In this document: in pieces, positions 1-64,000 of the stretch | Position numbering within the stretch: position 1 is the stretch's first letter | How the letters are laid out: the number at the start of each line of letters is the position of its first letter | Assembly: GCA_019096065.1 (NCBI GenBank) | Contig: JAGUCH010000006.1 | Coordinates: 3,616,001-3,680,000, forward strand | Direction of reading: 5' to 3' | Origin: Paracyclopina nana | Lineage: Eukaryota; Arthropoda; Copepoda; Cyclopoida; Cyclopettidae | DNA: 64,000 nt | Made by a program: the position numbers and the translations under genes | Notes under the pieces: generated by a model | Told to the model about the DNA's origin: nothing | What the model saw: only the letters and a program-made list of their open reading frames with translations | The model's database searches: none

Positions 1-1
1 C

Positions 2-1216
2 TTCTTTTTGGTGGTTCCAATAATTTTTGCTCGGGCACAAGATTACGCTTCAAATCCAATCTTCAAGTACGTGAGTTACCAACCGGCTGTGACAGAGTAT
101 GCAAATACTTATTTACCCTTGGGAAAAGCAAGGCAAAGTCCTCAAGTGTGGTGGGACCATCACTCGTTCTTACCTAAAGAACTGGAAGAGCGGCAATTCT
201 ATCCCGGCAAAGATTTGCAGGAATTGTTCAAGATCGGTCTTGGACCAAGACGAAAACGCAGAGATTCACCTGCTAGCCAAAGAACCTTTGATACTGCCAA
301 CAAAATAGTGCAAAAGACCATTCAACAGTTGATGGACATGCCTCTATTTTGCTGGAAAATCTATGTGAATTGTGCGGTCTTTCCCAAGCACGTCTGCTGC
401 CCTGTCATGTACAAAAAGAAGCCAAAGCCGAAAAAGAAGAAAAGCAATTTAAAGCTCTCCAAACGAGAAGTAGATCCTCTCTTTGGTGTACCAATAGTAC
501 CTCAAAAACGAAATGATATAGAAGATCCAGAAAACACCAAACATTACCAGGAATGGAGGCCATATTCACCATACTACATTGGCCTTCCAGGATATGAGAA
601 ACGTGAGATTTTCACAATTCCCATAATTTCTTGAGCTAATCTTTGCTTTTTTCCAGCACCTCCTATAGTTGTGAAGAGATGCTTGACCACTGATTTATCT
701 GCTTGCCATGCTAACCCGAAAAATCCATGCTGCAGCAAATACTTGATCAATCGGTTTTTTCCAATTGGACCATATGTGCAGCCAACCCTGGTTGAAAATT
801 GGGTGTCTGCATTGTTTGAGTTCTCTGGGCAAAATCCAGTGGCTTTCACCTGGATCAAGACTGTGACAATTGTGACAGTTGTTTCGCTTTTGACCATCCT
901 TTGGGGCCTTTTGGGAGCATACTTGGGCGTGATTGATACCAAAAACGTGAAAGATGAAATGGCCAACAGATCTGATCATGTGGAAAGCATTGTTTTTAAT
1001 TCTCTTGCCAAGGGAGAAAATTGGCTGGAGAAACTGCAAGATTATGTGGAGAAGCATCAAACGCTAAAAGATGTTCATTCATTTATGTGCTGCATTACCA
1101 ATAGGAATGACCTCAAATGTGCTTCAGTGAAAAGCAGCAAAATGAAGAAAAAGCTATCAGCGTCAAAGCTCGGCTGCTTGGCTGAGCTGATGTACAAAGT
1201 GGACTTGGACACTTAA
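2..1216 (+). CDS. Unrecognised Cys-containing secreted or single-pass membrane protein (5' end outside window)
   Basis: Two exons, <2-602 and 657-1216. The donor AAC|GTGAGA (phase 1) joins the acceptor TTTTTTCCAG and keeps the frame. The visible protein starts in a hydrophobic stretch (FFLVVPIIFARA) that looks like the end of a signal peptide, so little is missing. Next come a tribasic to pentabasic site (RRKRR) resembling a proprotein-convertase site, a Lys-rich run (KPKPKKKK), and two cysteine-rich patches (CWKIYVNC...CC and CLTT..CHANPKNPCC). A strong transmembrane segment lies at about 849-930 (VTIVTVVSLLTILWGLLGAY), and the tail has CC and basic residues. I do not recognise the family and assign no function. 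It converges tail-to-tail with the adaptor gene on the minus strand. The stop codons lie less than 100 bp apart, so the 3' UTRs probably overlap. Confidence 0.75.
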
Positions 1217-1307
1217 AAACTCATGACAATGATGATACTGTAAGCATCTTTGGTTTATTTTTGCGTACAATACAAGCTCGGTAGGATAATTGAAATTGAG
1301 GAAATAT

Positions 1308-4300
1308 TTACATATCAGTGACAATAGTTGGCGGAAGAGGCTTTCTGCTTTTAGGCTCATTGGGATCAAACAGCTTTGACTTGACTCCATTTTTGACTTC
1401 TTTATTGGAAGCTGCTGCTGCAATTGGAGGAGCAATTGATTTGGGAGTGTTGAGAACTTGAGGTTCTTCATCTTCAGCATTGCCTTGAAAATACTGAATT
1501 AATGGCTCAGTCAAGGATCTTCGGATTTTGTCTAGTTTTTCCTTGACTGGTGAGATCCTGGAGGATCTCGAGGTCACTACTGCAGCCTCAGAAAATGGCT
1601 GGACCTCAGCTACCGGCCTCCCAGTTGGAGTCTGGTCCACTTTGGAAGCTGTGCTTTTTGGCTCCTCATTTGGATTTGGTGGGGAATTTGAACTGCTGCT
1701 GGACATTGACAATCTGGATAATGGCAAGATCTGGGTTGAAATCCCCTCATTAGATGATTCTTTATTTGTGCTGTGCTTTTGAGGGGTGTTTGGAAGCTCA
1801 AAAACTTTCATATCTTCCTCATTGATTATCGTGATTTCGCCTAAAAACATTTCTGGAGTTTCAATTTGTTCATAATTAGAAAATAAGGAAATACTGTACT
1901 ACCTTCAAGAATGGTTTCATTCCTGGAGTTTGGCACTGCAATTGGCCCAACTGATGCAGCTTTTTGAGGCTCAAAATCAGATGCATTCGAGGGCTTCCTG
2001 TACGTTTTGGTGTCCTTGGTAGCCTTGATGTTTGGATCAGAAAGGCTGTGAGCAACAACCTGTTGGCCTTGCTGAGATCTGAACAACTTTAAAAGCAGGC
2101 TAGTTGCTTTGTATTTTTTGGTTCTCTCCTTCAATATTTCAGATTCCTGAGTAACAGAAATTAAATATGTCATATCTGGATTTCAATGCACTTAATGTTT
2201 TGCTATTACCTTCAAGTCACGCAAAGCGGCCTTCCTTTTCCAACTTTCGAAAAGCATTTCCATTTCTTTAGGTGCATAATTTTGGGTCTGGAATTCTTCA
2301 AGGAGCTTAAGCAATTCATCAGTGATGGCCAGTTCCTCACTGCTTGAATTACTAGCAGCTCCAGATGTATTTTTGGGTTGCCTATAGTCTAGAGGCTCCT
2401 CTCTCATGTTGATGGCCTTGTTGGCCTTCATAGTGCCAAATTTATCTCCTTTCACTTGTTGCCCAGGTCCAATGAAAACATCATCATCATCCTGGTCCAA
2501 GTCAGTGATGGTAAAAGATTGACTTTTTGCTGCCTTCAAAGTTCCAAATGGATCATGGTTTGCATTATTGTTGTTCACATTCATTTTCATTGGCTTGACA
2601 TGAACTGGCCTTGGTGGAGGTGGGATTTGGTAGTTGTTTTGCTGTATGTAGTCATACACATGAGATTTGTTAGCCAGATTTACATGGATGGCATGAAGTT
2701 TGTTGGCCAGCTCAAAGTGGCCATTGGCATGTGCCAATTCCGATGGAGTCATCTCTGAAACATTCATCATCTGGATTGCATCATTGGAGCCACAGCAATC
2801 CAGTAAAACTGAGGTGAGCTTGTCCAGGCCATGGCATGCAGAAAAATGCAGCAATGTTGGGAATTCACCACAATCTATTCAAAACAAAGAGACATGTTTT
2901 CACTTTTCTGGTAGACATCAATTATCTAGACACTTCTCAACAAGCATGTGACTTGTCTCTAAGCTGTCAAATATTTTTTAACCACTTCAGTTGACATGCT
3001 ACAATTTGCATAGTTTTTGTATCAATTAAGTTTAAGTATAAAAGCCAATTTAATATTGACAGTCAGCAGCTTCATCTGACTGAATGACTTCCATATCATT
3101 CAAAACTGACTTATCATTAGCTGAGACCCTCTATTTTAGCTGAGACTTGCTGATATATGCTGAGACTGACTAACATATGCTGAGACGTGCTGTCATATGC
3201 TAAGACTGAATTAAATTATCTGAGCCTGGCGGCCGTAAGGAGAGTTTGTCTGCCATGAACTGAGACTGACCTACACCAACAGGTTTACTGACTTCAGCTG
3301 AGACTGATCTACGTCAGCTAAGTCTGTCTGCTGAGAACTGAGACTGACTTACACCAGCAGGTTTACTGACTTCAGCTGAGACTTAATGACATCAGCTGAT
3401 AATTACTGACTTCAGCTGAGACTGACTTAATCGAGCTAAGGTTTTCTGATCAGTTGAGACTAGCTTCAACCGTAACGGAATTTGATATGCTGGAATGAGG
3501 CTAAATTTTTTGCAAGGGACAAGGAGAATGTGATTTGGTGATTTTCACGCGAAACTGACTGATGTGTCAAAAAAATGATTGATCACCTTTTGGATTGGCA
3601 TTGTGAGCATCCATATTGACCGTTTGACCGCTCAACAAATGAAACCCATTCCTTGGCATGTTGGTGAGAAACTGCTTGGCCAGCGCTTCATCCAACTGAT
3701 CCTTACACATGGGATTGACTCCAATGGCTTGACACATGAACTCCACTGGGTCTAATGAAATCTTCAGCAAGTGATCCATTTCACTTAGTGATGACTCCAA
3801 TCGAATGGTGCGGCATCCACGGTTAATGCCATCAATTTCAAGCCTTAATGATGCCACATTGCAGACAGAAAAGCAGCAATCTGTCCGGAAAAATGATGAA
3901 TGAAGAAAATATTTAAGATGTGACTTCTTGGGTCTTACTTGGAATTGTGACTAAGAGGTTGTACGGGTTAAGCATTTTAAGCTCGTCAATGTCCACATTT
4001 TGCAGGTTGCTCGACTGATTTCGTTCCAGAGTGACTTTCATTTTTGCCCTGGCGCTTTGAGGGGCCTCAAAAATTACCATGACACGATTGTGGTCCTGCA
4101 AAAATATTTGTTGCACATTACTGCTGCAAGATTAGTTTTCCACAGAGGTCATTTCATTGTTTTCTTTTTCCGTGCTGGCGCTCCTTCGACTTTTGTCAAA
4201 ATTCAAAGCAGCACTTGCATATGTCAGTTGTAAAATAATAAAATCTGGCCAAATTGAAAAACAGAGCTGGTGGAAGAGAGATTTTTATTTTTATATTGTA

Positions 4301-5145
4301 CCTCTGAAATTCTCCTCGGATGGACGTGAAATAGCGTGCTTTCAGATGGACGGCTATAATTATTGGTCGACATGGTGGCATTTGACGAGGATCTGCCCAA
4401 TTTTTGCTGCTGTTGCTGAATTCTTTTACTGTTATTGCCCCTCTGCAAAATTTGCGTCGAAAAATAGAGGACGGTTTGTACGAATTCCAGGTCATGGTCT
4501 TTGGCCTCCAAATGGATCCACTGGGCAAATGAAATGAGTGAATTTCGGTGCTCCAACGTGATTTGCGTATCTCTGACGCCGAGCATGATGGCAATAATAC
4601 GATCTGGATGCAGCAGTCTGCCTAGTAGGAAGTTTTGATTTTTCGACAGAAATTGGAGGAGTGTGGGTGACAGAAGAACCAGTTGGAGTCGACTTGCGGC
4701 AATTTCAGCCTCGATGTGTGGGGGAAGGAGGCAATCTGCCATATCCTCGACAGGAAGATGTCGAACCCTATATATAAAGATTTTTTTTTGTGTGTAAGTG
4801 AAACTGCCAAATCTAAGCCATGATCATCAATAGGAGGAAAAAAACAGGCAATTAAAGATCATGATGCCAAATGATGATGACATCAATTCTAGTTTTATGG
4901 CCTTGAGAGTCATTAGGACTTTTAACGAACAAAAACAGCTCCCTTCATGAGATTTTAATTGACTTGATTTTGTGACATTTTACGTGGAGGAAATGCAATT
5001 ATGTACCTGAGTTTTCCTTTGTGCTTCGACAATTCGGTGTAGAGTTTGTGCAAATATTTAGCCCACTCCACAGCTCCAGGGCAATGCCTGCTGTAAACCA
5101 GTAAAACATCCTCTTCTGCTGCAGTCGGAACTGAATTGTTCATGT
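1308..5145 (-). CDS. stumps: Stumps/Dof-BCAP-BANK family adaptor (TIR-like, DBB and ankyrin domains)
   Basis: Exons on the minus strand: 5145-5007, 4767-4302, 4095-3939, 3880-3587, 2874-2210, 2146-1903 and 1852-1308. All junction phases match. From the ATG at 5143 this gives 835 aa. The N-terminal part (EDVLLVYSRHCPGAVEWAKY, then LLSPTLLQFL and LGVRDTQI) fits the TIR-like domain of BCAP. The next two exons hold a DBB domain (DPVEFMCQAIGVNP, LLSGQTV). After that come ankyrin-type helices (FPTLLHFSACHGLDKLTSVL), a proline motif (IPPPPRPVHVK), a charged helix and a Ser/Pro-rich tail. In Drosophila, Stumps is a cytoplasmic adaptor downstream of FGF receptors; vertebrate BCAP links receptors to PI3K. 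The orthology call is from domain order, read by eye. An AG acceptor lies just before the 5143 ATG, so translation probably begins in an upstream exon (see 9952-10309). A poly(A) signal on the minus strand is at 1259-1254. Confidence 0.85.
3110..3470. repeat. Degenerate tandem repeat built on GCTGAGACTGA in an adaptor-gene intron
   Basis: The intron between 3587 and 2874 is filled with variants of GCTGAGACTGACTNACAT. A higher-order unit of roughly 85 bp is visible twice: ACTGAGACTGAC, then ACACCARCAGGTTTACTGA, then CTTCAGCTGAGACT, starting near 3257 and 3338. The copies are imperfect. Confidence 0.75.
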
Positions 5146-8100
5146 CTGAAAAGAAATCGATTGTCACTTGGAAATGAGACACCTTGTAATTTACTAAACA
5201 ATGACTGAGCCAAATAAAGGAATTCTTTTGGCAGAAATTCGAGAATTTACTTCTTCCTCTTCTTTTTATGGCGCTTATGCTTCTTTTTCTACGTACAAGA
5301 AAACACGCCCTTTTGTCGTCGACAATTTGAGTGCCTTTTCTTTGCCTGCGCTGCATAAATGCTCAATAGACTCGAAGAAGTACTTCTAAATAGGGGAACG
5401 TTTCTTGTTATCTTCGTGCTATTTTCCACCAATTTGGCAGTTACAGGATAGAAAAAATTCAAGGAGGGAAAAAGTAATTTTTTCCACTTTCCTTTTTGAC
5501 TTTTCCAGAGAAAAAAGTTTACGACGAATTTTGTGAGCATTAAAGTTGGCACATAAAAATTGGCCGTTTCCGCCGCCCTTAATTCGAAACATTCTTCAGA
5601 GAGGAAATTCGGTTAAATGAATTGTCGAAGAAGAGATGACGCAGATTGTAGCTGACAGCTCTGACGAAAAAAATATCCATGCTTTCCTTTGTGACAGATT
5701 TAATTGTGTGTAGTTTCCAACTAGACCGGAAAAACAAATCTCTGGCTGCAAAGAAAAGCATCAAATGATGAACAAGATACTACCTTGCAAACTACCCAGC
5801 TTTCATTATTTTCCTACGCCCCATTGATAAAGTACAAAGGGAATTTTTCTGCATCTTTCCACTTTTCGGGGGGATTTGATTGCAAGCTCCTTGGCCTTTT
5901 TTTGCAATAAACTAGCATTTCGCTGAGTTTGCTCATGAAGAGGATGTTGCAGTAAATGAACAGGGGACAGCAACAGCAGCAGCAGCAAACAGAAGCAGAT
6001 GGAGCAAAGTTGGACGTTTCTCGGGTTACGACAGTCCAAAATGAATGAATGGCACCAGACAAAAACACACCTTGTTGCTAATTTGACTCTGTTTGATCTG
6101 ATCAGTTTATTGATGTTTCAAATCTGGCAAATTGGCCTCATGGGGGTCTCTGCTAGAATTTTACAAATTATTGAGGAGTGCTGTGCTCAGTTTTTTGTTT
6201 GAGTTAGTAGGGGACATACACACTGCACACAGGAAGTGATGCTTTTAACAACGGTTTGCTCTTCTTTTGTTGCCGATCAATCATCCTTAACTTCACTTGG
6301 AAGTGATTTCACACATTTTCAGGGGATAAAAACTTGATGCTCGAAAAGAAAAAAGATGGTGAAAAATGACCCCCCAGTTTTTTTTTCTAGTGCCATAAGC
6401 CTGAAATGTGATGAGGCCTGGCAATGCAGGAAATGTGTCAGGATTTCTGGTGATTTCAATACCACCGAATTTCACCTTTGGCATGTTTGCACAACGCACA
6501 TCTGGTTTTTGTGAAGTCAATTAGCTTCCGAATTTTTTTACTACTCTCTGCCATAAAGCTTGCATTATGGCAATGTTCGTGAGTCGCATTTTTTCCGAAT
6601 CATGCTTTTTTCCAGGATTTTTGAGCCAGGGTTCACCTGTATAGTAGTACACTTGATTTTGGCGGCACCTGTTTCCTTTTTGCTGCTCCATTCATTCAGC
6701 AATAATAATCCTGCTGTGGTTCGGCTCAGTGGCCGCGCTACTCGCCTACCTTTAACCTCTCAAAATCTCAAATCTCAAATTCTCTCTCCAAAATATCCCT
6801 TGGTCATTTCCGAGCCTCTAATTAGGCAATGACTCGAACTTTTTTCAGCTTTTTCAAGTGCATGCGTGCGAGCCATCCATCTTGTGGCTGAAAATCGACA
6901 ATTTTGACACACATTTCCTCCAGCTTTGTAATGTAACAGAAGCAACAGAAAAATACCCAGTTTAGCAAGAAGTTCTTCAGGTTGGATAGCTGCAATTAAG
7001 TCCGCTTAATGACACAACGTACAAAGCTAGTTAGTTAGGGTGGTTCTCTGGCTGGATTTGAGCAAAGTTTACAATGCATGGCAGCGAGCTCAAATGATGA
7101 TGGAGATTTCTGTTGGCCAAAATGATGTCTGTTTTGCGTTCCTTGACAGGAAGTCATCTCTTTATGCTACATCTGAATTTTTCATGGCGAATTTCCGGTA
7201 CAGCACTGATGGGACAACAGGACAAGGATTTCTCGAAATACCTTGCACCGTAGCTGTATTTATTTTTCTCACACATCCATCAGCAAGAGAGGAAAAAGTC
7301 TTGACGGTTTTCTGTCCAACATTAGAATGTGTGGCATGCTTTCACACCAATTTCGCGGCTAAAGGTCAGACAGCTGCTGCGTGTGTGCATAGTCTATTAT
7401 TATTGTAATGATTAAAAATATGGATTGAGCACACATCTTGTACCCATCTGAGAGCATTTCGAGAGCAGATGCTTGTAGTAGTAGTACATTTGAGCTGTGA
7501 CGGTCAATGACCAAAAATAGCTGTACATTACGTATGCTAGCGCTGTCAGTAATTGGCTGTTAAAAATCACTCCATTTTGAGCTCTGCTGATGTGGATGCG
7601 AAAAATGTGAATTTATCGGCCATGGAAATGGATGTATCAGTTTCAGCAACAGGTGAGTTATATTTTATGCCAGATCCTGCTCTGCCAGAGTGGAAATTAG
7701 CCTTGCATGGAAGAATTTCCGCTGAGCTGCGTCTCCGTTGCACAAAGAGCTATGCTATAAAAGTAGGTACATTTTCAATTGAAAAACAGGTGGTGGAATG
7801 GATGATGATGACCCCAGCTTCTATATAGTATAACTTGGCAGAAATGCATCGGTAGCCAAAATCTGATGGCTTTGAAAATATCGTTACAATTTTTGACACA
7901 TTGTTCATAGTACAGTGCGTAGAAGACTCCCATGACCTCAAAGGCCAACAACGACGAAGATCAGTTCCAACAATTTCTAAGCAGGCCGTGAAATCACTGA
8001 TCCAATTTCACTCGCTATTTATGCCCAATGGAAGGAGGAGTGGAAGCAATGTAGAGGATGATTTAGAGCTTTAATTAGCCCCCCATTGACGAGGACGCAG

Positions 8101-9951
8101 TAGAAAAAAGTATGGCAAAATGAGAAAACGGAGACAATATCCTGAGGTTGTGGCTCATGGCGAAACTTTAGCACAGCGCTGCTGGGGTTACTCAAGAAGA
8201 ACTCACAGATTGAGCCACTTCCTGTCCGTTAAAAGTTTGGAATGATGATGAGACCTCTCTCTGCATGCTTCTAGCTTTTTTTGCTTGCATGCTATGCTAT
8301 ACACAACCAAAGTAAATAAATATAGCCTTAGCATTAATCCCTTCCTGCCACTAAATCTAATCCCTCATTTTTCTTACGAGATTGATGGGTGCTTACTTCA
8401 GTACAAAAAGTGACGTTGATGCTCAGGCAGAATTCCTATTGACGTTTTTCAACTAATTACTACTACTTTTGTTTTGACTTTGCGAGAGCATAGTGCAAAA
8501 TAGAGGAATTTCTCGATTTTCCTTCTTCTTCAGGTGCTTTCCTCCTCAATATCTCGAATTACCCTGCAAGCTGGGGGTTGATCATCATGACGACGACGAC
8601 GACCCTCGAAAACTGAGCTATACTACAAGAGGTGACCCTAAAATACAGCCATTGTAAAACACTCTTAAGCACTGTTGGGGGTTGTAGTGCTCTTGTTTTT
8701 TAGCAGTTTTTCTTCACCTCAGTGTGAATGTCAACTGGCTCGAATTTGTACGTTGCAGTTCGGGAGGAGGCTTTTAGCACCCCCATAACATAAGTATGCT
8801 ATTTACATGAATGCGCATTGAAGTGTTGTGTCGAAAATGCTTGTAAACACTCGAAAGTTTTGAAATCATCAATGAGCTGAGCATAATAAAAGGGTTGCAA
8901 TAGTCCTGCATTAAGTAGCTTGTGAAAATGTGAAATAAAGGCGAACAAAGAAAAACTTGAGATGCTTCCTTATCAGCCGTGCTTGGAATTCAGAGTAGTA
9001 GCTGGAAATCTTGCTAGCTTGCAATTTCCAGCCTGCTAAATTGCTTTTTGCTAGAGCTTTCAAAATGGATCCATTTCATGCTTGTTGAGCTATCAGTCAA
9101 GGCATCATGCTGCTGTCCCAAAACTTCATTTACGACTTTTGTTGTGGAAAAGGTGCAAGTGAGTGTACTTGGATATGTATATGGGGAATAAACATAGTAC
9201 ATGTGTAGTCATGTGCAGCAGGCTTCGACTTCACACACGCTCCTCTTTTTCACACCCAAATGCAGCTTTGACAGCTATAGGAAAACACGAGGAGTGCTTT
9301 TTTAGGACCTGTTGTCACACTTTCAAGTAATTGCTTACGAGTCGTATAATGGAGCCAGTCGTAATTTGCCCATAATTTACTTCCAGACAAGAAGAAGCTG
9401 GTTTATACTCAAGGAGACATGTACACTCAATTTTCACGAGTAGTAATTACAGTGGGATCACTCCGAACCCCCCATTTTATAAAACAATTTCCCCTTTTCT
9501 ATTTTGAGCATTGGCTGCATATATATTATGCAACCTGTAATTTTTTGTTCAATTTTGTATTTTTTATAGGTGCCCACCGCTGATAAAAATGCTGCATAAC
9601 TATTTTGTGTGTGTGACATTTTTTACTCTCACTTTAATGATTTCCAAGGATCGTCCGTCGCCATTCTATCTACACTGCACTCATGAGGGGAAAACGCACA
9701 TTATGGTTAGGCCATAATTTCTTCAAAAAGCTAATTTGTAAAACGATCGTATCTTCTTGTGTCTTCGAATTTATGGCCTGTCGCAGACAAACTCGAGGAG
9801 AGTTCTTTGAACATAACTGGAATTTATCATCTGTTCCTCTTTCGCTAAATACCGAGAGGAAAGTCACGATCTTCCACTCGTAAAATAGTATATGCCAATT
9901 GGCCTTTCCGCGCGTTAATTGACCACTATATAAAACCTTAATTCATCTTAC
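5146..9951. other. Non-coding stretch, probably the long first intron of the adaptor gene
   Basis: I found no conserved domain or spliceable coding exon in these 4.8 kb. Open frames are short and AT-biased, typical of chance. A short CAG run sits near 5970-5990. If the exon at 9952-10309 is the first coding exon of the adaptor gene, this whole stretch is intron. Confidence 0.5.
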
Positions 9952-10309
9952 CTGCTGAAGAAGCTTTGCACTTGCAGGTTCCAGCTCGTTTTTGCTGCTG
10001 ACGCACTGAATTGCGCTGGAAGTGAGTGGACCTCGATGACAATGCTGGAGATCTTGGGTTGACCAAATATGGCTGCCTTTTGGGCAGTGGGGGCGTGGCC
10101 GAGGAGGCAATGGAGGGCGGAGCCACAAGATTGATGTAGCTGTGTATGGGTAGGTTTTCCTCGCCCTTGGTGACATCGATCGACCTCGGAGGTCGCTGAG
10201 GTCGCGGCGGTTCTTCTTGCACACCTGAATCGTCGGAGCCGGGCGAAAGCGGCTCAAAGTCTTCACTTTTGGCCAATGGAGGGATCAAGTTGTAATACTG
10301 AATCTCCAT
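9952..10309 (-). CDS. stumps: Probable first coding exon of the Stumps/BCAP-like adaptor (proline-rich N-terminal extension)
   Basis: An ATG at 10309 in strong context (GCGCCATGGA) opens a 119-codon frame ending at a good donor (GCAG|GTAAGATG at 9952, phase 1). The next acceptor on this strand that leads into recognisable coding sequence is at 5145. There, phase 1 joins to give GAC-ATG and continues straight into the TIR-like domain without a stop. The encoded segment is proline- and serine-rich (RPQRPPRS, PPLPKRQPYLVNP) with tyrosine motifs (QYYNLIPP, SYINLVAPP) that could be SH2-docking sites. With it the adaptor would be 955 aa. Linkage rests on phase and the absence of another partner exon. 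It could instead belong to an unrelated gene. Upstream sequence to about 10450 is CpG-rich, as expected for a promoter. Confidence 0.55.
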
Positions 10310-11185
10310 GGCGCAACCTCTTGAGTGCAACTGATTGTCACTTCTTCCCTCGAAGTTGGGAACTTTTTCAGCGAGCTCAACGCGACGACGCTGAGCGTAA
10401 CGCTGATAATGATGCGCGAGCGCGCGCAGCTCACAACTTCTGCTGTATATTGTTACGTTAGTGAAAGGGATGTTGAAAAGATCAAATATGTATGATAGGT
10501 AGTACTGATTTCCATCTTTATCGTTTATGCATTTATTTTTAGCTACTTGTTTGATACATATTTTGGCCTTTTTTTTCAACCTATTGTTCTGCAACAACAA
10601 CCCTCTTGAGATTTTAGGAGATGCTTTCTGGATGGAGTTCGAAAAGCATGCCAAAAAAGGGTTAAACTTGTTCTGCGCCTCCCCTGAGAAAATTGGCTCA
10701 TCATTATTTCCCAAATGCTTTTTTGGGAGCACTGTATGCTAAGGAAAAGTTCAATAGTTTATGCAGGCTGGGGAAGGCACTGAAGCCAAATATTAAGAAG
10801 TGGAGAGGAGAAAATGTAAATATAATCTGTTTATTGCAAATCAATCAAACAAGGCCTCTTGATGTGCAGAAAGCTAAACACTGCAACTATTTACGTGATT
10901 AACTAAAAGACATTGAATATTCATAGAACAAATCCTTGCTCAGGTCAACGAACATATTTGAGAAAATAGTTGTTATGTCACAACTGATCATTAATGAGAG
11001 AGTTATTAGAAATGCACTCGTAAATTGTTTAGCTGCTGCATTTTTGATAAACTTTTATCCTTATATGTATATTTTTAGCTTTTTGTGCAATTCCGCGATC
11101 GATTCAAACTCAAGTCCAACATTACTCAGATCAGTCTTCGCCTTGAGCTTGTATTGTCGACATTGGCCAAACGTTAGGTTTAAAA
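10310..11185. other. Intergenic region between two divergent genes
   Basis: A CpG-rich patch with alternating GCGC/GAGCGCGCGC occurs at about 10380-10430, next to the minus-strand exon start. The rest is AT-rich with only chance frames. It probably contains the divergent promoters of the adaptor gene and the PAN/kelch-like gene. I see no clear TATA box. Confidence 0.4.
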
Positions 11186-12584
11186 ATGAAATCATTAATC
11201 TTGATGATTGTTAGCCTACAGGGAAGCTTGGCATTCCTGTCTCAAAAGGGATTCAAAGGGGGAGATCACTTTGAAAGCAGATCCATGGAATTGGCCAAGT
11301 TTGGCCAAGATTTGTGCGTTAAAAAATACTTACTTTAAACTTCAATAACTTCTAATTTATGTTTCCATTTCTTTTTTTAAAAAACAGAAGCTTTCAACAG
11401 TGCACGTTTGCGTGCTTGCAATCCAAGCCATGCAATGGCCTCAAATACAACAATTCATGCTATTTGACAGACAAATTCGCTGTGAGGACCTCAGCCAGCT
11501 CAAGCACAAGAACCATAAATTTTTGGAGGTCGATCATGACTCCAGGTGTTGAATGTTTATTTTCACGAGAGTGAGCTCAGTTAAAGGGTAGTTTTTTTTC
11601 AAATTTCAGTTACACATTTCCTAGTGGTAAATCCTATATCCGGGGAAGTCTATGATATCAGTGCAGATGAGAGTCTCAGTCCATCCATTACATTTGATGT
11701 TAGTTGGCCAACTACTGATGAAAGGCCTTTGACATACATTTTACATGACAATCTCACTTTGGTAATCATGGGCAGAAAGACCGTGGAAGATGGGTTAGCT
11801 AGGAAATACCAAGTTTGGAATATTGGTGACTCCAAAGTAACGGAACGTGACGTTGAAGTTCAGACAATTGATACTACTACTGGCACTGCGGCTGCCTCAT
11901 TAGGCGATGTTATATATAGTCACGGTGGATCAGGTAATCACAATTCCCAGCATTCCTACTCTCTAGCTCTAATCAGAATTTTCGTTTATCGAGATATTGC
12001 TCCTATTTACCTTCTAAATAATCATAGGTGAATCTTGGGGATATGTGAACTCAAATTGGCGCCAACTCAAGCCCTTTGGAGCTGCAGTCGTTAGAAAAAA
12101 TACTTGCGTCAGCTTCATTCCTGGGGACAAAAATAGAGTTTACTTTATTGGCACCAAAATGAGTACGGTGACGGACTCCGATTTGCATGAGTACCGATTT
12201 GATACGGACTCGTACCGGGTGGTGAAAGCTCGGGATGGCCGCATCAGTGCTCCTGGTTGCACTGGATTTAGAAGTGAAAAAGGGTATAGATTTTTTGTCA
12301 CTGTTGCAGGTCAAGATGGGCCCAACTTTTCACCTCAAGTTTTGTTGTTCACCTTTGCAACTAATACTTGGTCGAATTTACCGGACTTTCCAATTCTCGT
12401 GAGAACCTTGGCTGTGGTTGAAGATAAAGGCATTTTATACGCTTTCGGTGGGGTATACGAATCTGGTGAATATAATCTGAATGTCTACAAGTTAAACTGG
12501 AAAACGCCTACAACGTGGACAGTACATTCTAAATTGCCAAGTGGTTTACTCAAAACTGAAGCATTAGTCATTCCATATAATTGA
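11186..12584 (+). CDS. Secreted protein with PAN/apple-like segment and kelch-like beta-propeller
   Basis: Four exons: 11186-11313, 11388-11545, 11610-11933 and 12028-12584. Phases agree and the product is 388 aa. The ATG at 11186 gives a clear signal peptide (MKSLILMIVSLQGSLA). A short cysteine module follows (CTFACLQSKPCNG, then NSCYLTDKF), with the spacing of a PAN/apple-type fold. The rest resembles kelch blades: the glycine-rich strands YSHGGSG and YAFGGVYESG each sit near a tryptophan strand (WRQLKPFG, TWSNLPDFP). The protein is therefore probably extracellular, and it contrasts with the usual cytoplasmic BTB-kelch family. The first donor (GATTT|GTGCGT) and the second (CCAG|GTGTTG) are weak, but they are the only ones that keep frame. 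A poly(A) signal is at 12599. The ligand is unknown. Confidence 0.7.
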
Positions 12585-12848
12585 ATGCACGATATCTAAA
12601 TAAAATAGCTACATCAATAAGGACTATGACATTGAGTGTTACTTCAGATCATACAGAACTTTTCGACACATGAACAAATGGGCTTTGTCCACTAAAATGG
12701 CATTTTTAAATCATGGGCATATATGAATTACTGCTTCATTGAATAGGTTGCGTGAACAGCGCACAAGTGTTACGAGAAGTAGCTTAATTTGGAGATACGT
12801 TTATTCGAATCTTGATGCGAAACCAATAAATAACAAAAGTAACCCTTC

Positions 12849-13369
12849 TTACGACGTCCCAGGAAGGGTCATTGGAGTGGGATTTTGCAAGTAAGACATG
12901 ACAACAGCCGAAATGGAGAGCATAAAGCTGGACATGATTTGCTTCGTGTCATCGTTCAACTTGGTATTAGCAAAGGAAATGCACGAGCAATAGATGGCGA
13001 TCCAGGCTGCCCACTTCATCCTCATCATAAGGGCACACATGCTGAAGATCATGCCCAAAATATTCATGTAATCCGGAGTCAAGTCATCACTTGGCAGAGG
13101 CTGCGAATTGGGGCCAACCTGGCCATTTGCCTGAACAGAAACCGAAGCATTCATGGCCGAGTATCTGTAAGCAGAAATCACGAAATTAGCTCAAACTAGT
13201 GAAAATGGCATTTCATGTCCTTAATCCGCTTTTTGTTCGATCCGGATCCTTGTGCGACAACTAAAGTAAAAATTCCACATCGCAGAATAATGCACCTGTT
13301 GTAAAGAAGTGCAAATATGGCACAAACTCTTTTTCGCACGGTGACTCGGCTCAATTTGGCAGAAGCCAT
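12849..13369 (-). CDS. WDR83OS: Asterix (PAT complex subunit, WDR83OS/CG10674 family)
   Basis: Two exons, 13369-13296 and 13164-12849 (phase 2 junction, AACAG|GTGCAT), encode 129 aa. The core is diagnostic for Asterix: [20 protein letters not shown], then the second hydrophobic segment and [20 protein letters not shown] near the C-terminus. In vertebrates Asterix partners with CCDC47 in the PAT complex, an ER intramembrane chaperone for multipass proteins. The arthropod version here has a longer, Ser/Gln-rich N-terminus (family members are about 106 aa). A poly(A) signal for this strand lies at 12805-12800. The gene converges with the PAN/kelch-like gene and diverges from the 7TM gene. Confidence 0.93.
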
Positions 13370-13827
13370 TTCCTGATGTAAAGGGATACAATAACCTTAA
13401 TAAATTGCCCTACTACTTTGAAAGGTGTCCTTGAAAATCAATGTCATTTTGCTTTAAATGGCAAATAAAACCATGCAGGCAAACTGGAAATTTCCAGGAT
13501 GACTTTGAGAAAAAGTACATCAATAATATTTAGCCATGTGAAGGCTCTAATTACAAGAGCATATTGGCTAAGCTCACCTTTTTCACCCGTCTGAAATATC
13601 ATAATCTGATTACTAGATTACTTTTTCTTTATTATGCATAGCCATAATCGGAGAGAAGTGAGACTGGGCGAGGCTCATAGGAGTTTTGAGCTACTCAACT
13701 ACATAGAAGAATGCCATACGGCGAGCGCTTTTTAGAAGAGTCGCACAAACTAGCAATAGCTTACGCTTCTCATTAAGTCTAAGTGTCTAGTTGAACTATA
13801 CGAGAAGACAAAAAAGCTCAGTCTAAA
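13370..13827. other. Divergent intergenic region between Asterix and the 7TM gene
   Basis: About 460 bp separate two divergent start codons, so it should contain both promoters. I see no TATA box or repeat. A minus-strand acceptor-like AG near 13375 leaves open a 5' UTR intron for Asterix. Confidence 0.4.
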
Positions 13828-14673
13828 ATGATTCTTCTGGTGGCTATCTACTCATCAGCAATATTGCATACTTGGTGCGCAATCATTTTTGCTACATTTT
13901 TGCTCAAGAAACCTTTGGGCATGCAGACTTTGTTCGATCGAACGCTCATACTCATATTTAATTGCCCTGCCCTGCTGATCTGGTACTTTTCACTGATTTG
14001 CACCTTGGCGACCATTTCAAAAGACTGGCCCATAATTATGGCTGAAGTAGCCAGTTTTTTCGTCATCGTGATTGTCGTTAATAATGGCTTCGTTTTCACC
14101 TGGATGATTGTAGTCAGATATTTGAGCATTACTTGGCCTACGGTTCTTGAAAGGATAGAAGACCACAAAATGGTTCAAATAATTTGTGCTTCGTCTTGGA
14201 GTTTAGCTTTGCTTAGCGCTGCATTAGATGTCACCTTTGTGACCGATATTAAAACCACAGTTTGGTACAGCAGTTTTTCCGGACAATCACACAAAGGTGC
14301 TCAAGTACCGAAATCCATGAAAATGGTCTTGGTTGTCATGCTAGTCTCGTTTTCGGGCCTGCAATTTTACATTGAGTCTGAACGCAGAAGAGAGAAGAGA
14401 CAAAATTTGGAGAGATATTTCACAACAACCGTCGCACCAGAGGAAGAGTACAAAGCCAACTTTTTCAGGGTTCTATTGATTATGGTGATGTTGTTGCTAC
14501 TATTTACTTTCGTGTTGCCATGGCTCAAATCTCATGAGGATGAAATAGTGCCACCTTTGAGTGTTGTCGAGTTTTTTTCCGCAAATTGCCTATTTCTTAG
14601 CCTCATCATTAACAAAGGGAGAAAAATGAAGCTTCATGTTGTTGCAATTTTTAACTATCTTTTTAGACACTAA
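13828..14673 (+). CDS. Divergent rhodopsin-like 7TM receptor, intronless, ligand unknown
   Basis: A single open frame of 281 aa runs from an ATG at 13828. A poly(A) signal AATAAA overlaps the stop region at about 14672. Seven hydrophobic segments can be marked: residues about 1-26, 35-60, 69-97, 111-135, 164-182, 213-233 and 243-261. After segment 3 comes VRYLSITWP, where the R-Y and downstream P fit the E/D-R-Y...P region of class A GPCRs with the acidic residue replaced by V. Loop 3 is highly basic (ESERRREKRQ), as usual for G-protein contact. The lengths of the termini are minimal. I cannot match it to a named family; a lineage-specific chemoreceptor-type protein is a possibility. Codon use looks like that of its neighbours. 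Confidence 0.6.
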   Translation: MILLVAIYSSAILHTWCAIIFATFLLKKPLGMQTLFDRTLILIFNCPALLIWYFSLICTLATISKDWPIIMAEVASFFVIVIVVNNGFVFTWMIVVRYLSITWPTVLERIEDHKMVQIICASSWSLALLSAALDVTFVTDIKTTVWYSSFSGQSHKGAQVPKSMKMVLVVMLVSFSGLQFYIESERRREKRQNLERYFTTTVAPEEEYKANFFRVLLIMVMLLLLFTFVLPWLKSHEDEIVPPLSVVEFFSANCLFLSLIINKGRKMKLHVVAIFNYLFRH

Positions 14674-15085
14674 TAAATGAAGCAGTGAAAAATTTGCAAG
14701 TTGTGCCTGTGAAGAATGTATATATCCAATGCACGTCCTTCATTCTGAAAATGTGGAAAAATTGGGATTTGGACGATCTCCTACAACGTAGAGACCATAA
14801 TTAGTCCCTTTTATGTAAAAAAAAAGTTAGAAAAAACATGTTAGGGTCATTATGAAGCATAGTAGCATGGTACCATTCAGAGATAAATGCAGTTTCTCTC
14901 TCGACCTTCTGGGCTGAAACGGATTATACTATTCGGTCACCGTCAACCGCTATTGAAAAAAATTCGAACCTGTTCAAAATGATTAGAATGCCCAACCAAG
15001 GAAAAGTTTTTTGTTCATCATATCCCAAAAGTGGTTTCAGTTCACAATAATTCTATTTATAGCTATGGCCGCTTTTTCATAAGGC
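14674..15085. other. Intergenic, nothing recognised
   Basis: AT-rich spacer between the 7TM gene and the lectin promoter. No motif or conserved frame seen. Confidence 0.4.
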
Positions 15086-15092
15086 TATAAAA
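15086..15092 (+). promoter_or_regulatory. TATA box of the C-type lectin gene
   Basis: GGCTATAAAATG sits about 30 bp before the expected 5' end of an untranslated exon. That exon ends at the donor CCAA|GTAAGT (about 15282). The acceptor TATCTAG then precedes the lectin ATG by one base. A long frame covers the same exon but is out of frame with the lectin, so I treat it as 5' UTR. Confidence 0.5.
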
Positions 15093-15343
15093 TGTGAAAT
15101 GTTAATTTCCGCAAAGGTCGTTTCAAAAGTGGATGCGGATAACGCAGAGCATGCGACGTATACGCTCAACGACAAGTATTACGACAGTCCGGTGAAAGTT
15201 CCCAAATCCAAATGTGGGCACGCGATTTCAAACCCCAAGACCTTTGCCAGACACAGGGCCAGTCATTGCCCAACAGTCCACCAAGTAAGTCATTTTACCA
15301 TTTCCTTTTTGCGCCTGGCATTTACTTATATTTGATATCTAGC

Positions 15344-16254
15344 ATGAAGACAGCTATAGTTTTGGCAGCCTTGCTTGGCCTCGCGTGTGGCCAAGGAGGC
15401 TTCTTTTCAAATCTGTTTGGAGGATCCTCCAGAAGACCTCCTCCACCCCAACAGCAGCAGCAGCAGCAGTTCAACCGACCTCCACCAAATCAAAGTTTCA
15501 GGCCTCAGCCACAATTCAACCAACCTCCTCCACAACAGCAGCAGCAACAGTTCAATCCTCCTCAACAGCAATTCAATCAGCCTCCACAACAGCAGCAATT
15601 CAGACAACCTCCTCAACAATTGCCCCAATCTGTCGACATTGGATCTGGAGCCGTCAGCACCTCCAGCTGCCCACTCAGGACCCCCAATTTCAACTTCCAA
15701 GGCCGAGGCTACATTGTCACCTTTTTCGACTCTAGCGATGGCTGCAACAAGTTCACTGGGGAAGAGGCTGACGCATTCTGCCAATCTGTTGGAGGACGTG
15801 CCGTTTCTCTCGACTCCAACGAGAAGGCTTTGGCCATGATGGACTTGCTCAGACAGCGTGCTCAAAGATACATGTGGACCGGTGGCCGCATTGACCACAA
15901 TGCTGGAGTGGTCACTTGGCCTTCTGGAGCTCGCGAAGGATATGTTCGTGGCCAGAGGTTCTGGTCCACAACCGGAGGGTAATTCACTTAAATTACTGCA
16001 CTTAACTGTTTTATGGTGCACTGATGGCAAGCTCGTATTGACGACTAGCTAGAACTGAAGATTTTTTTAAAGTAGCATAATCCTGAACATTTGACCCTTT
16101 TAATTCCAGCAAAGAGCCCGTTCCTGAGCCTCAGCCAGATAATCGTGACGGCAATGAAGTCTGCATTGGAGTCTTGAACAACTTCTATGCTGATGGAATC
16201 AAATGGCATGACGTTGCTTGCCACCACAGAAAGCCAACCATCTGCGAACTTTAA
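15344..16254 (+). CDS. Secreted C-type lectin-like protein with Gln/Pro-rich linker
   Basis: Coding exons 15344-15978 and 16110-16254 (phase 2, GGAGG|GTAATT) give 259 aa. The signal peptide is MKTAIVLAALLGLACG. Residues about 25-98 are a low-complexity region of poly-Q runs broken by FNRPPP/FNQPPP units. The remainder is a C-type-lectin-like fold with cysteines in the expected places (SSCPL near the start, CNKF, FCQS, VCIG, VACHH, ICEL at the end). It also has FWSTTGG and a WHDVACHHRKPTICEL ending. A canonical Ca2+-binding EPN or QPD triad is not obvious, so sugar binding is uncertain. The product is probably extracellular, in immunity or cuticle. A poly(A) signal is at about 16275. Similar Q/P-linker lectins are common in crustacean and insect genomes. 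Confidence 0.88.
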
Positions 16255-16405
16255 ATATCACCTGTTATTACTTCCAATAAAAATCCTCTAGACCAGTTTT
16301 CAATATCAGTTGCTCCTCTACTAGAAACTTGCCTCTAAATCATGAGGCTGAACAAGGTGTTTTCTAAGAATGAGGAGGTATTTTTAAAATGAAAGTTGAT
16401 ACAAA

Positions 16406-16670
16406 TTAGAGTAGTTCAATATTTGGTCTCGCTGATGAAAGCCAACTTTTATTGCTTTTGCAACTGTGAGATAGGTTAGTTTTGTCGTATGGCTTGGATC
16501 TGGATACAGTTGGCATCAAGGTAGGGACAACCTTGAACTCTGAGCTCGAGGCAGACTCGAGAGCTTTCAGCTTGGCCTCCATGGCTTTGATTTTGGAGTC
16601 TTTTGAAATGCTGTCAAACGCCGAGGGCAATTTGGCAGTTTAACCTCATGGAAAAGTAGGTAGGCAAAAG
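16406..16670 (-). pseudogene. Decayed tandem copy of the RBM18 3' end
   Basis: About 220 bp (16447-16670) matches 16760-16985 of the neighbouring RBM18 gene at roughly 93-95 percent identity by eye. The copied part encodes the conserved C-terminal helix (SKIKAMEAKLKALESASS). An inserted base just upstream shifts the frame, the RRM is absent, and the original stop (AGCTAA) has become AGTTGG. The copied frame is still open over about 200 bp, so the duplication is probably recent. Confidence 0.85.
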
Positions 16671-16755
16671 ACCAATTGTTTCAAGAAAGCTGAACATGTG
16701 GCTAATGAAGAAGCTGCGAGAGTCAAGAGATGGTCTTGCAGACGAAAGCAAATCA

Positions 16756-17274
16756 TTAGCTTTTATTGCTTTTGCTACTGTGAGATCTGTTAGTTTTGTC
16801 GTATGGCTTGGATCTGGATGCAGTTGGCATCAAGGTAGGGACAACCTTGAACTCTGAGCTTGAGGCAGACTCGAGAGCTTTCAGCTTGGCCTCCATGGCT
16901 TTGATTTTGGAGTCTTTGGAAATGCTGTCCGATGCCGAGGGCAATTTGGCAGATAAACTCATGGATAATGAGGTAGGTAGGGAGGCCTTTTGTTTCAACG
17001 AAGATGAGGCTGATGAAGAAGCTGGTTGAACTTTCAAGGTCTTTGACAAGACCTGAAGCCCATTAAGGCCTCTTATGGCGGAATCAGCGGATACATAGTT
17101 GTCATATGTGACAAAGGCATAGCCTTTTGGAACTCGTTCACTACTTGAGGGGTCTTTGAGAGCGTAAATGAAGTCGAACTTGATGACCTTGCCGAAGGGC
17201 TTAACCAGCTTCAAGACTTGGGCCTCGGTGGCCTTTGGATCTATGTTCCCTATCCAAACCGTGGACTTCATCAT
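16756..17274 (-). CDS. RBM18: RBM18-like RNA-binding protein (single RRM)
   Basis: The coding exon 17274-16756 gives 172 aa. An acceptor TTTTGCAG directly precedes the ATG-ATG at 17274. An upstream 5' exon ending near 17380 (CTCAG|GTAGG) is then non-coding, because its own ATG frame would hit TGA at the junction. The RRM occupies residues about 4-85, with RNP2 VWIGNI and RNP1 KGYAFVTY. The conserved RBM18 C-terminal helix follows (SKIKAMEAKLKALES), then a Ser/Lys-rich tail. Human RBM18 is about 190 aa with the same layout; its function is poorly defined. The AATAAA poly(A) signal lies inside the last codons (AGC-AAT-AAA-AGC-TAA). A duplicated 3' copy lies directly downstream. Confidence 0.88.
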   Translation of the reverse strand: MMKSTVWIGNIDPKATEAQVLKLVKPFGKVIKFDFIYALKDPSSSERVPKGYAFVTYDNYVSADSAIRGLNGLQVLSKTLKVQPASSSASSSLKQKASLPTSLSMSLSAKLPSASDSISKDSKIKAMEAKLKALESASSSEFKVVPTLMPTASRSKPYDKTNRSHSSKSNKS

Positions 17275-18212
17275 CTGCAAAACGACCGTCACTCATGAAG
17301 AAAGGCCAACAAGCAACAACAACTTTTCACTCAATATAAACTAAAACCTTTAAATGGAAAAAGTAACGTGTCCTACCTGAGAATTTTCTCCGGCCTTCGA
17401 GGATCCGATGAATTGTTCATGTTTTCAAATGTGGAAGTGTCAAGTCAGCAGAAAAACTTAGGATTCTAGAAGGGCTTCGGATTTAGCATAGTTGCTTGGT
17501 TGTCAGAGAAGTTCAAAATCAAAACTTGCTGATAAACGCCACTTCTTTCTTCTTCCTGGTACCGATTTTAAGCTTGAGCTCGTTAACTTCGAGTCACCTG
17601 CGATTTAGCAAGAGTGCCAGAAATAAACTGACTTTTCTTTGCTTTACTTTCCTCTTCAATCGAATATAAAATTAGCTTTTTGCCTTTTGTTGTCCAATTC
17701 ATAACTCTGGTAATTTGACGACAAAAATCAATATTTCGGCGGAGGAACTCCGCTACGTCGTATAAAAATAGCCAAAAACAATAGGTAAAAGTCAAAATAG
17801 CGTGGAAAGCATCATATTGACCTGGTAACGCTTTGCAAAACTTGATTGGTGCTGCCAAGAACGAATTGCGGCCGATTATTGCAATACATTGCATAGGAAA
17901 GATATGGAGCCATAAAATAAGACTTTTTAGACAATTTGCAACACAGGTTTGTTGTTACTTTATTGATTGCTAACGACATTTCGAAGAGAGTAGACACATA
18001 AAGTGTAGTGGAAGTTAATTGCAGTCGTGAGAAAAATACGGATTTTCTTGCTTTTCATCATTCTCCACTGGTCTCTCTTTGTTTCTTCTTCGGCTCAAAA
18101 CACTACTACAAATTCATTAACAGTAACAACGACATCAACAATAATTAACATCAAGCGTAAACTTTTCTTCTGTTCTTTAGAATCCATTTCTATAAAGCAA
18201 CCCCGCCCTGGG
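17275..18212. other. RBM18 5' region and NCoR 3' UTR
   Basis: The minus strand holds a non-coding RBM18 5' exon near 17430-17380 and, further up, the end of the NCoR transcript. A poly(A) signal on the minus strand is at 17964-17959, about 250 nt after the NCoR stop. A plus-strand frame with a signal-peptide-like start near 18027 begins with GTG, not ATG, and runs antisense to NCoR coding sequence, so I do not call it. Confidence 0.5.
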
Positions 18213-21200
18213 TCATTCATCATCAGACAAAGGTTCATATTTAGAGCTCTGGGCATTCGAGGGCGCCGAGGTTGCAGAAGTAGTAGGTGGATTATTGGGT
18301 GCTGACGAGCTGCTTTCACTAGTAGCAGGGTTGGCAGCAGAGGGGTTTGATCCAGGCGAAGCTACCACCTTTGGACCCGAATCAGGTCGCACTGACTCAT
18401 CAATCACCATTTCGCCAGGCGATCCAGGCGAGTCTGGAGCAACATTGGCAGCAGCAGAGTTTCCTGCATTGGCTGCAGCAGCTTCAGAATTACTTAGGGA
18501 GGACGGCTGATCATCATTGTCAGCCTTGGCCTTCTTTTTGGGACTATTGTCGTTCACAGCTTCCACTGGAGAGGCTCTTTTCTGGCCGGCCAAGGTAGGC
18601 AGAGGTAGACCATCTTCACCATGTTTCTTCATTTCTTCAACGATTTTGTTCTTGACATAGTCCAACGGGGACATGGATTGATCCCCATTGGGAGACTGCT
18701 GGCCTTGCTGCAGTTGTTGCTCTTGAGCTCTCTTGGCAGCCAATGCCAATTGCTCAGCCTTGAGATCAACTGCTGAGGTCGAGGCCTCACCCGAGGGTTT
18801 GGAGGTGGCAGGAGAAACAGCTTGGGACACCCTAGTGATTTGCCTCTCGTCAGAGGGCCTTGACGTGGGACAAGTTGTGGTAGGGGTCAGTGTGGCTGAG
18901 GTAGAGATCATGATTGGTCGTTTCTTAGCTGGATCATTGCTGCCAGGGGCCAACGAGGCTGGAGTGATGCTCAATTCACCACGATTGATCATCATGTCAG
19001 TCAGTGACTTGGTTGAGGATTCCAAAGTTGCTTGCTGTTGCTGGTGGTGTTGCTGGTGGTGTTGTTTGGCAACCAAGGTTGCTTTAAGGAGATCCTCAGC
19101 AGTGGGATTGGGAGGCAGCTTTAACGCCTCGGTGTTGCCACCAGCAGCTCCTCCAATGGACTGAGTGATGATGGCATCAATCACATTTTGGGCAGTCAGC
19201 ATTTTGGCAAAGTTGTTCATTTGGAGCTGTTGGCGATCTCTTTCGCTGATGATGACAGCAGGCGCGTCTTGCTTGCTGGTGCTCGAAGAAGAGGCTGAGG
19301 TCGGAGGCTGCTTCGTTGGAGCCATAATTCTAGCACTAGAATAGCCAGCAGCTTCATTCACCAAGTAGTACTGCTTGGACCTCTCGGCTTGGACTTGTTG
19401 CTGCACAAGCTAAAAAATGGAGCTTTAGTATCACGTCATAGTACTCAAGAAAAGCTATAATGAAAGGTGACCTCTACTCGCAACTGTACTTCTACATGTC
19501 ATCTGACTATGCTATGGCAGGGCTTCTGACGAAGAAAGAAGAGCCCTATGAATCGCGAGTTTTCATGAAAAACGCCTTATTTACGCAATATTTGAAGTAA
19601 AATGTCCAAGTTTGGCGAAGCTAATTAACCGGCTCCTACATCTCGAGCACTAAAAAATTTCTAATCTAAATTTTTTCATTGAATTACCGGTGACACCATT
19701 GATGATGCTTTCTGATTGTTGGCATTTTGCAGCGCCTGAAACATGGCGGCCTGTTGAGGAGTGATCCTGTTCATCAAGTCCAGCTTGGGCTGTTGAACAG
19801 CCACATCGACCAGGTTGGCCAGTGGGTTGTTGGACACCTCGTTGTACCCCATCCTCGGTGAGTTGGTCTTGGAAATGGTCACCTCTGGAGGTCCCCTATA
19901 GTGGTCTTTGTTGACAATGGGCTTTCCTGACGTGATTCCCCCAGGCCGGATCATGCCTCCCATGCCGGCAATAGATGTCATGGTCGAAGGTCTGGATGAT
20001 GGCGGAGGTGTGCTCCGAGGAGGTGATCTAGCTCTCGCATATCTTCCATCCGAGCTCAGGAAAACTGGCTGTTGTCCCATAGAGGCTGCGACTGTGGTGT
20101 TGTGTCCCAAAAAGTAACTTCTTGGCAACGTCACTGCCGGTTGAGCCCTTTGAAGACCCCGTGGGTCTTTGTGCTGAAGGGCAGGAATGTCAGCCTTGGG
20201 GTCACCCCTAGGCTCAGGCAAGCCTACCATGCTCCTGTGCTGCTGTTCAGCCTGCACAGCAGCTGCCAAGTACCTGGGATCGAGTCGGGGGTCCGAGGAC
20301 ACTGGAGGTCTTCCAACCGAGGCCGACGCTCTTGGATCCATACCCCGAGGCCTTGGGCTCAAGTCCCTCAATCCTCTACTTGGGGACATTGCCATATCCC
20401 TGGAGTCTGGTCTGCGCTGCATCTCAGTCGACCTGGCCATGGCATAGTCATTCATGATGACCTGCCTGGAGGTCAGATGCTGGTCGGCAAACGAGGGGCC
20501 CGTTCTCGTGACGGAGGGGTAGAACTCGGGATTTCTCCTCATGGCAGGAGTGCCCTGGGTAATGGATCCTCCGCCTCCCGAAGCTCTCGCATCTGGAGGA
20601 GTCATTTTGAGCAGGGGTTCACCGTAACGTTGCTGAACCCCTTGCTGTACTGGGGTACCCTGAGTGATTGACCCTGTTTGGATGGTCAAGGGCGGCTTGA
20701 TCTTGGGTGACAAGGCGGTCTGCCTGCTCTGCTGCTGTTGCTGCTGAGGAGGAGGTCCTGGCAGAGGACTCCTACCCATGTATCCCTGGGGAGGCCCCCT
20801 TGAGCTCGATGAGGGCGGGCGAGGTGGTCCTGGCGAGGGAGACGTTCCTAGCAAATGAGGCGGGGTTGCCAGGCCCCTCCCATCAAAGCTGGCGGCTGAC
20901 ATGTCCCTCAAGTAGGGATCAGTTTTGACCTTGTTGGCATGGGCAGGCGGAGGGCGGGCATCCGGGCCCGACGAGGCGCTCGTGGAACTGGCAGCAAACG
21001 AGGGACTTTTCCGATGGCTCATGTGGTCCCTAACTTGCTGGTAGCTCGCTGATGAAGGAGGCGTGGCAGCCGAGTCACGCCTCCGAGGCATGCTCAGGTC
21101 GAGGGTTTCGCAGTCATTGTTAGATGGCTGGGCAGCTGCCGGAGGCGGGGCTGCGGGCGGGGCCATGGAGCCCACCCTCGACATGGGACTGAGGCCCACG

Positions 21201-24200
21201 CGTTCCCTTACATAGTTGGTCTTGTTCGGAGGCTTCGAGGAGCCATCGAGCAAATTTTGAATGGTGGGTGATGGCGGTGGTGGATTGATGCTATGCATTC
21301 CTGATGCGGCCGCTGCGGCTGTCATCGAAGATCCGGGGGGCAATTGATGCGCGAGGGACTTTTCAATCACGTTGATCATCAGTTCTTTGACAGTGATGGT
21401 GTCTTTGGGAGCAGAGAGGTCTGCCGCCGAAATCACGGATGAGCCTGGCACAGCCATTGGGCGAGGCATTTGTCCGAGTTGCTGCTGATGCAGATGGGGT
21501 CTGGTGATGAGGGATGATGATGATGCCAAAGGTGGATGCGGCGGTCCCCTTGAAATCAGCTGCGCAGTCGAGTAATTCGGCCTTGGTGTGATTGAGGTCT
21601 CCTTGGCCACACCGGGGGGAAGGTGGTAAGCTTGGGGAAAATACGCCGACGCTGGCGCAATTCGAGGCTGCTGGTTTCCATCTGATTCTCTCTCATCAGC
21701 ACTCATCTGTGAAGCAGAGAAAAGGTCGATGTAGAGTCGTCGTGGTTATATGCAGGAGAAAGCCGATTTTTTAATGCCGCGCAGCCATATAGTATATGTG
21801 TACAATAAAAATATTATGCTTACGGTAGCAGAGCTGTCGTATTCCTCCTCTTTTTTCATCATGGTGGAGGCCGATGATGGTGGCACGGCTGTCGACACCA
21901 CGGAAGTCGTTTCAATCATCTCAGTTTTGACCTCGGTTTTCATTTCCTCAGAAGCTTTTAAAGTGGGTTTGATGTCTGTTGTGAGAAAGAATATGATACA
22001 TCAAATGCTCCATTAAGGAAAATTGAGCTCTTACCTATTGGACCTGCAGACGTTTTGAGGCCTTTGGGAACCGGGGACGAACTACCCGAAGGCGTGGCGC
22101 TATTTTGAAGACCAGTCGCCTCGTCACCGGAGGATGTAGAAGATCCAGATTCCTCATCCGAGGACAAAGTTGGCGGCTGATCTCCGCCCTGAGTAGACTA
22201 AAAAAAGAAATTATCAAGATGAGGCCTAAACGTTTTTCCAAGAAATAATCAATGCTGGTAATTACCCTTTTGTATTCCGAAACGATCTTGTCCAACTGAA
22301 ACTTTTTACGGTTGTTATAGAAGAATTTTTTGCATTGTTCCGGGGTCTTGGCCGAGTTCAGCTTATGCGCAATCACAGCCCAATTCCGGCCATTGAGTCT
22401 TAAGCTCGACTTGAGGCTCTCAATCTCCTCGTCAGACCAGGAGACAGAGGTCAAAGAGGTCGCGGTTGGCGGGGTGCAAGTTGAGGAAGAGGCCGTCGAG
22501 GCCGAATTTGTACCACCCTGATGGTCAGGCTCGTTTTTGACAATGGGCGCAGATCCATCTGTGAGTTGAGCAATTTTTCGAGTCAGTCGCGTGAAGCAGG
22601 CAGAGCAGCACTTTTTTGTCGTCTCGCTGATCACTGAAAAAAAATTATGGAATCAGCTTTCTCCAATTTGCGTTCAAGTGGTTTGTGGTAAGCTCCGAAA
22701 ATATACTGTTATGCTATGCACGATAATAGGATCAAATTTCAAATTCGTGAAAGAGAAGGTAACAGCTGCTTACGAAATTCATTATAAATAGCTTCTTTAA
22801 GCTCCTTCGGCAAATCCTTGATCTTGTTGGGCATATGACGCAATCGGCCTTTCATCCGGCCTTTGGTCGATGTGCAGATTGGCACTGGACAATTGCTATT
22901 GCCCTTCTTCCGTTGGGCCTTCAAAAAGCAGGGATTGCACACACGTGTCTCGGCACCCACGTCAGAGTCGGAGAGGCCAAGCAGAAAGGCCAAATTCTTG
23001 GTTGACACCGGCCTTGATGACTCCACAGTGGCCTTGCACACATTGCATTGAATCGGTCCAGATTTGACTAAATGGAAAAAAGACAAATAAACATGTGCAG
23101 ATTATGAACATGTCTGGCTACTTATCAGTAGAGTGCAATCATGTTCTAACCCCATATAGTATATGCATGCACATTTTTTACAGCAGTGTAACCGTAAAAA
23201 AAGTCCGTTTGTAATCTTGGATCTTTTTCATTTAGCTGATGTACTACTATGCAATCTTGGTTGGCAAACAGGCCGCGAGCAACTTTTCGTCAAACCTCTC
23301 TTCTTCATCTGACGAATATGGAATGGAAGTTCTGTTTGCATTTCAATAACCGAGATTAAACTGGTTAATGGAATGGGCTTTTTAATTACCAGAAATGATC
23401 TTTTCAACGCTGAGTCAATAAAGCGGGCTTTCTAAATCTAGACAAAGAAGAAGGAAAGCTACTGGCATCCAATCCCATTTATGATTGAGTTCAATCTTTG
23501 GATAGTAGAGCCGAATTGAACAAGTTTTGTTTGTTCAACCAATCCCGCCCTCGGGCGGGTCACTACTACCAGCCACTGTACTACAGAAGCAATATCATAA
23601 GTTGATGTGAATTTCATTCCCAACTCTCTTTGCTTACTTTGTGAAATCTAGAAATTCCCATGGGACCTGCTGCGGCTAGAGATGAGTCCATTCCGGAATC
23701 GAGCCTTTTCGCGATTTTAGCTCAGAAACAACCTTAAGAATAGGTTATTTCGAGGTACGAGATTGCCATACGGCTAAGTGGATTTGAAAGGCCAAAAAGG
23801 AAGAAATGTTGGGCAACCTAAATCAGAAAGGCCGACGACCATCCATACAGAAAAGGCTGAAGAAGAAGAAGAAGTAGCTTCGGCGGAGCTCTGGCTCGGA
23901 AAATTTCACTTCATAATCTCCTTGTCAGTCCGAGCATCAACATCGTATTATCCAGCATGAATAATAACTTCAGCTTGGACTTGGCAGCAACGACAAGTGG
24001 CTCCCCATGGGCAAGGATTTTCGGCCTTAGCCATTTGATTGACGTGGTGATTTACGCAGAGGGCCGAGCCTTTCCGGCCAACAAGGCCATCCTGGCCCAA
24101 CACAGTGGGTACTTCCGCACGGTCTTTTCCCCCGACACGACATCAATAGTGCTTCCCACTGTGCCAGCCGAGTATTTTGGCCTTCTACTGGCCTTCATCA

Positions 24201-27200
24201 ATCCCGGAGGAAGCAGCCAGCTCGGCCTCATTACAGAAGCTAATGTATACCAACTCCTCTTATATGGCCAATTATTGCAAATGCCCACAGTTGTCCTGCA
24301 ATGCAAGGCCTTTTTGGCCAAATTGGAGGCCAAAAAACCTGATGAGGCTGCAAGAGTGGAAGTTCAGGCGAGGCCAGTGAGCAGCACAGTGGTGAGGCCG
24401 ATACCTAGTAAAATTCAGCCCTCTGCTAATAATGGCCAACTGTGGAAGCCGTGGCTGCAGTATTCGGCAACTCTGTATCAAGATTGGCTCACTCGGTTGG
24501 CCTTTAACGTGACAAGTGGAAATAATTCATCGAAATGCAACAAAGAGGCAAATTTCAAGCCCCAGGTAGGAACACTGCAATACTAAGCTACCATATTTAT
24601 ACTCAAGACGATATTTCTTTTCAGCCTAGCACAAGCACTGGTAGTAATAATTCCTCCATATCGCAGCCAAATAATAACAGTAACGGCAAAAAGGCGAAAA
24701 AGACCTTTGAGGACGACGAGCGTTGCGTGGAGCTCGGTGCAGAAAATAAAGCTACAACAGGAATTGACGAAAAAGTAGCTCAACTTGATTTGGCTGCATG
24801 CGATGGCCCCATTAGATTTCACCGCATTTTAAACCCTGTTCTGACCTCTGACAACGATGACAGCAACGACAATGACAACGTGGACGTCGTCGGCAGTTCT
24901 GGCAGCGACCAGGAGGAGTCCAAGTCATCTTTTCCCCGGTCGGAAAACTCCTCAACTGTAGGCAATAACACGTACAAATGCCTCTTTTGCAACCACATCT
25001 TCAAGTCTCACTACTGCTACCAAAAGCACAAGAGGAGGCATTTGAATCCCTTCACAGTGGACTTTGCCACCACTGAGGAGCTAGCCGTGAAAAAGAAGCC
25101 AGATGTCCCGTTAGCCCCATCCACCATTTTGAAGGATATCAATGTGCAGTTTTTCCCCTGCAAGATTTGCGGAGCCAAATTCCCCAGCTACTATTTCGTG
25201 CACAAGCACAAGAAAATCTGGCACCCTGAGGCTATCGATCCGGCACCCAGTAGCAATACTTCTTCCACTTCCTCACTTACTAACATTGGGAGTAAATAAA
25301 AAAAATGTCTTACCTGATTGTGGATTATCATCCTCGTCAGACGAGTCGTTCCGCGATTCCTTCTTTACTTTCCTGAAAACGAGAAGAGCAAAAATTGATG
25401 CAGTGAACTCAACATGAGAAGGTTGCGCGATCCAACTTTATCCTTGCGTTAAAAAGGAAACGTAAAAAGAGCAAAGTTAATTCGATCCAACTTACTCATC
25501 ATCATCCTTGGGCTCTTGCTTCACAGTTGGCTGAGGTGTGGACCGGTTAGACCCATCGTATCCATCCCTGCTGTTCTCGTTCTCGTTCTTGTTTCTGTTA
25601 CGAGTGAGCACTCCGCTGGAGGATCCACCTATGATATCATTGGCGGCAGCAGCAGCCGCAGCCGCAGCAGCGGCCGCGGCCGCACTTCCACCCCCGGGTT
25701 GCCTTCTGCGTCCTCGGCCCATTTTGCTCTTGCGAATCATCTGCTTGTAATTCTCGGTCTTTTTGCTCAAGTAGTAGTACTGCACGCAATCCGACACCGT
25801 CTTCCTCTCCAGATTTTGCGCGATCATGCCAAAGTTTTTGGGATGCAGGAGGAATTTCTCCTTGAAGATCTCCTTCTCCGCCTCGGTCCAGGTATTGACA
25901 AATTTCCGCTCGCTGTACTCTTTGAGCGGGTCGAGGATGAGGCCGTTATTGTTGGTGAATTTCCGTTTACGGTCCTCCGGAGGCAATAACAGTGGCGGAA
26001 TGACCGCGAGCGAGTGCATTTTTTTGTCCTCCATTTCTTGCTCTTGCAGTCTCTCGATCACGTCCTCGATGTCGGCCTCGGAGCGAACCGCACCTCGGGT
26101 ACCCAGTCGGTGATCCCGTTCTTTGTCCTCCCTTTGTTTGCGCAGCTCCGGAAAGATCTTTTCGTAGAGCTCGCGAGCTTTGGCATCGCGTTCTTTCCGT
26201 TTGCGCGAATTCTCCACTCGTTCCGCCTTTTTCATCCATGCTGCAGACAACTTCGCATACGTCTCGGTCAAGTACTTTTCACGGGCATCCTTGGCCTCGG
26301 ACTTGCGCCGAAAATGCTCCACGAGGACCTTTTTGAACATGGCATGGCTGCAACGCGAAGATAGCATTGTTTTAATGGAGTCATAATAAAAGTATGCTGA
26401 GCCTTACTTTCTCTTGTTCTTATGATATAGACTAGTGTCCGAGGGCTGATTGTATAAGGGTAGCTCGTTCACAGCGTATTTGTCCAGCATGGAGTGCGCC
26501 AATTTGGCCTTTTTCTGTGAGGACATTCATTTTATATTATTGTTGATACTGCTGCTGTGAATATAATGGAGCTTACCCGATTTTCTGCATAAATGATCTG
26601 AGCTATGCTCAAGTTTTTAGGCTTCTCCTCGTCCTCGTTAGTGTCTGACAGTGGTTTGTTAGCGTGCTCCTCTTGCTCTTGCTGCACATGGAAAGAAAAT
26701 CAGTTCAATAAGAAGAGTACCCCGTCAATGTAACAATCAGTGACTTACATATTTCTTCTTTAGCTTGGCAATCTGCGACTCGGTCTTGGCAATTTCCCGG
26801 TCGACTTTGGTGATTTTCATGAGCAGCTCGTCTTTGACAGCTTTGAGGTCGTCCATTTGGTCTCCGGGGGCCTCTGGACCCGTTGGAGAAATGGCCTCCA
26901 CAGGAGGTTGGTAACACGATTCCTGCAAGGCAAAAGACCAATTTTTCAGGCTGCAGATTCACAAAGGATCCGAGAGTACATATTAGCAGCTTTTACCGCG
27001 TAGACTCTATGAAATATTTGTTTGTTCTCTCTATTCCCTCCTAGATAATGTACTCTTTAGCAGAAACATACGTAAATAAATCTAGAACTAAATCGACATG
27101 ACTGCCAAGCATTGGCCACTCATAGGGTACGACGCTAATAAATAAGCCAGAAATGTGTTTTTCATAAGTCGGATTTCTAAGGTGTGGCTTTTTATGGAAT

Positions 27201-30200
27201 CGATAATAACGCTGACTGCACACGACGACGATCGAGCTTTTGTATAGAGTACAGCCAAAAAGTATTGCCATCACGAATATCGAACATCGTACTCATTGCG
27301 TATAAATGACCTTTCCCAAATCTAGCCTAAAACTGCATAACATGATCAGCCTACATAAAAGACTGGCCCTTTTTCACCTGCCTCAATAATTGAGCGAAAT
27401 GGGTTGGCCATTTTTGGTCATGCCCCTGATTCTGGGAAGTTTAGCAGCGTGCAGCACACACCAAAAAAATCTGCACAAAGGAGCCATTAAAAGGAGGCAA
27501 AGGGGAAAAAGTTACGAAAACCGCGTAGACTCATGCGTGAGACTAACATATGTTGTCCAAAATACAGCCTAGCTGTGCACATGGGCTTCAATGCTGACTC
27601 GTGCCATTTTCCTTAAAATGAATAAAGCATATCGACATTTCCTGCGACTTCTTCTTGAAGGAAAGCACGCAAAGAAAATAAAGGGAAAGCCAACAACTTT
27701 GTATTATTTCGCATATACTGCAGACACTTTTCTGCCATGCGATTGGACACATTGTACTTTTTGCCTTTTAACAACTGCGATGCACTAGGATGGAATTTTG
27801 GCCACGTTGGAGCGTCTACGCCATTGTATGTAATGATGCTATGGGCCTGGCCTCGACCAATGTTGTTGGGCCATAATCATCTGCTAGGTCATCATGATCA
27901 TCAAGGCGCGCACGCGAAAAAATTCCTCCTCCTCGTTGCATATCTCGCAAATTTGCTGGCTACATTTTTGTTTCGCCATATAAAAAACCTTTTTGCAACG
28001 TTGCCACTAACATGACTTGGGCCCAGAGTACATAGGCCTTAGGCCCCTCATCTCATCTTGCTTTGTTGTAGCATAACTACATACTGCCACTATACGTAGA
28101 AGTGCTCAGGCCCATTTTCAATTTTGGCTTCTTTACTGCATGTGGCGCTGATCATGCGTCATGCAAGTTCTACAAAATTCATGCCTGACTTTGCGCAGCG
28201 TGGTTCAATACAGCAATAACGGAAGCTCGACAGCCAATTCCGCGCCACAAATATAGCAGATATCACAAAAAAAGAAGAATATTTCTAGAAAGAATTATCT
28301 GGTGGCTCAAAGCTGGCGCAATCTGAATATCAATTCAAAGTTGCGTTTCTGAAGACGTGAAACAGCCTTATCTACTTGGATATTGACCTGAATTCGTTTT
28401 TACGTAAAAAGCACATGTTGCAGAGGGTCGTTTTTCCCTCTCCGAAAACGAGAAAGTAGCAACGGGCCATGTGCTCGTTAATTTTCGCAACAACAACCCT
28501 GGCATACTTGAGCCAGACATGCTTCAAACACGAGAAATTGATTGTTTGAGGAGCAGGAAAAAATAGCCCGAAAAAGAGTCCGCCGAACGAACGAAGGAGG
28601 AAAAAATTCCCGGACTATTCACGAAAGCTGTGCATGCTCCTCGTTGCGTTGGCACTTTGCCACTCGCTCGCGTATGAAAAAACACTGCCAACAATGACAA
28701 CATCAGGTCTTCTTAGGAAAATGCAAAGTTTCGTCTTGGCGGCTACCTATAGCAATTTTTATTGCACTGCCAACCACCATCTACCATTCAAGCTAATGTC
28801 TAATTTGGCTTCCAGTCGTTTTTGCAGCTGCAATTTTCAACTGTTTTCCCGGCCAGATGTAGCGTAAGATTGGGATTGAAACGTGTCCTACCTTCACAGC
28901 CTCTCTGGTATCAATTCTCAGTGGCTGACCTATTGACGAGGTCGAGCCAGAGGATCCAGGTTGAGGACCCGTTGACGGGGATGAATGGCCCGAGAGGTCC
29001 ACCAGCCTCGGCCTCTTGTGGGCACCCACTTCAGGAACATTGGAGGCCGCGGAGGCCGCTGCTATCGCAGCCGCAGCGTTGGCTGCGTTGATGGCCGCAG
29101 CCGCAGATCCACCCGCATGCAGGCCAGGCATGTGGGCTGCGATTTCCCGGAGGTAGCTTTCACTGAAAGGGAGAAGGAAGGTGTTAAAAACGAGGCTGAG
29201 TTCCCACGACTTTTCCAAATGAGAATCTTTTACACTTCCGCGAGAAGAGAGAGAGACGACGAATGTTCATGCAGAAATACGAATAATAATAAAAATAAAC
29301 AACACTTCATGCTTTTTTCCAGGTATTTTCCGTCCGAAATGACAGGGTGTCTCAACAACGCGCGCCGCCTGCAATCTTTAATAATATCTGATATGTTAGG
29401 AACATCTGTGTGTGTGTGTGTGTGTGTTTGCAACGCGTTGAGGTACACCCTGCACCAAGTCACTCTATTATTTATCCTAGGAACTTTTGGTTGATTTTCA
29501 GCAGCCTCTCGATATAGGGTCTCCCCACTACGCTGGTAGTAGTTTACACAACAACAACTTCAACAACAACACCCTGTGCGTCTCAGAATTGCTCAACATT
29601 CATTCATCATCGTTCGCTTTTTTCTCGGCCTTTGGGATCCAGAGGGCGCAACAAAGTCTAACCTTAAATGATTAGTCGGGGATTTCTGCTCGAAGCCGCG
29701 GCTCGACCTGGGCAGTTCGAGTTGGGCTGAGGCCGCCATCCAGCTTTGAAAGGCCTTGGCCGAAGAGCTCGAGCCGGAGGTCGCAGCATTCAAGTAATGC
29801 TGCTGAGCCTGCTGAGCCTGTTGGTGTTGCTGCTGCTGAGCCTGCTGCTGGTGACTTCTTGCTGCTGAGCCATGAAAGTCACCACTTTTTCTATAACTGA
29901 CCGCGAAATGAGCATCGAGAAAAGCGTGTATAAGTGAGGAGCGAAAAAAGGGGGCTTACCCATACATAGGTTGTCCGGGATGGTGTCTGCTCAACGTCAG
30001 CCTCGAAGCGGAAGAGGCCGAGGTCGTATGAGGTGTGAGGTTGTGGCCTCCTCGCTGCTCGGCGTGCCGGTCACCCTGCAAAATGGCAAACAGTTAACAA
30101 ACCGCGTAGACTCTACGCAACGTTACGCGCATCGCAAAATCGATCGAGCTGTTCTCGGCTCTTCTGAATGGTTTTCTAATTAGAAAAAAAAGCGTCTGGT

Positions 30201-33200
30201 AGCTTAGAAACTGGAGGCTGTTGTTGGATCATTTTCGCCAGAAGCCATGGAGAAGAAGAAGGAGGAGGATTTTTTTTTGTTGGCTGGAAGCAAAGAGAAC
30301 GGTCACTTTTTGGAGTCCCAACAAAGTGGGGAGAACGACATTCCCAGCCAGCAAGAATTTGTGGGACACACTGTGCTGCTGCTGCTGCTGCTGCTGCATC
30401 CACGAAATGTTGTTGCATACATTCTACATACACTGACCACGTGGATGTATTCACCAAGAAATGACGACAGGGGGAAAAAGCATAACTAGTTTTATAGCTG
30501 GCCATCATAATCATCCACGTGGTTAAGACCAACTTTTTTCTCCTCTTGCCTCAGCGGGCGCAACTTTTTTTTGGCGCAAAAATGTAGCCAGTCACAAAAG
30601 AAACACTTTCAAGATTTTTCCAGGTCACGTAGACATACGGTAGAAAACGACGCCGCAGTTTCGTTAAACAAAGAGAGCCTCCTCTCAAAATTGTAATATT
30701 ATGCTGCAATGTAGCGTATACACACACGAGCCTGCCATGGAGATAAGAGGTTTACGATGTGCATATACTTGTAAAACTAGCAACTATCGTAGCTTATGAA
30801 GTGGAAGAAAAATCAAAAATTTGTCGCCAAAAGAGATGTCTAGCATTGAATGCAAAGAACTTCTTCCACTTGCCATTCCGCACAAAGCCAAAGAGAATCC
30901 TGACGTTGACGAATAGTGCATTTGAAGACTCGCAGCGCTTTAAATATCTTTAAGCTTCTTCGACATTAGCCGCAAAAAAGGAAGAAGAAGAATGCACGCG
31001 TCTAAAAAATGAGGTCATTGGAGGATGCAAGCGGGGGATTTATGTATTAGCATCCCCGGGGAGTTGTCAGCTGTGCCAGCATCAAATAAAAAGGATGAGA
31101 AAGCAACTATGCAGCTGGGGAAGACATCTGGTTTGTAGAGTTCATCAAAGTTACGCGAATTTCAATCGAAAATGTTGGACTTACCGCCGTGCTCATGTAG
31201 ACCGCAGCATCGCGCACATTACGCAGCCCCGCATACGCCCCCGCAGCTGTGGTGCCGCTGGGAAACGGGACGTACCGGCCCTGCGCGGCCGCAGCCGCGG
31301 CTGCCGCGACAGCTGCGGAGTCAGCTGACGAGAGTCCGCGCTGGGCCAGGCTCGCCGAGGCGGACTGGTAAGCTGACGCGACCGATCGCGCCGGTGAGCT
31401 GCTTCGGCCCAGGGTCAGCGCACTGCTCAAGCTCACCGGAACGCCCACGGGGGAGGGTTGGGGCGTGGTGCGTAATGGCTTGCCAGTCGCGTCCACGAGG
31501 TAGTTTGCCGTCGGGTGTTGCCTGCAAAAAACCAAGCACAGCATAAATGTAGCGAACCATCTGAATCGTTAGGTGGATTTTGCATTCGCGGAAATTGCTA
31601 CAAACTATTTTCACCATTTGGCAGCCAAAAATAGCAAATAATTCAAAAATCGTCCGGCTTTAGCATGAAATTCGGACTGTGGATGCACGTGTGTCACAGT
31701 TTATGTTATCTTCGCGCATCTGCAGCCCTCTTCATTCGATCCCGTATCATGCCGTCATCTTCGAGGGTTGACGGCAGAAGGAAAATTACTGAAAAATGTG
31801 ACGGACAAATGCGCTTCTGGAGCAGCATCAGTTTGGATGCCAAAGGCTTCCGATTGCGTACGGCGAATTCAAAGGATATGGGCGAAATAATGTCTGTGAC
31901 CCCGATTGAGCTATTTGAGCTGCTTTTCACGTTATCTAAGCCGCGTGGAGGAGAAACAGGTCCTCCTCGTGCACAACGACGCTAACAGTGCTCCCCTTCT
32001 GAGTTCCGAGGCGAGCGCACTACGGTAAAAGTGAGAAAAAATGGAGGGGACCGTCTCGCATGCGGGCGCAGAGGGGCGACGTCAAATTGCTCGGCGTTTA
32101 CCGTGGCAGCTCCTAAATCGGACGACGGCAATGCATGAATGCTTTGGGCTGTTCGCAGCAGCAGCAGAGCCCGCGTAGAATGTGTGGCAACGTGAAAATT
32201 TCCAGTTTTTGTACAAACGTGGCTTCGCGCAGCTGAATGGAGGCAAAGAAGGGAAAGGGGAACCGTCTCCCAGGCCGATCTGGAGACTCAAGTCCACGGC
32301 CAAATTGGAAGGAAGAGAAAGCTGCCGCTAGTGCTTTCATTTCGACTTCCAGAGACAAAACTACTAAGAGCCACCAAAGTGGAGAGAGCGGAAAAAGTCC
32401 CTAATGACTGGCACTGACTCATCAAAACGAACAAGAAGGGAGCTGGGGTGGAAAATTCGCGAGCTAAGCCATCGCTTGCGGGCCTTGGAAATGATAATGG
32501 GAAAAAATCGGCAAAATGAATGGGATGACTCAGGCTTCTTCCTAGCTAGCTAAAAGTGACTGGATTGCTTATATCGCATTTCGAATTCCTTTTTTGGTAG
32601 AAACTACCGCAACGGGATTTCTGCGAGGAGATGAAAAGTTTTACGAGGACCAGCCGGACCAATTAAGGAGCCCAAAAAGGCCTAGGCATCCAGCCAACGA
32701 TAATTAACGATGCGTCGGTTTTTTGGGCACTCGCGCTACAACCGAATAAAGAAGGGGAAATAAAAAGTGTACTTGGCGTATGGCTTCTTCTTTTTACGGC
32801 AGTAAACGCGACGACTCCAGCAGTCTGGATTTTCTTTGGCTTGCATTCTGTAAATGGCGCGGGGGACCGTCTCGTAGGCAAACTTCTTTTGTGAGCTGCT
32901 ATGCTGCGAGGAAAGCACTGGCTCTCTCTTTAGTAGTCGCACAAGGCGCGTGAAACGCGAGGTGGGACGCCGTTTCACAGCCAAGGCGCATGAAAGTAGG
33001 CCCACTTTTTGCCCGGCCCATTAATCAGGGGAGGATAAAAAACTCGAGCAACTGCAGCAATCATCGAGGCCCTCAGTTTCAAGTTCAAATGAATCAACAA
33101 AATGGGAAAAAACGCAACGTTCCCAATTATGATTTTTCTGGAAACTTTTTCAAAGTGCAAACTTTACCGTAAGGATTCGCTTGAAACGCTTCGATGCCAA

Positions 33201-34173
33201 TAAAGCGTTATTAGAATCGTTGCGGCATCGTGGCATCAAATATTTTCAGCCTCAATATCGATTTCGAGTGAAGCAACATTTGGGCTTTAAGAGTGGCCAA
33301 AAGATGAAAAAAGCCCGAGCCCGCATTCCCGAAAACCGGCGCGGGAGATTTAAGGCAGCAAAGAAAATGTATTTAGTGGCTTTAGCATGGCAGCGTGGTT
33401 GTGGATTCTCTTACGTATTACAAGTAGGGGGGGACCGTCTCACTCGCTTAATGCTATGCTGTACTAAAGAGGGGCCATAAAATGAACGTAAGAAAAAGCG
33501 AGTGAGAAAGAGAGAGAGAAGAATTCGTGCTATGGTTAACGCTTCGAAGCAAAATGGGCTCAATGTAGAAAGGAGGGTAAAATGGGCGCTTTGGGCTCGT
33601 CCGTGAGTCATTGTTTCATGCCCCTATTAATAGAACGTGTGCGTGAAAACAGCCAATAGATACCGTAAGCGAGTTCACCTTCAAATTGAAGCAGGCTACA
33701 AACAGCTAATAATTTTCCACTTCCTGCCAACATCGAGGACACGATTTTCAGCCAGTTTTCTTGGCTATGAATAATAATTACGTGGGCTTTTGCGTTATGT
33801 GCATTTAATCCTTGAGAACATACAAAGAAGAAGAAGAAGCCATATTGTTGCCTAAGTTAGAGCAAAACTGGGAACAAAAATGCAACGGTGCAGCTAAAAT
33901 GGGCCCACTGAGGGCATTAGCAACAAACTCGCGGTCGGCCTCAAATCCACCAAAAAAAATTGAAGCCATTTCTCACTCTAATTACCTATTCCGCCCACAT
34001 ACAGAATAAACAGACCCTCAAGTAAAAAAAAGGGCGTCACATGCCCCTTACCTAGCGTTCAAGGGCTGATGGCGGGCATAGTAAGCTTGCCCATGGGCCG
34101 GGGCAGCCCCCGCGGGCCCATTGTGGCCCGAGCTGCCCCCCGGCAGCTGCCGTATGTCCGGCCTCGCGGACAT
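18213..34173 (-). CDS. Smr: Nuclear receptor corepressor (NCoR/SMRT/SMRTER family)
   Basis: Sixteen coding exons on the minus strand: 34173-34052, 31521-31185, 30075-29960, 29890-29663, 29162-28892, 26922-26749, 26681-26577, 26514-26408, 26347-25496, 25372-25314, 23067-22774, 22633-22266, 22197-22035, 21975-21824, 21706-19688 and 19409-18213. They total 6564 nt (2187 aa) with consistent phases. Landmarks: KRPRLVDLS near residue 310; a coiled coil (KVDREIAKTESQIAKLKKK); the GPS2-binding/DAD region (SIAQIIYAENRKKA, ELPLYNQPSDTSLYH); SANT1 (about 636-685, FKEKFLLHPKNFGMIA); a poly-Ala run; a Cys-rich insert; SANT2 (about 953-1005, NGRNWAVIAHKL); CoRNR-type motifs MINVIEKSL (about 1226) and VIDAIITQSI (about 1865); and the terminal YEPLSDDE. 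It is a nuclear scaffold that recruits HDAC3-type complexes to unliganded nuclear receptors. The ATG follows an in-frame TGA upstream, supporting the start. Confidence 0.93.
23957..25299 (+). CDS. BTB/POZ protein with two C2H2 zinc fingers, nested in an NCoR intron
   Basis: Two exons, 23957-24565 and 24625-25299 (phase 0, CCCAG|GTAGGA and TTTTCAG), give 427 aa. A BTB domain covers residues about 18-125 (HLIDVVIYAEGRAFPANKAI, LAQHSGYFRTVF, IVLPTVPAEYFGLLLAFI, VYQLLLYGQLLQMPTVVLQC). A Ser/Asn/Asp-rich linker follows, then two C2H2 fingers: CLFCNHIF...H..RRH and CKICGAKF...H..IWH. The layout matches arthropod BTB-ZF transcription factors, usually DNA-binding repressors acting as BTB dimers. I cannot name an ortholog. 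It lies wholly within the 2.2-kb intron between NCoR exons 25372-25314 and 23067-22774, on the opposite strand. AATAAA overlaps its stop codon, and its end is 14 bp from the host exon. Confidence 0.85.
26995..30114. promoter_or_regulatory. Three copies of ACCGCGTAGACTC in NCoR introns
   Basis: Identical 13-mers occur at 26995-27007, 27520-27532 and 30101-30113, all on the plus strand. A partial copy (CCCGCGTAGA) is near 32170. All are intronic. Three exact copies in 3.1 kb are not expected by chance, but no function is known to me. Confidence 0.45.
29407..29427. repeat. (TG)n microsatellite in an NCoR intron
   Basis: Ten uninterrupted TG units lie in the intron upstream of the 29162-28892 exon. 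A second simple run, (CTG)8, is at about 30373-30398, also intronic. Confidence 0.9.
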
Positions 34174-36188
34174 GTGTGGTTTGCCGATAAAGTGGTTGGA
34201 GGTGGTGGTCGGAGTGGTCGGGGTGGTTCAGCCCGATTTTCGCCTCATGCTCGAGCCGGTTAATTTTCTCGCGTTGTTTACTCGTCTCTCCTCCACTGGA
34301 CCACTGTGAACTAGTTGAAAATCTGGACTCGGTCCCCCTGCAGCCGAGCGCACGCGCGTGCATCGAGGAATGAGCTCGCGCGCGCGCGGTTGAGTGCGAG
34401 CGCGCGAGCGGCCAATCAAGAGGCCGCCAAATCCGCCGAAAATCCTCGAGGCAACAAAACTGGTCCCGGCCAGCTTTCCGCGCGCGCCCGCACGACAATC
34501 CTCTATTGAGCCAACTTCAAAAAAGGCCTGCAAGGTGCAGTTTCCGAAAGGTGGAGTCGTTCCGGCTTCCAAGGTTCAGTGCAACAAAAAGGTGGAGCTG
34601 GAAGGCAAAGCTCGGCTTTTTTTAATCATGGCTGAGGAAACATGCCATCCTTTGGATGAATGCTGATAGCGAGCTACTTCTGTTCTACTTTTTGCATCCG
34701 CGGATGTGACTCAATTTGACTGCCAAATCTGAGCGAGAAATTGCAACAAAGAGCCTTGGTCGCGAGGATGGTTTTTTTTAAAGTACCACGGCAACGTTTA
34801 ATTGCGGCGCTTCTGGTTTGCCTTTGAAAGCTTTTTCTGCTTTCCTGAACTCGTAGTGGTTGCGTAATGCGCCAGCGCTTTTGAAAGCTTCCTTTTGAAG
34901 CTTCTTTTTACGTCTGGGTTTGCATTTTGCGGGTTCAGGCGCGGACCCAGAGGAAAAAAGGCTTGGGAGCCTTCGCTAATGAACGGGAACTTTCAGCCTC
35001 TTTCGGGGAACGCGAGGTTATTTTTTATTATGGTGATCGGTCCTTCAAGGGCTTCATGCATAAATTAGGCTAAAAGCGACGGGAGGAAGCCCTTGCAAAA
35101 AAAGGGACATTTTTAGAAAAGAAAAAGACGCAAAATGAAAGCGGGAAGGATGGCAAAAGCCAGAAGGCGGCAAGGAAGGCTCACTATTAAGCCTTGAAAA
35201 ATTCAGGATGCACTTAAAAAAGGTGAGAGAGCCGTTCTAATAATATAAAAACGAGGATGCCACTTGTCAGGCTACGATTGCGCGGCATTTCCGTTCCACG
35301 ATTAACGTACTCTTTGTTTCAAAAGCTGTATGAGCGAAGCAATCCAAGGAGTTGAGTTGGTTCATGCCGCGCGTCGATCTTTTTAATAAATAATGGTTAC
35401 GATTGCCCGGAGCATTGTTCATCAATCATTCTAATTTATCATTTAATCCGCTGCAGTGGCAAGCCCGAAACCGAATCAAGCCATACACTTCATTGATACT
35501 TCCAAAGTGAAGAGTCTTCATAGGGACATGGCACCGAAAAACGAAGAAATGATGGCGTCAGAACGGCAAATCCCTCGGGGACGTTAGTTCGACTGCGGGT
35601 GCAAACAACCTCGCGATAATTGCTTTTCTAATGGAGCAAGAAGAAGCAAAAGTGCGGTTCAATCCATCCAGATGCGTATCGGGCATCGGCAATGAAAAAA
35701 AAACGAGCGCGTCCCATTTAAAAATCCAATCGCGTCAAAATGCAAAAGTCAACAACGACAACAAAAAAGTCATCAGCTAAACCGCGAGTCGCTCGCGCGC
35801 TTAGGTAATAAAGTTTTTAGGTCGTCGAACGCGACGTTTTCGTCATTACTGCAAAACAATTCGGATCAAGGCGAACCAGGGGAGATGACGCTGATAAGGC
35901 ACAAAAAAGTGGAAAAAAAAGAGAATCGTCATTTTGCATGAGGGGGTGTCCGCCTTCCTCCCCCCGCGTTGAGGCCAAATGGACTCGCCCCACGTTGCGC
36001 GAGCGGAGAAGCACGAACAGGTTCCGGGGGAGGACGAGTCCAAGTTGGCGGCCTCGGGGGAGGAAGGACGAGACGGTCCCCCCTCTTTTGGCCAGGGCTT
36101 AGCAGTTCGAACGAACTCGCTCCAACTCTCGCGCCTTCCGAGCTCAGCAAAACGAAACGAACGAACAATCACACGGGGACCGTCTCGC
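32046..36188. promoter_or_regulatory. Cluster of six GGGACCGTCTC-like motifs around the NCoR 5' end
   Basis: Copies lie at 32046-32059 (+), 32257-32270 (+, one extra A), 32861-32874 (+), 33430-33443 (+), 36070-36083 (-) and 36175-36188 (+). Four are in the first intron and two upstream of the first coding exon (34173-34052). Flanks differ, so this is not a recent duplicated block. I noticed no copy elsewhere in the window. A sequence-specific binding site is the simplest reading; the factor is unknown. Confidence 0.5.
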
Positions 36189-36300
36189 GGCCACACTTCA
36201 CGCACGACGTCCACGCACGCTGGGAAAAAGCGGAGAAAAAAAATCGGCCCCACTGTGAACCTTTTCTCGGCTGCGGCTTCGCTTCGATTCATCTATGCCT
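34174..36300. promoter_or_regulatory. CpG-rich 5' region of NCoR
   Basis: The sequence upstream of the NCoR ATG is much richer in CG dinucleotides than the surroundings, with runs such as GCTCGCGCGCGCGCGG at about 34372-34389 and further CG-rich patches to 36250. There is no TATA box at an obvious position. It probably holds the promoter and 5' UTR. Frames on both strands here are by-products of the GC content. Confidence 0.45.
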
Positions 36301-38255
36301 ATGCTTATGTCTTTATTTTTTTAATGCGGATTTTTGCTGGATTTTTTCGTCAGCAGCGATGGGATGTTTTTGCATGCCGTCGCAATTTTTACGGATGCGA
36401 GCGTCTACGATGGTCATTTTGCCATGCTATCAAAAAAGTACTTGATTCGCTTAGCGGAAAAAGGCGTTTTATTGCTTGCCAAATCCTACGCCGAAATTAG
36501 ATTGGACAATTTTAAATAGGGCAAGATTCACGCAAAGTTGAAAAAAATTGATGTGTCCAAAAGAAGCGGCTAAAATAGAAAAAATCATCTTTACCCTCGC
36601 CATCGAGCCAAAGCTGCAAAGGTTAGATATCCATTTTCCTACATCTCCTATAACCGCGTGGGTGCATCAAAAATGGTTGACAAAGAATATGTGGAAGTCG
36701 ATAAAGCAATTGCGAAAGCCGCGTTTAACGTAGCGTTAGATTGGCATTACTGTTATTATGTAGCCGTCAGTCAGACGGATTCGTTGAATGCATCACGGAT
36801 GGAAGCCGCAAATAAATAACGTCGTTTTCTTTGTTCTGCACCTTGAACTCTGAATGCCAAGTGGCTTCGCCGAGGGTCTACGCAGACCATCTTCCACTCT
36901 GCGTTTGCATCCGCAGTCCCAACGAGAAAAGGCCAAAAATGAGCTAATCGGCCTCTGCTGCAGTCCGCAGCTTGAGCGGTGATTGCATAACAATTCTATT
37001 GTAGCGTCCATATTAGCAAGATAAGAATTGGTGTCACAGTTGACTAATGTAACCCCATGGCTGCTAATAATGCTCGTGCAACTCGATATGAGATGCATTA
37101 CGTAAGAAGAGCGAGTTTGTAGAGCTTTTTAGCGTGTGCACTCAGTTGACGGAGCGGGCTAGAAATAAGAAAGCAACGTGCTCCTTCTTCTCTTAGCTAA
37201 CTTTTTACCCACGCGTGATGCAAGGCACTTTTTCTTTTGGGAAAAAAAAATTAAAAGCAAGGGCAAAATAGCTCGGGTAGCGAAGCCAACTTTTTGCCTT
37301 CATTTTTAGAATGCTGGGACATACCTAACTTTTTTCCAACTTACCTGGCTGGCTTGGAAACCAAGAGTTGCATAGTTTATGCTCCGTGCGCCGCAGCGCG
37401 CGCCATCTAACGGCGAAAATGAGGAACGGCAGACGTGCACTTTTTACCTATGGCAACGATCCAGTTTATACGAGTGCGTTTAAAAACCACGTTGCCTCGC
37501 GCGTCAAATGCAGAAGACGATCTTTGCCTTAAAAAGTTGTATCACTCACATTTGGCCTGATTTTTCGAGTTCCAAGAAATGAACCTTAAAAAAAGTTGAC
37601 CTTTGTCAAAAATGCACCCACATGACGAACAAGATGAAAAATAATCCAGATTGGTGGCTTTTCAATGTTTTTCCCTTTTCTTCTGTGCCAAATGCTCGTT
37701 TTCTATCCGCCATCCGTATCAGAAAAGTTATGAGCGTGCATGAAAAAATGCACATTATTCATATTCCAGAAGAGCATCAAGCTCAAGTCACTTCATGCAT
37801 AAGAGATGTCGAGCGCAACTCTCAACAAAGGCACTCATGAAAATGAAATAGCTGAATGTGGCATCAAAGTCCAAATCATCCTAAAAATTAGGATTGGAGT
37901 CACAAATGGAATGAAGCATGTGAAGAAATCATGAGCTAGCCTTGTAAAGAGCATCTCCAGGACTCAGTCTCAACTAGATGGGATGAGCAAATTGATTGAC
38001 TGGATGCAAATTGAGATCAAATTATGTATTCAATACAAGAATGAATTTTCGGATCATCCGGACTACCTCGAACAAAGAATCTCCCTTGAGCTTCCTTGCA
38101 GTTCACAGCCAGCGAGACTTTGCCATAGAACAATCTAGGGAAGTTAGTTGGAGGATGCCTTCATGACCTCTATCACCACATTTAAGTTCTCATATGGATC
38201 TTTGTGAACAAGAAACATACTTGAATAACTGGTTTTACTCCAATAAAGAGTTCTA
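36301..38255. other. Intergenic, nothing recognised
   Basis: AT-rich sequence with short chance frames on both strands. I see no domain, repeat family or RNA gene. Confidence 0.4.
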
Positions 38256-38259
38256 TAGG

Positions 38260-38512
38260 TCATACATACAATGACAGCTCATCCATCTCAGACTCCAAAA
38301 AGTTGATGGCATCTGGATTTTTGCTGAATGCTTGTAAATCCCGTAGTAGCTCAGCAATGTCTGGTTCTGGCTGAGCCATTTCATTGGAGGTTGGAATCTT
38401 GTCTTTGAATTTAATGTATGCCATTGTATGCATCAAAATTGTAATGATGTCTATGAAAAACATTTAGCTCATGGCATGACTTACCAAGATCAGCCACTTG
38501 ATTAGCCTGGCA
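38260..38512 (-). pseudogene. Possible terminal exons of an unrecognised gene or gene remnant, with partial duplicate
   Basis: A 22-nt exon (about 38512-38491, TTTTTGCCAG acceptor and CTTG|GTAAGTC donor) can splice in phase to an exon beginning near 38455. It then reads about 67 codons to a stop at 38260 (IKFKDKIPTSNEMAQPEPDI, LLRDLQAFSKNPDAINFLES). The acidic helical ending looks protein-like, but I do not recognise it and see no upstream exons. A segment at 38298-38356 recurs, degraded, at 38588-38645 with an offset of 290 bp, so part of the area is duplicated. It could be a dead gene. Confidence 0.3.
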
Positions 38513-39464
38513 AAAATGATAAAAATGGTCAATGAGATCCAATTTTGGATAAGTTTGCCATAAATGGAAGTCAAATAATAATTATATAAAAAGTTTATGG
38601 CATCTGGATTTTTGCTGAATCCTCCCAAAACCCGAGGTAGTTCAGCTTATTAAGACTGAATTTTAGAGCTAAGAGTTAGAAACATTTTTCCTCACATGAT
38701 TGGCTTACGCTATCAACTAGCGGAACAAACTACCAAAAATGCAAGTGATACAAAAAAGTTCAGGAATTATTAAGGATTGATTGCTAGATATAGCGAAAGA
38801 AAAAATCCAAAGCAAATTCAATAAAAATGGTGAGGCGCGATCCGGACTCAAGCTCAAGCTTCAACAAAAAGTGGTAACAGAGCCAACTGTTTTGAGTGCA
38901 ATTTCTTTAAAAAGTATGTCTCACTAAGCTTTGAGATTGACTGTGACTGTCAAAGGATTTTTTTGGCGCGCACCCTAAAACTGCCATTTTCCATAAGTGT
39001 GCCAAATATTACAGTATTGATCAAAATTTTACAATCCAATGTTTTCTTTACTTGTATGAGTAATTTTGGAGCCATGTATAATTGTACAATTTTTGAATAG
39101 CAACTTGTTGTCATTTTTTCCTCATGATATTAGTTTCCAAGTCATCTTGGTTTTTAAGATTAAACAGATTTGCAAAAAATATTGATCACGAATTCATCCT
39201 AAAAAATAACCCAATTCTAATTCTTATCGGTCTGAGTTTGACTACGAGTCACACTCATTTAATTTGTTGACAGACAGCAACTTTCTTCACGTGGAAGCAA
39301 AAGTTAGCCTAGCTACAATAGCCCGCAAGATGAAGAGATTCCTCATAGTATTTATGTGCAAATGACCCAACTTTTTCACAAAGTGATCCAATTCCAACTC
39401 AGCAACAGTTAAGCACTGATGACAGCCATTAAATGCAATTTCTTACATTATTAAGATGAGTTAC
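38513..39464. other. Non-coding stretch with the degraded duplicate
   Basis: Apart from the 38588-38645 partial copy, I see no structure here. Confidence 0.35.
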
Positions 39465-39680
39465 CTTTTGGTTCAATTCAATCAAGTTGACATAAGCCTC
39501 TCAAGCGGGCAGTAAAAAAGCATGGCCTGGCCTTGAAGACCATATCTGACTGTTCTGCCACATCAGTGCACATAGTCTTCTGCATTAGAAGGGTATCAAA
39601 CTGGAGGACCCCATCAACTTCAGGAATGTCTATAGCAAGTGCCATATCATCAGTGCATAATAGCAGGTCATGATCAACCT
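39465..39680 (-). pseudogene. DEAD-box RNA helicase fragment (DDX55/Spb4-like), disrupted
   Basis: Read on the minus strand across frames, this segment keeps the C-terminal helicase landmarks in order. These are LLLCTDDMA with IDIPEVD (motif V region), then YVH, then CGRTVRYG (motif VI region), then FLLP and YVNLIELNQK, ending at a donor-like AAAAG|GTAACT. The pieces lie in different frames. At least two frameshifts are needed, one after QFD and one in a T run. TGA replaces the expected arginine codon before CGRT, and a second TGA follows FLLPA. Motif V has ALA in place of ARG. It is a dead copy. The retained donor suggests an unprocessed duplicate and not a retrocopy. The intact parent gene is not in this window. 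Confidence 0.75.
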
Positions 39681-42219
39681 ATTTGACAGGACATTCACAC
39701 CTTGCCTAAGCATTTTTGAAAGTTTCAGTAGAGTTTTCAATTTGGGCAAAATCTCTAGAATTGAGATGAGAAATGACAATCTAATCCGCTGCTCTTCAGA
39801 TCTTCCGCAACAAAATCCTTCCTATCTTTAAAAAGAGGATTGGTTGAAGCCTGAAAAGTCAAAAGAACGGTCACTTTAATCTTCTAAATCAAAGTTTTTT
39901 ATTCATAGCTGAAAACTAATCATTTAGTAAAGCAATCCGGATGATGAACAAGGTTGATATCAGGCAAAGTTCAACTCCTGACGTAAGTACATTCAAATAC
40001 TCTATAATTAATAAGTGAACTTGAACTTTTTGGAAATAATCCAAAGAACTTAAATTGTCAAAATCAACGCAATCACAGAAGTGTGCCGATTTAGCATGAC
40101 AAGACTCAATTATGAGAAAATGGAAGAAATTATAATCTACTACCTTTCTTGTTCTGGAGTCGTTACAGAGAGTTCAAAGGCTTTCTACTTTTCAATCATT
40201 GGGTTAGGTAGGATATCAAAACTTCTCAATAAATCGAGTAAAAAAATTTATTTGGAGCAATGGCCACAGCTTTGCAGCTCCTTAACCTTTTCAGTTTTCC
40301 TTTTTTCCTTTTTTCTTTTTCTTATTGTTTTGTTTTGATTCGTGACGTCATAAAGTACGGAATTTTGCGCGAAAATTCAAACGGGCAAAACTTTTACTAT
40401 CAATCGATGCAATCGTAACATCTGAATTTTTTCGTTAATTCATGGCTAGTCTTTGAATTTGATATTTTCATGGATAAATTGATGATTTTATGCTATCAAG
40501 GTTATTTTGCTAGCTTGAGCTTTTAATCATTTTTGCAGCTTTTTAGGAAACATGAGCGGAATTCGTCCAGCTTTGCCCTTTGCGTGTAGAATTTAAGCCT
40601 GCAATAAGTATCTTTTTATAGGGCCATAAACGGAGAATTTCTTAGCTAACGCGCAAAAACGGTGAAAATTTGCATTTTTTTCAAACCGGTTGTTGCTCCA
40701 TTGTAGTTCATTATTTGCTTAGCTAAAAGCAATTCCATACGATCAAGCCGACATCGAGTCTGCTAAGGTCTTCTTTGTTACTAACATGTTCAATGTACTT
40801 TTTCGCCCGTAGCAACGAGCAAAGTTCATAATTGGCCTGGAATTTGCAGTTTATCACACACAATAATTATCAATTAAGCTTTGTTCAGCTGTTCTTAATT
40901 TTGTATCTATAAGCATCACCACATGACTTCATCCTACTTTTATAAAAAGTTAAGTTGCTGCAGCTAAAATATTGCAGCTCAATTTGCAAAAGTTTTTTAA
41001 TAAAATGAGGGAATTTTATTTCGGCAAAGAGCACGAGGCATGACAAATGGGAGAGTAATCCTAGCTTGAGAAATGAAAATTCCTTCATTGCTGTTCCAGG
41101 CAACGTTTTGGAATGTTTTTAAGTCAGCTAGGGAGTTTATAGGATTGGCTTCTTGGCCAAGCAAAAGTGAGTGCGATTTTACATGCATAGCTTTACTGTG
41201 TGTGTGTGCACACATATACACATCTGTGTGTAAGCTCTTCTTCTAGGGTGTGTACAAATTGTGGAAAGTTTCAAAATTCAAATTTCCAAAACAGATCATG
41301 GATATGTGCGTTTGAAGCCTTTTTTCTGGCCATGACAAGAGGCCTAATGAGATTGGGGAAAAAATTCAAATTCGGGCATTATATGAGGCAAATGTGCGAT
41401 CCTTCTCGGCATTTGATTAGCATAAAGCTTTCCAGAAAAATAGAATGTACCCAAAATTAGCCAATATTGCTAATTAAATTTTCCCGACATTTGGGCAACC
41501 CTACGATAAGCTCGTGTGGAATCAGTTCCCCCCTACTTCTTAGCTAGCATTTTGCGCGGTAAAAAACTTCAGTAGTCATAGTGCTTCTGGATAAAATTGT
41601 GACCTAAAATTTCGTTTGACTTTTCAAGCATAAGAGAAAGCCCAAAATCCGGCGGTGGCGGAAATTCGAAGGACTCTACTTCAAAAACCAAAAGGCCATG
41701 AAAAGAAGGCCAAAAGGCCTATTGTGCCTGTGTACAATATAAGCTTGATTAAAACTCTGGCAAGTTAGGTAAGGCTTTTCTTAATTTGATTTCGCAACGT
41801 CGCTCGTCAACTTTATCAATATGAGCCTAAAAAAGGCTGAAGCAAAATGAGAAATGACTGAAACGGAGGAATGATGTATACAATAGGCACAAACTTTTGT
41901 TCTGGAAAACAATAGCATGTCTGATGAAAAACTACTTACAAAACAATCAGAGTTTAAAACAGCTTAGCTCTCCATAGTTTTGCCAAACTTTGAAGCCTTT
42001 CTAAATGGAAAGGCCACGTTATATTCCAATTCTCTCGCATAAATGATGCATGATTTTTTTACCAAAAAATGGCTTTATCCCACACCATTGCTGAATTATT
42101 AGCCATGAATGAAAATGAATGTTTTTGACAAATTATACACGAGCAGATGTATGCTCTTCGCTATGATTATTAATGGTGGACCTTAATTAGTAATGATTAT
42201 TTCAGCAGAAGCATTGAAA
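39681..42219. other. Intergenic and presumed 5' region of the MAP3K gene
   Basis: AT-rich sequence with no recognisable coding exon. An acceptor (GATTATTTCAG) just before the first recognised MAP3K exon suggests an upstream, possibly untranslated, exon somewhere here. Confidence 0.4.
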
Positions 42220-45200
42220 ATGAATCGGTTCTCCTCCATGGCTAATGTGGGTGGGGCCGAGAACTTTTGGGTGGAGCCAGGGGGCGTGGCCTCCTCGGTT
42301 GACCCGCCGCCACCGCCGGATCCAAGCGTGGATTATGAGCTGTCATCGATGGCTTTGCTAAGCTTTTCGGCCAAGACAAGGGACCTATTCAGGCAGAAAA
42401 TGATGAGGAAGAGAAGAAGCTCAAAATCAATGCATGTTGGACCCCCAGTAAGTCTTGTATATTTGGCCTGCGAGCTCAAATCGTATAAATATCTTGAGGC
42501 GTATAAACACGAACTTCGTCCCATTCATTTCATTTTTTGCACTATAATCGACTTTTGTCAAATTACAGCTATGCTCAATTTTCCTCCGGAAAAAGTAGCT
42601 GGCAGAGATATTTGATGGATATGTAGTTTTAGCTAGAAGTTGCTACAGAATTCGAAAATCCGAAGCAAAAAATCTCCAGATTGGGAAGAGGTTTTCGCGT
42701 AAAAAGGAGCTTGGGCAGTTGACAAGCCCTAGATAAAGTGGAAGAAGAAGTTCTTAGCTTAATTCCAAACTTTTTTGCACTCGGACAGCACCATAGTGCA
42801 CTATTTTTAAAAGGAGGTGCGCGTGTGTGATAAATCACGAGCTAAATCTAGAATTAGCTTTATACACATAGTAGTATATGATTTTGGTGTCGCGGATTTC
42901 AAAGCTCAAAACTTGTTTATGAGGAAATGTAAGAAAGTAAGCAAATAGTAGTAGGCCTAGTTTTGACTATTTACAGTTTTATGATGACTTCCAGATCATT
43001 GCGAGGATCGCTGGAACTCACGCAGGGAAATACGCACGTACTCAGAGCTTCCAACATCCAATTTATTCTGAATGAACTTCATTAGCTTATTACTATTTGG
43101 GCTATAACAACACGCGCGTTCTATGTGCTGCAAAAAAATCCCAACTGAATTTTGGCTCACCAATACTTTATTTCCTACTTGCCAATATTCACTCCTTTTC
43201 TTTGAAATTCAAGCCTACTGAAAAATGGATAGTGGCGCTGTACAACTATTGCCAGCATAGTGTCTTTTTTAAAGGAAATGGAAGATATGTGAAATCGAAT
43301 ACTGAAAGGAAACACTATGTGATGCTTTCTGAGCCTTACGCTTATGCATTTGAGTGGGCCTTGAAAAAATGCCAAACTACAGATGCTGCAGAACCCACAT
43401 TGATTAAACTTTCAGCAAAAGCTAGGTTCGTACTCTTGTGTTATGACAGCTTTCCAACATGTATGGTAGGAGTCTGTTATCTTCATGAATTTCTGCTTCA
43501 TGAAGCTATTTTCAATTCAAAGTCCTTTTTGCAATTCATCCTTTTATTGAAAAATACTTGAATTTCATCTGCTGCCTGGCACAGACTTAAAGGCAAATTT
43601 GTTTGCTTTCACTAAGCAATTCTAGGAAGAAAGTGCTCTCCTTGGTTTCTGTTGATTTATTTACTATTTCACGACCATAAGGGCAGTACAAGGAAACATT
43701 TTTGATTCATTTCAGGTTCAAGATGAACTCAAGCTTCAAAGACCAACAAAGTTGCCGCTGTTGACAGCAGTGCACGAAAAGAAGGCCAACAATCACTTTA
43801 AAAAGGCTGGTACTCGGAAACTTTCAGGGAATGCCAAATCTGGGGGCATTGGAAAACAGCAGCAGCATACGAGCCACATTAGCGAAGAAATGATGGTAAT
43901 TAACATTTAATTGCTCTCTATCCAACCAACTCTTGCAAAAGTGAGCAATAGGTAATTTCGCTGTTATAAAACTTGTTTCTGACAGCTTTCTTGAAATGAA
44001 AATTGAGTATACTTTTCACGTCACTATGCACTGGTACTCTTTTGATTTCCAAAAAGAGGGCAAAAATGGCTGCAAAGTTGCACAAAAAATAGCACTTTTT
44101 GTGCTTTGATGATGGCCTTATTTTTGCACCTTGTCTAGCAGTAAATTCTATCCTTGAGCCACAAAAAATGGGTTCATTCGCTCTGGTTAGAAGACTGATG
44201 GTCCTCACAAAGTATCTTGACTTTTCTTGATTTTTCTTCACCACTAATGCATTTAGTAGCAGCAGAAGAAATTGTTGATGATTACAGAATGGCCAACCTT
44301 GCTGCTAACTGCAAATTGATCATAGATAAAGTCTAAGGAAATTGTTAGCAGAGCCATAAATTAATGCACAAAACATCTGCAGACAGAAGCCAAGACAGCT
44401 GCACCACTTTTTATTAGATCTATCTTGCAGCTAGGGGTTAAGCTCCTTGGCTTTTGTTTTGAAAACTGAGACTAGCAGCTGATTAAAAGCAACTGTACAG
44501 TCTCAAATATCAGCCGGAGTGTTCAGGAAAAGCCATTATAAAGCTAAAAACTGCAAAGTCCACACAATTTGCTAAACTTATTGTCTAGCAGCTTTTCGAA
44601 AGCACGCTCAGAAGCCAACAATTGCTGAATTTGAAGCTTATTCAAAGCTTGCAGATTTGCCATTTGCAGGGGAATAGCAATTTGGAGCGACGAAAAACAG
44701 AAGGCCACAGATGTATAGCACAAATAAAACCAATTGCGAAAAAGTCTAGCACTATCCTATATTGAATCCAGATGGCTCACAAATACTCCAAAGGGCTCCC
44801 TGCAGGATCTGCAATTCTTCTAACAATCACACTTGACTTATAGGCCATGTCACTCAGGAAACTTTTCTCTTGAGCTAAAAGATTGACTACTTTTTCTGCC
44901 TCTGGAGCAGCTAGATGATGGAAGAACGAGCAGCTTTCGTCTGCTGACGCTGCTGGCTTAAAAGTCAAGATTCTGAGCCCTTTTTTCCTGGCAGAATTTT
45001 GCAAAGATGACACGAAATGATTCTTCCTTGATCCGCTTACAGCAACGATATAACGTCTCATGGGGATCAAAAGTGGGGGAATTAATGCAAGAATTTCATT
45101 CCAGACTCGCTATTCGGTGCAGCCCATTGATCGAAACGTGTTTCAAGTGATGGACTTGAAAACTGACATCAAATCCAAGGTCACAATTGGCCCACAGGTA

Positions 45201-48200
45201 AAAACACGGTAGAGCTTTTTCCCTAGAGTCCACACTGAATGAAAGAAAATTAATTTCAGACTTGCTCCTGTTCTTCCCAAGAGTTCCCCTGCTCACATCT
45301 AATTTTCGTCATGACCAAGGCTCTCGGCGTGTCTGAGAGAGACCCAAAAATATGGATGACAGAGTTGGATCCTCACCAGGCAAGTTAAACACAAGGATTC
45401 GTATTTTATCACAAATTTTTCAAGCGAGGAAAATGCCACTCTGAAAATACATTGGCCTTTCAAATGAGATATTGGAAGAAAAGATTTTAAGCCAACAAAC
45501 GGCGAATTACCACAATTTGTCGTGCCTAAGTGAGGCCAATAATCTGACAAATCTGTTTTCAAGTCTTTTCAAGACAAATATTGACAGCAAAATGTGACGG
45601 CAAAAATCGTTCCATCTCCACAAATTGAAAAGTTTCTATTCGCTTTCACCCTTGAGTCGCTACGTTTACCTTCTAGGCTTTGATCAACGAAGTAGGCAAC
45701 AGCTGAATGTAATTAGTTTGTTTTGATTTCGAACTGCATGAACAAGCTGGATTGTTTTTGTTTTGAAGAGCTACTTTCCGGGCTTAATTCTCAGTTTTTT
45801 GGCTATTTCTCCCTCATAAGTTCCACCCTCGTCATAGCCTGGAATCTCTTCAGTTCTTGAAACTTACGTCTGAGTTTGACAGCTCTTTTTCCTGCTGCAG
45901 GTCGATTCATTGACATCGTGGTTGGCATCTGACAATGTGCCTGTGGTCGCGGGGTCTGTGCAAAACCACCCAAAAAGTGGTTCACCTCGAGTTTGCAATT
46001 GGTTGGAAGACTTAGAGGTTGGAGGCGATTGTGAGGCCATCCCATTGCCTCATAGTGAACCGATCCCTCAGCAATTCTGGACAGTGGCATGTGGATGGAT
46101 ACCCATTGTTGGAAGGGACATAGTTGCATGCCTTTTCTCAAGGGACTGGGAGGTAGAGTACTATTATATTTATACACATAAGTCCATATTGCTTGCTTCT
46201 GTTGTTGTGGAAGACAGCTGTTACAACGCATATTAGACATTTCAGAAGTAATTTTTTTCCATCTGAAGAAGGCATATCTTGCCTCCATGCTTCATTAGAT
46301 TATATGGTGTTGCTATAATCAAGTTACACTCAGGAAGGCAGCATACAGCAGATGTCTATTTTTAAGTATGTTCATTTTTAATCAAGTCTATTTTGTGCCT
46401 TTCGGCTTGATAATTAATGCGTTTCGAGGGTGCTCATACTATCACGAGTTAGGCTTTCTGTCTGAATTTGTGAATCAAAGTTGGTCCATTACTTTAGCAG
46501 CATTCTCAGACTTCCTTTTAGGCTTTGTGGCTTAGAATTAGTTAAACTATTTTAAAAAAATTGTGACGGCATAATCATATTTTGCCTAATTAATGAGCTT
46601 TTTTCTCAAGTTTTCTGTTTTCTACTGGAGCCACTTTACGGTTAGAGAAGCATGAGTGACATTTCAGGTTATGAAAATAAACTTTTCATTGCGAATCTCC
46701 ATTTCCCTGCAAAAGTCGTTATGGAAGATATCTTAAAATGGCACGTTTTCAGCATCAAAAGGTTTTTCCTTGCCTGCTCTCTCACTCAAAAGTTGCCTTG
46801 AGGCCCTGATCATCACGTAATTCAACTTCAGTTATGAGCGCCGCAACAACTGTATCGTCTGATAGCTTTAATTCACTTACTTTGGGCTCAAGTTTGAACT
46901 TTTTGCTAAAATTCATTTTTGCAACTTAGGCGCCATTGTAGCATACGCAATTACTTAGGCGTTATATAGATAAGCTATAATTCACTCTTCAAATTGAAAC
47001 TGATGTTACGCTGATAATATCACCTGAATATTGGGCTGATGATGCATGCCTAAAAGTACACTCAAAAAATTCCAAAGTTCAAATTGTTTTGGGTTCCTTT
47101 ATTTTCTCGCGCCTTTGTAGCTTGGCATCCTTTACAAACAAACTATGTTTGGCAACTTTAAGAGCTTAAGTACATCCTTGCTTTTTTATTTGATATCTTT
47201 AATTCAAAGACATCACAAGATTCTCAACAAGGACTTATGACGTCTAATTTTTTGTAACTTTTTCATTATTAATAATTGTCGTGGTCTAATTTTAAAAACA
47301 CTCAAATGTGCTCATATTGCAATTTTATTCTTATGCCTTTAGCATAAGACCACTTAAAGTGCAAAAGTACTAGTGAAGCTTTTGAAAAAAGCCTTTTCTT
47401 CATTCTCTAAATCAATTACTTAGCTTTATCCTACGCAAATCTTAAAAGCAGCTGAGCAAACAGTCATTAATTGGCCTGCTCCAAAATTGCAGTGCATGAG
47501 GAAGACAGAAATGGGTTTCTTTTCTTGAGTGGCTAGGTTCTAATTAACGACTTGGTAGAGAAAGGCCTCATCTGATGCACTAGTTTGTGAATAAGTAATG
47601 AGAAAATCCAGAGACTTCCAAGCAGAAAATCTAATGTCGTCTATCTGTGGAATGCATTTTGAGCCAAGTTGATGATGGCCCTTACAATTGAAAGATGCAC
47701 TAACGAGGATAGTTTTGGGGATTAATAGTGGTTGGAGCACATTTCCAATCAATTTTTTGCCAAGAAAACTGCAATGTCATAAGAAGAGGAAAATTGGAAA
47801 AAATGGAATCTGAGAAAAAATTCCAATAAGCCCTTCCATTGACGAACCAAATGGCAATTAATTGCTTTTCGTCATTTTAGATCAATATATCGTAATTCAC
47901 GCAGCGACATAAAAGTAAAAGAAAATAATTTTGCAAGAGTAACAAATTATTACCTTCATAGCTCTTCCATCCAATCGCACAATCTGCAAATATGTTCAAA
48001 AATGGCTCGTTTCCTTTACAATCCAATATAACGTCGTGGTGTTTTGTGTGGTGGTCAGTGAAAAAATTGGAGATGTTGGCCTAATTGGCCACATTCTATT
48101 GAGAATCTGTTGCAATCATGCTCCTAACAAACTGGATAAGATGTTGCGTAATATACCTAATTATATAACTGATCGCAGAGAAGAAACTTTCCAGTCAAAA

Positions 48201-51200
48201 TTGAGCCTAATGGCTCATGCAAAAAAGTGCATCAGATTATGAATGCATGAGTGGCATGAAATGATATATCAGCAAATATTTGATTTTGGCTTCTTTGGTT
48301 CAGCTTAGGGAGGCTTCCATTAGGAGATTGGCCAGAGAGGTGGCCAATGCGATGACAACCTCCACCGATGACCTGTTGGCCTCCGGCAGCCTCCAAGAGG
48401 CCATGTTGGCCGACAAACTCGACCGGATTTGGCGGTGCTCAGCGGAAATGATGGCGAAGGCTGCTGAAGACAAAGTCTTCAAAGTCTATCAAGCCGCGTT
48501 GAAGGGCATTCGTACTTTGTTGGCCTTTGCCCACTTTTCCAAGGATGCGAATTACATCAAGGCCGCATTAAGGCCCATCTTGCATACAATCCTGCTCAAA
48601 TGTGCTGATGGACAGAAACGAATGGCTGAGCTGAGCCTGGAGGCCGTCAGTGAATTTTGCCAAGAGCCAAGCCAGGCCTTTATCGTGGGTAATTGTGGCT
48701 ATACTCAAAGGTACGTTTGCTTAAACATGAGTGCTATAGTATTTACGGCAGTACAAGTCCCATTTCTGCTAAATTGCACCTGAGCTAAAGAGGCTTAAGC
48801 AGATATCATGGCAGTGCATTTGTGCTAATTGCAAATGTATATTTTGAGATAGATAGCTTTGATATATGGCAAGGCTTTACTCTTAAGTTTCACTTTTATC
48901 TATGGCAAACTGATTATTTACAGGCAGCCCACAGTTACTATCAATGGCCTGGACTTCATCATCAGCCTCATTGGCGAGGACAAAGATTCCTCTTGGCAAT
49001 TCGCAATGGGTCGGCTCGTGGCTCTGGATCAAATTTTGTCCGCCAAAATGGGCCTTGAGGGCCTTGCAACTGTAATCGAGTTCACATTTCGCCACTTGGC
49101 GGATGGCCACAGCAGAGTAGCCAAAATGGCTTTGAAAGTCTTCACCTCAGCCCTGAAGCAGCTCATTGTTCTCGACCCACATGCTTTTACTAGGCTATGG
49201 GAGGAAAACCTGTCATCTGGCCTTGACCTTGCTCTGCAACTGGCCCTGAAAAAACGTCTGAGGCCTGCCCTACTCTCGTTGCCCTCTCCAATGGCTGAAA
49301 CCGTTCTGAGGGCCCTACAAGGTCACAATAATCATCTTGGCGAAGGCCAAAGTCCAAGCAGCGGCTGCAGCCTTATTGTGGCCTTTTCCCCTCCATCACT
49401 TCCACCTCCGCTGATAAGAAGCACCTCCAACAGCCCATCAAGGTATTTTTATAACAGACAATTAACAGGAAGAAAGAGATGTCTCCTTTTCTTCTCCCGT
49501 CTTAAAAGGTTTTTATCATATTAGGCCAACAACAGCAATAACAACGCCAACGACGACGACGAATCAACGGCAACAACAGCAACAAATGTTGAAAAAGGCC
49601 AAAAGGCCAACTCCTTATGGGAAATATCGTCCTGGGAAAAAGATGGTTGTGGAGGAAATGCATTTCGATGTGCATCTCCGTCAAGAACAGCAAAGGCCGT
49701 TACCCTTCATCCCTGGCCTCAGCTCGCATGGAAGCTGGCACAGCCGTCTAATAAACAATGTAAGATACAATTTATGATAGAAGAAGGAGCATGAGTACCA
49801 TATCATCGTCTGCTCTTGAGCTAGGAAGCGAAAAAAGCAATAAAGTGATTGCACTGTCACAGCTGCACTGAATTGCTTATCTTCAAGTTTATAGCTTTCA
49901 ATATTCCCAGAATTCCGGTAGCATACAATTCATCTGCTGAATTACGCTACTGATGTGCGTAGGTAGATAACTGCCACATTTGATAGCTGGGAGATGCAAT
50001 GCACCTATGGACTAAATGAATTACAATGCAGTACCTGAAACTACATCTCTATGGAGCTTCGCCATATCTCTTTCCCTTTTAAGCTACATTTACATTACCT
50101 TCTATCACATTGCAGAAAGGAATTTGAGGGCTTGAAACTTTAAGAAAAAAATGAAAAATGTTATAGCATAAGAATTTTCCATGCTTTTTTGCAAGAGTTC
50201 TCAGGTCTATATAGTGTAGTGCTTACCTTTCATCATTTTAGGACGGGTCAAAGCGATGCTACTCTGAAGGCAAACATTGGAGCAAATCTTTCATGCTTGG
50301 TAGTGGAGCTTTCAGCACATGCTATCAAGCAAGGGATGTCCTCACAGGAACCTTGATGGCGGTCAAACAAATACAGCTCAACTTGGATGATGATGCGAAG
50401 GTACGAAAATATAACAAAAATGTATTTTCAGACCCCTTACACATTTCCAATATTTCTTTCGAAATTGGTTGTCTAACATGGTATATCTACAGGGTATCAA
50501 ATTATGTGAAGTACCATGCAAGAAGTATCAAAGAGCCAATTTTACGACAAGGGCTTTCTCTCCTTTTTGTAATTTCGAAAGCTAAAGCCCAGAAAGTATA
50601 CTTTTACCATATATTTGGCTAGGTGAAATAAGCCATTCATGAGGAAAATCGTCTTGCTTTTGCACAAAAAAGAAGTAGGTTTGTCAATGCATTTTCAAAT
50701 TGCCTTCGAGAATTACATGGCCAACGAGAGTGGTGATGTGCATTTGCGCAGGTGCTAACCTCATCTGAGCACCTGCCCTCTTCAACGGGTGCATGTTGAA
50801 TTAAAGTGAATGAGAAGAAGCCATGCAACTAATTCTAAAAGGGCCCCCATAAAAGTGCAACTGTTTTGTGAGGTGAAAGCCCTGATGCTTCCGAAGCAAA
50901 CAAACGTGCTACAAACTTCGCGCAAAATCAGCTTAAATATAACTTTTTTAAGAGACGTGACATTTTTTTTGCTGAAGCCAGCAAAAAATGGGCTGAAAAA
51001 TCAATCTCGCTTCTGTGGTTGAAGTAGCTACCACGAAATTACTTTAGCAGCCCTTTCATTTGTTTGTGTAATGGTACGAATATCCGTTTTAGCTCTTCTA
51101 TTACGACTCGCATACTCAGAACTTTGAACAATTCGTAGCAAAGTATCGTTATAAAACTGACAAAATGTCAAAAAAGTTCATCAAACTGCTGACAGATTGA

Positions 51201-52933
51201 GTCTTTGGTTATGAAACTTTACGCACTGACGTAATTCGTTAGACAACGTAAGAGTGAAAAAATATTTGTACAAGATTATTCTTATGCTTTGTCAGTCCCA
51301 GATATGAAAGATTTCCAATTCGTGCTTGATTTACCTCTTTGATCTCCATTTTTTCATCGGTCCAATGGATCCATCAAAAGCTTAAGTATTTAAGCTTTTA
51401 TTGCACCAGTATCAAGTTGAATTCCACTTCTAGGTGCAAGAGGAAAAAGTAGGAAATCAGCCGAGAACCCGATATACTACTTTTTCTGGCAAAAAAGACC
51501 AGTTTGGCAATGAAATGCAACCTCTGTGTTGCTACTCAACCGAAAGCTGAACCGCAAACAGAATTCACGGTGTAGAAGTAGGAAAAACTTTCAGCTTTCA
51601 TTTCCCGAAAGTAGCTGAAGCTGCGAAGTAGCCAATAATTGAAAAAACTAGATACTCTGCTTCTCTTGAGCACGAACGAAGTATCACCCTTCTTCTAGCT
51701 CGTTAAAAATGAACCGATGGTCAATTGGAGTGGAATACGTTCAATAAAAAATGCATCAGTGCTTTCTACTTCGATAGGTGAAATTGGAGCCGTTGCTGAG
51801 TCAAGAAATTGATCTGATGTCTTCACTAGATCATCCAAACTTGGTCAGGCTTTTCGGTGTTGTGCAAGAGGATTGTCACCAACTGAACATCTTTGTGGAG
51901 TGGATGGCTGGTGGCTCAGTCGCAAGATTGCTAGACAAGCACGGAGCCTTCAATGAGCCAGTGATTGTCAACTACACAGGCCAAATCCTGCAAGGCCTCG
52001 ATTACTTGCACTCGGCTGGGATATTGCACAGGGACCTCAAGGGTGCCAACCTTTTCGTTGACAGCTCTGGCCTTCAGCTCAGGATTGGAGACTTTGGAGC
52101 TGCAGCTTGTCTCCGTAATGGCATGACCTATCCTGGTGAATTTCGAGGCCAGCTTCAAGGGACGTTGGCCTTTATGGCCCCTGAAGTTCTCAGGGGTGAA
52201 AGTTATGGCCGCTCTTGTGACATTTGGTCTTTGGGATGCTGCATTGTGGAAATGGCCACCGCCAGGGCTCCCTGGAACGCTGCTGACATTTCAAATTATT
52301 ACTGCTTGATGTACAAGGTAACTTACTTACTTATGGCACCATAGTTTTTTAGAGGAAGACAAAGAAATTCAAATTAAATATGGACGCCGGGGCGAAGAAG
52401 GTCTCGCGGCAAAATTGCTATTCAAACTTTGCCCTCTCTTATGCTGCATATCGTTGAGGGCAGCAAAAGTTGCAGCTTGAAGCTTCTCGTTTGTTCTAGT
52501 TGAAATTAGACCTCAAACATTTGGGAAAAGCACCGCTAACTGTGGCAAAAGGGACTGCCAGCTTCTTATCTGTTTTCTTGCTGGCTCGACTTGGATTGAT
52601 ATGATGCAGCTGCAGAAAATGCACACATCCATCCTTAATAAGTTAAAGAATCTGTCGCCCAGGCCCACAAGATGCAGCAATAGCAAAAAGTTAATGCTTG
52701 TTTGCGGTTTCAACTTTGACAAGATGGAATATTTTTAAAGTTTTTGTACACGCTCCTTTTAGATACTCCTTTTGCTTTTTTTTTAGATTGCTTGCAGTCC
52801 AACGCCTCCGGCGATTCCAGTGCATTTGTCCGTTGGCCTCCAAAATTTGGCCTCCAAGTGTTTGCAATTGGTACCTGAAGAAAGGCCGCATGCTAAAGAC
52901 TTACTCTCGCACCCACTCTTCCTATTTGACTAG
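42220..52933 (+). CDS. MAP3K1: MAP3K1/MEKK1-like kinase with SWIM zinc finger
   Basis: Eleven exons: 42220-42447, 43716-43895, 45105-45197, 45260-45379, 45901-46152, 48304-48710, 48924-49442, 49525-49759, 50242-50400, 51778-52317 and 52787-52933. Phases agree and the product is 959 aa. The SWIM motif CxCx6CxH ([12 protein letters not shown]) followed by [11 protein letters not shown] is typical of MEKK1. Exons 6-7 encode ARM/HEAT-like helices. The kinase domain spans about 690-959: glycine loop [11 protein letters not shown], lysine in [17 protein letters not shown]-like hinge ([14 protein letters not shown]), [24 protein letters not shown] and a [14 protein letters not shown] ending. MEKK1 activates MKK4/7-JNK signalling. 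The RING/PHD seen in vertebrate MEKK1 after SWIM is not visible. The intron after 45379 begins with GC (CAG|GCAAGT). The start is uncertain because an acceptor precedes exon 1. Confidence 0.9.
46153..48303. other. Intron of the MAP3K gene, no exon recognised
   Basis: The 2.15-kb intron separates the SWIM part from the ARM/HEAT part. I searched it by eye for a RING cysteine pattern and found none. A missed short exon cannot be excluded, since both flanking phases are 0. Confidence 0.45.
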
Positions 52934-53798
52934 ATTTTGTTCTACTCATGCAAGCTTTGGTAAATTAGAAAGGAAAACTGGTCGTGAATTTGCTTTGAGG
53001 AGAAACCAGTCATCTCATAAATATTTAGCAAACTCTGACTGAAAGCCCTTGTTTAGTCTACCAACGTGAGAATTCTCATTTGTGCTTAGTATCTTTACAT
53101 TAAGCTGAAACTCTGAGAATCAACTTTTCCCCGCCTTCCGTTGATGCATATGAAAAGCAGAAAATAGAAAACTACCTTGAAACTAAGAAGTTCATGAGCA
53201 CCCGAGGTGTGCTTTTCAACAAGTATTGGTTTTCTTTTGAGACTTACGAAATATTCAAATACTTGCTTTAAAGTTTGGTAACTTTGTTTTTGATTTGGTC
53301 ATCTCGGAATTATTCGGATTGTAAGGCATTTGTCGGGCATGGAGGTTACTCTTAGCATGAGATGATGAGCTCTTTCCGTTTCCTTTTTTGGCAAAACCAC
53401 GTGTTCTTCGAGCTGTTAAATGTGCTTGTCATAAGTTGACGATAACTTAATTATGTGCAACACACACGTCAAAATGATTAATTATTTACTCCCACCAGCT
53501 ACCAAGTAACTTCATAAATGGGTTTACTTCCCCCTTTGGCTTCAATTATCTCTGGCTCTAATGCATCTTTGAGAAAACCACTCGAAAAGTTCTCTATATG
53601 CAAATGGTAGCCTCAAAAGAATTTGATCGCCACAGCTTCTCTGATTTTTGAGCCCTTTGGGATGCAAAACTGCCTGAAAATGAAAGGGATATGGGAAATA
53701 ACAGCCTCTAAAAAGATGAGCCTCTAAGAAAGGAAATGGAAAGAAGAATGGGAAAATGCAAAAATTCCTATTTCCCCACGACATATTCGACCCTATAA

Positions 53799-53952
53799 AG
53801 CCCGGTTCCAACAAGGAAAATCAGCATTGTCAGGAGACATAACTTGACTTTTTAGCATAGTCAGGTCACTGCTAGCTCGCGCGCTCAGCTCGACCTGACT
53901 TAACTAGTTTACCGTCCTATACTACGCTGATATCCCGTGTTGGAACCGGGCT
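53799..53952. mobile_element. 154-bp MITE-like element with 15-bp perfect terminal inverted repeats
   Basis: The left end AGCCCGGTTCCAACA (53799-53813) is exactly complementary to the right end TGTTGGAACCGGGCT (53938-53952). Similarity continues inward (GGAAAATCAGC against GGGATATCAGC), and the centre contains a further inverted pair (TCAGGTC / GACCTGA). The flanks (CCTATAA / AATAGG) do not show a clear target duplication, so the superfamily is undetermined. Confidence 0.75.
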
Positions 53953-54839
53953 AATAGGTATCTTTCTCAACTGGTTTTTCCAAAACTAAGCAGTATTTTA
54001 TGTTCTCCTCTGTAGTTATTGTAATATAGTACTATTCTATCTACCGTATAAACTGAAAAACTATTTTAAAGATGATCTCAGCCTACTTATGTAAAACTCA
54101 CTCTCATTGCTGAAACCCGCCTCGTTTGAGCTGAAAAAAGTACTTAATGTGGTTTCCCTGAAATGTAAATAATCTCCCATCGTGTCCCAAAAAATGTTAT
54201 TTTTGTCCTGGAGAAAAATTCATGCAGCGTCATCATTTAAATCACAAGATGATTAATGCTCAATTTTATTCCTTGAGAGGTAACGCGCATGACATATGAA
54301 ACAGTTTCAAAGTATTGTAAATAAAAGACTGATGAGACATTTTAGCCATTATTTCATCATTTGTCCAAGGCCAAACAAAATGAAGGTACTTTCGAAGGCT
54401 CTCTGTGTACCGCTGAGTTGCATTACTCGTTGCCATATGAAAATGGAACTAGTAGCTAAATACTGAATAGAAGTATTGTGTAATGCAAGCCCATTTCGAA
54501 AAGTACACACAAAAATTATACCTTACAAATTCAGCTCCTTTCAAAGGCCTTTCTATTTTGGCAATTGAATTAGGCACAAATTGATGACTAGACGAATTTC
54601 CGGACTCAAAAGCCAATAAAAAGCACTTATTCAGGAGGGCTTCAATTTTGATTGAACCATAGCACGTGGTCTTGTTTACAAATATGCATGATTTTCCTTT
54701 CCTCTCTAGACTTTTGACCCCATGCTTTCCCCCTTTCCTTTTTTTCATCATTGAACATTTACCTGTTTGGACACATTGGCTTATTTTGACATTTTCTTAG
54801 GATATTTGCTACATTTTTGACTCTTTTTCATAAGGGCCA

Positions 54840-55085
54840 AACGCCTTTAGAGGGAAACGCTTAAGGAGATAAACGTTCAAAGAGGTGTAAAGGAGGGAGA
54901 CAACCGCCCACAAAGGCAAAATTGAGGAGGGCACCCATTAAAAAGGCAAAAGGGAGAGAGGTAGATGGGAAAGAGGCAAACATCGAGAAAGGCAAATGGG
55001 AAAAAAGCAAACGTCCAAAAAAGTAAAGGAGGGAGGTGAGCAGCAGGAGGCAAAGTGAAAGAGGCAAACATCCTGAAATGATATT
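54840..55085. repeat. Purine-rich degenerate tandem repeat
   Basis: A strand-asymmetric A/G tract is built from variants of AAAGGCAAA, GGGAGG and GAGGCAAACATC (the last at about 54974 and 55060). It ends about 430 bp before the GPCR start codon. The unit is irregular, roughly 35-45 bp. Confidence 0.6.
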
Positions 55086-55511
55086 GGAATAGAAGGAGCA
55101 TACATAATGCCATTCCAATCATCCCTGAAATCTAATCAAGCCTCTTTGCAGGTTACCTGAAAAGCTTTCTCTGCTGCCAAAATTAAATGTCAGCTTGTGC
55201 GAAGCAAGCGTCTGAGTTTAATTATCTGATATAGCGGAACTTGGTAGAAATCTCTTCGAAAGTCTTCCGCCACCCACCATCAAATCAAAAGCTAAAGTGA
55301 TGTAAAATTGAAAAAGCCTGAAACTTTTCAGAGCTATTTTCATTTGAAGAAAACCATTTCTGAATAAGGCCTTTTGCTCTTCAAATATCAGTATATTGCA
55401 GTAAATAGAGAGCGAAAGCCGAGGTCGCGAGCGATCCGCCGCCAAGCCGAAACGTCTCGCAAAGGGTCTTTTTCTTTCTCTCAGTCAATTACGTTCAGGC
55501 TGAGCTGAAGC

Positions 55512-58500
55512 ATGGAAACTACGGTGAACGCCACGCTGAACGACTCAGCCGGAGATCAGGACTATCAGTGCAGCGGAGCGACGCGAGATGAGCTCCGCGT
55601 TTTCGAATTTCTCTCCTTCTGGATGGGTGGCATTTTGCAGGCAATCATTTGCCTGGTCGGCCTGGCTGCAAACACCCTATCCATACCCATTCTCAAGGCC
55701 AAAGATTTGTATACGAGCACGTTCAACCGATTGCTCATCGTGCTCGCGGTCATTGACAATGCCTACCTGATTCTGGCCCTTTTGGAGTCGATGCGAAACG
55801 AGATGGGCTTGGCCACTGACGCTCACACTGCGGCATTTGCGTTTGCCCTGTATCCCCTGCATAACATCATGCTCTGCTTATCCATCTACATGACAGTTGT
55901 CTTGGCTATGGAGAGGCATCGAGCGGTGTCCAAGCCGATTGACTACCACACAGTCATCGTGAGTGGAAGGCAGTGGCAACGGGTCTTCCATTACGTGGGA
56001 CCAGTCTTGGCTTTTAGCATCGTCTTCAACATGCCCAAGTTCTTTGAGCTGAGAGCAGAGGGCATTATGGGAAATGACACTTCAGGAAGCAGGCTGAATG
56101 TAAGAAAAAAGGCTAAGAATGAATGATAACACATTTCTGCTCATGATGTGCATGAGCCTATGTAGGAAAAAGTACGAGGGATATTGTGTTCACGATCAAT
56201 ATTATGTGTATTGACTACTGGTGGTGTGCTAATCATGTTATTGGTCAACTATCTTTTTTTTGATCGAGCACAGTAGATCTGAGAGAAAAATAGTCAATTG
56301 TTGCTCTCAAGGTTTTGCTGAGATATCGTCTTAGCCGAGTGAACAACACTTATCTTTCATAATGGAGCTAAAAGCTCACAAAAAGTGCTTTTTGATGCTA
56401 CAAATCTTATGACTGAATAACAGGGTGAACATTTACAGATTTACAGACGAAACAAATGCTTTGCAATCTTCATATTTGTCAACTCACTGATAAGCAGGAA
56501 AAAAGCTTTTTGCTTTGGTAAGTGGTTAGAAATTGTATTTGCTGCTCTTAGCTTTTCTTTCGTCAAAAAAAGGCTGTATTGCCAAACAAACTTTATTCAG
56601 GCCTTGCAAAAAGGGCAATGAAGGCCTGAATATTCCAATATTACGATTGCAGAAATGCATTTTTTCGCAATATTGTGCAAAAAAGCCTACCCAAGCCAAA
56701 AAAGAAGTGGAAGAAAGTCACCTCGATGCCCAAACAGGCCGAAAAGGTTCCCCAAACTAGGGCCAAGTCCAAATTGTTTTTTGTGTTTGTCCTCCAAAAA
56801 CTCAGTTTGACAAACTTTGCACAAAATCCTTTTTTTCCTTCAGAAAATTACTCTGTAGATGGTAATGCGATAAAAATATTCATTTGCCTCTTGGGTAGAA
56901 AGATACATGCCATACCTCAAAGGCTGAGGGAATTTTCCCAAGAGCACTTCATAATTGCCTTCTTGTTTTTTCCTTTACTCAAACAAGGCCCAGAGAGGCC
57001 TGAATCAGCTCTTCGTGATGCCTTCCAATCTAATAAAAAGTTATGAGAGGCATAGCCTCAATTTCGGATACGTAGGTACTTTGTATTCAAGCTAGCTACG
57101 TTGGATATCCTTTGCTATGAATTCAACAAGATGCATTCAATTCGCAAAAGTTGCTAAGGCCAAAGCAAATTATTTCACCAAGAAGCCTGCGGTGGCGTAG
57201 CCTTACCTTTACTGATTGTGGTATGCTACCACCAAAGTACGTACTTCTAAGGCAAAAGCAAAGTTGGGGTCGAAAGGCCAAAGTTCGACTTTGATTGCAA
57301 CTGCTTGAAACAATAGAACAGCTGTACCTAACAAATCAGGACAGCCTACAATAACTAATTAGCACATTCTTGAGTGAGCCTTCATGTTTTTTTACCAAAC
57401 TGGCCACATCTTTGCTGATGTATCAGGAAAACAGAAAGTGGCCCACTCTTAATCAACTGGTTTCACTATAGCTGTCTCAGCAGAAAAAAAGATAACTAAG
57501 TTGGTTCTCGCAAAGCACTCCATTTCTAAATTAATCCTTTTTTGCTATTTTCTCACTTGTAGCTGATGATTGTGCCCACTGAATTACGTTTGAGGGACGA
57601 TTATACAATACACTATATCCACAACTTGAGAATCGTCTTCACTGGTTTCGTACCATTGGTTGCATTGGTTTTCTTCAACTACAGGATATATTGTGCTTTC
57701 AAGCAAAGGCGCAACAATATGCGAGGTACGTATTTGAACTTTCATTCTAATTGTCAATTTGAAAGTTGCATCTTCGAGGCTGATCAATTATGGTAGACAA
57801 TTTCATGATTTGGAAATGGCGGGTGAGAATGTTGAGTGCATTGTTTGCGTCTCAAGGCGTGAAACGAACTGTACCTTTCTTATCCTTTTTGCGCTCTAGA
57901 GATCACAGGCCCCAAAATTGGAGGAGAAAAAAAGACTCCTAGTGCTAGGTGCTAGAAATGCAGAATATAAGAACACATCTATATGCAAATTGCGGTATAC
58001 AAGAGAATTGAAGAGTTTGGCTACAGCAAAGAGAGTCTACAATTACCTTTAACATTGACTGCAGTCGTAACACTAAAAGTAGTAGCAACTAAAATCTAAA
58101 GGCCTCTGTCAACATTTGAAGTCGAGCTCAATTTGGAAATGCATTGGAACATTAAAGTGGCTGCAAGCTCGTCATGATCTGAATCACTAAAAGGGCCATT
58201 ATGAAGGCTCTTCTTCCTGGGTCATCAAAAGTTTATTGTATTGTTGTTGTGCATTTCCATAAAGTGCTCAAATGCAAACCGTGCTTCATTATCAACTTGC
58301 GATGTCAGTTTTTTCAACTTTGCAAACAACAAGCACACAACCGCACAAGAGTATTGATTGAAAACTATTGACAAGAAAAAGTCAATGTCTTCATGCTCGG
58401 TAACTATGCACGCAACGTAAATATTTTTAGGCATAAGTTGCAAAAAATGCCGTATTTCTACGCGATGCAATTGAGATTTATGCGATAAATAAGCCTAATA

Positions 58501-60881
58501 ATATCTTTTGCCACTTGATTCATTGTAGCTCAAAGGAAATGAAGTACGATGTGCTTTCCGAGAAATTACAAGGCTTTGGAGCCTTCTTCATGGCAGGAAA
58601 AAAGAGGCGAAGATGATGAGCTTTTTACATTGATACAACATTCATTAGAAAACCTGAAGGATAATATCAAATGCAATATTTCATAGCCATGATAATCTAG
58701 CCTCACGCACGTCCCAAGGGAAATTTTTTGATGCTACTCTGCGGCATCATATCACCCTACAATAAGTAGGTATACGTCATTACTAGCTATAGGCTCGCCT
58801 GTTTACATGCCTTCCTCTATTTATCTGAGCATTCCATGGAAAGAAAACAATCGGATCGGACTTTCCATTAGCCCAAATACTTAATCTGTATGCAAAAGAT
58901 TTATGCTTACAAAAGCAACACATGAAGTTACCTAATTTGAAAAGAAAAACAGAAAAAGTAGCCTCCTTAGCTATTATGCAAGTGTTTAGCCAGCAATGCT
59001 AGCAAATAGTAAATGTAGTCTTGAAAAATTAAGGGATAGAGCCTCTCTTATACAACGTTTTTATTTGAAGTGTAAGCACCCGGCCAAAGTACTCGTTATT
59101 CGTGACATCATGGCTCAGTCTCTTCAGGAGATTTCATAATGGTATTGTCGCGGTTATTATCGATTCTTACGTACGGAGTAGGTTGCGATGGAGCTACTTA
59201 TATCAGAATCGATAATATGCCCAAGGCAATGTCACTATGAAATCTCCAGAAGAGACTGAGCCCATGAAACAAGAATAAGCTTTTTCCAACAATGAACTCT
59301 TGTCTTAGGGAACCTAGAGATAAGGAGTACTACATACAGTCGTAGCCTGACAGTTTCTTTGTCTGACCTTGAATTGATGGACTCTTAAGAAAAGCACAGT
59401 AAAAAGACTAAGCACCACTTCACGTGAGATGGTCATCCTTTTAACCTAAAATTATAGCACTTAACTTTGGCACTTTTTATCTACTAGAAAAAAAATCGGC
59501 AAAAGCTAGCAGAAAAAGTTCTTTTTCTTCCTTGGAATAAAGTTAGTAACGACATCAACACCATCAAGCAAGACGAGCCTAAACGCTGAGAAACAGCAAA
59601 AAATACTTAATTGAGGACCAAGCTGACTCGAGGAAAAAACAAACAAATTAATGAAAGAGTTTCACTGCTTTCTAATGTCTTGTCTACATCGGAGAAAACC
59701 AACTTTGCCGCCTCAGCATCACAATAATGAGTATTCGTTAATTAGAATCCATGCAGCTCTCAAGTTGGATAATCAGGATATGGCACATTCATTAATTACC
59801 CTTTTCGCATGCACCGAGTAGCTTCACGCTAATTAGCTTGTACTCCACTATGGAAGTGCATTTTGTCCAAGCCTTTCGTTTTTAGCACTTTGAATCCAAT
59901 TTTCGGCTTGCTAATGAGCGTGTGCGCCATTTGTGCAAATGAGCGAGACCTTCCAGAGTTCATCTTTGCACTTCCTAGTAAAATGGCCGTGAAGCTGAAG
60001 AGCTTTGCCAAAAGTGGATGTAGCAAGGAGGGCGGCCAAGAAAATTGCTAATATCTGCATCTATCATTCACATTGAGCACATGATAAATAGGATGGCTTT
60101 CAGTAAAAGAAAAGCTGATTTAGCATTCACAACTGAAAGTGAACGGCCATAAAACGCAGATAAATGGACGTACGTGTGCCAAACGAAGCCGTTTCATAGC
60201 ATTTATAAAAAGAGATTGCTTTGCAGAAGCAAAAAATCCAATTTTGCGAAAGGCTACGTACAGCAATAGAAAATTAAATTGCGAACTGATGCCATGACGT
60301 AAGAGCTCGATGAATTTCCCTCGAGAAACTGCAACTATATAACAAAGTTCTACTCCACTAGTATACGTTATATACACAAGGCTAACGTTTAGTTTTCTTT
60401 GTCTTTAGGTCTGGCATCAGCTTCGAACCAGCAAGCCAACGAAGAGAACCGCCAAGCAATCGTCTTATTTTCCATCGTCGTTCTGTTTTTCATTTGTCAC
60501 ATTCTGCGCAATTTTCTCAGTCTTCATGAAGCGCTGACATTCGAGCAGAAAAAGCAGGATTACTTTCATGGCTGCGGAGGAATGCCGTTGTGGATTTTGA
60601 TCATTGGTCTCATCTCTCATCTGCTGCTCTCGTGCAATTCTGCATTCAACTTCTTCCTCTATTGCGCCATGTCTGACCAGTTTAGAAACGAGCTCAAAAG
60701 ATTGCTTAGAATCCACCCAACGATGGCTAATCATAGTTCGAATACAAACAATGGATCTTCAGCCAGTCGCACGGGAGCAGGAAATCAGCATGGCCTCCAA
60801 GTGGAGACCGCAACCAACGGAAAAGAGAGGCCCTCGGTGACGACGGTTAGCCAGAATAATGTACTCACCACAGCTCTCTAA
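55512..60881 (+). CDS. Rhodopsin-family neuropeptide receptor, FMRFamide-receptor-like
   Basis: Three exons, 55512-56099, 57563-57725 and 60409-60881 (phases 0 and 1), encode 407 aa. The N-terminus has N-glycosylation sites (NAT, NDS). TM1 and TM2 read CLVGLAANTLSIPIL and RLLIVLAVIDNAYLIL, and TM3 ends with VLAMERHRAVSKP, an E-R-H form of the DRY motif. TM5 is in exon 2 (VFTGFVPLVALVFFNYRIY). TM6 and TM7 are in exon 3 (IVVLFFICHILRNFLSLHEA, then LISHLLLSCNSAFNFFLYC, an N-x-x-x-Y variant of NPxxY). The C-terminal tail is Ser/Thr-rich. The layout and the RNFLSLHEA stretch resemble the arthropod FMRFamide-receptor group. The exact ligand cannot be told from sequence alone. Large AT-rich introns separate the exons. 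Confidence 0.85.
57726..60408. other. Large second intron of the GPCR gene
   Basis: 2.7 kb without a coding exon that I can recognise. It carries the 156-bp foldback element at 59110-59265. Remaining frames look random. Confidence 0.5.
59110..59265. mobile_element. 156-bp foldback element
   Basis: Two arms of about 57-60 bp (59110-59166 and 59206-59265) are inverted copies at roughly 80-85 percent identity, with a 39-bp loop. The outer ends pair as ATGGCTCAGTCTCTTC against GAAGAGACTGAGCCCAT with one base extra, and the inner ends pair as TATCGATTC/GAATCGATA. It could be a MITE or a structured RNA source. No target duplication is clear. Confidence 0.7.
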
Positions 60882-62548
60882 ACCAACAAGTCTAGAAATA
60901 CATATGAAGTATAGTGTACTGAATAATTGATGGGCAGAAAATGAGCACTCATGCTACCAATTTTAAGAAGCTGTATACAGCATCATGATTTATATTTACT
61001 TGCGATATGGTAACTTGTCGTTTTTTTGCCTCATCGTGCGCAACAAAGTTGCAGAATCGTTTCAGCTCAACTCACACAAAATGCATTTGGCGCAAAAAAT
61101 AAAGTGCAACCATTCGATTCAAGCTTTTAGGAGACTCCTTTTTCAAAATCTGGTGAAGCCTAAACTAAATTGCCAAGAGACATTCAATTTGGACGCAATG
61201 GCCTGAGGAAGAAGTATATCGGGTTACGTAATGTGCTTGATCAGAGCGCTATCCTTTTATCGGGGATCCAAATCCCAGAAATCTGCACTTGCAAGACGTT
61301 TTTCACTTCAAACGGCTAAAGATTCAGTTTCCGATAAAACATGTGCCGAAAACTTTACTCTGATTCCAGCTGCCAAAACTTGGTCAAAAAGAAGTTCCGA
61401 AACTTTAAACGGTGAAACTTTCTCATCGCACTTCATCAAACGGCAAGAAATGCGGAAGTTTTTCTTTCTCCACTCTTCCAAATTGCGCAAAACAACCATC
61501 GAGGTTGGGTGATGACCGCGACTCTTGTTCCGTTAAGTAAGTAAGTTATTATAGGTCGACTGGATATAACCTAACCTAACCTAACCTAACCTAACCTTAT
61601 AATATCCAGTCGACCTAGTTAATTATCTAAGAATGCTTCATTTGAAAGCATTTTCAGAGTCCCTCAAAAGTCCCCATATTTTCATCTGAAGTTGGAAGAA
61701 TCGATAAGTAACGATTCATCTTGTTTTCGCAGGAATTCAAGAATTGGAAACTTTAGTATCGCAAATTCGCTATAATCTAAGCTGCGGCAGTTTTCGGATA
61801 GGTGAACTGAAAATCAATTTCAGATCGGCTGCTAGGACCTTTTAATTGTTTTTCACCAGGCCGGGCTTAATGGGGGCTTTGCAGACAAGCGTAGAGAATT
61901 TATGATCTGCCATTATAAAAGTTTAAGTGTAGCCAGATTCGAAGCTTTTAAAATGTTTAACCCGAAATTAAACAAGGAGAAGAATTTAATGCGCTAGCTC
62001 TGATCAAGTTTTCATGGTTTATATTAGCCCTTTCATTGCTAGCCGTCTCTGCTACCTCTCAATGAGCTCTGTTTGAAAGGAAAGTCGCGCGTCCATGGCT
62101 TTCAGTAGTAATTCGGTTTTCAGGGCAACAACAATTGCAATATACTATAAAGGAAGTGGGTGAGAAAATAGCTGTTGTACCAAAAAAGCTCAGCTAACTT
62201 GCTGATTCGATTAATATTTTAAATTGCCATTTTCATTTTGAAAAATTGATCACTTTACAGCTGCCTATTATTACAGTCAAAGGTCGTTCGTAGTTCAATA
62301 AGTTTTGATTTATCGATGTCACTGACAAGAAAGAAAACCTGATTGAGCGTGAGATTTCATGCGAATTATTTTCTCTATTCGAAGGACTGTTCAGAAATAA
62401 GGAATAGACGGCAAAAGCTACTGAGGAGACGCCCACATCTTCTCAGGAAGACATCATTTATGGGTAGGACCTTTAACAAAACCCAAATGTGAAAGCCATG
62501 TAGCACTTGACGCTGTTAGCCCTCTTTTTGTGGAAAAATCTCCTGAAA
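60882..62548. other. Intergenic, with a telomere-repeat cassette
   Basis: No gene recognised. The only structured item is the 61553-61616 cassette. Confidence 0.4.
61553..61616. repeat. Interstitial (AACCT)6 telomeric repeat framed by 15-bp perfect inverted repeats
   Basis: AGGTCGACTGGATAT (61553-61567) and its exact complement ATATCCAGTCGACCT (61602-61616) flank six perfect AACCT units (61568-61597) plus TATA. AACCT/AGGTT is the TTAGG repeat in another register, the usual arthropod telomere sequence. The whole unit is 64 bp. Confidence 0.9.
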
Positions 62549-62603
62549 ATGGCACCAAAGCCTCAAGTCATTGTGCAGAACATATTTGAGACCTTGGCGA
62601 ACG
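62549..62603 (+). CDS. Possible first coding exon of a gene continuing beyond the window
   Basis: ATG at 62549 (context AAAATGG) reads MAPKPQVIVQNIFETLAN to a good donor (AACG|GTGAGC at 62604, phase 1). The next exon would lie beyond the inverted-repeat element or past the window end. Only 18 codons are visible, and no family is recognised with certainty. Treat as tentative. Confidence 0.2.
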
Positions 62604-62723
62604 GTGAGCTATCTCCTCTTATTTCCTTCACAATTAATAAAGAAGAGCCAATTCTTTTTATGCACAAGTCGAAGAAAGTTTCTGGCTCACAATCAATTGA
62701 GGAAAACTCCGCTCTATTGATAT

Positions 62724-63722
62724 ATAGATCACAAAGATCATAAAGATCGTAAAGATCACTGATCTTTGTGATCTATAAATGGACATTTTTTGTTAATACT
62801 TAGATTATAGTGGTGGACGCGCTAGCAAAGTGATCTATGTATGGACATTTTCTATTTACAGAAAACAGAGATTCATATTTAGATCACAGTCAGTGTTTAT
62901 GATCTGCACATTTTTTTCAAAAGTCTAGGGTAAACTAAGGCCTTGTTCACCTGCAATAATATTAACAAAATTAGGTGCGACATAATCTAATATTTGCAAA
63001 TATGTGGTACTTATAAAATCATTTTTCAGATTTTGACTTCGGAATTGGTCTTTTCCTATCAAAAGCCATCCAACACCAACATTAAAATTCTCAGTGTTTC
63101 AGTATTTCTCTCCAGTATTTTGACAAAATAACAGCCATAATATGCAAGTGAACAGGCCCTTAATTGATTTATTTGAAAAGGCAGACTATTTCTCTGTTGG
63201 CTCTGGGATATTTTACTCATTTTATTTTACATAGTTTGGTAAGGGAACAGGGTATTTAGCGCTCAGGTTGATGTGAGTTGCAATAAAAAAGAAAGGAACT
63301 AAAAGCCAACTAATACTGTATGAAATTGAAATTGCTCTTTGGCATTTTGTCTCCACTGTTCTGAAAGACTGAGTTTATGAAAAATATTAGTAATATTGAC
63401 ACCATTTTGATTTAAGACAGAATAATATTGCATTCTTCAGTCAAGTCTTGCATTTTTAAATAAATCAATGTAGCTTATCCTAGGCTAAGTAAAAAGCTGT
63501 GTAGAGTCTTCAATTAATGATCTTAAAAGGACCACTTATAGATCATAAACACTGATTGTGATCTAATTATGAATATCAGTTTTCACTAGCTAGAAAATGT
63601 CCATATATAGATAAGCTTAGCTAGCGCGTCTACCACAGTGATCTAAATATTTACAAAAAATGTCCATTTATAGATCACAAAGATCAGTGATCTTTACGAT
63701 CTTTATGATCTTTGAGATCTAT
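62724..63722. mobile_element. 1-kb non-autonomous DNA transposon with about 185-bp terminal inverted repeats
   Basis: Left arm about 62724-62908 and right arm about 63535-63722 are inverted copies at close to 90 percent identity by eye. Shared landmarks include AAAGATCATAAAGATCGTAA, CTGATCTTTGTGATCTATAA, ATGGACATTTTTTGT and GACGCGCTAGC. The ends are themselves short GATC-centred repeats that can fold back. The roughly 620-bp interior is AT-rich with no transposase frame. The immediate flanks (TTGATAT / GTATGG) give no clear target duplication. Confidence 0.85.
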
Positions 63723-64000
63723 GTATGGATGGAGCCGGAAAACTCATTTTACACCTTTTTCCAACTCTGAAAGTGTTTGCACTTCCAATCTGATTGCAGT
63801 TCACAATCTCAAAATCAAATCTTTTAGCAGAAAAAACATAAAAAGCAGTTTCAAAGGCTGAACCGACAAAAAAAAGAAGCATAAATAGAGCAACTGGTTT
63901 TTGGGGGTGCTTAAAAAACTTTTTTTCTGCAATGGCAACATGCAACTGCTGTAATATCTAGTTTGCATTTTAGCCACTTATGCATCCGTCTCGGCAACTT

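Follow-up and report, generated by a model that had tools for sequence, protein, structure and literature searches.

A conserved word clustered around the predicted 5' end of an NCoR gene: a putative homotypic array of binding sites

Homotypic clusters of transcription-factor sites occur in animal promoters and first introns, and insulator proteins are known to have thousands of genome sites. Two described systems offer the closest points of reference in letters: the site of the insulator protein Su(Hw), with the central word TGCATACTT, and the Drosophila motif 1 (M1BP) core-promoter element, YGGTCACACTR. The Su(Hw) site is reported to span about 26 nt and to consist of three modules, one of which is CG-rich and another AT-rich (PMC5825117), and the protein is reported to occur in myriapods, chelicerates and crustaceans (PMC5094011).

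The locus described here lies in a window (the whole stretch of DNA analysed, 64 kb in length) corresponding to C6:3616001-3680000 of a 91.95-Mb genome in 10 contigs. A gene on the minus strand of this window is assigned to NCoR, since one of its frames, in which a Myb/SANT domain is recognised, is similar to nuclear receptor corepressor 2 over the SANT region (Table 1). As in homotypic clusters, several copies of a word are found within a few kb of the NCoR start, and we consider that the seven sites involved probably constitute a homotypic cluster of putative binding sites for one sequence-specific DNA-binding protein. In a gene model read from the sequence, sites A-D fall in predicted intron 1 and sites G, E and F upstream of the predicted ATG; an earlier note on this DNA had already placed copies on both sides of the first coding exon, and A-D on one side and E and F on the other bear it out.

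A mismatch search of the 64-kb window returns five exact copies of the 11-mer GGGACCGTCTC, at 32047, 32863, 33431 and 36176 on the plus strand and at 36070 on the minus strand, together with one one-mismatch match, GGAACCGTCTC, at 32259 (plus strand), and nowhere else in the 64 kb is the 11-mer matched exactly or with one change. The earlier note had counted six copies within 4.1 kb, one of them reversed, and none elsewhere in the 64 kb. Its count stands as five exact copies and a one-base variant at 32046-36186, the reversed copy is that at 36070, and the absence of others holds at 0 or 1 mismatch, but a seventh, variant site was overlooked (GGGGACCGAGTC, at 34326-34337 on the minus strand, about 150 nt upstream of the predicted NCoR ATG), and the supposed extra A of GGGAACCGTCTC is a G-to-A change with respect to the 12-mer GGGGACCGTCTC, not an insertion. 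When up to two mismatches are allowed, GGGACCGTCTC has 11 matches in the window against a shuffle mean of 5.24, and 11 was reached by one shuffle in 100. All five exact window copies carry the 12-mer GGGGACCGTCTC; because a G precedes every one of them, we take the 12-mer as the unit, and the preceding G is also present in 21 of the 25 genome copies of the 11-mer. With five copies in 4.2 kb, GGGGACCGTCTC is the most locally clustered 12-mer of the window outside low-complexity sequence, and no other such 12-mer in the window clusters similarly, except for a shifted form of GGGGACCGTCTC itself.

Some further traits of the sites concern their immediate surroundings. A 25-nt profile built from 16 sites recovers the seven window sites with E below 0.5 and nothing further in the window below E 5, the match of these seven being by construction, since all of them went into the profile. 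Sites E and F are inverted relative to each other over 13 nt, their arms being separated by 93 nt. After the core of site D comes ACTCGCTT, and several retroelement copies have this sequence behind the core as well, at a distance 4 nt greater. The 14-mer GGGGGACCGAGTCC of site G occurs twice in the genome, each time at a motif cluster (NCoR, and C6:2605760, 110 bp from AGGGACCGTCTCG). The region of the sites has a GC content of 45-50%, richer than the window flanks. Searches of the window yielded no Rfam family at gathering score and no tRNA with bacterial settings. At 61567-61597 the window also holds a TAACC repeat, which is the arthropod telomere word.

Table 1. Coordinates of the NCoR features, of the seven sites and of the paired loci (window positions, unless a contig is named).
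Feature	Position	Strand	Description
NCoR frame with SANT/Myb domain	25492..26403	-	match to nuclear receptor corepressor 2, E 2.4e-33, and Myb domain match
NCoR predicted intron 1	31522..34051	-	acceptor TTTTTTGCAG, next exon begins at 31521; read from sequence
NCoR predicted first coding exon	34052..34173	-	ATG 34171-34173, GTAAGG donor 34046-34051; read from sequence
Site A	32046..32070	+	GGGGACCGTCTC then G; NCoR predicted intron 1; sense-strand reading GAGACGGTCCCC
Site B	32258..32282	+	GGGAACCGTCTC, one change; sole copy of that 12-mer among genome matches listed; predicted intron 1
Site C	32862..32886	+	GGGGACCGTCTCGTAGGCAAACTTC, core and full second block; predicted intron 1
Site D	33430..33454	+	GGGGACCGTCTCACTCGCTTAATGC; predicted intron 1
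Site G	34325..34338	-	variant GGGGGACCGAGTCC; about 150 nt upstream of predicted ATG
Site E	36066..36081	-	GGGGACCGTCTCG; about 1.9 kb upstream of predicted ATG; orientation reversed
Site F	36175..36199	+	GGGGACCGTCTCGCGGCCACACTTC, core and one-change second block; about 2 kb upstream of predicted ATG
Pair 1	C2:13384946/13385006		60 bp apart; 0.1-0.2 kb past YEATS/AHD frame stop; about 1.1 kb before CENP-I (Mis6) frame
Pair 2	C2:7541824/7541966		142 bp apart; just beyond LIM/bMERB (MICAL-like) frame; predicted intron
Pair 3	C1:5782506/5782575		69 bp apart; about 0.3-0.4 kb before GH20 hexosaminidase frame; predicted intron
Pair 4	C6:2605761/2605871		110 bp apart; 0.4-0.5 kb past stop of minus-strand frame; neighbouring frame without Pfam match

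The genome-wide distribution of the 12-mer speaks for the cluster. Exact copies of GGGGACCGTCTC number 21 in 91.95 Mb, against 4 for the reversed control, and its 36 one-mismatch neighbours add up to 45, or 1.25 each. Of these 21 copies, five are at NCoR and nine in one retroelement family, two form the pair at C2:13385k and the other five are single. The five at NCoR lie within 4141 bp, a length for which the density of the 16 remaining copies predicts about 0.0007, and the 13-mer GGGGACCGTCTCG (the 12-mer and a final G) has its four genome copies at NCoR. For the 11-mer, whose genome-wide count had been suggested as a check, the total of 25 against 26 for the reversed control denotes no overall excess; nonetheless, five of the 25 fall inside these 4.1 kb, and the uniform scatter that the earlier note had named as a refutation is thus not observed. 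If the NCoR and retroelement copies are set aside, 11 occurrences of the bare 11-mer are left, a background level given the 9.7 that a neighbour word has on average, and at one mismatch the reversed words are commoner in the genome than the word itself. The coding context was checked at 11 of the 25 exact 11-mer loci, with the nine repeat and five NCoR copies left out, and four (L022, L025, L029 and L035) were judged by eye to be coding, with open frames of 140-578 aa; L037 (133 aa) and L046 (111 aa) have open frames too, yet were retained as non-coding. Once the nine repeat-family and four coding copies are set apart, 10 of the 12 that remain belong to the NCoR or paired clusters. With NCoR and the repeat excluded, the exact 12-mer is present at six separate loci, for which P is 0.0009; as three of these were taken to be coding on later inspection, we do not lean on this value. 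In all, about 26 sites were found genome-wide: seven at NCoR, eight in pairs, nine in the repeat family and two single.

Beyond NCoR, pairs of sites occur at four other loci, 60-142 bp apart and always as direct repeats (Table 1). All frames around pair 1 are on the minus strand, and an adjoining frame without Pfam match starts 0.5-0.6 kb away; pair 3 is placed in a predicted intron because the GH20 frame begins inside the domain. The expected number of pairs within 150 bp is 0.004, against three seen (the two C2 pairs and that on C1), as computed from 50 of the 66 matches, with six NCoR and ten repeat-family ones left out. A composition-matched control word yields no pair closer than 1.2 kb in any of its 82 matches, all of them checked, and for a second control word the 100 matches listed, out of 288, include no pair within 500 bp. 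The bias towards the same strand at these other loci is a trait that a plain binding site does not predict.

The pairs share with part of the NCoR cluster a second block, N4-G[CA]A[CA]ACTT, which lies 3' of the core in six of 15 sites with 0 or 1 change. It is exact at site C (32862), C2:7541966, C2:13385006 and C1:5782575, and has one change at site F and C6:2605872, so that among the seven NCoR sites it is seen at C and F only. The 13-nt 3' flanks of these 15 sites (two GAGTC variants, four coding loci and the repeat copies being left out) carry 5.4 bits, whereas 20,000 null draws average 2.0 and reach 4.7 at most; the P values for this block and for the pairs are post hoc, since both had been noticed before testing. 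With up to three mismatches, the long motif has 53 matches against 58 for the control, and hence no genome-wide excess, but six matches with 0 or 1 mismatch stand out and all six are at cluster loci. The view that the NCoR copies form a short conserved word with differing flanks, and not a duplicated segment, needs to be amended accordingly: the word is conserved but longer than claimed (12 nt, plus the second block in those six sites), and the flanks do differ among the NCoR sites, without duplication at segment scale, but a subset of them has the second block in common.

The 4.4 kb that hold the NCoR sites (31900-36300) match the genome once, at their own position, and the region, being single-copy, is no repeat. 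A dispersed repeat family, the other outcome held to be damaging to the idea, is therefore not found at NCoR, but it does account for nine other copies of the 12-mer, all from one retroelement family (alignments of about 3 kb in eight and shorter pieces in the ninth, with 72-99% identity). One copy of this family encodes an integrase with DUF5641, a combination typical of BEL/Pao elements. Within the retroelement the word, in the reading GAGACGGTCCCC, has the TATA-box sequence TATATAAAG on one side and ATCAGTCC or ATCATTCC, which resembles an initiator, on the other; the ATG of a second open frame follows some tens of bases later. A 531-base piece of the family has 17 matches, of which 14 were aligned and three short ones (up to 204 bases) left out. 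In five of these 14, TATAAAAAG, or something close to it, and ATCATTCC are present but enclose different letters, so the word is optional in the retroelement and missing from a sister subfamily. We do not regard the retroelement as strong evidence, since its nine copies amount to one origin and five of 14 copies lack the block, and the presence of the word there could be due to chance.

The preferred reading of these data is that of a homotypic cluster of putative sites. The local density lies far above both chance and the control words, the copies are explained by neither duplication nor repeat, and the candidate binding site proposed at the outset gains support from the single-copy context, the pairs at four loci and the longer motif. 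Under such a reading, the sites of one protein would be spread over the NCoR upstream region, the predicted 5' UTR and the first intron. The recognised element would be long, with a near-invariant GGGGACCGTCTC followed in some sites by 4 free bases and G[CA]A[CA]ACTT, and this long compound shape would be in keeping with multiple C2H2 zinc fingers; the protein is probably many-fingered. With several copies of it bound across 4 kb, transcription of NCoR would be increased or reduced. The cluster may act as an enhancer, a silencer or an insulator, and its factor may be any of the three types named in the earlier note, a zinc-finger, insulator or core-promoter protein. From here one may also picture a private regulatory code, in which a lineage-specific many-fingered protein has some five gene targets, NCoR being the main one, and plausibly recruits NCoR itself in a feedback loop, while a BEL/Pao-like element has independently acquired the site and carries it in an internal promoter, between TATA box and initiator. 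We put forward this elaboration as a speculation, and a rather unlikely one.

Among the alternatives, it is unlikely that the element acts in the RNA instead of the DNA, with GAGACGGTCCC in the introns and UTRs of transcripts being recognised by a protein or a small RNA. In each of the four pairs elsewhere, GAGACGGTCCC or its variant is what both copies give when read in the direction of the frame that overlaps or adjoins them, and at NCoR five of the seven sites, including all four of predicted intron 1, are on the gene strand. Two of the paired loci are in predicted introns (MICAL-like and GH20) and two lie 0.1-0.5 kb beyond a stop codon. However, sites E and G of NCoR run the opposite way, E and F are upstream of the predicted first coding exon, the gene strand at the C6 pair relies on a frame without Pfam match, and 26 folds (13 sites, both strands) reveal no unusual structure, with z between -1.9 and 1.1. 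Strand bias is what an RNA-level element has in its favour, and nothing else, and it remains the weaker rival. It is very unlikely that the sites shield NCoR from its neighbours as a boundary or insulator recognised by an arthropod zinc-finger protein similar to Su(Hw) or CTCF: the invariant GGGGACCGTCTC is not known to belong to any Su(Hw) or CTCF consensus, the genome contains about 26 sites against the thousands usual for insulator proteins, and the sites are within and in front of a gene. The length and compound nature of the site, its GC-rich part and the GCAnACTT-like part of some sites are nevertheless features that such an element could explain, and Su(Hw) is reported from the several arthropod groups named above (PMC5094011).

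The word could also have reached NCoR in transposable-element remnants, such as terminal or promoter fragments left by the BEL/Pao-like family that shares the 12-mer. Nine of the 21 genome 12-mers do lie in this one family, with its integrase-encoding copy, and the inverted arrangement of E and F, 93 nt apart, also counts in favour of such an origin. We nonetheless judge this origin highly improbable, for the NCoR region matches the genome only once and repeated flanks were not found, the NCoR sites and the family have no long flank in common beyond the core, the four pairs elsewhere are direct and not inverted, and the block is replaced in five of the 14 aligned family copies. A repeat origin of the NCoR sites is thus largely refuted by the single-copy 4.4 kb. 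That a GC-rich word recurs by chance in a promoter region itself rich in GC might be argued on account of the GC content of the region, above that of the window flanks, and of the background frequency of the bare 11-mer outside NCoR and the repeat, but it is scarcely credible in view of the five 12-mers in 4.1 kb against 0.0007 expected, and of the lack of any other non-low-complexity window 12-mer, bar the shifted form, that clusters in this manner. For the cluster as a whole, chance is refuted by the 12-mer density.

A homotypic cluster of sites is a known kind of arrangement, but this word appears, within the literature searched, to be unreported as a regulatory site. In a full-text literature search on its forms, no report of a regulatory motif could be recognised by title or opening lines of the abstract among the matches listed, nor, by title, did those listed for NCoR with homotypic clusters and autoregulation include such a report. 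If the homotypic reading is true, sequence alone would yield both a list of targets and a probe for a new DNA-binding protein, and a chromatin corepressor would be its main target, making the control of NCoR dosage directly testable; the retroelement promoter, with and without the word, provides a natural comparison.

To our knowledge, the NCoR word matches no binding motif that can be named, and the systems that come nearest to it do so in part. The site would resemble that of the Su(Hw)/gypsy insulator of Drosophila in being long and compound, as suits a many-fingered protein, and the two cases are alike in that a retroelement holds copies of a word found also at host genes. The GCAnACTT-like block in part of the sites is a further likeness to Su(Hw), and the length of the site and its GC-rich part are similar to those of the roughly 26-nt Su(Hw) site, in a comparison that bears on general layout and not on the letters of the Su(Hw) modules. 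Unlike in Su(Hw), the invariant half of the NCoR word is unrelated to the consensus as we know it, and there are about 26 sites, not thousands; in contrast to the 12-site array of gypsy, the word of the retroelement stands between a TATA box and initiator-like sequence. The second block, which occurs in six of 15 sites and whose fourth letter is never T in those six, does not reproduce TGCATACTT as we know it, and we do not file the sites under Su(Hw) because this central word is absent from most of them. A similar partial likeness links the sites to motif 1/M1BP, as site F reads GGCCACACTT and C1:5782575 and C6:2605872 read GCACACT, but it extends to a minority of sites and is tied to no known start site. 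As in typical homotypic clusters, spacing at NCoR is mixed, flanks are single-copy and weak variants lie beside strong sites, and what sets the NCoR word apart is that it is long, near-invariant and present at few genome loci.

Alignment of the BEL/Pao-like retroelement copies separates two subfamilies, whose TATA box and initiator-like sequence flank different blocks, one having replaced the other. GGGGACCGGATC, a relative of the core word clustered around the NCoR 5' end, accounts for 17 of the 57 matches in a genome-wide search, and it probably belongs to another dispersed repeat, because GGAGTCCGATGC lies about 2.5 kb away at at least five of these 17 loci, among the matches listed.

Locations of repeat features in the window and genome
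Feature	Location
BEL/Pao-like subfamily, first set (aligned loci)	L086-L090
BEL/Pao-like subfamily, second set (aligned loci)	L023, L024, L032-L034, L036, L043-L045
GGGGACCGGATC, example loci	C1:591696, C2:3487279, C2:12441928
GTGACAGTCTCTACATAACACTT inverted pair	C3:1717358-1738137
GTGACAGTCTCTACATAACACTT inverted pair	C7:4630188-4650970
GTGACAGTCTCTACATAACACTT inverted pair	C9:2261043-2281835
TAACC array	window 61567-61597
Inverted repeats	window 62711-63735

Within the window, six copies of TAACC, the telomere word of arthropods, stand in an array with no contig end nearby. A further stretch carries inverted repeats of 120 nt (90% complementary) and 73 nt (88% complementary), together with AGATCA-type subrepeats, and looks like a non-autonomous DNA transposon. 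Elsewhere in the genome, six of the nine GTGACAGTCTCTACATAACACTT matches listed in the long-motif search (core plus second block) form three inverted pairs, the two members of each lying some 20.8 kb from one another. These pairs resemble the ends of a large DNA transposon, and the segments that they bound are similar in size to Maverick/Polinton elements.
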